NCBI RefSeq assembly: GCF_900176205.1
Contig: NZ_LT859959.1
Coordinates: 7,677,001 to 7,741,000, forward strand
Origin: Bradyrhizobium sp. ORS 285
GTDB lineage: Bacteria > Pseudomonadota > Alphaproteobacteria > Rhizobiales > Xanthobacteraceae
DNA length: 64,000 nucleotides
Reading direction: 5' to 3'
The translations under genes were made by a program, and so were the position numbers. Below the pieces are notes generated by a model. The model worked only from the letters and a program-made list of their open reading frames with translations. It ran no database searches and was not told the DNA's origin. Below are positions 1-64,000 of this stretch, in pieces. How positions within the stretch are numbered: the first letter of the stretch is position 1; each line of letters opens with the position of its first letter.

Positions 1-124
1 TGCGGAAGCTACCACAGGCGTCAGGTTGATGAGAGCCAAACCGCGCAGGCGGTCGACGTTCTTTCTGCTACCTGTATGCCGCTTTCCTGTTAGACTCAGC
101 TGCTGAATTCTTCGGGGGACGCGC

Positions 125-892
125 GTGCGCGGTGGGACAGACGACACAGTCGGGCCAACTGACCCGCAGCAGGCTCCTCAGCCAAACCTCGACCTGCGGG
201 CGTGGATCGACGTGCTCGGCTCGGTGCCGAGCGGGACGGTCACGGAGGATCAGATCCTGGCCTGGGTCGAGGGGCCGCTGCGCGGGTTCTTCCCGTTCCA
301 GCGATTTCTCGGCGCCTACGGCCGGCTCACCGGCGGCCGCATCCGGATGCGCAATCTGGTGACATCGGGCTATCCGGACGATTTTGTGCTGGGGCTCGAA
401 GAGAGCTTCGACCTTGGCGCGCGCGGCTGCTTTGCGTGGTGGGTGCAGAACCGCGCGGCGTTCATTCTCGATCCCGCCGATCCGCCGCTGTTTGCGACCG
501 CGCGCGAGCTCGACGAGATCAGACAATTGTCGCTCGGCGTCGTCGCGGGTCATGGCGTCATCGATCCCTTCGCCAGTGCCGGCACCTATCTCAGCTTTGC
601 CGGCGTCGCGGCCGACCAGCCGCATCATGTCCGGACGTCGTTGAACCTGATTGCGCCGGTGCTGCATGCGTTGTTTCTCGCGACCGAGCAAATGGCGGCG
701 CCGCGGCTGGATCTCGGCAAGCTCACGGAGCGGCAGCGCGAGCTGGTCGATCTTGCGCTGATGGGCCTGGCGGACAAGACAATCGCCTCACGCCTCGGGA
801 TCTCCGAGCATACGGTCGGCAATCATTTACGCATCATCTATGAGCGGCTCGGCATCAGCAAGCGCAGCCAGTTGATCGCGGCGCTGAAGTAG
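125..892 (+). CDS. LuxR-family transcriptional regulator (EpsA-like)
   Basis: A 255-residue DNA-binding regulator. The C-terminal 60 residues form a LuxR/GerE helix-turn-helix, with LTERQRELVDLALMG followed by the recognition-helix signature ISEHTVGNHLRIIYERLGI. The N-terminal part (about residues 25-180) has no receiver Asp pattern and no obvious autoinducer-binding motif; its PF.RFLGAYG and GCFAWWVQ stretches recall the N-terminal region of EpsA-type regulators of exopolysaccharide loci, which is an inference. The start is GTG, with no strong Shine-Dalgarno visible, so a later start is possible. The only polysaccharide gene in view is the export lipoprotein at 17197, so its targets are unknown. 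Confidence 0.8.
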   Translation: MRGGTDDTVGPTDPQQAPQPNLDLRAWIDVLGSVPSGTVTEDQILAWVEGPLRGFFPFQRFLGAYGRLTGGRIRMRNLVTSGYPDDFVLGLEESFDLGARGCFAWWVQNRAAFILDPADPPLFATARELDEIRQLSLGVVAGHGVIDPFASAGTYLSFAGVAADQPHHVRTSLNLIAPVLHALFLATEQMAAPRLDLGKLTERQRELVDLALMGLADKTIASRLGISEHTVGNHLRIIYERLGISKRSQLIAALK

Positions 893-1017
893 TCGCGGCC
901 TGGGTTCATGCCGTCCGGCATAGTACGTACGTGCCATCGACCGGCGCACCCCTCTGGTGCTGTCGTAGCGGCCAGAGCGGATCCGGATTCTGGATCCGCG
1001 ATCCCAGGTGGGCCGCC

Positions 1018-1755
1018 ATGACCTCGCTCGTCATTCCTCCACTGCTGACCGCCGCCAGCGCCGCTGCCTTCATGACGCTCGAACGCGTCGCGCCTGGCCG
1101 CGAGCTGCCCAATGCGCCCGGCTGGTACGGCCGCGCGCTGATCGTCACGCTGTCACAGGTCGGCATCACGCTCGTGACCTGCGGGCTCTGGATGCATCTC
1201 GTTGACGGCAGCTCACTGTTCGAGCTGCGTACGCTGAGGGCGCCCGTGCTGCAGGGCTTCATCGCCTGGTTCGTCGGCACCTTCTTCTGCTACTGGTGGC
1301 ACCGCATTCGCCACATGAACGGCTGGTGGCTGCTGTTTCACCAGATTCATCATTCGCCGAGCCGCATCGAGACGGTGACGTCGTTCTACAAGCATCCGGT
1401 CGAGATCCTCGCCGACGGCGTGCTCGCCGCGCTCATCCTGTTTCCGCTGCTCGGCTGCTCGCTCGCGGGCGCATTGTGGTTCAACCTGTTCGCGGCGACC
1501 GGGGAGTTCTTCTATCACGCCAACTACAAATCGCCGCGCTGGCTGAAATATTTCATTCAGACGCCCGAGCTGCATTCGCTGCATCACGAGTTCGATGTGC
1601 ATTGCGGAAACTACGGCGACCTGCCGGTCTGGGACCGGCTGTTCGGGACCTATCGGGATGCTGATGAGTTCGCGGCACGGTGCGGGTTTCCAGGCGAGAG
1701 CGAACGGCAGCTGGGGCGCATGCTGATGTTCCGGGATATGTATGGCAAGGAGTAG
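1018..1755 (+). CDS. Sterol desaturase / fatty acid hydroxylase family protein
   Basis: A 245-residue integral membrane di-iron oxygenase-like protein. The three His clusters of the fatty acid hydroxylase superfamily are all present and in order: HRIRH, HQIHH and HSLHH. They would ligate two irons on the cytoplasmic face, between hydrophobic segments. The open frame extends upstream to 931, but that stretch lacks hydrophobic family character, and the ATG at 1018 begins directly with the first membrane helix (TSLVIPPLLTAASAAAF). The substrate cannot be read from sequence; bacterial members act on sterols, carotenoids or fatty acids. No partner gene adjoins it: it follows a LuxR gene and precedes a convergent DUF2867 gene. 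Confidence 0.85.
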   Translation: MTSLVIPPLLTAASAAAFMTLERVAPGRELPNAPGWYGRALIVTLSQVGITLVTCGLWMHLVDGSSLFELRTLRAPVLQGFIAWFVGTFFCYWWHRIRHMNGWWLLFHQIHHSPSRIETVTSFYKHPVEILADGVLAALILFPLLGCSLAGALWFNLFAATGEFFYHANYKSPRWLKYFIQTPELHSLHHEFDVHCGNYGDLPVWDRLFGTYRDADEFAARCGFPGESERQLGRMLMFRDMYGKE

Positions 1756-1881
1756 GGTGGGCAAAGGCGCGCCATGTAGCGTCTTTTCGCCCGTGGTCTC
1801 GCCCGCGCCGTGCCCACCATCAATGTCATACGCGGAACGACGGTGAGCACGAGCCGCCTATCGGCGGCTCATTGCCCACCC
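1755..1881. repeat. Intergenic inverted repeat with GGGTGGGCAA ends
   Basis: The sequence GGGTGGGCAA at 1755-1764, starting inside the stop-codon context of the hydroxylase gene, is exactly complementary to TTGCCCACCC at 1872-1881. An internal GTGCCCACC near 1808 makes a second partial copy of the right arm. This resembles the GGTGGGCA-type intergenic repeats of Bradyrhizobium. It may also act as a bidirectional terminator between the convergent genes. Confidence 0.5.
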
Positions 1882-1949
1882 CACGGCTGCGTCGTTGTCG
1901 GGAGAGCCGTTCGAGATCGTTGCGGAGGACGGAGACGCGTTGATCGAGA

Positions 1950-2429
1950 TCAGCTTGCCCCTGCAACCTGCCGCAGCGTGGCCTTCACCACGAGGCGATG
2001 AAACGGCGTGATCACGGTGAGATAGATGCGGCCGAGCGCGTTGTGGGTCTGGACCAGGGTGGTCGCGGTCACCTGCGATGTCGCGCCGATCGTCGCTACG
2101 TCGACCAGAACGCGGAAGTCCAGATGCTTGTCGTCGAAGCCGAGCACGAGTTGCTTTGGCGTTTCGTTGATCACCGGGAATATTCCGATCATGGGGCCGG
2201 GACGGCGTGCGTCCGCGCCCGAGGTCTTCAAACCGAACGGCCGGACCAGCCCATTGCGGAGTTTCAGGAGAGCGGCCATCCACCAGGGCGTATGACCGAG
2301 CATGCGTTCGGCCGCGGTGCGGGCATCGAGCACCGCGCCGTCGATCATGATGCGGAAAGCATCGGCGAAGTCTGCACCGGCGAGCCAACGGTCACGGTCG
2401 ACATCGGGAGTGATCTCGCTGATCGTCAT
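1950..2429 (-). CDS. DUF2867 domain-containing protein
   Basis: A 159-residue protein of the DUF2867 family, which also occurs as the C-terminal part of some SDR proteins in proteobacteria. Recognisable features are ADFADAFRI near residue 20, an amphipathic WWMAALLKLRNGL segment, and a beta-rich C-terminal half ending TVITPFHRLVVKATLR. No signal peptide or membrane helix is evident. The function of the family is not established. The ATG at 2429 is preceded by a weak TTAGGG. It is convergent with the hydroxylase gene and separated from murA by a palindromic repeat. Confidence 0.75.
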   Translation of the reverse strand: MTISEITPDVDRDRWLAGADFADAFRIMIDGAVLDARTAAERMLGHTPWWMAALLKLRNGLVRPFGLKTSGADARRPGPMIGIFPVINETPKQLVLGFDDKHLDFRVLVDVATIGATSQVTATTLVQTHNALGRIYLTVITPFHRLVVKATLRQVAGAS

Positions 2430-2475
2430 GCGCCCTAAGCCTCATGTGCCGTTGTTAGGTCCTCGGTCCATCAGC

Positions 2476-2552
2476 GCGTCATTGCGAGCGCAGCGAAGCA
2501 ATCCAGGGCTGCGCAGGGACTCTGGATTGCTTCGCTACGCTCGCAATGACGC
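2476..2552. repeat. Palindromic repeat, CGTCATTGCGAGCG family
   Basis: A long imperfect palindrome: the left arm at 2476-2506 (GCGTCATTGCGAGCGCAGCG...) pairs with the right arm at 2522-2552 around a 15-base loop. A second member of the same family lies at 18011-18100 in this window. Such units are frequent intergenic repeats in Bradyrhizobium and related genomes. It lies between the DUF2867 gene and the 3' end of murA, where its transcript could fold into a hairpin. Confidence 0.8.
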
Positions 2553-2572
2553 GGAGAGAGCAGAGCGAACGT

Positions 2573-3868
2573 CTAACGTCCCCGCTCCGGCACCCGGGTG
2601 ATCTTCGCGCCCAGCGCATTCAGCCGCTCGTCGATGCGTTCGTAGCCGCGTTCGATCTGGTCGGCGTTGTCGATGACCGAGGTGCCTTCGGCGCAGAGCG
2701 CGGCGAGCAGCATCGCCATGCCGGCGCGGATGTCGGGGGAGACGACGCGGGCGCCGCGCAGCTGGCTGGGGCCGGCGACGATGGCGCGGTGCGGATCGCA
2801 CAGCACGATGCGCGCGCCCATCGAGATCAGCTTGTCGACGAAGAACATCCGCGATTCGAACATCTTCTCGAACATCAGGATCACGCCCTCGCATTGCGTG
2901 GCGGTGACGATCGCGATCGACATCAGGTCGGCGGGAAAGGCCGGCCAGGGCTGGTCCTCCAGCTTCGGCACGTGGCCGCCGAAATCGTCCTTGATCTTCA
3001 TGGTCTGGTCGGACGGCACGATGAGATCGTCGCCGGCGACCTCGCAGACAATGCCGAGTCGCTCAAAACCCATGCGGATCGAGCGCAGATGCTCGGTGCC
3101 GGCACGTACGATGCGCAAAGGCGAGCGCGTCACCGCGGCGAGCCCGATCAGCGAGCCGACCTCGATATGGTCGGGTTGGATCGCGTAGGACGCCTGGCCG
3201 AGCGTGCTGGCGCCATGGATCACCATCGTGTTGGTGCCGATGCCCTCGATGTTGGCGCCGAGCGCCACAAGGAAATGCGCGAGGTCCTGCACATGTGGCT
3301 CGGACGCGGCGTTGCGCAGGTATGTCGTGCCGTGCGCGGCAACCGCTGCCACCAGCGCGTTCTCAGTCGCGGTGACGCTGGGCTCGTCGAGGAAGACATC
3401 GGCGCCCTTCAAGCCGGAGGCGCGCAACTCGATCTTGTCGGTCGCGGTGACGGTAGCGCCGAGCTGCTCGAAGGCGAGGAAATGCGTGTCCAGCCGGCGG
3501 CGGCCGATGACGTCGCCGCCTGGCGGCGGCAGCGCCACTTCGCCGCAGCGGGCGAGTAGGGGGCCGGCGAGCAGGATGGAGGCGCGGATCCGCGCGCACA
3601 AACCCGGGTCGAGATCGGCGGCGCGGATCTCCTTGGCATGAATCGCGAGCCGGTTCCGGCCGCGCCATTCGGCTGACGCGCCGACCGAGCGCACCAGCTC
3701 GACCAGCGTTTCGGTGTCGCGGATGCGCGGCACGTTGTCGAGCGTCACCGGATGATCGGTCAGAAGCGCCGCGGCGATGATCGGCAGCGCCGCGTTCTTG
3801 TTGCCCGACGGCTCGATCGCGCCCTTGAGCCGGTGACCACCCTCGACGATGTATTGAATGGGCGCCAT
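2573..3868 (-). CDS. murA: UDP-N-acetylglucosamine 1-carboxyvinyltransferase (MurA family, Cys-to-Asp variant)
   Basis: A 431-residue enolpyruvyl transferase that would add enolpyruvate from PEP to UDP-GlcNAc, the first committed step of peptidoglycan synthesis in the cytoplasm. The start MAPIQYIVEGG matches the usual MurA N terminus; the frame is open 26 codons further but that part is not MurA-like. The active-site Lys is seen in SGNKN (K24). The loop that in E. coli reads PGGC (Cys115) here reads PPPGGDVIGRRRLD, so the Cys position is Asp119. Asp there is known in naturally fosfomycin-insensitive MurA enzymes. The RAGMA motif of the C-terminal domain is present. It may be a second MurA paralogue; the rest of the genome is not visible. 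Confidence 0.9.
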   Translation of the reverse strand: MAPIQYIVEGGHRLKGAIEPSGNKNAALPIIAAALLTDHPVTLDNVPRIRDTETLVELVRSVGASAEWRGRNRLAIHAKEIRAADLDPGLCARIRASILLAGPLLARCGEVALPPPGGDVIGRRRLDTHFLAFEQLGATVTATDKIELRASGLKGADVFLDEPSVTATENALVAAVAAHGTTYLRNAASEPHVQDLAHFLVALGANIEGIGTNTMVIHGASTLGQASYAIQPDHIEVGSLIGLAAVTRSPLRIVRAGTEHLRSIRMGFERLGIVCEVAGDDLIVPSDQTMKIKDDFGGHVPKLEDQPWPAFPADLMSIAIVTATQCEGVILMFEKMFESRMFFVDKLISMGARIVLCDPHRAIVAGPSQLRGARVVSPDIRAGMAMLLAALCAEGTSVIDNADQIERGYERIDERLNALGAKITRVPERGR

Positions 3869-3970
3869 GTGTCGGTCCGTTTTTGATGCTGAGGTCAAAG
3901 GCGGCGCCGGCGACAGCGGAACCTCGCTCCGGCGTGCAATTATCACGGAAGCCGCACGCAGACCACTGTC

Positions 3971-4246
3971 CTAAAGAGTCTCCGGGCCGAGCAGGTTTAT
4001 TCGGTGTTGGGCCTTGCGGCAGGCTAGCCGCTGCCGCTCCAGCAACTCGACGTCGGCAGTCGTGAGGCCGATCGCGCGGCTCATCTCCGAGAGTTTGCTG
4101 CCGATGCGCAGCCTGTCGCTCGGACTTGTCGCTTCGTCGAGAATGGCGCGGATTTCGGCCTCAATGCTGCGGGCATTTTGCGTGGCGCGCAGCTTGAGAG
4201 CCCGATGGATTTCGTCGGAAAGTTCACGAACAGTGACAGTGGTCAT
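3971..4246 (-). CDS. FitA-like ribbon-helix-helix antitoxin, apparently orphan
   Basis: A 91-residue protein. Residues 2-40 (TVTVRELSDEIHRALKLRA, then an ...EAEIRAILDEA helix) match the Arc/FitA ribbon-helix-helix fold of plasmid-stability antitoxins that pair with PIN-domain VapC/FitB RNases. A GGAGGA Shine-Dalgarno lies 6-11 bases before the ATG. The toxin normally follows directly, but here the next 100 bases hold no PIN gene and murA comes next. The tail (ERQRLACRKAQHRINLLG) is longer than the short toxin-binding tail usually seen. It is either a solitary regulator or a remnant of a degraded toxin-antitoxin pair. Confidence 0.75.
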   Translation of the reverse strand: MTTVTVRELSDEIHRALKLRATQNARSIEAEIRAILDEATSPSDRLRIGSKLSEMSRAIGLTTADVELLERQRLACRKAQHRINLLGPETL

Positions 4247-4335
4247 GACGATGTCCTCCGTAAGAACAGCGAGAACGCCAATATCACATGCCGAGTTGCA
4301 CAGCGGCCTATCGAGAACCGCTGCGGCGTCCCTGC

Positions 4336-6858
<2,523 letters not shown>

Positions 6859-6994
6859 CTAGCGCAAAAAGACGTGCCTTAAGATATTGAAGAGATGGGT
6901 TTTTTTAACGGTTTTTCAAGTCGTCCGGGGGCCCTCTTCGGGGCTTGCGAAAGGCCGATTCGGACGGCCTTCGGGAGGTGTTCGGAAGGCGCCT

Positions 6995-7050
6995 GGAAAC
7001 GCCGCCCCGGGCGGCGTTCCAACGCGTCAGGCCGCCCGTTGGGGCGGCCT
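6995..7050. terminator. Two adjacent GC-rich hairpins between gyrB and the 718-residue gene
   Basis: The 318-base gap 6775-7092 holds no gene. It contains two hairpins: arms around GCCGCC/GGCGGC at 6995-7020, and AGGCCGCCC/GGGCGGCCT at 7029-7050. Both lie just past the stop codon of the minus-strand gene at 7093 and could end its transcript, though neither has a T-tract on that strand. A T-run at about 6899-6906 lies further downstream. The remainder should hold the gyrB promoter, which I cannot pinpoint. Confidence 0.45.
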
Positions 7051-7092
7051 GGAGCAGGGTCTCGATCGTCGTGACCGGAGAGTTTCGAAAGC

Positions 7093-9249
7093 TCAGTACA
7101 GCGGCAGCGGCAGAGCCTGGCCGGTCGGGCCGATCATCAGGCCCCAGGCGTCGCCGGCGCCGAGCTCGATCGTGTCGCTAATCGCCGCGCGGCTGGCGAT
7201 CTTGATCTCGTAGCGGTACCTGCCGGGCGGCAGATCGAGCAGCGGGCCCTTGGGCGTCTTCGGGCTGCCAGTGCCGGCGGCGATCTTGACCGTCTGCTTG
7301 TTGATCGTCAGCACCGCGTCAGACAAGCCGACATTGCCGAGCATCAGCTTGGCCTGGCCGGGCTTCGGAAGGATCTCGGCCTTCGCTGCGGCGTCCGTGT
7401 TCTTCTGCACCAGATTGATCGAGGTCTCCCCCCGGGCGCGACCGAGCGTCAGGACGGCGGGCCCTTGCGGCGAGGCGAAGGCGAGGCGTGCCTTGTCGGC
7501 GCCGGTCTGCGCACCCTCGGCCTTTTCCTGCCATCCGAGCTTGGTCAGCTCGGTGCGGTAGAATGCCAGCACGGCGCTGAGATCGGCGGGCACGCTGGCC
7601 TCGAGTTGGAGGCGTACCGGCTGATCGAAGCCAGGGGCCTTCGACGTCGACAGTGAGGTCGCGCTGCGCTCCTTCAGCACCGGCAGCACGGAGCCCGGAT
7701 CGGCTTCGAGTGGTGCCGCGTCCGCGGCCGGCTGGGCCGCGGCTTTGGCGCCGGCCGCAGGCTTGGCAGTGGCGAGCAGGCCGGTGCCATCCGCCGTCAC
7801 GTTCACCTTGGGGCCCATCTGCATGATCGTGAAGCTGACCGACTTGCCTTTCGCGGAGAAGTCCAGATGCGCCATGGTCGGATTGTCGATCACGGTCGGC
7901 GCTTCCTTGTAGCCGGCGGCCTTCAGGGTGGAGCGGAAGAAGCCGGCGAGCGCCTTCACCGATGAGCCGGACTTGAACTCCAGCCGCCCCTGGCTGCCGT
8001 CGAACTCGACCGCCTCGGCGGTCTCGGGCAGCGCGATCGGCGCGGGATTGTCGGCCAGGGCCTTGACCGGGGCGTCCGACATCGCGCCGGCCTGCTGCAC
8101 GCGGCGGACCTCGTCGGCGGCGATCACCTGCTTGGCCATCGCGGCGGCATCGGCCATGAACTTGTCGTCTGCGTCCTTCTTGGCCTTGGCGCGCGCTGCG
8201 AGCGCCGCCTCGGTGGCGCGCATCGACAGTTCGACCATGGTCAGGTCGTAGCTGCGCGACAGTTTCAGCGTGCCGGTCTCCTCTGACGAGGCGAGCTTGA
8301 GCGTCACCTCGTCAGAATTGCCCGGATCCGCCGACGCGATCTGCAGGCCGCGCGCCGGGAGTTCGCGGGTGTAGAACGCGAGCACCGCCGGCAGCTCGGC
8401 GATGATGGCGCCCTTGGCCTGACGGGTCGGCGAGGTCGCGCTGCCCAGGCTCTGCGACGATTTGGCCGGCTTTGGCATCGGCAGGCCGGCGCGATCGTCG
8501 CCCGCTTCGAGCTGGGCGGGCAGGGCGAACGGGGCGACGCGGATCTCGACCTTGGTCTTGCCGTCGTCGCGACGGGTCAACGTCAGCATCACAGGAGCCT
8601 GGCGGCGTGGTCCGTCGTTTGCGACGCGGTCGTAGAAGGCGCGCACGCCGTTCGGCGTGGTCTCGCTGAGATCCGCATTCGGCCAGCGCGCGGCGGCGTC
8701 AGCTGTGAGTAGCTGCCAGCCGATCGCGGTCATTTCCTTGGCGAAGTACGCCTGCGTCGCATCGAGCGCCGACGGCACGATGCAGGACAGATATGGCCGT
8801 GTCTCGTCGAACACGATCTCGGTCGCGCCGTCGGGGAACGGCAGGTCGGCATAGATCCGCTGCGGCGAGTAGCTGACCTCCGACTGGTCCATGCGGCCGC
8901 TGCTGCCGGTCACGTAAGCCGACAGCCCCTGCTTGCCCTTCTTGTAGTTGAGCGTCGGATTGCGCTCCTCCAGCGGCCTGACATAGCGCACCCAGCCGTC
9001 GGCGCTCAACAGCTGCTGCGTGGCCGCGTTCGTTGCCGCGGGCGGCGTCGGCAGACGGTAGATGGCGCGATAGCGATCGGAGCGCGACGAATCCTCGACC
9101 GCGCCCTCGAGGCGCGGCAGCGCATGGACGTCGACGATGGCGTCATCGGCGCGCGCCGGCGTCACGCTACTCGCGAGCAGCAACAGCCCGCATGCGAACA
9201 GCCGCAATCGCGGCGCGGCGGTGGCCTGCTGCCTGAGCTTTGACATCAC
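7093..9249 (-). CDS. Large exported protein with repeated FY-x-EL modules and a C-terminal PEGA-like region
   Basis: A 718-residue protein of unknown function. A signal peptide is clear (LRLFACGLLLLASSVTPARA, cleavage before DDAIVD). At least four segments share one pattern, an aliphatic-aromatic helix followed by short strands: ATQAYFAKEMTAIGW, VLAFYTRELPARGL, LAGFFRSTLKAAGY and VLAFYRTELTKLGW. Each is followed by a stretch ending in a TL/TI strand. An Ala/Lys-rich, possibly helical linker lies around residues 340-385. The last 80 residues (GNVGLSDAVLTINKQTVKI, then LPPGRYRYEIK) look like a PEGA-type beta domain. It sits in the gyrB-recF interval in the same direction; a periplasmic or surface role is likely but unproven. 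Confidence 0.8.
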   Translation of the reverse strand: MMSKLRQQATAAPRLRLFACGLLLLASSVTPARADDAIVDVHALPRLEGAVEDSSRSDRYRAIYRLPTPPAATNAATQQLLSADGWVRYVRPLEERNPTLNYKKGKQGLSAYVTGSSGRMDQSEVSYSPQRIYADLPFPDGATEIVFDETRPYLSCIVPSALDATQAYFAKEMTAIGWQLLTADAAARWPNADLSETTPNGVRAFYDRVANDGPRRQAPVMLTLTRRDDGKTKVEIRVAPFALPAQLEAGDDRAGLPMPKPAKSSQSLGSATSPTRQAKGAIIAELPAVLAFYTRELPARGLQIASADPGNSDEVTLKLASSEETGTLKLSRSYDLTMVELSMRATEAALAARAKAKKDADDKFMADAAAMAKQVIAADEVRRVQQAGAMSDAPVKALADNPAPIALPETAEAVEFDGSQGRLEFKSGSSVKALAGFFRSTLKAAGYKEAPTVIDNPTMAHLDFSAKGKSVSFTIMQMGPKVNVTADGTGLLATAKPAAGAKAAAQPAADAAPLEADPGSVLPVLKERSATSLSTSKAPGFDQPVRLQLEASVPADLSAVLAFYRTELTKLGWQEKAEGAQTGADKARLAFASPQGPAVLTLGRARGETSINLVQKNTDAAAKAEILPKPGQAKLMLGNVGLSDAVLTINKQTVKIAAGTGSPKTPKGPLLDLPPGRYRYEIKIASRAAISDTIELGAGDAWGLMIGPTGQALPLPLY

Positions 9250-9373
9250 AGATCTCCAGGAATTCGACGGGGGGCGTGGCCTGCGGGACGCTGTCGGACT
9301 CGGCCGACACCGTCATGCCGTCCAACGACAGCTAGTCGGGCCTGGGAACTGATAGGTTCAATCCCGGAACTTG

Positions 9374-10510
9374 TTACCGCCTTGCGGTGATCCGGCCGCC
9401 CTCGACGTCGAAGATCTCGCCGAGCTCGCGCAACTCGGCGAACGCGGCCGGGTCGGCGCCGGTCAGCCACACCTGGGCACCGAGTGTGCCGAGCTCTGCA
9501 AACAACGCGGTGCGGCGGCCGGGATCGAGATGGGCGACGATCTCGTCGAGTAGCAGCATCGGTACGATGCCGGTGGTCTCAGCGACCAAGGTCGCATGCG
9601 CGAGGATGAGGCCGATCAGCAGCGCCTTCTGCTCGCCGGTCGAGGCATCGCGCGCCGGCATGTTCTTCGGTGCGTAGATGACGTGCAGGTCGGTGAGGTG
9701 CGGACCGTCGAGCGTACGCCCGGCGGCGGCGTCGCGCGCGCGATTGTCGCGCAGCATCGCGCGATAGCGGTCCTCGACCGCGAGCGCGGGCTCGGTGAGC
9801 AGTGCGTTCTCCATCCAGCCGTCGAGCGCGATTTCGGCGGAGGGAAATGCCGAGGCCGCCCCGCGCTGGCGCAGCATCGCGGCGAGCTTCACCGCGGTCT
9901 GGCCGCGGCTCGCGGCGACGGCGACGGCAAGCTCGGCCGTCTCGCGCTCGATCGCGTCACACCAATGGTCGTCGAAATTGCGCACCTCGAGCAGCCGGTT
10001 GCGCGAGCGCAACGAGCGCTCCAGCGCCGAGACGCGGCTGGAATGCTCGCTGTCGATGGCGAGCACCAGGCGATCGAAGAAGCGGCGGCGGTCGGAGGCC
10101 GAACCCATGAACAGGCCGTCCATGGCGGGCGTCAGCCACACCATGCGGATGTGATCGCCGAATGCGGCCGCTGAGCCGACCGGCTCGCGATCGATGCGGC
10201 AGCGCCTTGTCGTGCTCGTCTCGCCGCGCGGCGGCTCGATGCCGGTGCCGAAGGTCGTCAGTCCCAGTGCGCCCTCGACCTCGGCCGAGACCGCCCAGGA
10301 GCCGTCGCCCTGATTGTCGGCGACATCCTCCAGAGTGGCCCGGCGCAGGCCGCGGCCCGGTGCGAAGAACGAGATCGCCTCCAGGCAATTGGTCTTGCCG
10401 GCGCCGTTCGCTCCCACCAGCGCCACCAAATCCGCCTGCACGCTGACACCAGCCGCGCGATAGCTGCGGAAATGCGTCAGCGACAGGCGATTGATGCGGG
10501 AGGGGGTCAT
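9374..10510 (-). CDS. recF: DNA replication and repair protein RecF
   Basis: A 378-residue SMC-like ATPase that helps load RecA at single-strand gaps and helps restart replication. The Walker A motif GANGAGKTNCLEAIS begins near residue 33, the ABC-type signature is STGEQKALLIGLILAHA, and the Walker B is MLLLDEIVAHLD. The N terminus (INRLSLTHFRSYR) is the usual RecF opening. It lies in the order dnaA, dnaN, recF, gyrB, although a small GIY-YIG gene intervenes between dnaN and recF. The ATG at 10510 has an AAGGAGTT-like sequence only on the other strand, so the start rests on homology. Confidence 0.95.
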   Translation of the reverse strand: MTPSRINRLSLTHFRSYRAAGVSVQADLVALVGANGAGKTNCLEAISFFAPGRGLRRATLEDVADNQGDGSWAVSAEVEGALGLTTFGTGIEPPRGETSTTRRCRIDREPVGSAAAFGDHIRMVWLTPAMDGLFMGSASDRRRFFDRLVLAIDSEHSSRVSALERSLRSRNRLLEVRNFDDHWCDAIERETAELAVAVAASRGQTAVKLAAMLRQRGAASAFPSAEIALDGWMENALLTEPALAVEDRYRAMLRDNRARDAAAGRTLDGPHLTDLHVIYAPKNMPARDASTGEQKALLIGLILAHATLVAETTGIVPMLLLDEIVAHLDPGRRTALFAELGTLGAQVWLTGADPAAFAELRELGEIFDVEGGRITARR

Positions 10511-10535
10511 CAGAAGGAGTTACAAGCCCAGTTCT

Positions 10536-10901
10536 GTCATTGCCGGGCTTGACCCGGCAATCCATCGTCAGCGTCAGCGGACTATTTCATCATAGAGATC
10601 GCGCCAATCCGGATTGTTTTTGACGATCAGATCGATCTTCCATTCGCGCGACCAGTGCTTGATGTTCTTCTCACGCTGCAATGCTGCGGCGATCGTTTCA
10701 TGTGCTTCGAAATAGACCAGCCGCTTGATGCCGTAGCGTCTGGTGAAGCTCTCTGCGACGCCTTCGCGATGCTCATACACGCGCCGAACGAGATCGTTGG
10801 TCACGCCGACATAGAGCGTGCCGCCGGGCTTGCTGGCGAGGATGTACACCCAGTAGGCCATGTGTTGAGATGGATGGCCGGGTCAAGCCCGGCCATGACG
10901 A
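10536..10901. mobile_element. Putative palindrome-bracketed GIY-YIG unit
   Basis: The left arm at 10536-10566 (GTCATTGCCGGGCTTGACCC...) and the right arm at 10869-10901 are inverted copies of one another, differing at about two of 31 positions. Each arm is also a small hairpin in itself (TTGCCGGG/CCCGGCAA at 10540-10560 and ATGGCCGGG/CCCGGCCAT at 10874-10896). The whole interval between them is one GIY-YIG gene. A related element without a gene, with the same two arms around a short loop, is at 16966-17052. The arrangement suggests a gene carried inside a palindromic repeat; mobility is an inference. Confidence 0.55.
10574..10861 (-). CDS. Small GIY-YIG nuclease-family protein
   Basis: A 95-residue single-domain protein of the GIY-YIG superfamily (UPF0213/YhbQ-like). 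The GIY-YIG strand pair is YWVYILASKPGGTLYVGVTN, followed by the catalytic Arg (DLVRRVYEH) and a downstream Glu/Lys region (AALQREKNIKHWSREWKI). The key Tyr, Arg and Glu positions look intact, so nuclease activity is possible. No extra DNA-binding domain is attached. It interrupts the dnaN-recF spacing and is flanked on both sides by inverted palindromic sequences. Proteins of this size are common and multi-copy in alphaproteobacteria, and their physiological substrate is not established. Confidence 0.9.
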   Translation of the reverse strand: MAYWVYILASKPGGTLYVGVTNDLVRRVYEHREGVAESFTRRYGIKRLVYFEAHETIAAALQREKNIKHWSREWKIDLIVKNNPDWRDLYDEIVR

Positions 10902-10932
10902 GTTAACCACAAATCTCGCCGCTTGCGTGAAA

Positions 10933-12051
10933 TCACACCCGCATCGGCATCAGCACGTACAGCGCGTTGCGATTGTCACGATCCTGGATCAAGGTCGGCG
11001 AGCCCGGATCGGCCAGCCGGAGCACCGCGACCTGGCCCTCGATCTGGGCGGCGATGTCGAGCAGATAGCGCGAGTTGAAGCCGATATCGAGCGCGTCGGC
11101 GGCGTATTCGACCTCGAGCTCTTCCGTCGCGCTGCCGGAATCCGGATTGGTCACCGACAGCACCAGCTTGCCGGGGGCGAGGGCGAGCTTCACCGCGCGG
11201 CCGCGCTCGGAGGAGATGGTGGAGACGCGGTCGACGGCGGCGGCGAAATCGGCCTTGTCGACGACGAGCTCCTTGTCGTTGTTCTGCGGAATGACGCGGC
11301 CATAGTCCGGGAAGGTGCCGTCGATCAGCTTGGAGGTGAGAACCACCTGTCCCAAGGTGAAGCGGATCTTGCCCTGCGACAGCTCGATCTTGATCTCGCT
11401 GTCATTGTCTTCGATCAGCCGCTGCACCTCGCCGACGGTCTTGCGCGGCACGATGACGCCGGGCATCTCGGCCGCGCCGGCGGGCTGCGGCAGGTCGACC
11501 TGGGCGAGGCGGTGGCCGTCGGTTGCGACCGCACGCAAGGTGGGTTGCTTGGCATTGCCGCCGGCATGCAGATAGATGCCGTTCAAGTAATAACGTGTCT
11601 CCTCGGTGGAGATCGCGAACTGCGTGCGGTCGATCAGGCTCTTGATGTCCTTGGCGGGAACGCCGAAGGCATGCGTCATTTCGCCCGCCGCCAGATCAGG
11701 GAAGTCGCTCTCGGGCAAGGTCTGCAAAGTGAACTTCGAACGGCCGGCGCGGATCGCGAGCACCGCGCGCTCGCCGTCGCTTTCCAGCACGATCTGCGAG
11801 CCGTCCGGCAGCTTGCGCACGATGTCGTAGAACATATGCGCGGGGACCGTGGTGGAACCTGCGGTCGCGGTCTCGGCCGCCAGCGTTTCCGTCACTTCGA
11901 GGTCGAGGTCGGTGGCGCGCAGCGACAGCCGGGCATTCTCGGCGCGGACCAGAACGTTACCCAGGATCGGGATCGTGTTCCTGCGCTCGACCACGCGATG
12001 GACATGGCCCAGCGACTTCAGCAGCTGCGCGCGTTCGACGGTCACCTTCAT
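10933..12051 (-). CDS. dnaN: DNA polymerase III subunit beta (sliding clamp)
   Basis: A 372-residue clamp that encircles DNA and tethers Pol III. The start MKVTVERAQLLKSLGHV and the motif ERRNTIPILGNVL are characteristic; a longer in-frame extension upstream has no family similarity. The three clamp domains follow, with a C-terminal LYVLMPMRV typical of DnaN. It lies downstream of dnaA in the same direction, about 300 bases away. The gene looks normal in length and composition. Confidence 0.97.
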   Translation of the reverse strand: MKVTVERAQLLKSLGHVHRVVERRNTIPILGNVLVRAENARLSLRATDLDLEVTETLAAETATAGSTTVPAHMFYDIVRKLPDGSQIVLESDGERAVLAIRAGRSKFTLQTLPESDFPDLAAGEMTHAFGVPAKDIKSLIDRTQFAISTEETRYYLNGIYLHAGGNAKQPTLRAVATDGHRLAQVDLPQPAGAAEMPGVIVPRKTVGEVQRLIEDNDSEIKIELSQGKIRFTLGQVVLTSKLIDGTFPDYGRVIPQNNDKELVVDKADFAAAVDRVSTISSERGRAVKLALAPGKLVLSVTNPDSGSATEELEVEYAADALDIGFNSRYLLDIAAQIEGQVAVLRLADPGSPTLIQDRDNRNALYVLMPMRV

Positions 12052-12358
12052 TGCACTATCCCGCCCGTTCCCAACTGAGCTCGTCCTGGAATGCCGGCGG
12101 GCTGGAACAGCGCCGCGGCCGATGGCACCTCGCCGCCCGAACAGCGCTTTTTCAGCGTCCAGGAGCGTGAGGGGGAGGCGTAAAGTGGCGCGGATGAGGC
12201 CCGAGCGCAAGGGATTGCGGGCCGATTTCCCATGTTTCGGCAGGCGTTTCGGCGCGCCGGGGATCTGGTCGGAGGTCGGTGGTTTTGCGGGCCAACCGCG
12301 GCTGGGGCCGGACCTTCTGTCCGCGCCCCCTAGCCGATCGGTTGGTGGTGCGGGTGAA
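12052..12358. other. dnaA-dnaN intergenic spacer
   Basis: About 307 bases with no convincing gene, no strong hairpin with a T-tract and no DnaA-box cluster that I can see. It is GC-rich like the coding regions around it. It probably carries the leader, and perhaps a promoter, of dnaN. Confidence 0.6.
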
Positions 12359-13789
12359 CTAGTCCTGCAACTGCCGCTTGAGCGACTCGACCTCGTCGTT
12401 CAGCGTGATGTCCTTGCCGACCAGCGCCTCGATCTTGCGCACGGCATGCAGGACGGTGGTGTGGTCGCGCCCGCCGAAGCGGCGGCCGATCTCGGGCAGG
12501 GATCGCAGGGTCAGCGTCTTGGCCAGGTACATCGCAACCTGGCGCGGGCGCACCACATTGGCGGTGCGGCGCGACGACAAGAGGTCGGAGCGGCTGACAT
12601 TGTACTGCCGGGCGACGACGCGCTGGATGTCCTCGATCTTGATCCGCTTCGGCTCCTGCGGACGGACCAGGTCTCGTACCTCGCGCTCGGCCATGTCGAG
12701 CGTGACCGGCTGATTGTTGAGCTTCGAATGCGCGAGCAGGCGGTTGATCGCGCCTTCGAGGTCGCGGCCGTTATGGGTGATGGAGCGGGCGAGATAGTCG
12801 AGCACCGGCTCCGGCACGTCGAAGCTCGCATGATGCGCACGGGCCGCAGCGACGCGCGATTTGAGAATGCCCAGGCGCAGATCTTCGCCAAGCGTGGCCA
12901 TCTCGACGACGAGGCCGCCGGCGAGCCGCGAGCGGACGCGATCGTCGAGGCTTTCGAGATCGGACGGCGGCCGGTCGGCCGCGATCACCACCTGGCGGCC
13001 GGCGTCGATCAGTGCGTTCAGCGTGTGACAGAACTCGGCCTGGGTCGATTTGCCCTGCAGGAACTGCAGATCGTCGATCACCAGAACGTCGATGCCGCGC
13101 AGCGCTTCCTTGAAAGCCAGTGCGGTCTGCGATTTCAGCGCCGCGACGAAGCCGTACATGAACTTCTCGGCGGTGAGATACAGCACCTTGCGCTCGCCGC
13201 CGGCATTGCCGGCCCAGGTCACGGCCTGCAAGAGGTGCGTCTTGCCGAGGCCGACGCCGGCATGGATGTAGAGCGGGTTGAACATCACGGGATCGCCGCG
13301 GCGGCCATCCGCGACCTGGCGAGCGGCGGCATGCGCGAGCGTGTTGGCGCGACCGACGACGAAGCTCGCGAAAGTCAGGCGCGGATCGAGCGGCGAGCCG
13401 CCGAGCGCATCATGGCCGGCCGCGACCGGAGTCATCATCGGAGCGCGTGTATCGGCGACGGGCTTGGCGTCGCTGCGCTCGGTGCGGCGCGCTTCCACCG
13501 GCGCCGGCGCTTCCTTGGCCGGCGTCGCGCAACGCATCGCGGTGCGAACGGACAGATCGATGCGGTGAACTTCGGGCATCTCGGCCTGCCAGCACGACAG
13601 CACGCGCTCGGCATAATGCGCCTGAATCCAGCTCTTCAGGAAACGCGTCGGCACCGACAGATGAACGCTTTCGTCCTGGACAGCTTCGAGGTCCATGCGG
13701 GCGAACCAGCTCGTATAGACGTCCTCGCCGACGGTCGAGCGCAGCCGACCCTTCACGCGAGACCAGCGTTCCTGTTCCGAATTTGTCAT
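12359..13789 (-). CDS. dnaA: Chromosomal replication initiator protein DnaA
   Basis: A 476-residue AAA+ initiator that binds DnaA boxes and opens the origin. The start [16 protein letters not shown], with domain I reading [13 protein letters not shown], fits rhizobial DnaA; the frame is open 51 codons further but that part is not DnaA-like. Domain II is the variable Ala/Pro/Glu-rich stretch at roughly residues 85-130. Walker A is [15 protein letters not shown], Walker B is [13 protein letters not shown], and sensor elements follow. Domain IV ends with the DNA-binding signature [16 protein letters not shown]. It begins the minus-strand dnaA-dnaN-recF-gyrB run. Confidence 0.97.
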
Positions 13790-15053
13790 GGCAGTCGCAA
13801 CTTTTCGAATTGAGTGGTGGTGTCGTGTGACCGCCGGGCAGACGTCCAAATGAAAAAGACGCATCTGCCGCAGCGAGACCTCGAGCGGAGGTTCAACTCC
13901 AGACATGGCTTGCCGTTCGGCGCGCGCGCCGTCGGGCATCATCGATGCTGGGGAAGAAAAGTCTCCGCGAGGTCAGCGCATACTCGGACGCGCGATGGAG
14001 GCGGGGGGCGGGCCGATGGCCGTGCTGGTGATGGCCGCGCTGGCGATGTCGATCACTTCGGTCTCTAAGGGTGCGTGATCCGGAACCAGCCTCTGGCGTT
14101 TACCCGCAATGTGTCCGTAAAGCATGCAACCTCCCCGCCTTACCGTGATCGCTCACGGCAAGTTGTCATCCCAATGCCGGTGTGTCCGAACCCCAAGATT
14201 CAGCCGCACCGCCGTCAATCCCGTCCAACTTTTCCACCCGCTGAGCGCAGCCGCCGCAAGCTTCAGCCGGTCGACCGACGTCGTATTTCTCTTGTTCAAA
14301 GCGGCGCAACGATGATGCTGCGCCCGAGAAATTTCGACAACATTCAGTCGCTCCCCATATTGCTATGGAGATTGATCCGGCCACCGCTTTGGAAAGCGTC
14401 GCCAACGCGCACACCGCCGCCGATTTGCACGTCCGCCCCGTTTCTAAAACCGCGCTGGTCTCAAGATCGTGGGCGCCGCGAGTGGATAAAAGAAATACAC
14501 GATGCGTCGGGACTCGCAATCCATTTGATTTGCGCACGCCTGACGAGTCTTCGCGCACCTCGCCGCGCGATGATCGGCGTTAAGAAAGCAAGGTTTTGAA
14601 TCATCGCGAGGAATCTCGGATGTGACAAACAACATGGTCTGCGCAAAATTTCTTCATAATTTTTTTAACTTTGGACCGAGCTCACCCGCTTTTCCAATCA
14701 CTTGGACTCGCTATGCGCTTAAGTCATTTTCGAGACGATGTTTTTCGCGATTGCTCGCAGCGGGTAACTCCCGTCGCGTGCGCTGCGTGAAGCGAGCGGG
14801 GCATCTGCGCTCTTGACATTGATGCGCAGCCACAACGCGCAGATTCGCAGCTGTTTCCGGTGAGACAATATTGTCACCGCGTAAAACTACGGAACGATAC
14901 GTAGGACTACGGAACGTGTCAGGCGCGCGCGACAGTGCGTGTGTTCCAGCACGCGGAGAATGCATTGTTGCGATGATGTCGCCATGAACTAGAAGGCAAG
15001 AACTAGAAGGCAAGCCGATGCGATGAACGAGAAGCGCCGCCACGGGCGTGCGC
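13790..15053. other. dnaA-rpsT intergenic region, weak origin candidate
   Basis: About 1.3 kb with no convincing gene; open frames here have no recognisable protein character. The stretch is distinctly more AT-rich than the rest of the window, especially 14645-14673. Near-matches to the DnaA box TTATCCACA occur at 14481-14489 (complement strand, 8 of 9) and 14230-14238 (7 of 9), which is few for an origin. Short direct repeats occur: ACTACGGAACG at 14886 and 14906, and a perfect 14-base tandem pair AACTAGAAGGCAAG at 14987-15014. It should also contain the dnaA promoter. Assignment as oriC is speculative, because alphaproteobacterial origins often lie elsewhere. Confidence 0.3.
14864..14875. 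promoter_or_regulatory. 12 bp perfect palindrome GACAATATTGTC
   Basis: A perfect palindrome inside the dnaA-rpsT gap, with partial flanking symmetry (GTGA before, CACC after). It could be an operator or a protein-binding site. No gene start adjoins it, so its target is unknown. Confidence 0.35.
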
Positions 15054-15081
15054 AAAAGAAAAGCCCGGCGCGAGCCGGGCT
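15054..15081 (-). terminator. Rho-independent terminator of rpsT
   Basis: On the minus strand, AGCCCGGC and GCCGGGCT form a perfect 8 bp stem with a 4-base loop, followed by TTTCTTTTG. It lies about 55 bases past the rpsT stop codon and fits a classical intrinsic terminator. Confidence 0.85.
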
Positions 15082-15135
15082 GTTTGCATCTTGATAGTTC
15101 GTCAGTCGCGCGATGTGTTCAGTCGCGCGATGGGC

Positions 15136-15402
15136 TCACTTCGCGAGCTTCGCGATCTGATGCACGAGGCGCGAGACTTTGCGGCTGGCGTTGTTCTTGT
15201 GAATGATGTTGCGCTGGGCGGCGCGCATCAGCTGCGGCTCGGCGTTGGCCATCGCCTTCAGCGCGGCGTCGCGGTCGCCCTTCTTGATCGCGTCCTCGAC
15301 GGAACGGACAGCGCCGCGCATCTGAGTGCGACGCGACTTGTTGATGATGGTGCGGCGGGCAATCTTGCGCGTCGCTTTCTTCGCGGAGGTCGTGTTGGCC
15401 AT
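15136..15402 (-). CDS. rpsT: 30S ribosomal protein S20
   Basis: An 88-residue basic ribosomal protein of the small subunit that binds 16S rRNA. The N terminus [17 protein letters not shown] and the C-terminal [19 protein letters not shown] are characteristic of S20. The ATG at 15402 is preceded by AAGGAT at suitable spacing, while the longer open frame upstream has no S20 similarity. The neighbourhood rpsT next to dnaA is common in this group. A strong intrinsic terminator follows. Confidence 0.97.
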
Positions 15403-15761
15403 GCTCTCAAATATCCTTCGGCGGCGAGCAGTCGCCGCTTGTGCGGGTACGCGCGCGGCCCGCTTGACGCGGCCCCATCGACGCGGTGGGTTGTTCGGAC
15501 GCCTCTCTGAGAATGCCATGACCGGAGCGGTTGCTCGGCGGATCGGCGCTGCTCAAAGAACAGCGGCGGCGGGATTGCGCCCACCGCCAGTGGCGGACCT
15601 TATAGGCGCAGCCTTACCGACCGTCAACGGTCTCGGAAGCCGCATCGCGCGCCGGAACCGGTCAAAAGCCGGTTCTAAACCCCTGACGAGGTTGAATTTC
15701 TAAGGAGGCCCCGCTATGGCCTTGCTGCCCGTGGGGGCGAGCGAGAGAGGGCAGGTGAGGC

Positions 15762-16079
15762 ATGATCCGCGGTTTTTTCCGCCTGGTGGGGCTGTTGCTG
15801 CTGGCCGGAAGCTTCATTTTCCTGGTCTATGACGGCGCCCGCTGGGTCGCCGACCAGACCCTGCAGTTCACCCGCTTCGGCCAGCTCTGGAACGACGTCC
15901 ACCAGGCCAGCCAGGCCGCCTTCAAGGCCTGGGTCGAGGCCAAGGCCCCGTTTCTGTGGGAGTGGATCGTCAAGGCCTTCCTCGACCAGCCGGTCTTCGC
16001 CGTGCTCGGCCTGCTCGGGATCCTCTTGATGCTGCTGTTCCGGCCGCGCAAGCCGCTGATCGGCTATGGCCGCGACTGA
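15762..16079 (+). CDS. Small conserved inner-membrane protein
   Basis: A 105-residue protein with two predicted membrane helices: FFRLVGLLLLAGSFIFLVY near the N terminus and PVFAVLGLLGILLMLLF near the C terminus. Between them is an amphipathic, Trp- and Phe-rich stretch (FGQLWNDVHQASQAAFKAWV). The short tail RPRKPLIGYGRD is basic and probably cytoplasmic. A GTGAGG precedes the ATG. I do not know a function for this family; it looks conserved in Bradyrhizobium-like genomes. It lies just upstream of msrA in the same direction but with 120 bases between them. Confidence 0.75.
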   Translation: MIRGFFRLVGLLLLAGSFIFLVYDGARWVADQTLQFTRFGQLWNDVHQASQAAFKAWVEAKAPFLWEWIVKAFLDQPVFAVLGLLGILLMLLFRPRKPLIGYGRD

Positions 16080-16155
16080 CCGCCCGCAAGCGGCGTAACA
16101 CCGCTGGGGCTGGCGTCGTAGAGACCTATATAATCCCAGACTGACCGTCATCGCG

Positions 16156-16176
16156 CCGCGGGACTCTCTCCCGCGG
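16156..16176 (+). promoter_or_regulatory. GC hairpin in the msrA leader
   Basis: CCGCGGGA and TCCCGCGG form a perfect 8 bp stem with a 5-base loop, ending 26 bases before the msrA ATG. There is no T-tract, so it is not a clear terminator. It could influence translation or mRNA stability. A TATAAT hexamer at 16129-16134 could be a -10 element, but no good -35 was seen. Confidence 0.35.
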
Positions 16177-16202
16177 GCGAATGCCATGCCCGGAGACACC
16201 CC

Positions 16203-16859
16203 ATGTTCTTCATGCGCAAACCCGCTGCGATGCCGAGCGCCGCCGAGGCGCTGCCCGGCCGCGCCCAGCCGATCCCGACCGCGAGCACCCATTTCGTCAA
16301 CGGCCGCCGCCTGCTGCCGCCCTATCCCGCCGGCCTCGAGCAGGCCGTGTTCGGGCTCGGCTGCTTCTGGGGCGCCGAGCGCAAGTTCTGGCAGCTCGGC
16401 GACGGCATCCATGTCACGGCCGTGGGCTATGCCGGCGGTCACACGCCGAACCCGACCTATGAGGAGGTGTGCTCGGGTCTGACGGCGCATACCGAGGTCG
16501 TGCTGGTCGTGTTCGATCCCAAGGTGATGTCCTATGAGCGTCTCCTGAAGACGTTCTGGGAGAACCACGATCCGACCCAGGGCATGCGCCAGGGCAACGA
16601 CGTCGGCACGCAATATCGCTCGGCGATCTACACGTTCAGCGATGCGCAGCGTGAGACGGCCGAGGCCTCGAAGCAAGTCTATGAGCAGGCGCTGCGCGCC
16701 AAGGGGCTCGACGCGATCACGACCGAGATCGCGCCGTCCGGACCGTTCTACTTCGCCGAGGACTACCACCAGCAATATCTGGCCAAGAACCCGGCCGGCT
16801 ATTGTGGCCTCGGCGGCACCGGCGTCGCGTGTCCGATCGGTGTCGGCGTCAGCGCCTGA
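16203..16859 (+). CDS. msrA: Peptide methionine-(S)-S-oxide reductase MsrA
   Basis: A 218-residue repair enzyme that reduces methionine-S-sulfoxide in proteins using thioredoxin. The catalytic motif GCFWG is present with the nucleophile at Cys54, close to E. coli Cys51. The family blocks [17 protein letters not shown] and GTQYRSAIY follow. The C terminus [14 protein letters not shown] carries two Cys at spacing suited to resolving residues, as in the long E. coli-type MsrA. The N-terminal extension before residue 45 is also E. coli-like. No msrB adjoins it. Confidence 0.95.
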
Positions 16860-16965
16860 CCGGCGCAGCGCGCGACCCACACACCTCTCCCGTCCGGCGG
16901 GCAGGGCTATCGCCCATATGAAGTTCGGAGCCATCCGGACGAACGATCCTGCCGGTTTGTTACTC

Positions 16966-17052
16966 CGTCATGCCCGGGCTGTCCCGGGCATCCACGCCGT
17001 CCCCCGGCATGCTGACCGACGTGGATGGCCGGGACAAGCCCGGCCATGACGA
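16966..17052. repeat. Palindromic repeat, TGCCCGGGC/GGCCGGG family
   Basis: The left arm at 16966-16996 and the right arm at 17020-17052 are imperfect inverted copies around a 23-base loop; each arm is also a local hairpin (TGCCCGGG/CCCGGGCA on the left, TGGCCGGG/CCCGGCCA on the right). The same arms bracket the GIY-YIG gene at 10536-10901. It occupies the middle of the 337-base gap 16860-17196, which otherwise holds only the promoter side of the next gene. Confidence 0.8.
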
Positions 17053-17196
17053 GTGGAGAGAGACGAGCGCCAAACTTTGTCATACGCGATAGCCTGGTTC
17101 GACAGGGCGCGGATTTTTCGCAGCTGATTTGCAACAGATCTCGCTTGCGACAGACGGCGACTGCACGCGCCAACGATTTGTTAACCTTAACCGCGC

Positions 17197-17946
17197 ATGA
17201 CTAGGGCACATCCTCATTCAAGGATTGTTCGAGTGCGCGCGTTGTTTCTTCCGGTCATTGCCGTCGTTTCCACGATCCTGCTGTCGGGTTGCATGCACAC
17301 GGCCTCCCCCGTGGCTGTGGCCCAGCCGAGTGATCTCGACGCAATGGCCTATGGGACACCTTCGACCGGCCCGGTTGCCGCCACCGGGCAGGGCGGAGCG
17401 ATCCCCGCGCTGCGCAACGCCTTCGCCGCCGCGCCCAGTCCGGGCGCTTACGTCATGCCCGCCGGCTACGCGCCGGGGCGGCGCGACGCCGCCTATCATC
17501 TCGATGCCGGCGACAAGCTGCGCGTCGTCGTCTACGGCCAGGAGGGCCTGACCAACACCTATGCGATCGATGCGTCCGGCTCGATCACCATGCCGCTGAT
17601 CGGCAGCGTGCCCGCGCGTGGCCGCACCACCGCGGGCCTCGCCGCCGAGATCACCGCCAAGCTGCGCAACGGCTACATCCGCGAGCCGTCGGTCGCAGTC
17701 GAGATCGAAGCCTATCGCCCGTTCTTCATCCTCGGCGAGGTGCAGGCGCCCGGCCAATATCCGTACGTGCCCAACATGACAGTCGAGAGCGCGATCGCCA
17801 TCGCCGGCGGCTTCTCGCCGCGGGCTCGGCGCGACATCGTGACTCTGACTCACACGGACCCCTCGGGCGCCATGCGTTACGAGGTGCCGCTCGGCACGTC
17901 GCTCAAGCCCGGCGATACGATTCAGGTCGGCGAGCGCTGGTTTTGA
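17197..17946 (+). CDS. Polysaccharide export outer-membrane lipoprotein (Wza/OMA family)
   Basis: A 249-residue lipoprotein. A type II signal peptide ends at the lipobox LLSGC (Cys near residue 32). The Poly_export domain follows (YHLDAGDKLRVVVYGQEGL, then GSITMPLIGSVPARGRTT) and then an SLBB-like segment (PFFILGEVQAPGQYPYVPN). It would form part of the periplasm-to-surface channel for exopolysaccharide. It is smaller than Wza (about 380 residues), as is usual for rhizobial stand-alone members. No co-polymerase, glycosyltransferase or polymerase gene adjoins it, so which polysaccharide it serves is unknown. The ATG at 17197 has a poor Shine-Dalgarno; the GTG at 17233 is an alternative. Confidence 0.85.
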   Translation: MTRAHPHSRIVRVRALFLPVIAVVSTILLSGCMHTASPVAVAQPSDLDAMAYGTPSTGPVAATGQGGAIPALRNAFAAAPSPGAYVMPAGYAPGRRDAAYHLDAGDKLRVVVYGQEGLTNTYAIDASGSITMPLIGSVPARGRTTAGLAAEITAKLRNGYIREPSVAVEIEAYRPFFILGEVQAPGQYPYVPNMTVESAIAIAGGFSPRARRDIVTLTHTDPSGAMRYEVPLGTSLKPGDTIQVGERWF

Positions 17947-18010
17947 ATTCCGCGTCAATGGTTCCTGCGCACCCGGAAACATGTTCGCGGAATGAAGCGA
18001 CGCTGCATCC

Positions 18011-18100
18011 TCCGTCATTGCGAGCGTAGCGAAGAAATCCAGGGGCGTCACGCGCGGTCCTGGATTGCTTCGTCGCTTCGCTTCTCGCAATGACGACGGA
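18011..18100. repeat. Palindromic repeat, CGTCATTGCGAGCG family (second copy)
   Basis: The arms TCCGTCATTGCGAGCGTAGC... (18011-18043) and its complement (18059-18100) resemble the unit at 2476-2552. It lies between convergent genes, just past the stop of the dienelactone hydrolase gene, and may serve as a bidirectional terminator. Confidence 0.75.
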
Positions 18101-18106
18101 GGAAGA

Positions 18107-18778
18107 TCAGCGCAGATGCTGCGCGAAGAACGCCAGGCTGCGCGTCCAGGCGAGATCCGAACTCGCCTTGTCGTAGCTGGCGCGCTCGTCACAGCCGAAG
18201 CCGTGCTGGGCGCCGGGATAGACGAAGATCTCGACATCCGGCCGCTTGGCCTTGATCGTCTTGACGTCGGCGAGCGGAATGCCTGAGTCCTTCTCGCCGA
18301 AATGCAGCTGGGTCGGCACGGTCGGCTTGTCATCGGCGAAGCGCACGACCGCGCCGCCATAATAGCCGACAGCGGCCTTCAACCCGGTGAGCTTGGTCGC
18401 CGCCGCGTAGGCGATGCTGCCGCCGAGGCAGAAGCCGATGATGCCGACCGGGCCTGTGCCCTTCACCGCATCGATCGCAGCCTGGGTATCGCGCAGGAAC
18501 GCCTGCCAATCCGGATTGGCCACGAACTTCCGCGCCACGGCGATTTCATCGGGCGAATAGCCCGAGGTGAAGTTCGGCTCGACGCGGTCGAAGATCGCCG
18601 GCGCGATGGCGACATAGCCTTCGGCGGCGAGCCGGTCGCAGACGTTGCGGATGTGATGGTTGACGCCGAAAATCTCCTGGATCACGACCAGCGCGCCCTT
18701 GGGCGTTCCGGTCGGGTCGGCCCTGTAGGCGCCGAGCTGGAAGCCGTCCGATGCGGTGAGCTTGATGTCCTGTCCCAC
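18107..18778 (-). CDS. Dienelactone hydrolase family protein
   Basis: A 223-residue cytoplasmic alpha/beta hydrolase. The nucleophile elbow is GFCLGG, giving the Cys nucleophile typical of dienelactone hydrolases. The catalytic Asp is likely in FGEKDSGIP and the His in YPGAQHGFGC. The N-terminal motif ALVVIQEIFGVNHHIRNVCDRLA is the family signature that includes the conserved Glu. The start is GTG at 18778 with AAAGGACA upstream. Family members hydrolyse 4-carboxymethylenebutenolide in aromatic catabolism, but many homologues have unknown substrates. No aromatic-degradation operon is visible here. Confidence 0.9.
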   Translation of the reverse strand: MGQDIKLTASDGFQLGAYRADPTGTPKGALVVIQEIFGVNHHIRNVCDRLAAEGYVAIAPAIFDRVEPNFTSGYSPDEIAVARKFVANPDWQAFLRDTQAAIDAVKGTGPVGIIGFCLGGSIAYAAATKLTGLKAAVGYYGGAVVRFADDKPTVPTQLHFGEKDSGIPLADVKTIKAKRPDVEIFVYPGAQHGFGCDERASYDKASSDLAWTRSLAFFAQHLR

Positions 18779-18809
18779 GTTCTGTCCTTTGCAAATTGGC
18801 GCCTCGCGC

Positions 18810-19190
18810 TCAGCGCCACATCCAGTTGGTGCCGTAGTCCTCTTTCCAACCCGTCAGCCGCCCCTTGCGGAACTTGAGAAACAGGCGGTGATGGTGCGGG
18901 ACCAGTCCGCTGCCGCCGAGATCGCGCAAGGCGAGGAAGGTCTCGTTGCCTGGCGTGCCCTCCAGATAGATCAACGGCTGCGCCAGCACGCGCGATGTCT
19001 CCCCGACATCCATGCCGAAGGCAAGCGGCGACACGTTGGATAACGTCGCTGTGAAAGGGGCGCGGGTCATCGAGAGCGGCGGAGGCTGCGCCGCTTCGGC
19101 TTGCTCCGCGATCAGCACAGCGGTGAGCGGCAGGGCAGATGCAAGCATCGCGGCGGCGGCGCGCCGATTGGCGTAGGCCTGTAATCTCAT
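18810..19190 (-). CDS. Small exported protein of unknown function
   Basis: A 126-residue protein with an N-terminal signal peptide (RAAAAMLASALPLTAVLIAE, probable cleavage after AEA). The mature part has no motif I recognise; it contains a His run (VPHHHRLFLKF) and ends GTNWMWR. A GAGGAGACG Shine-Dalgarno precedes the ATG. It lies 31 bases upstream of the dienelactone hydrolase gene in the same direction, so the two may be co-transcribed. Confidence 0.7.
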   Translation of the reverse strand: MRLQAYANRRAAAAMLASALPLTAVLIAEQAEAAQPPPLSMTRAPFTATLSNVSPLAFGMDVGETSRVLAQPLIYLEGTPGNETFLALRDLGGSGLVPHHHRLFLKFRKGRLTGWKEDYGTNWMWR

Positions 19191-19444
19191 GAGCTGACGT
19201 CTCCTCGCGTGCCGCCGACTGCAGCCTTCTTAGCCGATGCGGCGCAGCGATCCCACAGCTTCTGCGTTGCACAACCCGAATTGCCGATTTCTTTCGCAAA
19301 GCGGTGTTCCAAATTCCGTTGCGTCGTTCCGCCAACGCGATCATTCTTTCGCGCAGGCTGGCATCGAACCGGTGGGTGCTGGCGTCCAGACAAACCGAAC
19401 TTCGCCGTAAGCGAAGTCGTAACGCCGGGCGGGGAAGAAACCAA

Positions 19445-19933
19445 ATGCCTAATCTCACCATCAATGGGCGGACCATGTCCGTCGATGCGGCGAACGATAC
19501 GCCGCTGCTATGGGTCATCCGCGAGCAGTTGCAGATGACCGGCACCAAGTTCGGCTGCGGCGCCGGGTTGTGCGGCGCGTGCACCGTGCATGTCAATGGC
19601 GAGGCGGTGCGCTCGTGCCAGACCATGGTCGGCGACGTCAAGGACAAGAAGATCACCACCATCGAGGGCCTGTCGCAGAAGGGCGACCATCCCTTGCAGA
19701 AGGCGTGGATCGCCGAGCAGGTGCCGCAATGCGGCTACTGCCAATCGGGGCAGATCATGCAGGCGGCCTCGCTGCTCGCCAAGACGACGAGCCCGACCAA
19801 GGAGGAGATCACAGCGCATATGGACGGCAATCTCTGCCGCTGCATGACCTATTCGCGGATCCAGAAAGCGATCCAGCGCGCCGCATCCGAGATGCGCACC
19901 GCCTCGAACACCAGCGACCGGAGGGCGACATGA
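19445..19933 (+). CDS. iorA: Molybdenum hydroxylase [2Fe-2S] small subunit (isoquinoline 1-oxidoreductase alpha-like)
   Basis: A 162-residue iron-sulfur subunit of the xanthine dehydrogenase family. The plant-type [2Fe-2S] cluster ligands are C38, C43, C46 and C58 ([16 protein letters not shown]). The second cluster uses C96, C99, C131 and C133 ([10 protein letters not shown] and CRCMTY). It would pass electrons from the molybdenum site in the partner subunit. The start [15 protein letters not shown] follows a GGGGAAG sequence; the open frame upstream is not family-like. The stop overlaps the next start by 4 bases, so the two are co-translated. The symbol reflects the closest known pair, not a proven substrate. 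Confidence 0.9.
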
Positions 19934-22224
19934 ACCAGCACGTGAAAGCAGCGCCCGCCATGACCCCAGATATGGCCACTGATCTCAGCCGCCGCTCCTT
20001 CCTGGTCGGCACCGCCGCAACCGGCCTCGTGCTCGGCTATGCCGGCCTCGCCGATTCCGCGCTCGCGGCCACCACGCCCTCGGCGTTCGAGCCGTCCGTG
20101 TGGTACTCGATCGCGCCGGATGGCCTGGTCACCGTGACTTGCGGCAAGGCCGACATGGGCCAGCACATTGCCTCCACCATGGCGCAGATCGTCTGCGAGG
20201 AGCTGGGCGCGGCCTGGAAGGACATGCGCGTCCAGCTCGCCTCCAACGATCCGAAGTTCAACGATCCCGTGCTCGGCGCCCAGATTACCGGCGGCAGTTG
20301 GAGCACAATGATGAACTTCGACGCCATGAGCCGCGCCGGCGCCGCTGGCCGCATCGCGCTCACCGAAGCGGCTGCGACCTCCATGGGCGTGCCCGCCAAG
20401 GAGCTCGTGGTGCGTGACGGCCTCGTCATGCATCCGAAGTCGAAGAAGCAGATGAGCTATGCCGAGATCGTCAAGAGCGGCAAGATCACCAAGAGCTTCA
20501 CGCCGGACGAACTGAAGGCGATCACGCTGAAGACGCCCGACCAATACACGATGATCGGCGTCTCGGTGCCGCAGCTCGACATCCCCTCGAAGACCAACGG
20601 CACGGCGAAGTACGGTATCGATACGATGCTGCCGGGCATGGTCTACGGCAAGGTGGTGACGCCGCCGGTGCGCTTCGGCGCCACCGTCACGTCGGTGGAT
20701 GACAGCGAGGCGAAGAAGGTCCCCGGCTTCATCAAGGCGGTCGTGCTCGACGACAAGACCGGCTCGACGTCGGGCTGGGTGGTCGCGGTCGCCTCGACCT
20801 TCGCCAACGCCAAGAAGGCGGCGGACGCGCTCAAGATCAGCTACGACAAGGGCCCGTACGCCAATGTCAGTACCGACACCATCATCACCGAGGCGATGCG
20901 GCTGCAGGCGCAGGACGATGCCGGGCAGTTCTTCGTCAAGGACGGCGATGCCAATGCGGCGCTCGCCGGTGCGGTGAAGGTGCTGGAAGCGGAGTACACC
21001 ACCAGCATCAACATCCACGCGCCGATGGAGCCGATGAACGCGACCGCCGAGTTCAAGGGCGACATCCTGCACATCTACTCCGGCAATCAGTTCGCGACCC
21101 GCTCCGGCGCGATCGCGGCGGGCGCTGCCGGGATCGATCCCAAGTACGTCGTGATGCACCAGGCCTGGCTCGGCGGCGGCTTCGGCCGCAGGCTGGACGC
21201 CGACATGATGGTGCCGGCGGTGCAGGCGGCGAAGGCGGTCGGCAAGCCGGTCAAGGTGATCTATTCCCGCGAGAACGACATGACGATGGACTACTCGCGG
21301 CCGCTCACCTACCAGAAAGTGAAGGCCGGTCTCGACGCCAGCGGCAAGCTGGTCGCGCTCAGCCACGACGTGGTCTCGGCCTGGCCGACGGCGCGCTGGG
21401 GCATCCCGGACTTCCTGTCACCTTCGGTCGACAAGAAGGGCCCGCTCGACTCGTTCACGGTCAACGGCGCCGACTTCTTCTACACCGTGCCGAACCACCA
21501 TGTGCGCGCGATCAAGAACGAGCTCGCGCACAATGCGACGCCGTCCGGGCAGCTCCGCTCGGTGGCGCCGGGTTGGACGTTCTGGGCGGTCGAGAGCATG
21601 ATCGACGAGATCGCCGCCGCCTCGGGCCAGGATCCGGCGCAGTTCCGCATCGCGCTGCTCGACGGCAAGGGCAAGAACGATGGCGGCGCGCAGCGGCTGC
21701 GCAACACGCTGCTCGCAGCGATGGGCCTGTCCGGCTACGGCGCGAAGAAGCTGCCAAAGGGCGAGGGCATGGGCGTCGCCTGCGTGTCGTCGCAGGAGCG
21801 CGCAACCGCGAGCTGGACGGCGTGTGTCGCGCATGTCGCGGTGGCCGACAACGGCGCTGTCACGGTGAAGAAGCTCACCGTGGCGACCGATGTCGGCACG
21901 CAGGTGCATCCCGACAACATCCGCGCCCAGGTCGAGGGCGCGGCGCTGTGGGGATTGTCGCTGGCGATGTACGAGAAGGCGACGTTGAAGGATGGCGGCA
22001 TCGAGCAGACCAACTTCGACAGCTACACGCCGTTGCGCATGAGCCAGGTGCCGGAGGTCGCGATCGCCGTGATCGCCAATGGCGAGAAGGCAACCGGCGT
22101 CGGCGAGCCTGCTGTCACGGTGGTCGCTCCGGCGCTCGGCAACGCCATCTACAATGCCTGCGGCGCGCGGTTGCGCTCGCTGCCGATTACCGCGGAGGCG
22201 GTGAAGGCGGCGATGAAGGCGTAG
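19930..22224 (+). CDS. iorB: Molybdenum hydroxylase large subunit (isoquinoline 1-oxidoreductase beta-like)
   Basis: A 764-residue molybdopterin-cytosine-dinucleotide-binding subunit. The N terminus has a twin-arginine signal ([17 protein letters not shown]), so the complex is probably exported folded to the periplasm with its partner. The Moco-binding loop [13 protein letters not shown] and the C-terminal [17 protein letters not shown], with the catalytic Glu, are present. Members oxidise aldehydes or N-heterocycles with water as oxygen donor. A cytochrome c subunit or XdhC-type maturation gene, sometimes found alongside, is not in this neighbourhood. A strong terminator follows. Confidence 0.92.
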
Positions 22225-22254
22225 CCGTATTCGCAACGACGCATCAATGGGAAG

Positions 22255-22286
22255 CCGCCGGAGATCCTCTCCGGCGGTTTTCGTTT
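22255..22286 (+). terminator. Rho-independent terminator after the molybdenum hydroxylase genes
   Basis: CCGCCGGAGA and TCTCCGGCGG form a perfect 10 bp stem with a 3-base loop followed by TTTTCGTTT, 30 bases past the large-subunit stop. Confidence 0.9.
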
Positions 22287-22440
22287 GCTTCGGGCTTTGG
22301 CAGAAAGAAAGTACAATTTGAATGATTGTCGCAACGCTTCGCTCACCCGAACGCAGACAGCTTGAACGATCAGATTAAGCCGCGTCGAACCCGGAGCCCG
22401 GTAACGTGCGTGTGCAGCAAACCGACAGGGGCGAGCACGT

Positions 22441-23550
22441 ATGAGCGCGACAGCCAAGCAGACCGTGACCCAGAACGCGACCAGGCGCCATCTCCTGCTC
22501 GCGTCCGATCGCGGTGACCAGAGCAGCGAGCTGGCGCGCATCCTGCGTTCGGTCGGCGACGTCGACCTGATGCCGACTACCGAAATTCCAGAGAATCCCG
22601 GCAATCGCTTCTCCGGCGTCATCGTCGACATCAACCTGCGCTCGCCCGAGAGTGTGCAGCGGGTGCGCAAGAAGCTGTCCTCACGCGCCTATAGCGAGGT
22701 GCCGCGCCTGTTCGTTCTCGCCGAGGCGCTGCATCACGCCACCATGCAGGCCTGGGCGCTCGGCGCCACCGACACCATTGCGCGTCCCTTCACCCCGGCC
22801 GATGTACTGCAGCGGGTCCGCTCGGCGCTGCCGGCCGACGACGGCTATGACGAGAGCGATCGCGGCAAGCTGCTCAATCGCGGCGTCGAGGCCGCGCATG
22901 CTGTCATGGTCAAGATCTTCGAGAAGCTGCCCGCCGGCGTCGCGCTGACGATGGAGGACATCGTCGCCGCCGAGAACAAGATCCTGAAGGCGATCAAGCA
23001 CTCCTCGCTGCGCGAATGGATGACCGTTGTGGGCTGCCACCACAACGACACCTACCGGCACTGCCTGTTCGTGACCGGCTTTGCCGTCGGCTTCTCGATG
23101 CATCTGGGCATGCGCGAGGACGATCAGCGCCGGCTGGTGCGCGCGTCGCTGCTGCATGATGTTGGCAAGGCCTTCATCCCCGTCGCGATCCTCGACAAGC
23201 AGGGCAAGCTGACGGCCGAGGAGATCGCGGTCCTGCGCCAGCATCCGCGGCGCGGCTACGAGGCGCTGTGGCGGCAGGGCGGCTTCCCGCCGGAAATGCT
23301 CGATGTGATCCTGCACCACCACGAGTTCCTCGACGGCTCCGGCTATCCCGACGCGCTGCATAACGAGCAGATCAGCGACATCGTCCGTCTCACCACGATC
23401 GTCGACATCTATGCCGCGCTGATCGAGCGCCGCGCCTATCGCCCGGCGTTCACGCATTCCCGCGCGTTCCAGATCATGGAGAACATGGGCCCGAAGCTCG
23501 ACCAGCAGCTGCTGCAGGCGTTCCGCCCGGTGGCGATGGGCGCGCATTAG
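22441..23550 (+). CDS. Receiver-like plus HD-GYP-type phosphodiesterase
   Basis: A 369-residue cytoplasmic signalling protein. Residues 15-135 form a receiver-like fold (HLLLASDRGDQS, SGVIVDINLRS, then GATDTIARPFTPADVLQRV), although the usual acidic pair after the first strand is degenerate. Residues 200-350 are an HD-type domain: HNDTYRHCLFVTGFA, LLHDVGKAFIPVAILDK, HPRRGYEAL and the GYP-type loop HHHEFLDGSGYPD. This suggests cyclic-di-GMP hydrolysis, but the HD-GYP signature is not canonical throughout. A GGGGCGAGCACGT sequence precedes the ATG. It has no adjacent kinase gene. Confidence 0.85.
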   Translation: MSATAKQTVTQNATRRHLLLASDRGDQSSELARILRSVGDVDLMPTTEIPENPGNRFSGVIVDINLRSPESVQRVRKKLSSRAYSEVPRLFVLAEALHHATMQAWALGATDTIARPFTPADVLQRVRSALPADDGYDESDRGKLLNRGVEAAHAVMVKIFEKLPAGVALTMEDIVAAENKILKAIKHSSLREWMTVVGCHHNDTYRHCLFVTGFAVGFSMHLGMREDDQRRLVRASLLHDVGKAFIPVAILDKQGKLTAEEIAVLRQHPRRGYEALWRQGGFPPEMLDVILHHHEFLDGSGYPDALHNEQISDIVRLTTIVDIYAALIERRAYRPAFTHSRAFQIMENMGPKLDQQLLQAFRPVAMGAH

Positions 23551-23582
23551 GCACGCGGGCCTTAGCTCGAGCGCCGCCTCGT

Positions 23583-25157
23583 TCAATCCACCAGCTTGCG
23601 CAGCTCGGCCTTGGCGACTTTTTCCAGGGTCGAGCGCGGCATCTCATCCACCAGCCTCACCTCGCGCGGCACCTTGAAGTCGGCGAGACCGGCGCGGCAG
23701 GCGGCCAGCACCCTCTCCGGCAGATCGTCGCGCTTCGCGCCGTCGTGCGGGATCACGAACGCAACCGGCACCTCGTCGAGCATCGGGTGCTTCTTGGCGA
23801 CGACAGCGGTCTCGCGAACGCCTGCGACGGTGATGATCACCTGCTCGATCTCCGACGCCGCGACATTCTCGCCGCCGACCTTGAGCATGTCCTTGGTGCG
23901 GTCGCCGAACTTGATGAAGCCGTTCGGCAGGCGCGTGACGCGATCGCCGGTCAGGAAGAAGCCGTCGGCATCGAAGCTCGTCCGGGTCGCTTCTTCGTTG
24001 TAGAGATATTCGGCGAACAACGACAGGCCGGGCACGCCCTTGATGGCGAGATTGCCGGTTGCGCCGACCTCCGTCGGCCGGCCGTCATCGTCGGTGATGC
24101 GGATGGCGTATTCCGTCGCGGCGCGGCCGATCGACATCGGCGTGTTCGGCTGGTCGACCTCGCCGATGATGCCGTGGGTGATGGTCTCGGTCATGCCCCA
24201 CCAGCCGATGATCTTGATGCCGAACTTGCCGAAGATGGCCGGCTCCGATACCGATGTGCCCCACAGTCGAAATTTGTGGTTCTTCGGCACCTCCTGATCG
24301 AGCAGGGCCTTCAGGCAGAATGGGATGGTCGAGGTCCAGGTGCAGCCATGCTCCAGCGCCACGCTCCAGAACCGGCTCGCCGAGAAGCGTGGCTGGATCA
24401 CGCAGGTGGCGCCGACCCACAGCGTCGCCAGCATCGAGTAGGCCAGCGCATTGGTGTGGAACAGCGGCAGATAGGTCTGGTGCACGTCACCTTGATGCAG
24501 GTCCTCATGCACCGCATTGACCTTGGCGCCCCACAGCGCATTGGCGTGGGTCCATAGGACCGCCTTCGGCCGCGACGTCGTCCCCGATGTATACTGCACG
24601 CTGCACGACGCCATCGGATCGACCGCGCGGCGCGGCCTGTCAGCGCTATCCGCGAATAGCGTTTCGAAACGGTCCCCCACGCCGACCGCTGTCGTTTCCG
24701 GCTGCCCCGGATCATGCGAGATCACTGCGAGCCAGCGGATGCCGCGGCAATGCGCCGAGATCATCTCGGCATAGGCAGGCTGTGTGATCGCGGCCACCGC
24801 GCGGCAATGATCGGCGAAGTAGTTCATCTCGGCGGCTGCCGAGCGCGTGTTGGTTGTGACGGCGAGTGCGCCGAGCTCGACGCAGGCGAACCAGGCGAGC
24901 AGCGCCTCGACGCAATTGTCGAGATGGATCAGCACCGCATCGCCCGGCTTGATGCCGCGCTTGACGAGACCGGCCGCGAGCGCGCCGACATCATCGTGAA
25001 ACTCGCCATAGGTCCAGCGCCGCGCCGGCGCGTCGAACGGGGCCCAGATCAGGAACGGATGATCACGCCGTGTCGTGCTGCGCAGCTTCAGCAGCCAGGG
25101 CACGTCCATGCCGTCGAACGGCGTCACCGTGCCGGACGCGATCCTCGATCCGTTCAT
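23583..25157 (-). CDS. Acyl-CoA synthetase (AMP-dependent ligase)
   Basis: A 524-residue ANL-superfamily ligase that activates a carboxylate as acyl-AMP and transfers it to CoA. The AMP-binding P-loop is YTSGTTSRPKAVLWTH; the A5-type motif is GWWGMTETITHG; the hinge region is FGDRTKDMLKVGGENVAASE; the C-terminal catalytic Lys is in PRSTLEKVAKAELR. The start MNGSRIASGTVTPF is chosen because GGGAG lies upstream; a longer frame is open but not family-like. It resembles the CaiC-type carnitine/crotonobetaine CoA-ligase branch, but its substrate cannot be read. It is divergent from the RnfD-like gene. Confidence 0.88.
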   Translation of the reverse strand: MNGSRIASGTVTPFDGMDVPWLLKLRSTTRRDHPFLIWAPFDAPARRWTYGEFHDDVGALAAGLVKRGIKPGDAVLIHLDNCVEALLAWFACVELGALAVTTNTRSAAAEMNYFADHCRAVAAITQPAYAEMISAHCRGIRWLAVISHDPGQPETTAVGVGDRFETLFADSADRPRRAVDPMASCSVQYTSGTTSRPKAVLWTHANALWGAKVNAVHEDLHQGDVHQTYLPLFHTNALAYSMLATLWVGATCVIQPRFSASRFWSVALEHGCTWTSTIPFCLKALLDQEVPKNHKFRLWGTSVSEPAIFGKFGIKIIGWWGMTETITHGIIGEVDQPNTPMSIGRAATEYAIRITDDDGRPTEVGATGNLAIKGVPGLSLFAEYLYNEEATRTSFDADGFFLTGDRVTRLPNGFIKFGDRTKDMLKVGGENVAASEIEQVIITVAGVRETAVVAKKHPMLDEVPVAFVIPHDGAKRDDLPERVLAACRAGLADFKVPREVRLVDEMPRSTLEKVAKAELRKLVD

Positions 25158-25317
25158 CTTCGCTCCCACTGTTTGTTGTCCGCGGCCCGTCCCGGCCGCT
25201 TCGTTGCGATCTTGCCCGATCGTTCTGCCATTCCCCGCTGCCGTGATCAAATCAGGATTGAACCCGTCTTCCTTTGGCAGCGACCAATGGCGCGGCAAAA
25301 CACGTCCGGAGGTTCGC

Positions 25318-26142
25318 ATGCAGGCCCTGGCACGACCATGGCGGCTGCCCGATGCCCGCTATTTCCAGATCGCGGCATTAGCCACGCTGCTGTCGATTAA
25401 TTTCGCTCTGATCGATTTCGGCGCGCGGCCCGAAGCGAGCATCATCGCGGTGACGACCGCCTTGCTCACGCAAGTCGTCGGCTGCCGCCTCACCGGCGCA
25501 CCACTCGATTTCAAGTCGCCGTTGATCACCGGCCTGTCGCTCAGCCTGCTGTTGCGCGCCGATGCGCTGTGGCTCTACGCAGCGGCGGCGGCCATCGCGA
25601 TCGGCTCAAAATTCGTGCTCCGCGTCAATGGCAAGCACGTCTTCAATCCCGCCGGCTTTGCGATCGTCGTGCTGCTGTTCACATCGGGTGGCGTGTGGAT
25701 CTCGCCCGGCCAGTGGGGAACGGAAATCTGGTTTGCGAGCCTCGCCGGCTTCTTCGCCATCCTCGTGCTCAATGCGTCCAGGCGTGTCGATATCGCGTTC
25801 TATTTCTTCGCAAGCCATGCAGCGCTGCTGCTGTTGCGCGCTGTGTGGCTTGGTGATCCCATGGTCATTCCGCTGCATCAATTGCAGAGCGGCTCGCTCC
25901 TGATCTTCACCTTCTTCATGATCTCCGACCCGCGCACGACGCCGGACTCGCGCGCCGGCCGGCTGCTGTTCGCGATGACGGTTGCCGTGACCGGGCATTA
26001 CCTCGCCTTCGTGATGCAGATGCGCCCGGCACTCTATGTCGCGCTGATCGCGCTCTCGCCGCTCACGCTGGTGCTCGACCGGCTGATTCCGGCTGCCCGG
26101 TTTTCCTGGCACTCGTCCGTTCCCAAAGGAGTATCGACATGA
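25318..26142 (+). CDS. RnfD/NqrB-like integral membrane protein
   Basis: A 274-residue protein with around eight hydrophobic segments. It resembles the RnfD/NqrB membrane subunits of ion-pumping NADH or ferredoxin oxidoreductases: KHVFNPAGFAIVVLLF and MISDPRTTPDSRAGRLLFA match characteristic blocks of that fold. The other Rnf or Nqr subunits are absent around it, so a complete redox pump is not indicated. A perfect GGAGG lies 6 bases before the ATG at 25318. Its stop overlaps the start of the DUF2330 gene by 4 bases (ATGA), so the two proteins probably work together. The acyl-CoA ligase gene diverges from it upstream. Confidence 0.85.
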   Translation: MQALARPWRLPDARYFQIAALATLLSINFALIDFGARPEASIIAVTTALLTQVVGCRLTGAPLDFKSPLITGLSLSLLLRADALWLYAAAAAIAIGSKFVLRVNGKHVFNPAGFAIVVLLFTSGGVWISPGQWGTEIWFASLAGFFAILVLNASRRVDIAFYFFASHAALLLLRAVWLGDPMVIPLHQLQSGSLLIFTFFMISDPRTTPDSRAGRLLFAMTVAVTGHYLAFVMQMRPALYVALIALSPLTLVLDRLIPAARFSWHSSVPKGVST

Positions 26143-27467
26143 CCCCTCGCTTCAGCAAGATGGCCCGCGCTTCCCTGGCGACTGCTGCGATCCTGTCCCA
26201 GGCGGCGCTCGTGCCGGCCCAGGCCTTCTGCGGCTTCTATGTGGCGCAGGCGGACTCCAAGCTGTTCAACCAGTCCTCGAAGGTGGTGCTGGCGCGAGAC
26301 GGCCAGCAGACCTCGATCACCATGGCCAGCGACTTCGAAGGCGACGTCAAGGAATTCGCCGTCGTCGTTCCCGTGCCCACCTTCATCGAGCGCAAACAGA
26401 TCGGCGTGGTCGAGCCGAAGACGATCGATCACCTCGACAAATACACCGCGCCACGGCTGGTGGAATATCATGACGAGGACCCTTGCAATCAGCTCATGTC
26501 CCGCATGGCCGCGGCCGCGCCGATGCCGTCGGCGGTGTCGCGAGGGCAGGCATTCACGTCCCGCCAATACGGCGTCACCATCGAGGCCAGCTATGACGTT
26601 GCCGAATACGACGTGCTGATCCTGTCGGCGGAGGAAAGTGACGGCCTCACGCGCTGGCTGACCGACAACAACTACCGCATTCCCCAGGGCGCGGAAGCCG
26701 TGCTCGGCAGCTATATCAAGCAGGGCATGCGGTTCTTCGTCGCCAAGGTCAATGTCGAGCGGATGAAGGACATCGGAAGCAATACTCTGCGGCCGCTGCA
26801 GGTCCGCTACCAGAGCGCCAAGTTCATGGTGCCGCTGCGGCTCGGCACGGTCAACGCCAAGGGGCCGCAAGACCTCATCGTCTACGCGCTGACCAGGAGC
26901 GGTCGGATCGAAGCCGCTAATTATCGCACCGTGAAGATCCCTTCCGACATCGACGTGCCGCTGTATATCAAGAGCGAGTTCGGCCCGTTCTACAAGGCGC
27001 TGTTCGAGCGCGCGGTGGCGCGCGAGAACATGCAGGCGGTGTTCGTCGAATATGCCTGGGACATGGGATGGTGCGACCCGTGCGCCGCCGACCCGCTGAG
27101 CAACAAGGAGCTGGTCGAGCTCGGCGCGCGCTGGATCGGCAGCGACGACGACACGGCGTTCCGTGTCGCCCGCCGCGGCGGCGGATCCGACGCCTACGTG
27201 ACCCGGCTGCATGTGCGCTATGATGCGAAGTCATTCCCCGAGGATATCGTCTTCATCGAGACCAAGGACCGCAGCAACTTCCAGGGCCGCTATGTCCAGC
27301 ACCATCCCTGGCGCGGCGAGGCGAAATGCGATGCGGCGAAGTCCTATCAGGAGAGCCTGTCGGCGCGCTTCACCAGAGAAGCCCTCGACCTCGCCGCCTT
27401 GACCGGCTGGCCGCGCAGCGAGATCGATGCCAAGATGGCGGCGAGTGGCGAGACCGTCACGAAGTGA
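26139..27467 (+). CDS. Exported DUF2330 protein
   Basis: A 442-residue secreted or periplasmic protein of the DUF2330 family. The signal peptide is ARASLATAAILSQAALVPAQA, with the mature part opening FCGFYVAQADSKLFNQSSKV, the usual DUF2330 start with an N-terminal Cys. Later blocks include a Cys in DEDPCNQL, a CDPCAAD pair near residue 310, and the C-terminal FQGRYVQHHPWRG. The conserved Cys residues may form disulfides. Translation is coupled to the RnfD-like membrane protein upstream. The family has no established function; a role in electron transfer or surface assembly would fit its partner but is speculation. Confidence 0.85.
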   Translation: MTPRFSKMARASLATAAILSQAALVPAQAFCGFYVAQADSKLFNQSSKVVLARDGQQTSITMASDFEGDVKEFAVVVPVPTFIERKQIGVVEPKTIDHLDKYTAPRLVEYHDEDPCNQLMSRMAAAAPMPSAVSRGQAFTSRQYGVTIEASYDVAEYDVLILSAEESDGLTRWLTDNNYRIPQGAEAVLGSYIKQGMRFFVAKVNVERMKDIGSNTLRPLQVRYQSAKFMVPLRLGTVNAKGPQDLIVYALTRSGRIEAANYRTVKIPSDIDVPLYIKSEFGPFYKALFERAVARENMQAVFVEYAWDMGWCDPCAADPLSNKELVELGARWIGSDDDTAFRVARRGGGSDAYVTRLHVRYDAKSFPEDIVFIETKDRSNFQGRYVQHHPWRGEAKCDAAKSYQESLSARFTREALDLAALTGWPRSEIDAKMAASGETVTK

Positions 27468-27473
27468 CGCGGC

Positions 27474-27884
27474 TTAGCCCTGATAGGACGAGATCTCGAT
27501 CAGGCTGCCGTCGGGATCGCGGCAATACACCGAACGCAGGGTACCGCGGGCGCCCTGCTTGTCGACCGGGCCTTCCTCGATGGCGATGCCGAGCGCCTGC
27601 AGATGCGCGACGACCTCGTCCGGTGTGCTGCCCGTCAGGAAGCAAAGGTCGTCGCTGCCAGCCATCACATGGTCGGCGGTGAACCAGTCGACCTTGTCTG
27701 CGTCCTTCGGTCGCACGTTGATCTTCTGGTTGCCGAACAGCAGCGAGGTCCGCTTGGCCCGTCCCGGGCCAGGGTCGGACACCTGCAACGTCATGCCCAA
27801 GACCTTCTGGTACCAGTCCGTGGTGCGGTCGACGTCGGCGACGTTGATCACGAGGTGATCCAGCGCATCGATCTTGACCGGCAT
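27474..27884 (-). CDS. VOC (glyoxalase-fold) family protein
   Basis: A 136-residue cytoplasmic protein with two beta-alpha-beta-beta-beta modules of the vicinal oxygen chelate superfamily. The first module begins IDALDHLVINVADVDRTTDW with the metal-ligand His; the second ends SVYCRDPDGSLIEISSY with the terminal Glu ligand. The ATG at 27884 is preceded by AAAGGAGA, better than the one further upstream. Members include glyoxalase I, dioxygenases and fosfomycin-resistance proteins; this sequence is not clearly any of them. It converges on the DUF2330 gene with only 6 bases between stops. Confidence 0.85.
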   Translation of the reverse strand: MPVKIDALDHLVINVADVDRTTDWYQKVLGMTLQVSDPGPGRAKRTSLLFGNQKINVRPKDADKVDWFTADHVMAGSDDLCFLTGSTPDEVVAHLQALGIAIEEGPVDKQGARGTLRSVYCRDPDGSLIEISSYQG

Positions 27885-27990
27885 CAACTCTCTCCTTTGA
27901 GACAACGACCTCGCCGCGTCGGCGGCCTTCTGTTACGATCCGTGTCGGCTGTTCGTTAACGAACGCTCAACGATATATCCGAGGAAACGC

Positions 27991-28965
27991 ATGATTTCAC
28001 GTCGTACTGCGCTTGGTCTGATCGCTTCTGCCGTCCCGTCCGTCGCCGCCATTCGCAGTGTGTCCGCAGCGGATTATCCGGCCCGCCCGGTCCGTTTCGT
28101 GGTGGGCTATCCGCCGGGCGGAGCCACCGACATCCTCGCGCGGCTGATCGGCCAGCGCCTGTCCGAGACGCTGGGCCAGCAATTCGTGGTCGAGAACAAG
28201 CCGGGCGCCGGCAACAATATCGGCACCGAGTCGGTCGTGAACGCGCAGGCCGACGGCTATACGCTGCTGCTGGTCAATCCGGCGAACTACATCAATGCCA
28301 GCCTCTACACCAACCTGAAGTTCAACTTCGTGCGCGACATCGCCCCGGTGGCGTCGTTCAACCGCGTGCCGAACGTGATGACCGTCAACGGCGACATCAA
28401 GGCCAAGACCGTCGCCGAGTTCATCGCCTACCTCAAGGAGAACCCGGGCAAGGTGAACATGGCGTCCTCCGGCAACGGCACCTCCGTGCATCTGTCGGGT
28501 GAGATGTTCATGGCCATGACCGGCACCAAGATGCAGCATGTGCCGTATCGTGGCGCCGCCCTGGCCATCACCGACATGCTCGGCGGCCAGGTCCAGGTCA
28601 TCTTCGACAACATGCCCTCCATCATCCAGCACATCCGCTCCGGCTCGCTGCGCGCGCTCGGCGTCACCACCCAGGAGCGCTCGGCGCAATTGCCGGACGT
28701 GCAGGCGATCGCCGAGACGGTGCCGGGCTATGAGGCGAGCGCCTTGTTCGGCATGGGCGCGCCGAAGAACACGCCGAAGGAGATCGTCGAGAAGCTCAAC
28801 AAGCAGGTCAACACCATCCTCGCCGAGCCGGACATCAAGAAGCGGCTGGTCGAGCTGGGCGGTGATCCGCTGATCCAGACGCCGGAGCAGTTCGGCGCGC
28901 AGATCGCTGCCGAAACCGACAAGTGGAAGAAGGTCGTCGAGTTCGCCGGCCTGAAGCTGGATTGA
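27991..28965 (+). CDS. TctC/Bug-family periplasmic substrate-binding protein
   Basis: A 324-residue binding protein of the tripartite tricarboxylate transporter family. The signal peptide ends around SVSAADYPARPV. The family signature follows: RPVRFVVGYPPGGATD and then VVENKPGAGNNIGTESV. The C-terminal VELGGDPLIQTPEQFGAQI is also typical. No TctA or TctB membrane genes adjoin it, so it is an orphan binding protein, as is common for this expanded family. A GAGGAAAC Shine-Dalgarno precedes the ATG. The ligand is not predictable; members bind dicarboxylates, nicotinate or amino acids. Confidence 0.92.
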   Translation: MISRRTALGLIASAVPSVAAIRSVSAADYPARPVRFVVGYPPGGATDILARLIGQRLSETLGQQFVVENKPGAGNNIGTESVVNAQADGYTLLLVNPANYINASLYTNLKFNFVRDIAPVASFNRVPNVMTVNGDIKAKTVAEFIAYLKENPGKVNMASSGNGTSVHLSGEMFMAMTGTKMQHVPYRGAALAITDMLGGQVQVIFDNMPSIIQHIRSGSLRALGVTTQERSAQLPDVQAIAETVPGYEASALFGMGAPKNTPKEIVEKLNKQVNTILAEPDIKKRLVELGGDPLIQTPEQFGAQIAAETDKWKKVVEFAGLKLD

Positions 28966-29107
28966 GCGCAGGCGCTTTGGCAGCAACGGCGATGGCGTGC
29001 CCCGTCTGCGACACGTCATCGCCCTGCTTGGTGATCCGAACCGCCAATCCGTCGTTTTTTGACCATGCCAGTGTGCTGCAATCTTCCCGCCAGAAGAGGA
29101 ACAGATC

Positions 29108-29407
29108 ATGCGCAAGGTTTTGATGATGGCGGCCGGCCTCGTCGGCGTTGCACTCGTCAGCGGCGGCAATGTCACGCCGGCGGCGGCCGGAGGCTACGAT
29201 TATCCCTGGTGTGTGCAGGGCAGGGGTGTCGGCTACCCCGGTGAATGCTCCTATCAGACGTTCGAGCAATGCCGAGCCAGTGCTTCCGGACGCAACGCCG
29301 GTTGCGGCATCAACCCGCGCGTGGCCTTTGATTCCGCCCGGCGTGGCCCCACTGTCTATGTCGACATGCCGCCGCCGCGGCGCGTTCATCGCTACAACTA
29401 TTACTGA
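29108..29407 (+). CDS. DUF3551 small exported protein
   Basis: A 99-residue secreted protein. The signal peptide (VLMMAAGLVGVALVSGG) is followed by the DUF3551 core YDYPWCVQGRGVGYPGECSY and CRASASGRNAGC. Four Cys are conserved in the family and probably form two disulfides. The tail is rich in Pro, Arg and Tyr. DUF3551 is a family greatly expanded in Bradyrhizobium; its function is unknown. A GAGGAACAGATC sequence precedes the ATG. Confidence 0.88.
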   Translation: MRKVLMMAAGLVGVALVSGGNVTPAAAGGYDYPWCVQGRGVGYPGECSYQTFEQCRASASGRNAGCGINPRVAFDSARRGPTVYVDMPPPRRVHRYNYY

Positions 29408-29501
29408 GCTCTCCCACACCCGAGGGCCGGGCGGCTGCTGGTCCCTGCGTGGTATCACGCGGCGTAGGTCCTGAATCTCGTCGGCCGGCAGACTTGCGTT
29501 C

Positions 29502-29536
29502 ACTTTGCGAACGTGTATACTTTGTGTCGCAAAGTA
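29502..29536. promoter_or_regulatory. ACTTTG/CAAAGT operator cluster
   Basis: TACTTTG-TGTCG-CAAAGTA at 29518-29536 is a perfect inverted repeat with 7 bp arms. A further half-site, ACTTTGCGA at 29502-29510, lies upstream and also matches TCGCAAAGT at 29527-29535. It is 30 bases before the ATG of the membrane-protein gene whose partner is a winged-helix regulator, so autoregulation is likely. Confidence 0.65.
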
Positions 29537-29566
29537 AATCGCGCCCCAGGCGGCGCCGGGTGAGAC

Positions 29567-30184
29567 ATGCGCGACCTGGACAAGGCGCTGGCCGACATCA
29601 TCGCGATCCGTAGCCAGCTTGCGGCCGGCACGGCGTTCCGCGGCTATGGGCCGGCGACGATGGCGGCAACCGCGGCGGTCGCGCTCACGACGGCCTTGAT
29701 CCAGCAATTCGTGCTGCCCGATCCCACGGCAGAGCCGCTCATCTTCCTGCTTGGCTGGGCAGCGGCGGCTTGCGTGTCGCTTTCGATGATCTGGATCGAG
29801 ATGCGTGCGCGCTCGCGCCGGCATCATTCCGGCCTCGCCGATGCCATGATCCATCAGGCTGTCGAGCAGTTCCTGCCGGCCGGCATTGCCGGCGTGCTGC
29901 TCGCAGTGCTGCTCTGGAAATTCGCGCCGGAGGCGCTCTGGATGCTGCCCGGCCTGTGGCAGATCCTGATGTCGCTTGGCGTGTTCGCCTCGGTGCGCTC
30001 GCTGCCGCGTACGGTCGCGCTGGCGGGTGCGTTCTACTTCCTGGCCGGCTTTGCGGTGCTGCTGCTCGGCAGCGTCACTCACCTGCTGTCGCCCTGGACC
30101 ATGGGGCTGCCCTTCGCCGCCGGCCAGGCGCTGATGGCGGGCATTCTGTATTTTGCGACCGGAGACTCCGATGTCGAAGACTGA
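29567..30184 (+). CDS. Membrane protein encoded with a winged-helix regulator
   Basis: A 205-residue protein with a short cytoplasmic N terminus (MRDLDKALADIIAIRSQLA) and five to six membrane helices. The helices group in two sets separated by a basic loop (EMRARSRRHHSGLA). I do not recognise a family with confidence. Its end overlaps the start of the regulator gene at 30171, so the two are translated together, and a palindromic operator precedes it. This layout of small membrane protein plus repressor suggests a stress-sensing or self-regulating unit, which is an inference. Confidence 0.75.
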   Translation: MRDLDKALADIIAIRSQLAAGTAFRGYGPATMAATAAVALTTALIQQFVLPDPTAEPLIFLLGWAAAACVSLSMIWIEMRARSRRHHSGLADAMIHQAVEQFLPAGIAGVLLAVLLWKFAPEALWMLPGLWQILMSLGVFASVRSLPRTVALAGAFYFLAGFAVLLLGSVTHLLSPWTMGLPFAAGQALMAGILYFATGDSDVED

Positions 30185-30551
30185 CGGCAGCGCGCCGTTT
30201 TCCTATGACGGGCTCGACCGCGTCATCCATGAGAAGGCGCGGCTCGGCCTGCTCACCTCGCTGATGGCGCATCCCAAGGGCCTCGCCTTTGCCGATCTCA
30301 AGCAGCTGTGCGGCCTGACCGACGGCAACCTGTCGCGTCACCTTCAGGTGCTGCAGGAGGCTGGGCTGGTCGAGGTCACCAAGGGCTATGAAGGCAATCG
30401 CCCGCATACCAGCTGCCGTCTCACCAAGGCCGGGCGCCGCCGGTTTCTCGACTATCTCGCCGTGCTGGAACGCCTGGTCCGCGACGCCGCGGCGGCAGCC
30501 GGCAAGGATCACGCGCCCTCATCGGCCGGCCTCATCCCCGGCCGCGCCTGA
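30171..30551 (+). CDS. Winged-helix transcriptional regulator (ArsR/MarR-like, HTH_27 type)
   Basis: A 126-residue cytoplasmic DNA-binding protein. The winged helix covers residues 12-90: LDRVIHEKARLGLLTSLMAH, FADLKQLCGLTDGNLSRHLQ and GLVEVTKGYEGNRPHTSCRL, the last being the wing. No metal-binding Cys cluster is evident. GGAG lies 7 bases before the ATG at 30171, which is inside the previous gene. The ACTTTG palindrome at 29518 is its probable operator. The cis-prenyltransferase gene follows within 40 bases and may be in the same transcript. Confidence 0.85.
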   Translation: MSKTDGSAPFSYDGLDRVIHEKARLGLLTSLMAHPKGLAFADLKQLCGLTDGNLSRHLQVLQEAGLVEVTKGYEGNRPHTSCRLTKAGRRRFLDYLAVLERLVRDAAAAAGKDHAPSSAGLIPGRA

Positions 30552-30587
30552 TCGTCTCATCGAATTTTTTTGACCTGGAGCTTTGCA

Positions 30588-31331
30588 ATGCAGAGTAGTC
30601 TGCAACCGAAATCGCCTGCTGTGGTCGATGGACTGCATGTCGGCATCATCATGGACGGCAACGGCCGCTGGGCGACGCGGCAGGGCCTGTCGCGGCTGCG
30701 CGGGCACGAGGCCGGCGTCGAGGCGATCCGCCGCGTCGTCGAAGCCGCGCCCGATCAGGGCGTCGGCACGCTGACGCTCTATGCGTTCTCCAGCGACAAC
30801 TGGCGCCGGCCCCGCGCAGAGGTCGCCGCCCTGATGGCGCTGCTGCGCGTCTATCTCGCCAGCGAGGTGGAGTCGCTGGTGCGCAACGGCGTCCGCCTCA
30901 CCGTGATCGGCCGCCGCGATCGCCTGCCGGGCGGCATTGCCGATGCCATCGGCCGCGCCGAAGCGGCAACGCGCAACGGCCGCACCCTGCATCTGCGCAT
31001 CGCCGTCGACTATTCGGCGCGGGATGCGATTCTCAATGCGGCTGCGAAGGCTGGCGGCCTCGACGGACTGACGCGCGAGCGGTTCTCCGACCTCGTGACC
31101 GGCGAGGCCGGCCTGCGCGACGTCGACCTGATCATCCGCACCTCCGGCGAGCAGCGCCTGTCGGACTTCCTGCTGTGGGAAGGCGCCTATGCCGAGCTGC
31201 ACTTCACCCAGCGCATGTGGCCCGATTTCGATGCCGCCGATCTCGCCCAGGCACTGGCGTCCTTCCGCGGTCGCGAGCGTCGCTTCGGTGGCCTCGAGGC
31301 GGTGCCGCTCGCGCCGGCTTCCGTGTCCTGA
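30588..31331 (+). CDS. Isoprenyl transferase (cis-prenyl diphosphate synthase family)
   Basis: A 247-residue cis-prenyltransferase homologue that would condense isopentenyl diphosphate units onto an allylic primer. The catalytic Asp is in IMDGNGRWA, the FSSDNW block follows, and the IPP-binding C-terminal motif [20 protein letters not shown] is intact. Length matches UppS. The ATG at 30588 with GGAG upstream is preferred. The usual uppS neighbourhood (frr, cdsA, dxr, bamA) is missing, so this is probably a second paralogue with a specialised product. It follows the winged-helix regulator gene closely and may share its control. Confidence 0.9.
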
Positions 31332-31411
31332 CGGCGGCCCCGTCGAGCCGCAATCTTTCCGCGCATCGAGGAATCATCTACCGCTTGCGTCACGAGCGCA
31401 GAGATCCCGTG

Positions 31412-33358
31412 ATGAAGCACAAGCCGCACCGGCCCGCCGGCAAGTCTCCGGTGAAACCCGGATCGTTGGGACGCAGCGATACGCCGGATGCGTTGTGCGC
31501 GGCGGCGTTGCGGCTGCTGCGCGCCGGCCAGCTGGCACAGGCCGAGGACGCCTGCCGCCGCGCATTGACGCTGAATGCCGCCTCGATCGATGCGCTGCAG
31601 GCGATGGGCCAGGTCTGCCTCGCGCTCAAGCGCGCCGACGATGCGATCGAATGGTTCGCGCGTGCGATCAGGCAGGATATCACGCTCGCATCGTCCTTCG
31701 TGGGACTCGCCCATGCGCTGCGGCTCGTCGGCCGGCTCGACGAGGCCATCAAGGCGTATGATCGCGCGCTCCAGGTGCAGTCGGACTCGGCCGAAAGCTG
31801 GGATGCTCTCGGTGAGCTGCTGCAGCTCACGGGCCGTCATGCCGAGGCGGCGCTCGCCTGCGATCGCTTGCTGCAGCTCGCACCCGATCACGTCCCGGCA
31901 TGGCTTCGGCTCGGCGAGGTGCTGGAAGCCCAGGGCCGTCGTGACGAAGCCGCGCTCGCCTTCGATCAGGTGGTGAAGTTCAGGCCTGACCAGCTCGAGG
32001 CTGCCAACAAGGCCGGCGCGGTGCATTTCGACGCGGGCCGATACGACGAGGCGATCGCGCGCTTCGACCACTCCCTGAAGCAGCAGCCGGACCAGGCCGG
32101 CGTGCTCTGTCTCAAGGGCATCTCGCTGCGGCGTCTGCGCCGCTACAACGAGGCGCAGGTGTCCGGTCAGCGCGCGCACGCGCTGGCACCGCATGATCCC
32201 GACATCGCCAACAGCTATGGCTGCATCCTGCAGAATCTCGGCCGCCATGACGAGGCGGTTGCCGTGTTCGACAAGGCGATCGCGATCCGGCCGCAGACGG
32301 CCGAGTTCTACAATCATCGCGGCACGTCGCTGGCCGAGCTGCATCGCTTCGACGAGGCGTTCGCCAGCTTCGACCGCGCCGTCGCGCTGAAGCCGGACCT
32401 TGCTGATGCGCATTGGAATGCCGCGCTGTTCCGGCTGCTCACCGGTGACTTCGCGCGTGGCTGGGCGGCGCGCGAGTGGGGCCGCAAATGTCGCGCGGTC
32501 GGCTTCGTCGAGCGCAGCTTCGAGGCGCCGATGTGGCTTGCCGACGCGCCGCTCGCGGGCAAGACCATCCTGCTGCACAGTGACGAAGGCTTGGGCGACA
32601 CGATCCAGTTCGCGCGCTACGCCGCGATGGTCGCGGCCGAGGGCGCGCGCGTCGTGCTCGAAGTCGATGCTCCGCTGCAGCCGCTGCTGGCTGGCCTGGA
32701 GGGCGTGGCGGAGTGCTTGGCTCGCGGCGTCCATCCGATCCCGGCGATCGACTATCACTGCCCGCTGTCGAGCCTGCCGCTCGCCTTTGCGACCCGCCTC
32801 GACACCATCCCGGCCTCGCCGTGCTATCTGCCGCGCCCGGCGGCGGAGCGCCGCGAGGTTTGGGAGCAGCGGCTTGGACCGCATAAGTCCTTGCGCGTTG
32901 GCCTCGTCTGGTCCGGCAACCCCGTGCATCTGAACGACCACAACCGCTCGATGCCGCTGGCGACGCTGCTTCCGCTGCTCGACATCGGGGCGCAATTCGT
33001 CAGCCTGCAGAAGGACGCGCGGCCCGCGGACAAAGCTGTGTTGGCCGAGCGCAACGAGATCCTCGACCTCACCGCCGACATCCGTGACTTCGTCGACACG
33101 GCGGCGCTGATCGACAATCTCGATCTCGTCCTCACCGTCGATACCAGCGTCGCGCATCTTGCCGGCGCACTCGGCAAGCCGACCTGGATCATGCTGCCCT
33201 ATACGCCGGATTATCGCTGGCTGCTCGATCGCGATGACAGCCCGTGGTATCCGAGCGTACGGCTGTTCCGCCAGGATGAGCGCCGCGATTACGGCGATGT
33301 CGTCGCGCGCGTCCGTGAGGCGCTGGCGCGGCAGATCGAGGGCTTTGCTGCAAGGTAA
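31412..33358 (+). CDS. TPR protein with C-terminal glycosyltransferase-like domain
   Basis: A 648-residue protein. Residues 25-370 hold about ten tetratricopeptide repeats, for example LQAMGQVCLALKRADDAIEW and YGCILQNLGRHDEAVAVFDK. The rest resembles a glycosyltransferase-9-like domain: TILLHSDEGLGDTIQFARY near residue 390, LRVGLVWSGNP, and the nucleotide-sugar region LVLTVDTSVAHLAGALGKPT then WIMLPYTPDYRWL. No signal peptide is visible, so it is probably cytoplasmic. Such fusions are common in alphaproteobacteria and may modify proteins or polysaccharides, but the substrate is unknown. The start at 31412 is preceded by an in-frame GTG, so it is uncertain by one codon. Confidence 0.85.
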   Translation: MKHKPHRPAGKSPVKPGSLGRSDTPDALCAAALRLLRAGQLAQAEDACRRALTLNAASIDALQAMGQVCLALKRADDAIEWFARAIRQDITLASSFVGLAHALRLVGRLDEAIKAYDRALQVQSDSAESWDALGELLQLTGRHAEAALACDRLLQLAPDHVPAWLRLGEVLEAQGRRDEAALAFDQVVKFRPDQLEAANKAGAVHFDAGRYDEAIARFDHSLKQQPDQAGVLCLKGISLRRLRRYNEAQVSGQRAHALAPHDPDIANSYGCILQNLGRHDEAVAVFDKAIAIRPQTAEFYNHRGTSLAELHRFDEAFASFDRAVALKPDLADAHWNAALFRLLTGDFARGWAAREWGRKCRAVGFVERSFEAPMWLADAPLAGKTILLHSDEGLGDTIQFARYAAMVAAEGARVVLEVDAPLQPLLAGLEGVAECLARGVHPIPAIDYHCPLSSLPLAFATRLDTIPASPCYLPRPAAERREVWEQRLGPHKSLRVGLVWSGNPVHLNDHNRSMPLATLLPLLDIGAQFVSLQKDARPADKAVLAERNEILDLTADIRDFVDTAALIDNLDLVLTVDTSVAHLAGALGKPTWIMLPYTPDYRWLLDRDDSPWYPSVRLFRQDERRDYGDVVARVREALARQIEGFAAR

Positions 33359-33366
33359 GCTGGCCG

Positions 33367-34491
33367 TCAACTTTCCCTCAGCCTGATCGAGATTTCGTGC
33401 ACGCGCCGCGTCAGCTCGGCGACGCTGCGCCATCCCGTCTTCTCTCGCGTCCGCTTCAGATGCGTATAGACCGTGGTGACCTTGACGCCGCGATGTGCGG
33501 CGTATTCGACCGCCGTCATGCCCGTGCTGAGGGCGCAGGCGAGCTGAGCTTCGGCCCGGGTCAGGCCATGAAGATCCTGCAGCAGATGTGTCGCTGCGCT
33601 TTCCTGCAATGGATCGTGCACGAGCACCATTACGACAGCTCCGGGAGCATCGCATCCCGGCCAGCGTTGACGCAGGGCTCGCAGTGAAATCGTGCACGGC
33701 GGCAGCCCGCCGGGACGCGGCGCCAGAAAGTCGATGGCTTCGTCGGCGAGGGTGAGACCGTCACGGCCCATCACCGCGCCGAACGCTCGCGCATAGCGGC
33801 TGCGCAGATCGGACGCGCCGAAGTGAATGCCGCGCGCATCGATCCGGAACAGTCCGGTCTCTATGGCGATGGCCTGCAGGCTCGGATTGACGTGGACGAC
33901 CTCTCCCTTGGGATCGAGCAATGCGACGCCGTCCTTCAGGAGGTCGAGGACCTTGGTACCAACACCGTCGCCGTGAGCTGCGGCCATGCTGCCTCTCATC
34001 CCATAGGCGCGCTGCAAATGCGGCGTCAGACGTTGCATCAGCGCGATCTCGGACCTGCCGACATGCCCGCGTTGCGATGACCGCTGCAGGGTGAAGGCGA
34101 CGAGCCGCTGCGGCGATCGGTCGAGCACCACCGAGAGAAAATAGCGGAGACCAGCGCGCGGCAGAAAGTCCGCGTAGAATGGATCACGCGTCATCGCGCT
34201 CTCATCCATGACCTGATAGTCCCATGACAGCTCACCGCGTTGCTGGCGCAAGGCCACCGGCAGGCGCGGATTGCGAGGCGCGAAGTGCGCGAGATAGTCA
34301 TCGCCCTCGGCCGACGCGACGCCGCTGCTGTGAAACAGCACCGGCCGTCGGACGGACGTGTCGATGACTTCGAAGGTCGCGCCTTCGGCTCCTATCAGAT
34401 TGCGGATCGACTCCAATGCGCTGGGGATGCCGTCCACGTCCGCAAGGCCCTGATAGATGGCGTCCAGCGCCTGAGTATAGCGTTCGCTCAC
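33367..34491 (-). CDS. LuxR-family regulator with PAS-like middle
   Basis: A protein of about 374 residues. The C-terminal helix-turn-helix is LHGLTRAEAQLACALSTGMT, then HRGVKVTTVYTHLKRTREKT. The middle (VLDLLKDGVALLDPKGEVVH) reads like a PAS-type sensor strand. The N-terminal part may bind a ligand, but no motif is clear. I place the start at the GTG at 34491 because AGAGAGG lies 8 bases upstream; a longer open frame reaches 34599. It converges on the TPR gene with 8 bases between the stops. Targets are unknown. Confidence 0.8.
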   Translation of the reverse strand: MSERYTQALDAIYQGLADVDGIPSALESIRNLIGAEGATFEVIDTSVRRPVLFHSSGVASAEGDDYLAHFAPRNPRLPVALRQQRGELSWDYQVMDESAMTRDPFYADFLPRAGLRYFLSVVLDRSPQRLVAFTLQRSSQRGHVGRSEIALMQRLTPHLQRAYGMRGSMAAAHGDGVGTKVLDLLKDGVALLDPKGEVVHVNPSLQAIAIETGLFRIDARGIHFGASDLRSRYARAFGAVMGRDGLTLADEAIDFLAPRPGGLPPCTISLRALRQRWPGCDAPGAVVMVLVHDPLQESAATHLLQDLHGLTRAEAQLACALSTGMTAVEYAAHRGVKVTTVYTHLKRTREKTGWRSVAELTRRVHEISIRLRES

Positions 34492-34662
34492 CACGGTCAC
34501 CTCTCTGCGATCGCCCCGGGGCCGCCGATCTGAACTGTCAACATGGATCGGCAGACAATATTCCCCCTCATGGGTCGTCACGGAGGCCGCGAGGTTCACG
34601 ACGTGACCCTTCGTGAGAGTCCATCGCCTGGGGCACGCCTCCAGACGATGGAAACACCGAGC

Positions 34663-35085
34663 TTATTCGGCGATGGTCTCGCCCGAGCCGCCGAACTCGC
34701 GCGGAAAATCCTTCAGCTTCGGCAGGCCGTCGCGCATCGGCAGCACCGTCTCCGCGTAGTTCACGTGGACGACCGGCTGGAATGCGAGGTCGGGGATGGT
34801 GGCCGCGAACACGTCGATCAGTCCGAGCGGCGGGTGAGCGGTCATCAGATGACCGCCGCACTTGGCGCAATATTGCCGCTGGCTGAGCGGCGTCTTCTGG
34901 AAGGTCGCCACATGGTCGGCTCCGGACGTGATCTTCACCGCCTCGGGCTTCCACAGGCTGAAAGCATTGACGGGTCCACCGGACCAAGACCGACAGGATC
35001 GGCAATGACAATAGCCCATTGCCTCCGGTGCACCCGACACCTCAATTTCCACCAAGCCGCAAAAGCATCGTCCAGAGAGTTTCAT
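34663..35085 (-). CDS. GFA (glutathione-dependent formaldehyde-activating)-like zinc protein
   Basis: A 140-residue cytoplasmic protein of the GFA/CENP-V fold. The zinc ligands are seen as CFCG, CHCRSC and CAKCG, in the usual order. The C-terminal half ends with the ETVLPMRDGLPKLKDFP stretch shared by many homologues. The ATG at 35085 has AGGA at suitable spacing. Despite the family name, most members do not have demonstrated formaldehyde-glutathione synthase activity. It diverges from the AraC gene. Confidence 0.88.
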   Translation of the reverse strand: MKLSGRCFCGLVEIEVSGAPEAMGYCHCRSCRSWSGGPVNAFSLWKPEAVKITSGADHVATFQKTPLSQRQYCAKCGGHLMTAHPPLGLIDVFAATIPDLAFQPVVHVNYAETVLPMRDGLPKLKDFPREFGGSGETIAE

Positions 35086-35324
35086 CGTCGTCCTCATGGG
35101 TTTTGAAAGCGGCGGACCGCAACATTCCTGCGCGCTCCACGTCTTGGTGCCTGACGACCATTGCCGGGGCTGCCACGACCAGACGTGATCCAGTTCACAT
35201 CCGAAGACCGCCGAGGACGGCAGGTACCCTCATCAGAGGACGCCGGCCGCAAGCGGATGGCGCTAACGATTTCGCCATCTACGCGAAGCTCCAGGTGCCA
35301 GTTGTAAAAGTCTCGGGTGATTGC

Positions 35325-36335
35325 ATGTCGGACCTCAACTCTCGCATCGTCGAATTCTCGACCGATCACATTCCGGAGCGGGAGCGCGCGGCCTACTGGC
35401 GCGAGCATTACGGACGGATCATGCTGCGCGTCGACTTCGAGCCCGCTCCCGATATCTCGTTCAAGGCGCGCAATCGCGCGCTGGCTTTGCCCGGCTTGCA
35501 GCTGCTCGATGCCTGGGCCACGCCGGCGCGCATCTCGCGATCGGGCTGCTATCTCGGCGATGGCGCGGAGAATGTGCTCCTTGCGCTCAATCGCGAAGGC
35601 ACGGCCTTCGTCGAAGGGGCAGGGCAGACGCGTGAGGTGCGACGTGGCGAGGCCGTCCTGCTCAGCGGTGCCGATCCCTGCGCCTTTCACCGCACGAGCG
35701 ACGGCCGTTCCTTCACGCTGCTGATGCCCCGCGTGATGATCGAAGCCGCCGACATCAGCATCGACGATGCTGTCATGCGGCCGATCCCCGTCGACCAGGG
35801 CGCGGTGCAATTGCTCGATCACTATGCGAGCTGGCTGATGAGCAGCGGGGGCGCGCTTGATGCGCAGTTGCTCAATCTGTCGGTACGTCACATTCAGGAC
35901 CTGCTGGCGCTGGCGATCGGACCGGCAGCCGGTCTGGCGGAGACGATGCGCGCGCGCGGATTGCGGGCGGCGCGGTTGAAGCTCGCCAAGTCCTTCCTCA
36001 TCGCCAACAGCCGGCGCCGCGACATCTCGGTGGCGGTGGTCGCGGCCAGGCTGAACGTGACGCCGCGCTACGTGCAGCGCCTGTTCGAGACCGACGGCAC
36101 GACCTTTTCTGCGTTCCTCTCCGGCGTGAGACTGGCGGATGCGCATCGCATGCTGTGCGACCCGGCTCACGCGCAGCTGGCGATCGCCAGCATCGCCTAT
36201 GATGTCGGCTTCGGCGATCTGTCGCATTTCAATCGCTCGTTCCGCCGGCACTACGGGATGACTCCGCGGGAGGTGCGAGGCGATGGCGGCCGCGAGCGGC
36301 CCGGCGCGTGTCTGGTCGATGGAGAGGTGCGATGA
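35325..36335 (+). CDS. AraC-family transcriptional regulator
   Basis: A 336-residue regulator. The N-terminal 200 residues form a cupin-like effector domain (AraC-binding-like; VLLSGADPCAFHRTSDGRS). The C-terminal two helix-turn-helix units are DISVAVVAARLNVTPRYVQR and ASIAYDVGFGDLSHFNRSF, the second being the AraC signature, followed by RRHYGMTPREVRG. The ATG at 35325 is chosen over the longer open frame because the earlier part is not family-like. Its stop overlaps the ATG of the 70-residue peptide by 4 bases. It heads a probable operon with an RbbA-type export system. Confidence 0.9.
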   Translation: MSDLNSRIVEFSTDHIPERERAAYWREHYGRIMLRVDFEPAPDISFKARNRALALPGLQLLDAWATPARISRSGCYLGDGAENVLLALNREGTAFVEGAGQTREVRRGEAVLLSGADPCAFHRTSDGRSFTLLMPRVMIEAADISIDDAVMRPIPVDQGAVQLLDHYASWLMSSGGALDAQLLNLSVRHIQDLLALAIGPAAGLAETMRARGLRAARLKLAKSFLIANSRRRDISVAVVAARLNVTPRYVQRLFETDGTTFSAFLSGVRLADAHRMLCDPAHAQLAIASIAYDVGFGDLSHFNRSFRRHYGMTPREVRGDGGRERPGACLVDGEVR

Positions 36336-36544
36336 CCAGCAAGATGATCGCGCTGAAAATTCTCGACGGCATCTTCGTCGCGGGAACGGGCTTTCTGCTG
36401 CTGATCGTTGCCGGCCTTCCGGTCGATTGGATGCTGGCTCTGCTCGACATGTCTCTGCATGAATTCCATGCCTTCGCGCTGTTCGTCATCTTCAGCTGCC
36501 TGCTGCTGATCCATGCCATCGCGACGTCTGATTCCGCGCCGTAA
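36332..36544 (+). CDS. Two-helix membrane peptide
   Basis: A 70-residue protein with two hydrophobic helices (IFVAGTGFLLLIVAGLPV and AFALFVIFSCLLLIHAIA) joined by a short acidic loop. GGAGAGG lies upstream and the ATG overlaps the AraC stop, so translation is coupled. It precedes the HlyD/RbbA/YhhJ genes by 116 bases. I know no family for it. It could be an accessory subunit or regulator of the export system. Confidence 0.65.
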   Translation: MTSKMIALKILDGIFVAGTGFLLLIVAGLPVDWMLALLDMSLHEFHAFALFVIFSCLLLIHAIATSDSAP

Positions 36545-36660
36545 ACCAAACGTGATCGTGCGTGCGGGCGACGCCATCGCCGCCGATTGAGCTGTGTCAA
36601 CGGATTTACGAGGGCCTGTGGCAAACGGGGCGCCTGCTTCAGTGAAGAAGGCCTCTCGGA

Positions 36661-37761
36661 ATGGATCCACAGGACACCCAGCTCGTCGGTGACGAACGGC
36701 CCGTTCAGCAGGTTCGGACCGAGCCCGCAGCGCTCGTTCCTGCGCCGGTGTTGCCTGTTCCCGCAGCACATGAGCCGCGAGTGGTGCGGCGCCGGTGGCC
36801 GCTTCTGCTGCTGCTTCTGATCGTCGGCGCGGCCGGAGGCGGCGGCTATGTGTGGTGGCAGCGTCTGCATCCGCCGCTGCCGCCCGGCATCAGCGTCAGC
36901 AACGGTCGCATCGAGGCCGACGAAATCGACATCGCAACCAAATATGCCGGCCGCGTCGCCGAGCTGCGGGCCGATATCGGCGATCTCGTCGAGGCCGGGC
37001 AGATCGTTGCGCGGATGGACAGCAAGGAATTGCAGCAGTCGCTGTCGAAGGCCACCGCGCAGGCCGAACAGGCGCAGCATGTGGTCGATCAGGCGCGCGC
37101 CAATCTGGCGCAATTGCAGACGCAGAAGACGCTCGCCGAGCAGGAAATGGAGCGCACGCGCAGCCTGCTGCAAAATGGCTGGACGACACGCGAGCTCGCC
37201 GACCAGCGCCAGCAGGCGCTCGATGCCGCCACTGCGGGCCTTGCCGGCGCACAGGCGCGAATCTCGGAGGCCGAGCGCGGGCTCGAAGCCGTCCGTCACG
37301 ATGTCGCGCTCTACACGGTGCAGATTGCCGACAACTCGCTGATCGCACCGAAGGCGGGCCGTATCCAGTACAGGCTTGCCAATGTCGGCGAGGTCCTGGG
37401 CGCGGGCGGCAAGGTCTTCACCATGCTCGACATCGGCTATGTCTACATGGACGTGTTCCTGCCGACCGAGGAGGTCGGCAAGATCAAGGTCGGCAGCGAC
37501 GCCCGCATCGTGCTCGATGCCTATCCTGATCGTCCCATTCCGGCCAAGGTGTCGTTCGTCGCGACCCAGGCGCAGTTCACGCCAAAAACCGTGGAGACGC
37601 GTAGCGAGCGTGACAAATTGATGTTCCGCATTCGCGTCCGCGTCGACCCGGACCGCTTGGCCGCCCACGCTGATGCCGTCAGGAGCGGGTTGCCAGGCGT
37701 CGCCTATGTCAGGTGGAATCCCGACGTTGCCTGGCCCGCACGTCTGCAAGCTGCGCCATGA
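36661..37761 (+). CDS. yhiI: HlyD/MFP-family membrane fusion protein (YhiI-like)
   Basis: A 366-residue periplasmic adaptor anchored by one N-terminal helix (WPLLLLLLIVGAAGGGGYVW). The lipoyl/barrel-sandwich hybrid has its two halves at EIDIATKYAGRVAELRADIG and NSLIAPKAGRIQYRLA, on either side of a coiled-coil hairpin rich in Gln and Ala. A beta-barrel region follows (GYVYMDVFLPTEEVGKIKVG). Length and gene order match E. coli yhiI, which precedes rbbA and yhhJ. Its stop overlaps the next start by 4 bases. It would link the inner-membrane pump to an outer-membrane channel. Confidence 0.88.
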   Translation: MDPQDTQLVGDERPVQQVRTEPAALVPAPVLPVPAAHEPRVVRRRWPLLLLLLIVGAAGGGGYVWWQRLHPPLPPGISVSNGRIEADEIDIATKYAGRVAELRADIGDLVEAGQIVARMDSKELQQSLSKATAQAEQAQHVVDQARANLAQLQTQKTLAEQEMERTRSLLQNGWTTRELADQRQQALDAATAGLAGAQARISEAERGLEAVRHDVALYTVQIADNSLIAPKAGRIQYRLANVGEVLGAGGKVFTMLDIGYVYMDVFLPTEEVGKIKVGSDARIVLDAYPDRPIPAKVSFVATQAQFTPKTVETRSERDKLMFRIRVRVDPDRLAAHADAVRSGLPGVAYVRWNPDVAWPARLQAAP

Positions 37762-40505
37762 GCACATCAGCGCCTCCGGTCGCGGCCGCGAGGCATCTGT
37801 CTCAGCACTATGGCGATGTCACCGCGCTCGACGACCTCTCGTTGGAGATTCCGAGCGGCTGCGTCGTCGGCCTGATCGGGCCGGACGGCGTCGGCAAGTC
37901 GTCGCTGCTGTCGATGCTCGCCGGCGCCCGCGCCATCCAGAACGGGCAGGCCGTCGTGCTCGGGGCCGACATGTCCGACCGGCGGGCGCGGGAGCGGATC
38001 TGTCCGCGCATCGCCTATATGCCGCAGGGGCTCGGCCGCAATCTCTATCCGGATCTCAGCGTGCGCGAGAACATCGCCTTCTTCGCGCGCCTGTTCGGCC
38101 AGGCCCGCGCCGAGCGCGACTGGCGGATCAACGAGCTGATGCAGGCGACGGCTCTGTCCGACTTCGCCGACCGGCCGGCGAAGAAGCTCTCTGGCGGCAT
38201 GAAGCAGAAGCTCGGCCTGTGCTGCTCGCTGATCCACGATCCGGACTTCCTCATCCTCGACGAGCCGACCACCGGCGTCGATCCGCTGTCGCGGCGGCAG
38301 TTCTGGGACCTGATCGATCGCTTGCGTGCGCGCAGCGCCACCGGCATGAGCGTCATCGTGGCCACCGCCTATATGGAGGAGGCTGCGCGCTTCGACTGGC
38401 TGATCGCCATGAATGATGGCCGCATCCTCGCGACCGGCACGCCGGCCGAGCTGAAGGCGCGGACCGGAGCCGATACGATCGAGGATGCCTTCATTGCGCT
38501 GCTGCCTGCGGAGGCCTCGGGCGATCACGCCCAGATGCCGGCCAAGTCGGAGCTCGACGGCAGCCATGAGACGGTCATCGTCGCCCGTCACCTGACCTGC
38601 CGCTTCAGCGACTTCACCGCCGTCGACGATGTGAGCTTCGAGATTCGCAAAGGCGAGATCTTCGGCTTCGTTGGCTCCAACGGTTGCGGCAAGACCACCA
38701 CGATGAAGATGCTGACGGGCTTGCTGCCGCCGACGGCCGGCGAGGCGTTGATCTTCGGCCGCTCCATGGAAGCGGGCAACCATGAATCGCGCAGCCGGGT
38801 CGGCTACATGTCGCAGGCATTCTCGCTCTATGGCGAGCTCACCGTGCAGCAGAATCTCGTGCTGCATGCCCGGCTGTTCCAGCTGCCGCGCGACGTCGCC
38901 GCCAAGCGGATCGCCGAGCTGATCGACCGCTGTGACCTCGCCGAGCACGTCGACGGGCTCGCCGCCGATCTGCCGCTCGGCATCCGGCAGCGGTTGTCGC
39001 TCGCGGTGGCGATCGTCCACAAGCCCGATCTGCTCATCCTGGACGAGCCGACATCCGGCGTCGACCCGGTCGCGCGCAATCAGTTCTGGCGGCTGCTGAT
39101 CGAGCTGTCGCGCCGGGACGGCATGACGATCTTCGTTTCCACCCATTTCATGAACGAGGCGGCGCGCTGCGATCGCCTGTCGCTGATGCATGAGGGCCGC
39201 GTGCTGGCGACCGACACGCCGGACGGGCTGATCCGCGCCAAGGGGGCGCAGACGCTCGAGCAGGCGTTCATCGCGTTCCTGGAGCAGGACGCCGGCGTCG
39301 CCGATCCGCCGGTCACGCTGACGCAAGCGCAGTCCGTCGCGCATCCCCAGGCCGCGCCGGGCGACGGTGGCGTCCAGCCTGGCTTCAGCCTGCGGCGGCT
39401 GCTGGCCTATACGATCCGCGAGGGGCTCGAGCTGATCCGCGATCCGATCCGGCTGATGTTCGCGCTGTTCGGAACGGCGTTCCTGATGATCGTGATCGGC
39501 TTCGGCATCTCGACTGACGTCAACAACCTCACCTTCGCCGCGCTCGACCGCGACCAGACGCCGGAGAGCCGCGCCTACCTTGCCGAGCTCCGCGGCTCGC
39601 GTTACTTCGTCGAGAAGCCGCCGCTGGCCGACTACACCGAGCTGGAGCGGCGGATGAAAAGCGGGGACATCAAGGCTTCGATCGAGATCCCGCCGAACTT
39701 CGGCGTCGACATCAAGCGCGGCCGCCCCGCCTTCGTGTCGGCCTGGATCGACGGCGCGATGCCGTTCCGCGCCGAGACCATCCGCGGCTATCTCGAAGGC
39801 ACGCACCAGCTCTATCTGTCCGACCCCGCTGTCAAGACGACGCGGCCGCAGGCGGCCTCGCCGGTCAGTGTCGAGATCAGGTTCAAGTACAACCAGGCCT
39901 TCGATAGCATCTATGCGATGGCGCCGAGCACGATCGCACTGCTGTTGGCGCTGTTTCCGGCGATCCTGATGGCGCTCGCGGTGGTCCGCGAAAAGGAGCT
40001 CGGCTCGATCACCAATCTCTACGTCACGCCGGTGACGCGGCTGGAATTCCTCGTCGGCAAGCAACTGCCCTATATCGCCGTCGCGCTGGTCAACTTCGCG
40101 CTGATGTACGTCATGGCGCTGACCCTGTTCCGCGTGCCCATGAAAGGCGACTTCCTGCCACTGCTCGTCGGCACCGTCGTGTATGTGATCACCACCACCG
40201 GCTTCGGCATGCTGATCTCGACGTTCTGCCGCACCCAGATCGCCGCGCTGTTCGGCACCGCGATCCTCACCGTCCTGCCGGCCACGCAGTTCTCGGGAAT
40301 GCTGGTCCCGGTGTCGTCGCTGTCGGGCGTCGCGCGCCTGCTCGGCATGGGCTTTCCGATGACCTATTACCGCCCGATCACGGTCGGCACTTTCACCAAG
40401 GGGCTGGGCTTTGCGGATGTCTGGTTCGATATCCTGGTGCTGCTGGTCTTCATCCCGGTCCTGACCGGGCTCAGCCTCGCCATGCTGCCGAAGCAGGAGC
40501 GCTGA
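37758..40505 (+). CDS. rbbA: ABC transporter with two ATPase domains fused to a permease (RbbA-like)
   Basis: A 915-residue protein, close to E. coli RbbA (about 911). The first ATPase has Walker A GPDGVGKSS, signature LSGGMKQKLGL and Walker B FLILDEPTTGVDP. The second has GSNGCGKTT and LILDEPTSGVDP, but its signature reads LPLGIRQRLSL, a change also usual in this subfamily. From about residue 555 an ABC2-type permease follows, with one early helix (LMFALFGTAFLMIVIGFGI), a periplasmic domain and five further helices. E. coli RbbA was described as a ribosome-associated ATPase, but with YhiI and YhhJ an export role is likely. Its start overlaps the adaptor stop. Confidence 0.9.
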   Translation: MSTSAPPVAAARHLSQHYGDVTALDDLSLEIPSGCVVGLIGPDGVGKSSLLSMLAGARAIQNGQAVVLGADMSDRRARERICPRIAYMPQGLGRNLYPDLSVRENIAFFARLFGQARAERDWRINELMQATALSDFADRPAKKLSGGMKQKLGLCCSLIHDPDFLILDEPTTGVDPLSRRQFWDLIDRLRARSATGMSVIVATAYMEEAARFDWLIAMNDGRILATGTPAELKARTGADTIEDAFIALLPAEASGDHAQMPAKSELDGSHETVIVARHLTCRFSDFTAVDDVSFEIRKGEIFGFVGSNGCGKTTTMKMLTGLLPPTAGEALIFGRSMEAGNHESRSRVGYMSQAFSLYGELTVQQNLVLHARLFQLPRDVAAKRIAELIDRCDLAEHVDGLAADLPLGIRQRLSLAVAIVHKPDLLILDEPTSGVDPVARNQFWRLLIELSRRDGMTIFVSTHFMNEAARCDRLSLMHEGRVLATDTPDGLIRAKGAQTLEQAFIAFLEQDAGVADPPVTLTQAQSVAHPQAAPGDGGVQPGFSLRRLLAYTIREGLELIRDPIRLMFALFGTAFLMIVIGFGISTDVNNLTFAALDRDQTPESRAYLAELRGSRYFVEKPPLADYTELERRMKSGDIKASIEIPPNFGVDIKRGRPAFVSAWIDGAMPFRAETIRGYLEGTHQLYLSDPAVKTTRPQAASPVSVEIRFKYNQAFDSIYAMAPSTIALLLALFPAILMALAVVREKELGSITNLYVTPVTRLEFLVGKQLPYIAVALVNFALMYVMALTLFRVPMKGDFLPLLVGTVVYVITTTGFGMLISTFCRTQIAALFGTAILTVLPATQFSGMLVPVSSLSGVARLLGMGFPMTYYRPITVGTFTKGLGFADVWFDILVLLVFIPVLTGLSLAMLPKQER

Positions 40506-40508
40506 GCC

Positions 40509-41633
40509 ATGATGCGGTCGCTCTCCAACATCTTCTGGCTCGGCACCAAGGAGCTGCGCAGCCTGTTCGGCGACCTCGTGCTGATCGGGCTCGTGGTCTA
40601 TTCGTTCACCGTGGCGGTGATCAGCCAGGCGCAGAGCAGTTCGCAGGAGCTGCACCGCGCCTCGATCGCCGTCGTCGACGAGGACAATTCCGAGCTCTCG
40701 CGGCGCATCGCGGCTGCGTTCCTTCCGCCCTATTTCCAAAAGCCGGTCTATATCAGTCAGCGCGAAGTGGAGCCGCTGATGAATGACGGCCGCTTTACTT
40801 TCGTGCTCGACATTCCGCCGAATTTCCAGCGCAACGTTCTCGCTGGCCGCAAGCCGTCGGTGCAGGTCAATGTCGACGCCACCGCGATGATCCAGGCCGG
40901 GATCGGCTCGGGCTATGCGCTGCAGATCATCAGCACCGAAGTTGCCTGGTTCGTCGCCCGCTCGGAGACCTCAGTCCAGGCGCCGGTCAATCTGGTGACG
41001 CGGATCGCATTCAATCCCAATGTGACGACCGCTTGGTTCGAAGGCGTGATGGGCATCATCAACAGCGTCACCATGCTGGCGATCATCCTGGCCGGCGCCG
41101 CGCTGGTGCGCGAGCGCGAGCATGGCACGATGGATCATCTGCTGGTGATGCCGCTGTCGCCGTTCGAGATTGCGATGTCGAAGATCTGGGCCAATGCGCT
41201 CGTGATCGCGGTCGCCGTCGCGGTGGCGCTCTATCTCGTCGTGAGATGGTACCTGCAGGTGCCGATCATGGGTTCGATCCCGCTGTTTCTCGGCGGCACC
41301 GTGCTCTATCTGTTTTTCGCGACCGCCGTCGGCCTGTTTCTCGGCACCATCGCGCGCTCGATGCCACAGCTCGGGCTGCTCTATATCCTCGTCGCGGTGC
41401 CGATCAACATGCTCTCGGGCGGGATGACGCCGGTGGAGAGCCAGCCGGTCTGGCTTTCGACGATCATGAAGGCGTCGCCATCGACGCACTTCGTGTCGTT
41501 CGCCCAGTCCATCCTTTATCGCGGCGCCAGCCTCGACGTCGTCTGGCCGCAATTCGTGTCGGTGGCGGTCATCGCTGCGCTGGTGCTGTGGCTGACCCTG
41601 CGCCGATTCCGCGCGGCGATCGCGGCGGCCTGA
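40509..41633 (+). CDS. yhhJ: ABC-2-type permease (YhhJ-like)
   Basis: A 374-residue inner-membrane permease. One helix near the N terminus (DLVLIGLVVYSFTVAVIS) is followed by a large periplasmic loop (residues 45-170) and a block of five helices. The conserved segment LVREREHGTMDHLLVMPLSP is the ABC-2 permease hallmark. It begins 3 bases after the RbbA-like gene, so the two are co-translated and probably form a heterodimeric pump. A bidirectional terminator follows. Confidence 0.9.
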   Translation: MMRSLSNIFWLGTKELRSLFGDLVLIGLVVYSFTVAVISQAQSSSQELHRASIAVVDEDNSELSRRIAAAFLPPYFQKPVYISQREVEPLMNDGRFTFVLDIPPNFQRNVLAGRKPSVQVNVDATAMIQAGIGSGYALQIISTEVAWFVARSETSVQAPVNLVTRIAFNPNVTTAWFEGVMGIINSVTMLAIILAGAALVREREHGTMDHLLVMPLSPFEIAMSKIWANALVIAVAVAVALYLVVRWYLQVPIMGSIPLFLGGTVLYLFFATAVGLFLGTIARSMPQLGLLYILVAVPINMLSGGMTPVESQPVWLSTIMKASPSTHFVSFAQSILYRGASLDVVWPQFVSVAVIAALVLWLTLRRFRAAIAAA

Positions 41634-41640
41634 GCTCAGC

Positions 41641-41669
41641 AAAAAGGCCTCGGCGGAGCCGAGGCCTTT
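41641..41669. terminator. Bidirectional rho-independent terminator
   Basis: AAAGGCCTCGGC and GCCGAGGCCTTT form a 12 bp stem with a 3-base loop, with A-run and T-run sides, between the convergent YhhJ-like and porin genes. Confidence 0.88.
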
Positions 41670-41695
41670 GCGCGCGGATGAAGTTGCTGTCGCGA

Positions 41696-42517
41696 TCAGT
41701 AGCGGGCTGCGACCGGGCCGCCGAACTTGTAGTTCACGCCGATCCGCACGGTGTGGAACGAGAAGTCCTGGGACAGGTTTTCGCGATAATTGAAGCCGGG
41801 GGGAGCGAAGGTGCTGCCCGGGACATAGGCGGTGGCGTAGTTGATGCTGCCGAGATCGGTGTAGAGATATTCGGCCTTGACCGTCCAGTTCGGTGCGAAC
41901 GCGTGCTCCACGCCGGCACCGACCGTCCAGCCGACCTTCGTCTCGTTGGCAGAACCGGTCTTGGCGTAGCCATTGCCGGAGGTCAGATCCCAGCTGCCCT
42001 TGACGTTGCCGACGGCGAGGCCGCCCGTGACATAGAACAGCGTGGTGTCGACCGCATAGCCCGCGCGGCCGCGCAGGGTCATGAACCAGTCGCTGCGGAT
42101 GCTCTCGTTGAAGGTCCGGGTGGTCGGCGCATTGGGCGCGGTATAGACGACGCGCTTGTTGATGTCCGTGCCGTTGATGTCGGCCTCGACGCCGAACACG
42201 CCCGCGCCGCTCTGCCAGTTGTAGCCGGCCTGCAGGCCACCCAGCACGCCGGCCGGATTGAGCCTGTTGTTGCTGATGCTGACGAACTGATTCTGGAAGG
42301 CGGCGCCTTCGAGCTGCCAGTCGCTGGTCTGGTCGAGAGTCGTGCCGAGATTCGATCGGCCCCAGCCATAGCCGACGTTGCCGCCGAAGTAGCCGCCCGT
42401 CCAATTGTAGATCGCGGCCGGAGGCGGAGCCTTGGTGTAGCGCGCCGGCAGATCGGCGGCGAAGGCGCTGAGCGAGCTTGCGAGAAGCAGCGAGACGGCG
42501 GAGGCAAGCATTTTCAT
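41696..42517 (-). CDS. Omp25/RopB-like outer-membrane beta-barrel protein
   Basis: A 273-residue porin-like barrel. The signal peptide is KMLASAVSLLLASSLSAFA, with the mature part opening ADLPARYTKAPPPAAIYNWT, the typical opening of rhizobial Omp25-family proteins. Barrel strands alternate through GGYFGGNVGYGWGRS, VFGVEADINGTDI and YTDLGSINYA. The last strand ends HTVRIGVNYKFGGPVAARY; a Tyr rather than Phe terminates it. The ATG at 42517 with AGGGA upstream is preferred. Two tandem operators lie upstream. It probably affects outer-membrane stability and surface interactions. Confidence 0.9.
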   Translation of the reverse strand: MKMLASAVSLLLASSLSAFAADLPARYTKAPPPAAIYNWTGGYFGGNVGYGWGRSNLGTTLDQTSDWQLEGAAFQNQFVSISNNRLNPAGVLGGLQAGYNWQSGAGVFGVEADINGTDINKRVVYTAPNAPTTRTFNESIRSDWFMTLRGRAGYAVDTTLFYVTGGLAVGNVKGSWDLTSGNGYAKTGSANETKVGWTVGAGVEHAFAPNWTVKAEYLYTDLGSINYATAYVPGSTFAPPGFNYRENLSQDFSFHTVRIGVNYKFGGPVAARY

Positions 42518-42584
42518 GGTCACAATCCCTGATCAAATTCAGCAACGTTCGGACATGCTCCTCTCACATTTTGGGCCGCTCGGC

Positions 42585-42657
42585 TGTAGTCGAACTACAA
42601 CACTCGTGTTTGGATGCGTCTGTGATGGCGTCACTAAGTGTCTGTGATTACGTCACT
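42585..42657. promoter_or_regulatory. Palindrome and tandem operator-like repeats upstream of the porin gene
   Basis: The 367-base gap 42518-42884 holds no gene. It contains TGTAGT-CGA-ACTACA at 42585-42599, a perfect 6 bp inverted repeat. It also has two direct copies of GTCTGTGATNNCGTCACT at 42618-42635 and 42640-42657, with a 22 bp period (two helical turns). Each copy has internal GTGA-N5-TCAC symmetry. They lie 70-140 bases before the porin ATG and look like regulator binding sites. Confidence 0.55.
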
Positions 42658-42884
42658 TTCGGAGCTCGTGCGCGTAACCCTAAGAATCCGTAAATGGACC
42701 GCGTGAGCTCCCGCTCCGGTCGGCAAATACTTTGCTGGTGATGATGACCCAGACAATTCGATGCATTCGCTTAGGCAAGGATTTGCCAACCATCAGAACG
42801 CGCTGTGCCGGCCGCTAACGATTTGGCAAAGCGCGCCCGTGCACCTTCGGGGCGTCCTGAGGGGACGGAGAGGGGAGAGCAATC

Positions 42885-43142
42885 ATGACGATGAATGGGG
42901 AAGCGGTTCTCGAAAACGTGCGGCGCTATCGTACCGTCGCGTCCTTGTACCGGCAGACTGCGACATTTCGTCCCCATCAGCGCGATTCGTTGCTGGCGCA
43001 GGCCGCGGAATGGGAAAGCCGGGCGGTCGCCGAGCTCGAGGCCTATTTCGTCGCGCGCCAGGCGCCATCGCAGCCCCCGGCAAATCGGAACTATCACGCT
43101 CCCTCCTACACGCCGTCGCCTTGGCAGTTCGCCGCGGCATAG
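42885..43142 (+). CDS. Small conserved cytoplasmic protein
   Basis: An 85-residue protein without signal peptide or membrane helix. It has a helical N-terminal half (GEAVLENVRRYRTVASLYRQ, then QRDSLLAQAAEWE) and a Pro/Asn/Tyr-rich tail. GGAGAGGGGAG precedes the ATG, a strong ribosome binding site, and codon usage looks normal. I recognise no domain. Homologues of this type seem common in Bradyrhizobium, and no function is known. It is isolated, followed by a zone of repeats. Confidence 0.7.
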   Translation: MTMNGEAVLENVRRYRTVASLYRQTATFRPHQRDSLLAQAAEWESRAVAELEAYFVARQAPSQPPANRNYHAPSYTPSPWQFAAA

Positions 43143-43770
43143 CTCGACATACAGCTCGTCGGTCTCGCAGCGCGACCGCGCCCGAGTTGATGCGACAATC
43201 GACCCTCTCGAACTGAGAGGAGCAGGGAAGACCAGGCGCCGACCGGCGCCTGCGGCCCCCGTGCGAAAAGAATGCACGGGGCAGGAACCACAGGCTTAGC
43301 CGGACATCCCGGCCTTCCCTGCGCAACGGGCTACGGCTTATACGTGCTCTCCTCGGTGCACCGGCTTTCTGGCCACCGTTGCGCATCACGCTCACGCGTC
43401 AGCGCGGACACCGGCGTCGGGGTGTCAGGACCACACGACTTCACCGTCCGCCGCGAACCGTTCGTCGGCATCCCCCAAGGGCATGCTGCGGTCGCCGCGG
43501 CCATCGCTCCCCGCCTCGCGTGTCGTGACGACCGCGATACGCCCTCTGCCCGAGGCGGTGTGGGGTCATCAGACACCAGATTCCGAAAAAGCGAAAGAAG
43601 AATATTTTCGCGTCGGCATCTGGACAGAGGTCATCGCGTTGAGGCCGTGCGTGAAATCGGTTTTGAGCCGCACGCATCAACGGTCGTCGAAGACAGTTGT
43701 TCGAAGCGCTACCGCGTCTCCATCTGCCCGACGGGCGACTCATTGTCCCCCGGAGATCGCGACGCGCGGG
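43143..43770. repeat. Non-coding repeat zone with a Bradyrhizobium-type dispersed element
   Basis: No convincing gene is present. Around 43290-43470 the sequence (CGGACATCCCGGCCTTCCCT at about 43301, then CGTGCTCTCCTCGGTGCACC and CAGGACCACACGACTTCACC) matches my memory of a dispersed intergenic element found in many Bradyrhizobium genomes, here somewhat degenerate. An AT-rich patch (GAAAAAGCGAAAGAAGAATA) follows at about 43577. From 43650 the sequence merges into the tandem repeats downstream. Open frames here are short and lack protein character. Confidence 0.5.
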
Positions 43771-44220
43771 TTGATCCAGTGCGTCGTCAAAAACCGATGT
43801 CGTCCCGGGCAAGGCGTGGCGCCGCGAAGCGACGTCATGGCGTTGACCCGGGACCCATAACCATAGGCGATCGTTGTGACGAAGAACGCCGCTCCAGCGT
43901 GCGCGACACGGACAGCGCGGCGTATGGATCCCGGATCTGCGCCCGACCACGCTGTCGCGTGTTCGGACTTGTCCGGGATGACGGCGGAGGGGATGAGAGG
44001 GCGGAGTGAGTTGATCCAGTGCGTCGTCAAAAACCGGTGTCGTCCCGGGCAAGCCTGACGTCGCGGAGCGACGTCGGGCGCCGACCCGGGATCCATAACC
44101 ACAGGCGGTGATTGTTACGAAGAACGCCGCTCCAGCGTCCGCGTCCCTGATAGCACGGCGTATGGATCCCGGATCCGCGCCCGACCACGCTATCGCGTGT
44201 CCGGACTTGCCCGGGATGAC
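43771..44220. repeat. Two tandem 240 bp repeat units
   Basis: Unit 1 (43771-43982) and unit 2 (44011-44220) both begin TTGATCCAGTGCGTCGTCAA and end with CCGGGATGAC; the period is exactly 240 bases. The units are mostly identical, with scattered substitutions and small length changes. Each unit is internally palindromic: GTCGTCCCGGGCAAG near the left end pairs with CTTGCCCGGGATGAC at the right, and GGATCCATAACC pairs with ATGGATCC. This makes each unit a large foldable element. Confidence 0.85.
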
Positions 44221-44235
44221 AGCCGAACAAGGGGG

Positions 44236-44796
44236 CTACTCCGTCGCCATGCGCGCAGAGGCAAGCAGGCCGATCAGTGCGGTCAGCGCGGCGACGCTCA
44301 TCGCGTTGATCGACACCAGCGAAGCGTAGTTGGCGCCGGCGACTCGCATCACCGGTTCGCCGAGCCGGGAATCGATCAGTAGATATGACACGAACGGGAG
44401 CGCCAGCAGCGGCAGCGAGCGCGGGCGTTCGTCGGGCCGGAACAGCAGCGCGCCGAGCAAGGCGCAGGGAATGAGGAACAACTCCACGCCGCTATGCGTG
44501 CCGAACAGCTTGACGCAGAACACCGTGTTGAGCGTGCCTGCCAGCACCATCAGCGCGCGGCCGGCGAACGGATTGCGCCGCGCCAGCAGCGGCACGCTGG
44601 CGAACAATGGCGTCGTCAGCAGCGTCAGCCAGGCCGGCCAGGCGGCGGTGCCGGCGATGGCGTGGAGATACAGCGGATAGAACGGCTGGTTGGAGACGAT
44701 GACCAGCGCCACCTTGGCGGCGATGTCGGACTGCGGATCATCGGCCGATGCATAGGCCTGCACCGCGGCCAGCCAGCGCCCGAACATGTTACGCAT
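44236..44796 (-). CDS. Integral membrane protein of unknown function
   Basis: A 186-residue protein with about five membrane helices (VALVIVSNQPFYPLYLHAIA, TLLTTPLFASVPLLA, ALMVLAGTLNTVFCVKLFG, ELFLIPCALLGALLF and SINAMSVAALTALIGLLAS). The N terminus is short and cytoplasmic. No catalytic domain is attached, though the helix arrangement recalls sensory membrane domains. The ATG at 44796 or the one three codons later may be used. It lies about 90 bases downstream of the hybrid histidine kinase gene in the same direction. Confidence 0.7.
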   Translation of the reverse strand: MRNMFGRWLAAVQAYASADDPQSDIAAKVALVIVSNQPFYPLYLHAIAGTAAWPAWLTLLTTPLFASVPLLARRNPFAGRALMVLAGTLNTVFCVKLFGTHSGVELFLIPCALLGALLFRPDERPRSLPLLALPFVSYLLIDSRLGEPVMRVAGANYASLVSINAMSVAALTALIGLLASARMATE

Positions 44797-44888
44797 TCAA
44801 GTCCCTCGATCCCGCACGCTTTACACATTTCTTCCGTCCGGAAACCCACCCGCATGAGTGCCGGATCATTCGGCGCCACTGACCGGGA

Positions 44889-46478
44889 TCATGCGTTCAG
44901 CGCCGTCCGGAGCATGCGGGCGAGATCCGCGCTCTGATAGGGTTTTGTGAGCAGCAGCACTCCCGCGTCGAGCCGACCGTGATGCACGATCGCGTTCTCG
45001 GTGTAGCCGGAGGTGTAGAGCACCTTCAGGGTCGGGCGCCGCTTCAAGGCTTCGATCGCGAGCTGCCGTCCGTTCATGCCGCCGGGCATGATGATGTCGG
45101 TGAACAGCAGATCGATGCGTGCGGGGCTGTCGATCAGCGCCAGCGCCTCATCCGCCTTGCTGGCGGCGAGCGTGGTGTAGCCGAGCCGCTTGATCTGGGC
45201 GATGACATATTCGCGCACCAGCGCATCGTCCTCGACGATCAGGATGGATTCGTCGCCGCGCTCCATCCCGGCGGTGTTGGCCTCGGCGAGCCGGGTCTCC
45301 GCATCGACCGTGGCCTGCGGCAGGTACAGCTTCACCGAGGTGCCGTGGCCCGGTTCGCTGTAGATCTTGATGTGGCCGTTAGATTGCTTGACGAAGCCGT
45401 AGACCATGCTGAGCCCGAGGCCGACGCCCTTGCCGACGTCCTTGGTCGTGAAGAACGGCTCGAACACCTTGTCCAGCAGATTGGCCGGAATGCCGACGCC
45501 GGTGTCGCTGACGGCGATCATGACGTAGTTGCCTGGGATCACCTCCGGGTTCATCCGCGCATAGGCGTCATCGAGCAGGACGTTCTTGGTCTCCAGGGTG
45601 AGCTTGCCGCCCTCGGGCATGGCATCGCGCGCGTTCAGCGCGAGATTGAGGATCGCAGTCGACAGCTGGCTGGGATCGATCATGGCCGGTGCGGAATCGT
45701 GGGCCAGCATGGATTCGATCTCGATCTGCTCGCCGAGCGTCCGCCGCAGCAGGCGGGCGGTATCGACCACCATGCCGTTGATGTCGACGCTGCGCGGCTG
45801 CAGCGGCTGCCGGCGGGCAAAGGCCAGCAGGTGCTTGGTCAGGTCGGCGCCGCGCGCTGCGGCCGAGTTGATCAGGCTGGTGATCTGCACCAGTTGGGGG
45901 CGGTCCTTCACCGCCTCGGCGAGGATCTCGATAGTGCCGGTGATCACCGTCAGGATGTTGTTGAAGTCATGCGCGACGCCGCCGGTGAGCTGGCCGATCG
46001 CCTCCATCTTCTGCGCCTGGCGGACCTGGGTCTCGGTCGCCTCGATCTCCTGGAAGCGCTTGACCATGGCTTCCGCGGTGCGTCGTTGCCGCGTCTCTTC
46101 CTCGAGCTGCGCATAGGCGTGCCGCAGCTCGGCGCGCGACGGCATCATCAGGACCCGCGGCAGCAGCAGCAGCAGCGCCGCGGCGATGCCGGCGGACATG
46201 AACGCGAGGAAGCCCTTTGTCGTCGCCTCCAGCACATAGGCTGGCACCCAGAGCGTCAGCACCTCGATCAGCCGTGTCAGCCCGCAGACCGACACCCACA
46301 GCGCGAACGCCCAGAAGATGTAGCTGAACTGAAAGTCGCGGCGGCGATAGACGATGTAGGCGAGCACGAACGCGATGGTGAAGAAGGCAAAGGAGATCAG
46401 CACGTCGGAGATCGCATTCACCCAGATGAGTTCGGGCGACCACTGCAGGCACTCGCCATGCGGCGTGAGCTTCGACAT
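44889..46478 (-). CDS. Hybrid histidine kinase with ethylene-receptor-like membrane domain
   Basis: A 529-residue sensor kinase. Residues 15-110 form three helices aligning without gaps to the ethylene-binding domain of plant ETR1: D25 (ISD) and C65 (VCGLT) are conserved, but Tyr32 is Phe, Pro36 is Ala, Ile62 is Val and the copper-ligand His69 is Arg. A coiled coil follows. The HisKA phospho-acceptor is H170 (GGVAHDFNNI), the HATPase has NLALNARDAM, DTGVGI and GKGVGLGLSMVYG, and the receiver has acidic EDD plus phospho-acceptor D461 (FTDIIMP). GGGGA precedes the ATG. The loss of the His suggests the domain no longer binds ethylene through Cu(I). Confidence 0.92.
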   Translation of the reverse strand: MSKLTPHGECLQWSPELIWVNAISDVLISFAFFTIAFVLAYIVYRRRDFQFSYIFWAFALWVSVCGLTRLIEVLTLWVPAYVLEATTKGFLAFMSAGIAAALLLLLPRVLMMPSRAELRHAYAQLEEETRQRRTAEAMVKRFQEIEATETQVRQAQKMEAIGQLTGGVAHDFNNILTVITGTIEILAEAVKDRPQLVQITSLINSAAARGADLTKHLLAFARRQPLQPRSVDINGMVVDTARLLRRTLGEQIEIESMLAHDSAPAMIDPSQLSTAILNLALNARDAMPEGGKLTLETKNVLLDDAYARMNPEVIPGNYVMIAVSDTGVGIPANLLDKVFEPFFTTKDVGKGVGLGLSMVYGFVKQSNGHIKIYSEPGHGTSVKLYLPQATVDAETRLAEANTAGMERGDESILIVEDDALVREYVIAQIKRLGYTTLAASKADEALALIDSPARIDLLFTDIIMPGGMNGRQLAIEALKRRPTLKVLYTSGYTENAIVHHGRLDAGVLLLTKPYQSADLARMLRTALNA

Positions 46479-46702
46479 GTCTTGAAATCCCCAAAGCGTC
46501 TGGCCGGCGGACCGTGTTGTCCCCGCGATCCGGCCGGTTCCCTTAGCAGATCATTCAAATTTCCATTGAGCACACAAGCGTGCTGACTGGCGCGATGTAA
46601 AGATCGGTAGGTCCGCACCGCGCTTTCGGCAACTCCGGCGAGGAACGACGGGCATTGCGCGTGACAGCGGGATCATGTTCGAAGGCCGGTCGCTTGACTC
46701 TC

Positions 46703-46737
46703 TGTACCTATAGGTACAAGGTAGTCAGATTGGTACA
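46703..46737. promoter_or_regulatory. TetR-type operator TGTACCTATAGGTACA
   Basis: A perfect 16 bp palindrome at 46703-46718, plus a GGTACA half-site at 46732-46737, lies 14-48 bases before the DUF1348 ATG. A TTGACT hexamer at 46694-46699 is a plausible -35 element. The TetR gene in the same unit is the natural regulator. Confidence 0.75.
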
Positions 46738-46750
46738 ATGGAGAGCTTTC

Positions 46751-47212
46751 ATGAGCGGGCTGGTCCCTCCCTTCACCCTGCAGACCGCAACTCAGAAGGT
46801 GCGGATGGCCGAGGACGGCTGGAACAGCCGCAACCCGGAGCGTGTGTCGCTGGTCTACACGCCCGACAGTCGCTGGCGGAACCGGGCCGAGTTCATCACC
46901 GGCCGTGCCGAGATCGTCGCATTCCTCACCCGCAAATGGGCGAAGGAGCTCGACTACCGATTGATCAAGGAGATCTGGGCCTACACCGACAATCGGATTG
47001 CGGTGCGCTTCGCTTATGAGTGGCATGACGATAGCGGCAACTGGTTCCGGTCCTATGGCAACGAGAACTGGGAGTTCGACGCCGAGGGGCTGATGCAGCG
47101 CCGCTACGCGTGCATCAATGATCTGCCGATCCAGGAGGCTGACCGCAAATTCCACTGGCCGCTCGGGCGCCGGCCGGACGAGCATCCCGGCCTGACTGAC
47201 CTCGGTCTCTGA
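46751..47212 (+). CDS. DUF1348 / NTF2-like (SnoaL-fold) family protein
   Basis: A 153-residue cytoplasmic protein. It has the conserved DUF1348 features [19 protein letters not shown] near residue 15, [18 protein letters not shown], the [19 protein letters not shown] stretch, and a C-terminal [14 protein letters not shown] tail. The fold is a cone-shaped NTF2-like barrel that may bind a small ligand; no catalytic role is established. The ATG at 46751 has GGAGAG upstream. It is followed 10 bases later by the TetR gene and preceded by a palindromic operator, so the pair forms a self-regulated unit. Confidence 0.85.
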
Positions 47213-47222
47213 GAACGCGTGC

Positions 47223-47786
47223 ATGCGGACGCTCAACGAGCGTGCCGACGTGATCCCCATGCTCGCGGAAGTGTTCCGCGAGTTGGGCTTCGAGGGCGCC
47301 TCGCTCAGCCGCATCACCGAGCGGACGGGCCTCGGCAAAGGCAGCCTGTATCACTTCTTTCCGGGCGGGAAGGATGAGATGGCACGCGCCGTGCTCGCGC
47401 ATGTCGACGGCTGGTTCGAGCGCGAGATCTATGTGCCATTGCGCGACGATGCCCCTGACGTGGCGATCGCGCGGATGTGGCGTGGGGTCGATGACTACTT
47501 CCGCTCCGGCCGGCGAGTGTGTCTGGTTGGCGCCTTTGCACTCGACGGGACGCGCGACCGCTTCGCGGCGGCGATCGCCAGCTACTTCACGCGCTGGATC
47601 GAGTCGCTGCGCGATGCGCTGGTGCGTGACGGCTGGCCGGCGACAGAGGCCGCTGATCGCGCCGAGGAGGTCGTGCTCGGCATCCAGGGGGCGCTGGTAC
47701 TGGCGCGCGCGACGGGCGATGAGGCCATCTTCGGCCGCGCTTTGGCGCGGTTCCAAGGACGTCTGCGGCAAAAGCCTTCGCTCTGA
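47223..47786 (+). CDS. TetR/AcrR-family transcriptional repressor
   Basis: A 187-residue repressor. The N-terminal helix-turn-helix is GFEGASLSRITERTGLGKGS followed by LYHFFPGGKDEM, the TetR signature. The rest is a helical ligand-binding domain (VGAFALDGTRDRF, then EEVVLGIQGALVLARA) with no family-specific motif. It is translated 10 bases after the DUF1348 gene. The perfect palindrome at 46703 fits a TetR dimer. The ligand is unknown; such pairs often respond to small aromatic or electrophilic compounds. Confidence 0.9.
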   Translation: MRTLNERADVIPMLAEVFRELGFEGASLSRITERTGLGKGSLYHFFPGGKDEMARAVLAHVDGWFEREIYVPLRDDAPDVAIARMWRGVDDYFRSGRRVCLVGAFALDGTRDRFAAAIASYFTRWIESLRDALVRDGWPATEAADRAEEVVLGIQGALVLARATGDEAIFGRALARFQGRLRQKPSL

Positions 47787-47911
47787 CGGAACCGCAAATC
47801 GCTGCTGCCTGCGCAAGCGGCAGCGCGCGCTGAAATATCGGCGCGCGGCTTCCGCTGAATCGTGGTTGTCTTGACCAAAATTCTGACGGCAGCGACACAG
47901 GGAGGTCCGGC

Positions 47912-48925
47912 ATGAATGGGCTCGGCGGTCTCAATAAATCCGAACACGGCGTGGTCATCGGCTTGGTGCAACTTCAGTTGCCGGTCGTCGTGACCAAGGA
48001 GGATCTCGCGCGGCAGACCGAGAAGATCGTCTGGATGGTCGGCAAGGCGCGGCGCAATCTCGGCACCATGGATCTCGTCGTCTTCCCGGAGTATTCGCTG
48101 CACGGCCTGTCGATGGACACCAATCCGGAGATCATGTGCCGGCTCGACGGGCCGGAGGTCGCCGCCTTCAAGCAGGCCTGCATCGACAACAAGATCTGGG
48201 GCTGCTTCTCCATCATGGAGTACAACCCCGACGGCAATCCCTACAATTCCGGCCTGATCATCGACAGCAATGGCGACATCAAGCTGTATTACCGCAAGCT
48301 GCATCCATGGATTCCGGTCGAGCCGTGGGAGCCCGGCGATCTCGGCATTCCCGTGATCGAGGGCCCGCGCGGCGCCAAGATCGCACTGATCATCTGCCAT
48401 GACGGCATGTTCCCGGAGATGGCGCGCGAATGCGCCTACAAGGGCGCGGAGATCATGATCCGCACGGCCGGCTACACCGCGCCGATCCGCGACAGCTGGC
48501 GCTTCACCAACCAGGCGAACGCCTTCCAGAACCTGATGGTGACAGCCAATGTCTGCATGTGCGGCTCCGACGGCTCGTTCGATTCGATGGGCGAGGGCAT
48601 GATCGTCAACTTCGACGGCAGCATTCTCGCTCATGGCACGACGGGCCGCGTCGACGAGATCATCACCGCGGAGGTGCGCCCCGATCTCGTGCGCGAGGCG
48701 CGCCTCGGCTGGGGCGTCGAGAACAACATCTATCAGCTCTGGCATCGCGGCTACGTCGCGGTGAAGGGCGGCGCGATGGATTGCCCCTACACCTTCATGC
48801 ACGACATGGTCGCCGGCACCTATCGCCTGCCGTGGGAGGACCAGGTCAAGATCACCGACGGCACCTCCTGCGGCTTCCCGGCGCCGACCCGCGTGTTCGG
48901 CAAGATGGCCAAGGCGGCGGAATAG
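47912..48925 (+). CDS. amiF: Formamidase (aliphatic amidase family, nitrilase superfamily)
   Basis: A 337-residue cytoplasmic enzyme that hydrolyses formamide to formate and ammonia. The Glu-Lys-Cys triad is E60 (FPEYSLHGL), K129 (YYRKLHPW) and C162 (ICHDGMFPE), equivalent to E60, K133 and C166 of H. pylori AmiF. The start MNGLGGLNKSEHGVVIGL, the WEPGDLGIPVIEGPRG stretch and the C-terminal PWEDQVKITDGTSCGFP match AmiF more closely than AmiE. A GGGAGGTCC sequence precedes the ATG. No fmdC-like transporter adjoins it; ammonia may serve as a nitrogen source. Confidence 0.9.
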   Translation: MNGLGGLNKSEHGVVIGLVQLQLPVVVTKEDLARQTEKIVWMVGKARRNLGTMDLVVFPEYSLHGLSMDTNPEIMCRLDGPEVAAFKQACIDNKIWGCFSIMEYNPDGNPYNSGLIIDSNGDIKLYYRKLHPWIPVEPWEPGDLGIPVIEGPRGAKIALIICHDGMFPEMARECAYKGAEIMIRTAGYTAPIRDSWRFTNQANAFQNLMVTANVCMCGSDGSFDSMGEGMIVNFDGSILAHGTTGRVDEIITAEVRPDLVREARLGWGVENNIYQLWHRGYVAVKGGAMDCPYTFMHDMVAGTYRLPWEDQVKITDGTSCGFPAPTRVFGKMAKAAE

Positions 48926-48974
48926 CGGAGCCGGCCGTGCGCCGGAGGGCGCCAAGCTTGACAGACTGATCGCC

Positions 48975-49006
48975 CGCCAATTATTTTATGTTTAAAATAA
49001 TTGGCG
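48975..49006. promoter_or_regulatory. 32 bp AT-rich perfect palindrome before the acyl-CoA dehydrogenase gene
   Basis: CGCCAATTATTTTA at 48975-48988 and TAAAATAATTGGCG at 48993-49006 are perfect 14 bp arms around TGTT. It ends 12 bases before the ATG. Its AT content stands out against the surroundings. It looks like an operator for a dimeric regulator, or an RNA hairpin covering the ribosome binding site. Confidence 0.7.
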
Positions 49007-49018
49007 AGCAGGTCCATC

Positions 49019-50215
<1,197 letters not shown>

Positions 50216-50569
50216 TCACGCGCAGCGCTGCCGCTGGCCAACAGGGATTGCGATAAGGACACCGCCGAGTCACCCGCGCGTGCCGGCGCAACCTCTTAGC
50301 TTAGCGATGCAGATGTCTCGCGGCGTCATTCATTTGAATGAGGCCGCGTATGTTGTGCCGTGGTCTCGCAGCAAAGTGACAGGTCCGTCTTCCGATCAGG
50401 ACTGATGTGAGTTTGCTGATCTGATCAGTGATTGTCCCGTCTGTGTCTGCGGAGAAACACCCGTTCTCAAAACGCGGTATCGAGGGCGATTGTCCGCTCT
50501 CCGTCGTATGGGATCATCAGGTTCGGAAGTAACATAGGTTGCGTATTCACGAGACTCGTTCGGACGATC
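50216..50569. other. Intergenic region with a short palindrome
   Basis: A 354-base gap with no convincing gene. It contains TCATTCA-TT-TGAATGA at 50326-50341, a perfect 7 bp inverted repeat within further GCGGC/GGCCGC symmetry. It otherwise should hold the promoter of the following outer-membrane protein gene. No -35/-10 pair stood out. Confidence 0.5.
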
Positions 50570-51472
50570 ATGCAGAAGCAATTGATTTCGGGCCTTGTTG
50601 TTGGATTGGCGATTGTCGCGGTCGCGCCTGCGTTTGCGGCGGACTTGCCTGTGTCGGTTCAGAAGCGGCGCGTGGAGCCGCAGCGGACCCAGCAGGTCGC
50701 CAAGAACAACTGGTCCGGCGGACAGCTCGGCGGCTCCAACGGCGTCAGCTCGGTCAACAACAATTTCGTCGACCCCGGCGCCTATGTCTGCCCGGCCGGC
50801 TTTCCGTTTGGCGTGAGCTGCTTTGAAACGCCGTTCTCGTTCGGGCGGCACCCGCTGAGCTATACGGTCGGTCCATTCCTCGGTTACCGTTGGCAGTTCG
50901 GCGATACGGTGGTCGGCGTCGAAGCCGACTGGTCGTGGAAGCGTGGGGAAAGCTCGGCGCTGCAGTCCTTGCCTGCCGTCTGTTTCGATCCCGGCTGTCT
51001 CAACAGCCGCTCCGACACGAAGTTCGGCTCGGTCAGGCAGAACTGGGACAGCTCGCTTCGCCTGCGTTACGGCTGGCTCGTGACGCCCTCGACCCTGGTC
51101 TACGGCACCGCCGGCGTCGCGGTTGGCAACATCAGCGGGTCCTTCAACTACGCCGGCGCGCTCAGCACCACGACGATCCTCGTCTCGTTCCCGCCCGTCA
51201 TCACGCCGGGCAGCACGGCGACGGCTTCGGCAAGCTGGTCCGACACCAGGGTCGGCGGCACCGCCGGCGTCGGCATCGAGACGGCGCTGTGGGATCGATG
51301 GAAGGCGCGTGTGGAATACCGCTACACGGACTTCGGCAGCTATTCCAAGACGGTGGCCGTCAATACGGTGTGTATCGCGCCGACCGGGTGCAGCGCGGCG
51401 TCCAGCAGCGCGACGATCAACCTGCGCGAATCCTTCCACACCATTCGGGTCGGCATCGGCTTCGACTTCTAG
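50570..51472 (+). CDS. Outer-membrane beta-barrel protein (Omp25-like)
   Basis: A 300-residue porin-family barrel. The signal peptide is QLISGLVVGLAIVAVAPAFA, with the mature part opening ADLPVSVQKRRVEPQR. The strands include VGPFLGYRWQFGDTVVGVEA, LRLRYGWLVTPSTLVYGT and RVGGTAGVGIETALWDRWKA. It ends HTIRVGIGFDF, with the terminal Phe of outer-membrane barrels. Two Cys pairs (VCPAGFPFGVSC and CFDPGC) and another pair near residue 275 may form loop disulfides, which is less usual in this family. It converges on the CHAT gene. Confidence 0.88.
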   Translation: MQKQLISGLVVGLAIVAVAPAFAADLPVSVQKRRVEPQRTQQVAKNNWSGGQLGGSNGVSSVNNNFVDPGAYVCPAGFPFGVSCFETPFSFGRHPLSYTVGPFLGYRWQFGDTVVGVEADWSWKRGESSALQSLPAVCFDPGCLNSRSDTKFGSVRQNWDSSLRLRYGWLVTPSTLVYGTAGVAVGNISGSFNYAGALSTTTILVSFPPVITPGSTATASASWSDTRVGGTAGVGIETALWDRWKARVEYRYTDFGSYSKTVAVNTVCIAPTGCSAASSSATINLRESFHTIRVGIGFDF

Positions 51473-51525
51473 CCGCCTCTCAGGCGTCTGCTTGCCTCGG
51501 CGATGCAAGCAGAGCGTTTGCTGTG

Positions 51526-54500
51526 TCAGCGTCGGGCACCCTCTCCGATCAGCGAGAACGGACCCCAGATCGCCGGATGGGCGCTGGTTCGTGACGACCT
51601 GTCATTGAGCAGCGCCAGCATGGCGCGTCGTAGCGCTTCGGCGCGCCCGAGCGTCGGCTCCGCCTTGAGCGCGGCGAAGGTCGAAATGTTCAGCCGCGTC
51701 GCTGCCTCGGAGTCGACCGGCCAGTGCGAGACCAGCAGTGCTCGCGCTCCCGCGAAGAAGAAGGCGCGCGCAAGGCCGGACAGCGCCTGCGCGCCAGGCT
51801 TGTCACCGGCCGCCGTGTTGCAGGCCGACAGCACGACCCATTCGGCATTCAGCTTGAGCTGCGCGGCCTCGCTGGCGGTCAGCAGCCCGTTGTCCTCGTC
51901 GCTCGGCTGGGCGGGCAGGCTCAGCAGCAGCGCGGGCTCGGCCAGGCCCTTGATGTCGCCCGCGACGAGACCATGCGTGGCGAAGTAGACGACGCGAAAC
52001 TCGGCGAGCGGTGCGTGCTTCACGGTCGTGACGCTGGCGTCCCGACCGAGATGGATATCGGACATCGCAGCGCCCAGGTCCGACGCCACCGCCTTCAGCT
52101 CATCCGCCGTATCGGGAAGTCGTGGCGCCGACGCCAGCGCGGAACGATCAAGGCCGGCGCCCCGCCAATATTCGGTATAGGCGCGGGCGAGCCGTCGCGT
52201 GCCACGGCCATCCTTGCTGTTGCCCGGCGCCGGCACGCGGCTGAACACGGGGTCGCCAAATCCGATCATCGGCTTCTGGCTGGAGGCCCTGCGAACGAAC
52301 GAACGCAGCGTCTGCAGGCTTGCGACCGAAGGCAGAACCGTCACCGCCTGGCGTTTGATCAGCCACGCAGCGTCGCGATAGGCCGTGCCATCCTGCACCG
52401 GGGCGCTGGGCGGCGCTTCCGTCACGAGCAAATGAAACGGTAGGGCCGTGAGCGCGCCCGATGCGACCACGAGCAGATTGCGCTTGGACTTGATGGTCCC
52501 GTCGACAGGACCGATCAGCTGCTCGAACATGCGGTGCGCGAGCGGCAGGTCGAACGGTCCGAGCTGATCGATATCGAGGCCCTTGCGGAAGTTCGCGATC
52601 TCGCCGGCAAGCTCGCTGCCGCCGATTGGGATGGCATGCCAGTCGAATGCGTCTGCCGTCAGAGCGAAGACGTAGCTCTCCTTCTCACCCGTCAGGAACA
52701 GCAGCAGCGCCTCGTCCGGCCCGAGCAGCTTCTGTGCGTCCTCGACTTTCAGGGGCTTCGGCGCCGACAGGCCAGCGAATTCGGGAAACTGCGTCTGCAA
52801 CAGCGCCGCGTTGGCGGCGAGCTTGCTCTCGGCATCGGCGATGCTCTTGCGGATATCGTCGATCCGCGCCGTCGCGGACGCAACATCCAGGCTCGCCAGC
52901 GCTGCGACCAGCGCCTTGTTGCGATCACGCAGATAGGCCGACAGATCCTGGTTCGTCCGCACCAGCGCAGCAAGCGCATCGTTTCCGGCAGCAAATCGCG
53001 GTCCCAGCTGTTGGAGCGCGGTGCCGGCCGACGACTGGATGGCCCACTGCGCGCTGTCGAACGCCTCCCGTCCGAGCGCGCGCGCCGAGCCGCCATCCTC
53101 ATGGACCGCGGCTGCCAGGCCGGCGACGTGGGTGACGAAAATGTCGCTGCGCTGCTCGATCAGTCCACCCGATCCGCCGTCCGTCGGCATCGCCGGCGAG
53201 ATGTCGTTGTCGGCATGTGCCAGGATCGCCGCGGTGGCCTTGCGGGAAAAAGCGACGGCGTCGGTCGGTTTTCCCTGCAGGAGGCTCAGCGACGCAAGGT
53301 CGTTGAAGCCGCGTGCGACCTCCGGATGGTTCGGACCGCGTGCCGCTTCGTTGATGGTGAGCGCGCGCTTGTAGGCCTGCTCGGCCTGATCGTAGCGGCC
53401 CTGATGCTCGAACAGATGGCCTTGGCTGACCAGGACCGGAGCGATGAAGCGGTGGGTCGGCCCGACCGCCTTGGTGAGGATGGCCAACGCGCGATCGAAC
53501 TGCGCCTCGGCCTCAGCATAGCGGCGCTGCCCGTCATAGGCGACGCCCAGCTTGCGGAGCACTTTCGCCGTATCGGGATGCGTGGGGCCGATCGACGTCT
53601 CGGCGATCTCGAGCGCTCTCCTCGCGTATTTTTCGACCTCCGCATAGCGCTCCTGCGATTCATAGATCGCAGCCAGATTGTTGAGCACGGTGGCGACGCC
53701 GAGACTGTCCGCGCCGAACGCGGCCTCCCGGATCACGAGCGCGCGCATGTAGAGCGCCTCGGCCTCGTCGAGCCGATCCTCATCCGCGTAGACGCTGGCG
53801 AGATTGAGCAGCGAGGTCGCGAGGCGCGGATGGTTCGCCCCGACGCTCTTCTCCCAGATCGCGATCGCGCGCCGAAACAGGCTCTCGGCCTCGGCGTAGC
53901 GGCCGACCCGCTCGTAGACATGCGCGAGATTATTGAGGCTTGCCGCGACGTCGGGATGATCAGGGCCGAGCGCCTGCTCGCGAATCGCCAGCGCCCGTTT
54001 GGTGGCCTGCTCGACCTGGGCGAAGCGGCTCTCGTCCTCATAGAGCTTGGTGAGATTGTTCAGAACCAGCGCGACGGGAAGGCTGTTCGGGCCGCTGGTT
54101 TTCTCAGCCAGCGCCAACGCGCGCTGGTACTCGGTCTCGGCGTCCGCGTGACGCGCCTGGCTGGTGTAGACGTCGCCGAGATTGCCAAGCAATCTGATCA
54201 CGGCCGGATCGTTCGGACCGAGCGCCTTGGTCGCGATCTCGAGGGCCCGCTTGTACAGCGTCTCGGCCTCGCCGCTCTTGCCCTGCAGCAGTTGGACCGT
54301 CGCGAGGTTCGCGAGCGCCTGCGCGATCCGCGGGTCCGATGGCGGCACGTTCTTCTGCAGGGCGTCGAGCACCTGCTTGAACATGCCGGCCGCCGCGGCG
54401 TAGCGGCCCAACTCCTGATTGGCGCGGGCGAGGTCGTTGAGGGCCAGAACGTAGGTGAGGTTGTTCGTCCCGGCGCGCTTGGCCGCAGCCTCGGTCGCCT

Positions 54501-54654
54501 GCGCCAGCGTGAGAGCCCCTGAATAGTTGCCAGCGGCGTAAAGCTCCGTGAACCGCTTCTGCGCGGCTTCGATATCGACCTTCTGCGCCGCCACCGGCGC
54601 CAGAGCAGCCGCCAGGACAATGCCGACAAGTCCGTTCCACCAACCCGATCGCAT
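51526..54654 (-). CDS. Exported TPR-CHAT protease-like protein
   Basis: A protein of about 1042 residues. The N terminus has a signal peptide (GLVGIVLAAALAPVAA). Residues 25-430 form about ten kinesin-light-chain-type TPRs (NNLAHVYERVGRYAEAESLF and similar). A helical region follows. The last 300 residues are a CHAT domain, a caspase-like cysteine protease fold, with a likely dyad at H894 (YFATHGLVAGD) and C945 (VVLSACNTAAG). Both look intact. The start at 54654 is chosen at the signal peptide; a longer frame is open. Homologues occur widely in Bradyrhizobium and cyanobacteria. Substrates are unknown. It has no obvious effector gene beside it. Confidence 0.88.
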   Translation of the reverse strand: MRSGWWNGLVGIVLAAALAPVAAQKVDIEAAQKRFTELYAAGNYSGALTLAQATEAAAKRAGTNNLTYVLALNDLARANQELGRYAAAAGMFKQVLDALQKNVPPSDPRIAQALANLATVQLLQGKSGEAETLYKRALEIATKALGPNDPAVIRLLGNLGDVYTSQARHADAETEYQRALALAEKTSGPNSLPVALVLNNLTKLYEDESRFAQVEQATKRALAIREQALGPDHPDVAASLNNLAHVYERVGRYAEAESLFRRAIAIWEKSVGANHPRLATSLLNLASVYADEDRLDEAEALYMRALVIREAAFGADSLGVATVLNNLAAIYESQERYAEVEKYARRALEIAETSIGPTHPDTAKVLRKLGVAYDGQRRYAEAEAQFDRALAILTKAVGPTHRFIAPVLVSQGHLFEHQGRYDQAEQAYKRALTINEAARGPNHPEVARGFNDLASLSLLQGKPTDAVAFSRKATAAILAHADNDISPAMPTDGGSGGLIEQRSDIFVTHVAGLAAAVHEDGGSARALGREAFDSAQWAIQSSAGTALQQLGPRFAAGNDALAALVRTNQDLSAYLRDRNKALVAALASLDVASATARIDDIRKSIADAESKLAANAALLQTQFPEFAGLSAPKPLKVEDAQKLLGPDEALLLFLTGEKESYVFALTADAFDWHAIPIGGSELAGEIANFRKGLDIDQLGPFDLPLAHRMFEQLIGPVDGTIKSKRNLLVVASGALTALPFHLLVTEAPPSAPVQDGTAYRDAAWLIKRQAVTVLPSVASLQTLRSFVRRASSQKPMIGFGDPVFSRVPAPGNSKDGRGTRRLARAYTEYWRGAGLDRSALASAPRLPDTADELKAVASDLGAAMSDIHLGRDASVTTVKHAPLAEFRVVYFATHGLVAGDIKGLAEPALLLSLPAQPSDEDNGLLTASEAAQLKLNAEWVVLSACNTAAGDKPGAQALSGLARAFFFAGARALLVSHWPVDSEAATRLNISTFAALKAEPTLGRAEALRRAMLALLNDRSSRTSAHPAIWGPFSLIGEGARR

Positions 54655-54935
54655 CAACCACTCGCATGTATTGACGGACCGATCCGGCAGCTCGCGCTGC
54701 CGCCTCCACGTCAATCGATCCACGTCTCCGCCGGAGCGAACCACAGCGCCGGCGAAACACCAACGTCTGTCCCGTGCTCTATAGCCGGGCCGACGACAGA
54801 TCTGTGATGGTCAGCATTGATATGGACGGCAATGACATTGGGATCGGAGGCGATCACGCCGTCCAGGGCAGGCCATCCGGGTGTGGTCAGTGAGCAAACC
54901 GCCAACTGCGGCACGATGCCAGCGTTCCCAGAGGC

Positions 54936-55015
<80 letters not shown>

Positions 55016-55138
55016 CGCTGCTTACGCAGTGCTTACGCGGAAACTTCGTGGCTGTGAAGCGAACCGCGCCGATTTTTTAAGTCTCTGAAATTTTTATCTC
55101 TTTTTAGTCTGACGCTCCCGGAAAACAGCTTGACACCT

Positions 55139-55180
55139 GCCTTCGGAGGGCAACGCTCTATCCAGCTGAGCTACGGGTGC
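55139..55180 (-). pseudogene. 5'-half fragment of tRNA-Arg(CCG)
   Basis: A 42-base copy of the first half of the tRNA-Arg gene (acceptor 5' strand, D arm, and anticodon stem-loop to the end of the loop plus two stem bases) with one mismatch. The 126-base spacer 55013-55138 holds no gene and is AT-rich in part (TTTTTATCTCTTTTTAG). It looks like a footprint of an integration or recombination at the tRNA gene. Confidence 0.85.
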
Positions 55181-55322
55181 GTGCGGGGACCGGTTTAGCC
55201 GATTGGTCCGTGGTCGGCAACGCCCTTTGGGCGTTGCTTTCGACGCCATGGCGCGGATCCGTCCGCTGACCCCGAGGGCCGCCGCAGGGCTTTGGCCGGC
55301 CCATTCCCGGCAGGGGGCGCGG

Positions 55323-55727
55323 TTACGCCGGCACGATGGTCTTGCCGATGGGCCACAGTGCCAGCCCGGCGAGCTTCAGGTGGGCCCAGGCGAAGGGCAG
55401 GCCGATGATGGTGACCGCCAGCGCGACCGCAGTCAGGAGGTGGCCGAGGGCGAGCCACCAGCCGGCCAGGACGAACCAGATGATGTTGCCGAGCAGGCCG
55501 AGCGGTCCGGTGCCGATATCCTCCATGCCGGTGACCTCGTCGCGGCGGACGGCGCGCGAGCCGAACGGCAGCAGCGTATAAGCGGCGATGTTGAAGGCGG
55601 CGCGCGCCCAGGGCAGGCCGACGATGGTGATGGCCATGACAACAGCCGCCACCAGCCAGCCGAATGCCATATAGGCGCCGCCCAGCACGATCCAGAGGAC
55701 GTTGAGGAGCAATGAGACGGGTTGCAT
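55323..55727 (-). CDS. yccF: YccF-domain inner-membrane protein
   Basis: A 134-residue membrane protein with two copies of the YccF domain. The first is LLNVLWIVLGGAYMAFGWLV then AITIVGLPWARAAFNIA; the second is LLGNIIWFVLAGWWLALGH then VTIIGLPFAWAHLKLAGLAL. Each has two membrane helices and the GLPFA/GLPWA signature. Length matches E. coli YccF (148) approximately. The function is not established in most bacteria. The ATG at 55727 begins the first helix directly. Confidence 0.92.
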   Translation of the reverse strand: MQPVSLLLNVLWIVLGGAYMAFGWLVAAVVMAITIVGLPWARAAFNIAAYTLLPFGSRAVRRDEVTGMEDIGTGPLGLLGNIIWFVLAGWWLALGHLLTAVALAVTIIGLPFAWAHLKLAGLALWPIGKTIVPA

Positions 55728-55790
55728 GGGCCACCTTCCAGGTTCCGACGGCGCTTATATAGGTGGTTCTCGGCCGGAACAAAGGCGGCG

Positions 55791-55831
55791 CACCACAACG
55801 TCGCAGGGCGTTGCCGGGCGGCGTTGTGGTG
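55791..55831. terminator. Inverted repeat between yccF and the GGDEF-EAL gene
   Basis: CACCACAACG at 55791-55800 is exactly complementary to CGTTGTGGTG at 55822-55831, with a 21-base GC-rich loop. It lies about 95 bases past the GGDEF-EAL stop on the minus strand. There is no T-tract. It may be a terminator or a stability hairpin. Confidence 0.35.
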
Positions 55832-55926
55832 TCATCAGTGTGATCGCGGTCGCGACCGCGCGCCGCTGTCAGCGCATCCTCATCGCGCCGGCCGATGATC
55901 GCGCAAACGGAGCCCGCCGACCGACG

Positions 55927-58900
55927 TCAGCCGGCGGCTTGCAGGTCCTCGGCGGTCGCCGCGTCGGGCGCGAACAGCTTGCGCAACTCGGCGGCCGGCT
56001 TCGGCGCGCTGAACAGGTAGCCCTGCATCTCGGTGCAGCCGAGCTGGCGAAGCGCGGTCTGCTGCGCGCCGGTTTCGACACCCTCCGCGGTGGTCGTCAT
56101 GTTGCTGGCAGTCGCGATGCTCACCACCGCCTGAACGATCGCCGAGGAGCTTCCGGCGTCGATGTCGCTGACGAAGCAGCGGTCGATCTTGATCTTGTCG
56201 AACGGGAACCGCTTGAGATAGCTCAGCGACGAATAGCCGGTGCCGAAATCGTCGAGCGCGATGCGCACGCCCATGTCATGCAGCTGATGCAGAATGCTGA
56301 GCGCGACGTCGTCGTCGCTGATCAGCACCGCCTCGGTGATCTCGACCTCGAGCCGCTCCGGCGCGAGACCGGCGGCGGAGAGCGCGCTCGCGATGCGTAG
56401 CGCCAAGGTCGGCGATTTCAATTGCACCGGCGAAACATTGACCGCGATGCGGATGTCGGCCGGCCAGCTCGCGGCTTCCGCGCAGGCGGTGCGCATCACC
56501 CAGTCGCCGATCTCGTTGATCAGCCCGGTGTCCTCGGCGAGCGGAATGAAGTCGAGCGGCGGCACCATGCCGCGCTCGGGATGGCGCCAGCGCAGCAGCG
56601 CCTCGCAGCCGGTCATGACGTTCTCGGTGAAGCCGAGCAGCGGCTGGTAATGCAGCTCGAACTGGCCTTCGGCAATGGCGCGGCGCAGGTCCTGCTGCAG
56701 CTGCAGCCTGGCGCGCGCACTTTCATCCATCGACGGTTCGAAGAACCGGAACGTGTGGCGGCCGCCGGCCTTGGCGGCATACATCGCCAGATCGGCATTT
56801 TTGGTCAGCTGATCACACTCGACGCCATCCTGCGGGGCCAGCGCGATGCCGATGCTGGCATCGGTCGACAATTGGTGACCGAGGCAGCGATAGGGTTTGC
56901 GGATCGTCTCCAGAATTTCCCGCGCGGCCACCATGACTTCGTCCTGGTCGGCCACCGTCGTCAGCAACACGGCGAACTCGTCGCCGCCGAGCCGAGCGAC
57001 CATGTCCTCCGGCCCGAGGCAGCTCTCGATGCGTCGCGCGATCGTCTTCAGCAGCTCGTCGCCGACATGATGGCCGAGCGAGTCGTTGATGCCTTTGAAC
57101 TCGTCGACATCGATGTAGAGCAGCGCGAAGAACGTGCCGTGGCGCGTGCGCTCCAGCTCCTGATCGATCCGCTCGCGGAACAGCACGCGGTTCGGCAGCT
57201 CCGTCAGCGCATCGAAATGAGCAAGGTGGGCGATCTTCTCGTCGGCCAGACGCCGCTCGGTGGTGTCCTCGATCACGTTGATCAGGTAGCGCGGCCGGTG
57301 CTGCTCGTCGGCGATGGCGATGCGCCGCGAGGTGATGTAGCGCGCACCCAGCGCAGGCGTCTGCCAGGGATGCTCGGCCAGGACCAGCCCATCCGGCTGC
57401 TCCAGCGCGCGATCGTCGTCGGCGGTCACCTTTTCAGCCGCCGATCGCGGCAGCAGGTCGAACACCGTCCGGCCGACGATCTCGTCGCCCTGCAAGCCGA
57501 AGCCGCGCTCGGAGGAGCGGTTGACCAGCACGTAGCGGCGGTCGCGGACATCCTTGACCATGATGTGCGACGGGATGTGGTCGATGATCTCGCGCAGGAA
57601 CGCATGATTGCGGTCGCGCTCCTGCTCCAGCCTGCGATGCTCGCTGATGTCCTCGATCGTCGTGACCCAGCCGCCCGACGACAGCGGCTTGTCGATGACA
57701 TTGAAGAAACGACCCGAGCTCGCCTCCGTGACCATCTGCGACGTGCCGCCGGCTGCGGCCCGGCTGATGACATCTGCGCAGAAATCCGCATCGTTGCCGA
57801 CGAAGGCGCCGCGAGCCTTGCAGTGCGCGACGACCTCGCGGAGGTGCATGCCGGGCCGGATCACGTCGGTGGACAGGTCGAGCAGATCGATGAAGCGCTG
57901 GTTGAACATCACGACGCAGCCATTCGCGTCGAACGAGATCAGCCCCTGCGTCATGTTGTCGAGCGCGGTCTCGACCCGCTGCTTCTCCTCCTCGAGCTGC
58001 TGAGTTGCCATCCGATTCTGGCGCACGATCTGACGGATCATCAGGCTGAACATGACGGCGATGACGAGCACGGCGAGCATCGCCGCCGCGACCAGTAGCA
58101 CCATCTGCGAACGCCAATCGGCCAGCGCGTCGTCGACGGTCTTGGTCGCCGTCATGGTGAGCGGAAAGCGGCCGACCTTGGCGCCGGCTGCGATCTTCTC
58201 GACATCGTCGACCGGACTGGTGATCAAGCTGGTGTGGACGTTGCCGTCGGCCACTGTGCTATGCAGGTCGGCGGTGGCGATCTTGCGTCCAATGATTGAC
58301 GCGACATGCGGATAGCGCGCCAGCACCGTGCCGTCAGCGTGGAACAAGGTGATCGCCGCGTTTTTGCCGAGCGCGATTGACGCCATGAAGGTCTCGTAGG
58401 CGCGCGGGTCGACACGGCGCGTGAGCAAGCCGAGGAATTCGCCGTTGGCACCGCTCAGGCGATGCGCGACGATCGTGGCCCAGCCGCCGGTGACGCGGCT
58501 CATCACCGGAGCGATGACGAAGCCGTCCAGCTGTGAGGATGATTTGAGGTCCTTAAAATACGGGCGGTCGCTGACATCGATGGCGGGCAGCGGATCGTTG
58601 ATCGACCAATTGACGAAACGGCCGTCGTCGCCGATGAGGGTCAGGTCGCCCATGTAGGACAGGCCATTGACCTGTGCCTGCAGCATCTCTTGGATGTCGG
58701 GCTGTGACATCCGGGCACGGAACGCATCAGGGGAGGCAATCGATCCCGGCTGCAGGCGTCGGACCACGTGCGCCACCGCCGTCTCGGCGTCCTCGAACTG
58801 CTGGCTGAAATGCCGGCTCAGCAACAGGACCGTGTTCTCGAGCTCGCGCTCGTTGTTGGCGATCGTGCGGGCGCGAAAGTCGTTCGCCATCACGATCGTG

Positions 58901-59031
58901 CCGATGACGATGGCTGCAATCAGCAGCGCACCGCAGGCGATCAGCCACGGCACCGGCCCGCGCCAGAGGGACGTGCCAACCCGTTCCGGCTCGATTGCAC
59001 CGGCCCCCGACGTGTCTGCTGCGCCCTGCAT
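55927..59031 (-). CDS. Membrane GGDEF-EAL sensor protein with extracytoplasmic cache-type domain
   Basis: A 1034-residue cyclic-di-GMP enzyme. A first helix (WLIACGALLIAAIVIGTIVM) and a second (MVLLVAAAMLAVLVIAVMFS) enclose a 250-residue periplasmic sensor with cache-like features (FVNWSINDPLPAIDVSDRPY). PAS domains follow (QGLISFDANGCVVMFNQRF and YVLVNRSSERGFGL). The GGDEF domain is intact (ARLGGDEFAVLL), as is the EAL domain (TGCEALLRWRHPE, then DDFGTGYSSLSYLKRFP and ETGAQQ). So both diguanylate cyclase and phosphodiesterase activity are possible. The start is uncertain; ATG 59031 is preferred to TTG 59067. Confidence 0.92.
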   Translation of the reverse strand: MQGAADTSGAGAIEPERVGTSLWRGPVPWLIACGALLIAAIVIGTIVMANDFRARTIANNERELENTVLLLSRHFSQQFEDAETAVAHVVRRLQPGSIASPDAFRARMSQPDIQEMLQAQVNGLSYMGDLTLIGDDGRFVNWSINDPLPAIDVSDRPYFKDLKSSSQLDGFVIAPVMSRVTGGWATIVAHRLSGANGEFLGLLTRRVDPRAYETFMASIALGKNAAITLFHADGTVLARYPHVASIIGRKIATADLHSTVADGNVHTSLITSPVDDVEKIAAGAKVGRFPLTMTATKTVDDALADWRSQMVLLVAAAMLAVLVIAVMFSLMIRQIVRQNRMATQQLEEEKQRVETALDNMTQGLISFDANGCVVMFNQRFIDLLDLSTDVIRPGMHLREVVAHCKARGAFVGNDADFCADVISRAAAGGTSQMVTEASSGRFFNVIDKPLSSGGWVTTIEDISEHRRLEQERDRNHAFLREIIDHIPSHIMVKDVRDRRYVLVNRSSERGFGLQGDEIVGRTVFDLLPRSAAEKVTADDDRALEQPDGLVLAEHPWQTPALGARYITSRRIAIADEQHRPRYLINVIEDTTERRLADEKIAHLAHFDALTELPNRVLFRERIDQELERTRHGTFFALLYIDVDEFKGINDSLGHHVGDELLKTIARRIESCLGPEDMVARLGGDEFAVLLTTVADQDEVMVAAREILETIRKPYRCLGHQLSTDASIGIALAPQDGVECDQLTKNADLAMYAAKAGGRHTFRFFEPSMDESARARLQLQQDLRRAIAEGQFELHYQPLLGFTENVMTGCEALLRWRHPERGMVPPLDFIPLAEDTGLINEIGDWVMRTACAEAASWPADIRIAVNVSPVQLKSPTLALRIASALSAAGLAPERLEVEITEAVLISDDDVALSILHQLHDMGVRIALDDFGTGYSSLSYLKRFPFDKIKIDRCFVSDIDAGSSSAIVQAVVSIATASNMTTTAEGVETGAQQTALRQLGCTEMQGYLFSAPKPAAELRKLFAPDAATAEDLQAAG

Positions 59032-59234
59032 GCCCTGATCGACCCGGAAGAAGATGACGTGTTGCAAGCAAGCTTGATAACAAGGCAGTGGTACCGGAGG
59101 GGTTAGGAAACGCGGTTAGCCGCGGCTTAAGGCGACGAAGAAACGTCGTCTCAAACAGGCGATTCTCCATCGGAGTACCGCGCGGCCGCTGTCATCGCGG
59201 CCGCGATGCGCAGAGTTTTAATGTTATTTGCAGC

Positions 59235-60305
59235 TCAGCGTGAGGAGCTCGGCTTGCTGCGCAAGCGGCCGACGACCCCGGTCGGAAAGAAGTAGACGCT
59301 GGCGATGAACAGCAGGCCGAGCCACAGCAGCCAGCGGTCCGGATGCAGCAGGCCCGGCAGCAGCGGCAGCCCTGCCTCCGACGCGGCCGTCGAGGCGATG
59401 CTCATCAGCGCCTGCAGATAGTTCTGCGCCAGGATGAAGATCGCAGCGCCGATGATCGCGCCATAGATCGTGCCCATGCCGCCGATCACCACCATCAGCA
59501 GGATGTCGAGCATGATCGAGAACGACAGCGAGGTGTCGGGGCCGGCATAACGTAGCCACAGTGCGTTCAGCATGCCGGCGCAGGCCGCGATCATGGCCGC
59601 GATGCAGTTGGCGTAGGTAAGGTGGAAGACGGTGCGGTAGCCGAGCGCCTCGGCGCGAAACCTGTTCTCGCGGATCGCCTGCAGCACGCGGCCGAACGGC
59701 GAGTTGACCACGCGCAGCAACGCCAGGATCATCAGCGCGCAGGCGGAGAACACCAGGTAGTAGGTCAGAATGCGGCCGTTGATCGGGAAGCCGAACCACT
59801 CCTTGCCGATGAACACGGTGCCGGGGCGCAGCAGCTCGGGCAGCTGGAAGCTGCGGCCGTCCTCGCCGCCCGTCAGCCACGACAATTGCGAGGCCAGCAC
59901 CAGGAAGGCGGAGGCCACGGCGAGCGTGATCATCGCAAAGAAGATCGCCTCGACGCGCAGCGAGAACAGCCCGATCGCGAGCGCCAGCAGCAGCGCGAGC
60001 GGCAGGCCTGCGGCGACGGCGACGGCGACAGAGGTCCAGTTGGGGCCGAGGCCGTAGAGCGCGATCGCGATCGCGTAGGATCCGATGCCGTAGAACATGG
60101 TGTGGGCGAACGACACTGAGCCGGTGTAGCCGAGCAGCAGGTCGTAAGAGGCAACCAGCGCCGCGAAGATGCAGATCTTGGCGGCGACGTTCAGCGCCTT
60201 GGCGCCAGGGAAGATGAAGGGCGTCGCCAGCAGTGCGAGCACGATGACGACGAGGAGGACGGACAGCGCGCGGCTGCGCGGCGGATCGCCGGAGAGGATC
60301 ATCAT
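59235..60305 (-). CDS. livM: HAAT-family ABC transporter permease LivM
   Basis: A 356-residue inner-membrane permease of the hydrophobic amino acid transporter family, with about nine helices. The family stretch ASYDLLLGYTGSVSFAHTMF and the coupling loop AIRENRFRAEALGYRTVFH are typical of LivM. The start overlaps the LivH stop by 4 bases (ATGA). It is the last gene of the minus-strand livKGFHM-like unit. The solute cannot be told from the permease; branched-chain amino acids, amides or urea are all seen in the family. Confidence 0.92.
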   Translation of the reverse strand: MMILSGDPPRSRALSVLLVVIVLALLATPFIFPGAKALNVAAKICIFAALVASYDLLLGYTGSVSFAHTMFYGIGSYAIAIALYGLGPNWTSVAVAVAAGLPLALLLALAIGLFSLRVEAIFFAMITLAVASAFLVLASQLSWLTGGEDGRSFQLPELLRPGTVFIGKEWFGFPINGRILTYYLVFSACALMILALLRVVNSPFGRVLQAIRENRFRAEALGYRTVFHLTYANCIAAMIAACAGMLNALWLRYAGPDTSLSFSIMLDILLMVVIGGMGTIYGAIIGAAIFILAQNYLQALMSIASTAASEAGLPLLPGLLHPDRWLLWLGLLFIASVYFFPTGVVGRLRSKPSSSR

Positions 60306-61312
60306 CGGCTGGTCACCGCATAGAGGCCGCGCGGCCGCCACATCAGAACGGCGACCATCAGCAGGATGTTGGAGACGAGGGCGAGCTTGGGTACCAGGAA
60401 GCCGCCGTAATTGGCGACCATCGCGACCAGGATCGCGCCGATGAAGCAGCCGGTGATCGAGCCGAGCCCGCCGATGATCACGACGATGAAGACGAGCACG
60501 GTGAGCTCGTCCCCGATCGAGGCATGGACCTGCTCGCGATAGAGACCCCACATCACGCCGCCGAGGCCGGCGAGTGCCGAGCCGGTCATGAACACGCCGA
60601 GGAACAGACGGCGGATGCGATAGCCGAGCGCCTCGACCATTTCGCGATTCTCGACGCCGGCGCGGATCAGGAGCCCGATCTTGGTGCGGTTCAGCACCAG
60701 CTCGATGGCGATGAAGATCACGAGGCCGATCAGCCGCGCCAGCAGCCGGTATTTCGAGATCGCGATATCGCCGAGGATGAAAGAACCGCGGAATGCCGTG
60801 GGCAGCGGCAGTGGGATGATCTGCGGGCCGAACAGCGCATACAAGGTCTGCTCGGCAACGATGAGGCCGCCGGTGGTCATCAGGATCTGCTTCAAGTGCT
60901 GTCCATAGACCGGCAGCACCAGGACGCGCTCGACCACGAGACCGAGTGCACCGGTCACGCCCATCGACAGTAGTGCCGCGGGAACGAGAACGGCGAGGTT
61001 GGTCATCAGCGAATCGGCCTGCGCCCAGCTCGCGAGCGGCAACAGCACCAGCGTGGCGACATAGGCGCCGACGGCGATGAAGGCACCGTGGCCGAAGTTG
61101 AGCACGTCCATCAACCCGAAGACGAGCGTCAGGCCGGAGGCCATGATGAAGATCATCATGCCCATCGCGAGGCTCGCCACCGTCAGCGTCACCCAGGAGC
61201 TCGCCGAGCCCACCAGCGGGATCATCAGGAGCGCCAGTACGACGGGGAGCAGCAGCGGCGCGATGTCGCGCTTCGGCTTCGGCAGCGCGTCGGTTGCGGC
61301 GATCTCGCTCAT
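60302..61312 (-). CDS. livH: HAAT-family ABC transporter permease LivH
   Basis: A 336-residue inner-membrane permease. The hallmark ASGLTLVFGLMDVLNFGHGA lies in the second helix region, and the coupling loop GVENREMVEALGYRIRRLFL follows later. It begins MSEIAATDALPKPKRDIAPL; the longer upstream frame is not family-like. The N-terminal extension with a basic patch is a little longer than E. coli LivH (308). Its start overlaps the LivF stop by 4 bases. Confidence 0.93.
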   Translation of the reverse strand: MSEIAATDALPKPKRDIAPLLLPVVLALLMIPLVGSASSWVTLTVASLAMGMMIFIMASGLTLVFGLMDVLNFGHGAFIAVGAYVATLVLLPLASWAQADSLMTNLAVLVPAALLSMGVTGALGLVVERVLVLPVYGQHLKQILMTTGGLIVAEQTLYALFGPQIIPLPLPTAFRGSFILGDIAISKYRLLARLIGLVIFIAIELVLNRTKIGLLIRAGVENREMVEALGYRIRRLFLGVFMTGSALAGLGGVMWGLYREQVHASIGDELTVLVFIVVIIGGLGSITGCFIGAILVAMVANYGGFLVPKLALVSNILLMVAVLMWRPRGLYAVTSR

Positions 61313-62031
61313 TGATGCGCCTCCAGGCTGAGGCCAAGCAGGCGCTCCTGCAGCGGCACGTCGGCGGCGAGCGCGGCCATCGCGCCGCGATGGACGATGG
61401 TGCCGTTGTCCATCACCAGCACCTGGTCGCCGAGCTCGCGCGCGGCGTGGAAGTTCTGCTCGACGAGGAGGATGGTGGCGCCACGGCGCTTGATCTCCTT
61501 CAGGCACTCGATCAGCGACATCACGATCGCCGGCGCCAGCCCCTTGGTCGGCTCGTCGATCAGGAGCAGCTTGCGCGCCTCGACGATCGCGCGCGCGATC
61601 GACAGCATCTGCTTCTGGCCGCCCGACAGGCTGCCGGCGCGCGACAGCCAGAATTTCTTCAAGGCGGGGAAGAAGCCGAAGATCCAGGCAAGCTGCGCGT
61701 CGTCGAGCGGACCGTTGCGGGCCGCCAGCACCAGGTTCTCCTTGACGGTGAGATCGGAGAACACCGCCATGCTCTCGGGCACGTAGCCGACGCCGCGCTG
61801 GGCGATGTCGGGTGTCGCGAGCTTCTCGATCGGCTCGCCGGCAAGTGAAATGCTGCCGCTCTTCGCCTGCCAGAGTCCCATGATGGTCCGCAAGGTCGTG
61901 GTCTTGCCGGCGCCGTTGCGGCCGAGCAGCATCGTGGTCTGGCCCTCGGGCACCTCGAAGTCGACGCCCTGGAGGATGTGATAGCGGCCGATATAGGTCT
62001 CGACGCCGGTGAGCTTCAGCAGCGCGCTCAT
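61309..62031 (-). CDS. livF: HAAT-family ABC transporter ATPase LivF
   Basis: A 240-residue cytoplasmic ATPase. Walker A is GRNGAGKTTTLRTIMGLW, the signature is LSGGQKQMLSIARAI, Walker B is KLLLIDEPTKGLAP, and the switch His lies in ILLVEQNFHAA. The LivF-type opening LKLTGVETYIGRYHILQGV distinguishes it from LivG. It overlaps LivG upstream by 4 bases. Confidence 0.94.
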   Translation of the reverse strand: MSALLKLTGVETYIGRYHILQGVDFEVPEGQTTMLLGRNGAGKTTTLRTIMGLWQAKSGSISLAGEPIEKLATPDIAQRGVGYVPESMAVFSDLTVKENLVLAARNGPLDDAQLAWIFGFFPALKKFWLSRAGSLSGGQKQMLSIARAIVEARKLLLIDEPTKGLAPAIVMSLIECLKEIKRRGATILLVEQNFHAARELGDQVLVMDNGTIVHRGAMAALAADVPLQERLLGLSLEAHQ

Positions 62032-62792
62032 GCGGCGCTCCGCGGCGACACGCCGAGATAGGCTTCCTGCACGATCGGCGAGGCGATGACCTCCGCCGGC
62101 TTGCCGTCAGCGACGAGCTGGCCGTTATGCAGCACGATGATGCGGTCGGCGAGCGAGCGGACGACGTCCATCTTGTGCTCGACGAGCAGGATGATCTTGC
62201 TCTTGTCCTGCTTGAGCCTGGCGATCAGGTCGAGCACGACCGGCACCTCGTCGATGCTCATGCCGGCGGTCGGCTCGTCGAACATGAACACCTTCGGCTC
62301 CAGCGCCATCATCAGCGCGACTTCGAGCTTGCGCTGGTCGCCATGCGACAAGGTGGTCGCGGTGACGCTGCGTCGGCTACCGAGCGCGACCTGGTCGAGG
62401 ATGGCATCCGCGCGTGCGATCAGGTCGCGCCGCGCCATCCACGGACGGAGCAGATCGTAATGCGTGCCGCTCTGCGCCTGCACGGCGAGGCGGACATTCT
62501 CCTCGACGCTGAGATTCGGAAACAGGTTGGTGAGCTGGAACGCGCGTCCAAGGCCGGCGCGGGTGCGCAGCGGTGCGGACAGGCCAGTGATGTCGCGACC
62601 GTCGAACAGGATGGCGCCCGAGGAGGCCGTCAGCTGGCCGGAGATCAGGTTGAAATAGGTGGTCTTGCCGGCGCCGTTGGGGCCGACGATCGCAGTCAGC
62701 TCGCCGGGCCGAAAGCTGCAGCTGACGCTGTTGACCGCGACATGGCCGCCGAAGCGGATGGTCAGATCGCGGGTTTCGAGGGTGAGGGACAT
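62028..62792 (-). CDS. livG: HAAT-family ABC transporter ATPase LivG
   Basis: A 254-residue cytoplasmic ATPase. Walker A is GPNGAGKTTYFNLISGQL, the signature reads LSHGDQRKLEVALMMAL (the SHGxQ variant of LivG), and Walker B is KVFMFDEPTAGMS. The LivG-type LFPNLSVEENVRLAVQAQSG is present. It begins MSLTLETRDLTIRFGG after a GGGAC-containing stretch; an upstream frame crosses a tandem repeat. It lies 91 bases after the binding-protein gene. Confidence 0.94.
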   Translation of the reverse strand: MSLTLETRDLTIRFGGHVAVNSVSCSFRPGELTAIVGPNGAGKTTYFNLISGQLTASSGAILFDGRDITGLSAPLRTRAGLGRAFQLTNLFPNLSVEENVRLAVQAQSGTHYDLLRPWMARRDLIARADAILDQVALGSRRSVTATTLSHGDQRKLEVALMMALEPKVFMFDEPTAGMSIDEVPVVLDLIARLKQDKSKIILLVEHKMDVVRSLADRIIVLHNGQLVADGKPAEVIASPIVQEAYLGVSPRSAA

Positions 62793-62808
62793 GACGCCAG
62801 CTGTATGA

Positions 62809-62873
62809 CTTCCAAGTATCGCTTCCAAGTATCGCTTCCAAAGTGGACGTGCCCGGCGCGAGGGCCGGGCACG
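62809..62873. repeat. 13 bp tandem repeat and hairpin between livK and livG
   Basis: CTTCCAAGTATCG occurs twice in tandem (62809-62821 and 62822-62834) with a partial third copy to 62844. Next to it CGTGCCCGGC/GCCGGGCACG forms a perfect 10 bp stem at 62848-62873. The hairpin is just past the binding-protein stop on the minus strand and may stop or stabilise part of the transcript, raising binding-protein levels over the other genes. Confidence 0.7.
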
Positions 62874-62883
62874 GATTGCATCC

Positions 62884-64000
62884 TTAGCGCTTGTTGCGGA
62901 TCGGGATCGTCATCTCGTCGATCTTGATCTCGCGGACCGGCTCGTTGACGGCCCAGGCGAGGTTCGGATCGACCTTGACCCGGAAGTGATACATGCTCTG
63001 CAGCGCCTGGTGATCCTCCTTGCGGAAGATCATCTTGCCCTTCGGCGTGTCGAACTCCATGCCCTCCATCGCGGCGATCAGCTTCTCGCTGTCGGTCGAC
63101 TTCGCCTTGGTCACCGCGGTGACGACGGCCATCGCCGCGGAGAAGCCGCCTGCGGTGAAGAAGTCCGGCGGCGCGTTGAAGCGCTTCTGGTGCTCGGCCA
63201 CCAGCCAGTCGTTCACGGGGTTCTTGGGGATGTCATAATAGTAGTAGGTGGCGCCTTCCATGCCCGGCAGCCGCTTGTAGGCGGCGAGCGCCGGCAGGAT
63301 GTTGCCGCCGGTCGACAGCTCGATGCCGTAGCGCTTCGGATCCATGTCCTGCAGCTTGGTGAGCGGGTCGCCGGCGCCGGCCCAGATCACCCAGATGATC
63401 TTCTTGCCCGGCTTGTCCTTCAGCGCATCGAACAGCCGCTGGCCGACGGCCGTGAAGTCGGTGGTGTTGGTCGGCACATATTCCTCGGCGCCCAAGGTCG
63501 CGCCGGTCTTGGCCAGCGCCTCCTTGAAGGCAGCGACGCCGTCCCGGCCGAAAGCGTAGTCCTGCGCCAGCGTCGCCACGGTCACACCCGGCTTGCCGAT
63601 CGCCACCGCGTTGGAGATCGCGTCCTGCGAGGAGTTGCGGCCGGTGCGGAAGATGTAGCGGTTCCACTTCTCGCCGGTGATCTGGTCGGCCACGGCCGGC
63701 TCGACGATCAGGATCTTCTTGTTCTCCTCGGCGACCGGGAGATCGGCCAGCGCCGCGGCCGACGACGTCGTGCCGATCGCGATATCGGCGCCGTCGTCCT
63801 GATAGGCTTCGGACAAGGCGGCCTTCGACAAATCCGGCTTGCCCTGGTCGTCCTTGGTGATGATGACGATCTTGCGACCGTCGATCATGTTGGTGCCCTT
63901 GGTGGCGTATTCGAAGCCGAGGCGGAGACCGGCTTCGGTCTGCTTGGCATAGGCTTCGAGCGGGCCGGTCTTGCCGTAGATGAGAGCGATTTTCAGATCA
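62884..64000 (-). CDS. livK: HAAT-family periplasmic substrate-binding protein (partial)
   Basis: The gene runs off the right end of the window; 371 residues are visible and the N-terminal signal peptide is missing. The reading frame continues upstream of the first ATG at 63888 (DLKIALIYGKTGPLEAYAKQ), so that ATG is internal. Family features include GTTSSAAALADLPVAEENKK, FRTGRNSSQDAISNA and a C-terminal EIKIDEMTIPIRNKR. It would bind the solute in the periplasm and pass it to LivHM. Order livK-G-F-H-M fits one operon on the minus strand. The ligand is unknown. Confidence 0.92.
   Translation of the reverse strand, partial: DLKIALIYGKTGPLEAYAKQTEAGLRLGFEYATKGTNMIDGRKIVIITKDDQGKPDLSKAALSEAYQDDGADIAIGTTSSAAALADLPVAEENKKILIVEPAVADQITGEKWNRYIFRTGRNSSQDAISNAVAIGKPGVTVATLAQDYAFGRDGVAAFKEALAKTGATLGAEEYVPTNTTDFTAVGQRLFDALKDKPGKKIIWVIWAGAGDPLTKLQDMDPKRYGIELSTGGNILPALAAYKRLPGMEGATYYYYDIPKNPVNDWLVAEHQKRFNAPPDFFTAGGFSAAMAVVTAVTKAKSTDSEKLIAAMEGMEFDTPKGKMIFRKEDHQALQSMYHFRVKVDPNLAWAVNEPVREIKIDEMTIPIRNKR

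Follow-up and report, generated by a model that had tools for sequence, protein, structure and literature searches.

A GIY-YIG nuclease gene carried between outward-facing CGTC REPs in Bradyrhizobium: a candidate REP-nuclease-REP cassette

Why should a small nuclease gene stand between two inverted copies of a repeat, and does this arrangement belong to one locus or to a family of genes? The question arises in a window of 64,000 nucleotides (the whole stretch of Bradyrhizobium sp. ORS 285 DNA that was analysed), in which a GIY-YIG nuclease gene of 95 amino acids (PF01541, E 5.8e-16) occupies positions 10574..10861 of the minus strand. Its neighbours, also on the minus strand, are the open reading frames 9374..10510 (downstream) and 10933..12210 (upstream), which we take to be recF and dnaN, and the adjacency of both is conserved; the upstream frame is given as listed, its true start being probably internal. 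An inverted-repeat search returns two arms of 31 nt each, 10536-10566 (the 3' arm, plus strand) and 10869-10899 (the 5' arm, minus strand, upstream in the reading direction of the gene), lying 302 nt apart and complementary at 29/31 positions (94%; locus L116). The preliminary description of this DNA had reported 31-base inverted copies with about two differences around a GIY-YIG gene in the dnaN-recF interval, and both parts of that statement are borne out. The flanks of the gene have an inverted-repeat score of 25, compared with a maximum of 15 in 2000 dinucleotide shuffles and a maximum of 15 at the other placements in the window (n=1022).

Each arm also forms a hairpin by itself: GTC leads into a 9-bp stem with the loop CTTGA, and CCA follows the second strand. 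Read on the strand of the gene, the 5' arm is CGTC-ATGGCCGGG-CTTGA-CCCGGCCAT-CCA, with its CCA tail towards the gene, and the GTC ends of both arms face outward. The available part of the survey of CGTC REPs by Di Nocera et al. (2013, PMC3733652) describes elements with an unpaired CGTC (or TGTC/CCTC) end, a stem of 8-9 bp that begins with AT, a loop of 4-5 bases and a CCA-like tail, mostly paired and found chiefly in alpha-proteobacteria, with the dRS3 repeats of Neisseria classed as CGTC-1. These hallmarks (unpaired CGTC, stem, loop and CCA-like tail) are present in the window arms, which share with the superfamily the CGTC tag, a 9-bp stem, a 5-base loop, the CCA tail and pairing; the arms are CGTC-tagged REPs with their tags outward.

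Dispersed and mostly paired copies, a further trait of CGTC REPs, are seen in this genome as well. In the 7.8-Mb one-contig genome, arms like those of the window are found at 67+69 places when at most 3 mismatches are allowed (0 for a reversed-pattern control), and among the 30 best-matching arms 25 have a second arm no more than 150 bp away, two of the other five being the arms of the window gene itself. One gene-less doublet lies within the window at 16966..17052, with its heads outward and its left arm imperfect; the right arm, 17023-17050, was found by pattern scan, and the inverted-repeat search returned no pair at this place. It had been described as a gene-less version of the same palindrome, and it is indeed a relative, but of a sister type (loop CTTGT versus CTTGA) and with one imperfect arm. 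A microRNA family of Rfam matches the doublet at 41.9 bits, against a cut-off of 95 bits, and is taken as a chance match to a palindrome. The genome contains two more members of the nuclease family, each flanked on both sides by its own, different REPs, and a long fifth GIY-YIG match, by its length presumably UvrC-like, has no bracketing arms.

The generality of the bracketing was assessed in three samples, comprising 80 loci kept of 512 confirmed relatives on named genome contigs, 30 loci drawn from 146 Bradyrhizobium genomes (a match being present in 141), and the next 60 matches from the 146-genome list, of which 6 are again dnaN-recF loci. One orthologous dnaN-recF site, shared by Bradyrhizobium and Rhodopseudomonas, accounts for 51 of the first 110 loci. 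Inverted-repeat scores of at least 18 are found at 51/51 of these dnaN-recF loci, at 39/58 loci elsewhere (L074, with an upstream flank of <60 bases, is unscored) and at 51/60 of the further Bradyrhizobium loci, and in controls, where 25 random placements were tried at each locus and the highest score was kept, this level is reached in 0/51, 0/58 and 0/60 cases. Two kinds of counter-example were named in the preliminary description, dnaN-recF copies without palindromes and family members elsewhere without any association; the scored dnaN-recF copies all have inverted arms, and so do most members at other sites.

A generic detector, which looks for GTC, a hairpin and CC, finds outward hairpins on both sides at 169/202 partly redundant loci (L001, from a different subfamily, is excluded). 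When loci are grouped into site clusters by flank similarity, a procedure in which diverged orthologous sites may count twice, both-sided outward tagged hairpins are present in at least half of the copies in 46/59 clusters (two of them at exactly half) and in 3/1015 controls, which is the comparison of bracketed genes with random expectation that had been called for. Some tagged hairpin is present in at least half of the copies in 57/59 clusters and 131/1015 controls, and at a stricter threshold the corresponding figures are 41/59 and 1/1015 for the both-sided pattern and 56/59 and 77/1015 for any tagged hairpin. The two-sided pattern is not reached in 13/59 site clusters. Taking the first member of each cluster, a CCA end is seen on 143/161 tagged hairpins, the GTC and the CC being required by the detector itself. 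The association of GIY-YIG gene and REP is thus general for this family. It does not extend to all GIY-YIG genes, since a different small GIY-YIG subfamily of the same genus is bracketed at 0/30 loci in all three measures.

Two GIY-YIG matches lie about 4-9 kb apart in five Bradyrhizobium contigs (G020:C20, G037:C175, G041:C97, G087:C1 and G133:C13), with arm types that differ in some pairs. The flanking repeats of one clade (L199, L202 and L203) resemble Br-REP1 and Br-REP2 of B. japonicum, and the words GIY and endonuclease are absent from the available part of the paper describing these (PMC5082802).

The type of repeat follows the type of protein. On a tree of 85 proteins, built from few columns, with many forks unresolved and with near-copies that favour clustering, the arm-type label changes 17 times, against a shuffled mean of 43.4 and with 0/200 shuffles as low; the regular expressions that define the labels were composed after the arms had been inspected. 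Arm similarity increases with protein identity among 57 site representatives (Mantel r 0.33, with 1/2000 permutations as high). At a site beside a gene that is presumably rmuC, type-C arms mostly accompany close relatives of the type-C protein and type-D arms mostly distant ones, with mixed cases. Arm type agrees with protein clade, and in this respect the repeats described here depart from the 2013 account as far as that is available (PMC3733652), in that their types are tied to GIY-YIG genes.

In the protein itself, residues Y17, G19, R27, H31, R63, E64 and W70 are identical in 60/60 representatives and K68 in 59, and all but the last two of these eight, W70 and K68, are assumed by us to have catalytic roles. 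Comparison of the window gene with 22 dnaN-recF copies and with L053, from another site, gives dN/dS values of 0.036-0.181, many of them at dS >1, and the gene is under purifying selection; internal stops are present in 6/110 loci, two of which share one protein. An AlphaFold model of the window protein has a pLDDT of 91.4 and a pTM of 0.84, and a fold search with it places UPF0213 (1zg2) first (E 1.9e-5, the sole match <0.001) and Slx1 next (E 5e-3). The closest solved sequences are likewise UPF0213 (PDB 1zg2 and 1ywl), setting aside WD-40 chains without a passing stretch, and these entries are titled as hypothetical proteins or structural-genomics targets. Slx1, going by the titles of its entries, differs from the window protein in being larger and in working with Slx4 on branched DNA. 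A homing endonuclease in a self-splicing intron was considered and rejected: the gene lies between two whole open reading frames, recF and dnaN, and the 6 Rfam matches at E<=1 in positions 4000-20000 include no group I intron.

In Azospirillum and Sphingobium, gene and repeats occur together or are missing together. A. lipoferum 4B carries the cassette between sufB and sufC; 12 records cover at least 80% of this sufB-sufC query, the whole of which is found in 4B only, the matches in the other 11 ending at 81-82%, and the three of these 11 whose sequence was read have no cassette. The Sphingobium query is covered at 97-100% by 7 records, and in four relatives with 81-90% coverage the cassette is absent; a solo palindrome is seen at one of these four sites and an imperfect form of it at another, the remaining two having no such repeat. 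The solo palindrome stands at the position of the cassette with tags at both ends, as if the outer halves of the arms had been joined. It has a single exact place in its record, which speaks against a common repeat, and it is therefore taken as a fusion scar. Both palindromes (L346 and, in imperfect form, L348) are carried by Sphingobium plasmids, with fnrL on one side and a response regulator gene on the other.

At the dnaN-recF site, 29 intervals were read from 30 genomes without gene A, the nuclease of the window type (one locus has no dnaN, and long intervals were viewed in part). L237 (genome G002) retains both arms together with the beginning of the GIY-YIG gene; it may be an internally deleted cassette and so hint at how a cassette could turn into a gene-less doublet. 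An end of the right arm is retained in L243, L249, L252, L260 and L262, a sister-type arm is present in L238, L242, L243 and L251, and the rest of the intervals hold other sequence. Cassette loss has left remnants in 6/29 intervals, and loss is presumed for others. A pristine empty dnaN-recF site was not found among the 29, and neither a clean-ended insertion nor a target duplication was found for the window doublet in genome G065, at the Azospirillum and Sphingobium sites or at Azospirillum doublets; the window doublet is absent from G065, where the flanks have diverged, and two Azospirillum doublets compared for empty sites have no clean boundary. REPs outlast the gene or occur without it: type-A arms, those of the window type, are found in 135/146 Bradyrhizobium genomes, and 36 of the 146 are scored as having gene A by a cut on E-value.

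Taken together we favor, with a probability of about 0.68, the reading that the unit is a REP-nuclease-REP cassette, in which the GIY-YIG gene lies between head-outward CGTC REPs that its enzyme recognises and the gene-less doublets are non-autonomous partners. An Slx1-like nuclease encoded within its own REP pair would be the autonomous partner of the doublets, which would be miniature, non-autonomous forms of the cassette. The enzyme would cut its own REP, folded into a single-stranded hairpin or a cruciform, close to the GTC tag, an activity suggested by the Slx1-like fold and by the Ssn nuclease reported from Neisseria. After the cut, host repair or strand exchange could copy gene-less doublets or keep them in trans. 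The nuclease would in this way spread its REP. GIY-YIG enzymes are hydrolytic and are not known to have strand-transfer activity, and dissemination would therefore require host repair. The dnaN-recF copy is old, occurring in both Bradyrhizobium and Rhodopseudomonas, and some lineages have lost it, a behaviour resembling that of RAYT genes.

The preliminary description had drawn an analogy to REP-associated RAYT transposases with a different nuclease fold. Its architectural part stands: as in RAYT, REPtron and REPIN systems (compare PMC3733652), there is a REP-bounded gene, a clade-tied repeat type, gene-less doublets and a long-lived copy. The enzyme is another matter, since RAYT systems have an HUH tyrosine transposase and a GTAG tag, whereas the cassette has a GIY-YIG nuclease and a CGTC tag; the RAYT hallmark of a Y1_Tnp enzyme between REPs is absent, the window protein being a PF01541 GIY-YIG protein. 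Among the matches listed in a literature search, as judged by titles and the openings of abstracts, no published link between GIY-YIG proteins and REPs was found. A GIY-YIG gene and RayT are named as separate clade-specific genes in the available part of one paper (PMC9465073).

In the most serious competing account, which we consider less likely, the nuclease cuts single strands, is specific for the repeat and serves to regulate DNA uptake or recombination, with REPs as targets that are multiplied by other means and not spread by the nuclease. Its model is Ssn, which Chenal and colleagues are said to have described in 2025 as a family of GIY-YIG single-strand nucleases, with thousands of homologues, acting on a Neisseria repeat. 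The small protein is reportedly paired with a repeat in hundreds of copies, cuts single-stranded DNA site-specifically and has a role in Neisseria natural transformation, and its homologues reportedly have sequences of their own. In view of this reported work on the Neisseria homologue, the earlier remark that GIY-YIG proteins of this size have no firm biological role is probably outdated. By this definition the window protein is Ssn-like, being a small single-domain PF01541 protein of 95 amino acids with the motif residues kept in 60/60 representatives, from a family paired with a many-copy repeat. A homologue in Neisseria gonorrhoeae, 53% identical, has ATTCCC..GGGAAT repeats around the gene, which is the dRS3 pattern in the available part of PMC3898611, and this favors an Ssn-type nuclease, as does an old dnaN-recF copy fixed at one site.

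Copy numbers point the same way once hosts are matched. Across 146 unmatched genomes, with gene presence set by our own cut on the best E-value, the median number of type-A repeats is 17 in the 36 genomes with gene A and 6 in those without (p 6.5e-8), and type-A counts are unrelated to the presence of gene C/D (p 0.76); type-C repeats number 10 in the 59 genomes with gene C/D and 4 in the others (p 9.6e-5), and are unrelated to gene A (p 0.15). In 29 pairs with and without gene A matched by recF similarity, type A differs by +11 (p 0.034) and type C by +6 (p 0.006), so that specificity is lost, type C differing along with type A, and in the closest 15 pairs neither type A (p 0.19) nor type C (p 0.33) is significant. 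The count data are therefore only suggestive of a link between gene and repeat, one that weakens with hosts matched. An Ssn-type nuclease alone, however, leaves unexplained why, at 46/59 clusters, half or more of the copies have the gene between its own targets with the tags facing outward, and why the whole cassette is either there or missing.

It is very improbable that the gene was a hitch-hiker, bracketed by chance by REPs that a RAYT or an insertion sequence had spread and copied thereafter as a bracketed gene. REPs are abundant and there are genomes with REPs but without the gene, as hitch-hiking would have it, but the arms differ between protein clades, a second small GIY-YIG subfamily of the same genus has none, and homologues in other phyla or classes are also repeat-bracketed (a set without a control). 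A RAYT as driver of the window arms is rejected on the ground of the single Y1_Tnp match of the genome, which is weak (24.4 bits), is located elsewhere than the GIY-YIG cassette and has no window-type arm within its 3.3-kb locus. Least likely of all are arms that merely terminate transcription or stabilise RNA beside a housekeeping nuclease, for although they lie 7 bases past the stop codon and 7 bases ahead of the start codon, which would place the 3' arm, and possibly the 5' arm too, in the transcript, such a role does not account for the two-sided outward tags, the co-variation with the protein, the genome-wide doublets of the same geometry or the lack of such arms at 30 loci of the other small subfamily.

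REPs are common in bacteria, and in the available part of the 2013 survey CGTC repeats are reported without association to transposase genes, leaving the class without a dedicated enzyme (PMC3733652). Here, in many alpha-proteobacteria and in some examples outside them, the type of repeat is tied to that of the nuclease, and many enzyme-target pairs are supplied for work on specificity. If the nuclease also spreads the repeats, DNA would be moved without a transposase.

Homologues outside the alpha-proteobacteria were sought in phage and plasmid records. Phage records with a homologue number 14, at 34-41% identity. In the plasmid collection, which includes the chromosome-sized records NZ_CP119142.1 and NZ_AP026896.1 (2.2 and 4.9 Mb), there are 37 such records, and 16 were fetched; 10 of these 16, for which there is no control, have inverted repeats scoring 26-70 around the gene (nine alpha-proteobacteria and Neisseria gonorrhoeae), and the remaining 6 score 7-12. 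The Aeromonas homologue has a palindrome on each side but no outward pair, those of Photobacterium, R. tumorigenes and one Sinorhizobium have a palindrome on a single side, and those of Spirosoma and Planktothrix have palindromes of different sequence. A tentative extension, to which we give less credence than to the cassette itself, would regard the alpha-proteobacterial CGTC REPs, the Neisseria dRS3 repeats and the palindromes of the other homologues as miniatures of one autonomous REP-GIY-YIG-REP class, propagating by hydrolytic hairpin cutting and host repair with no transposase. On the Planktothrix plasmid (L336), the homologue is situated between genes annotated as a type IIL restriction-modification gene and DISARM drmA.
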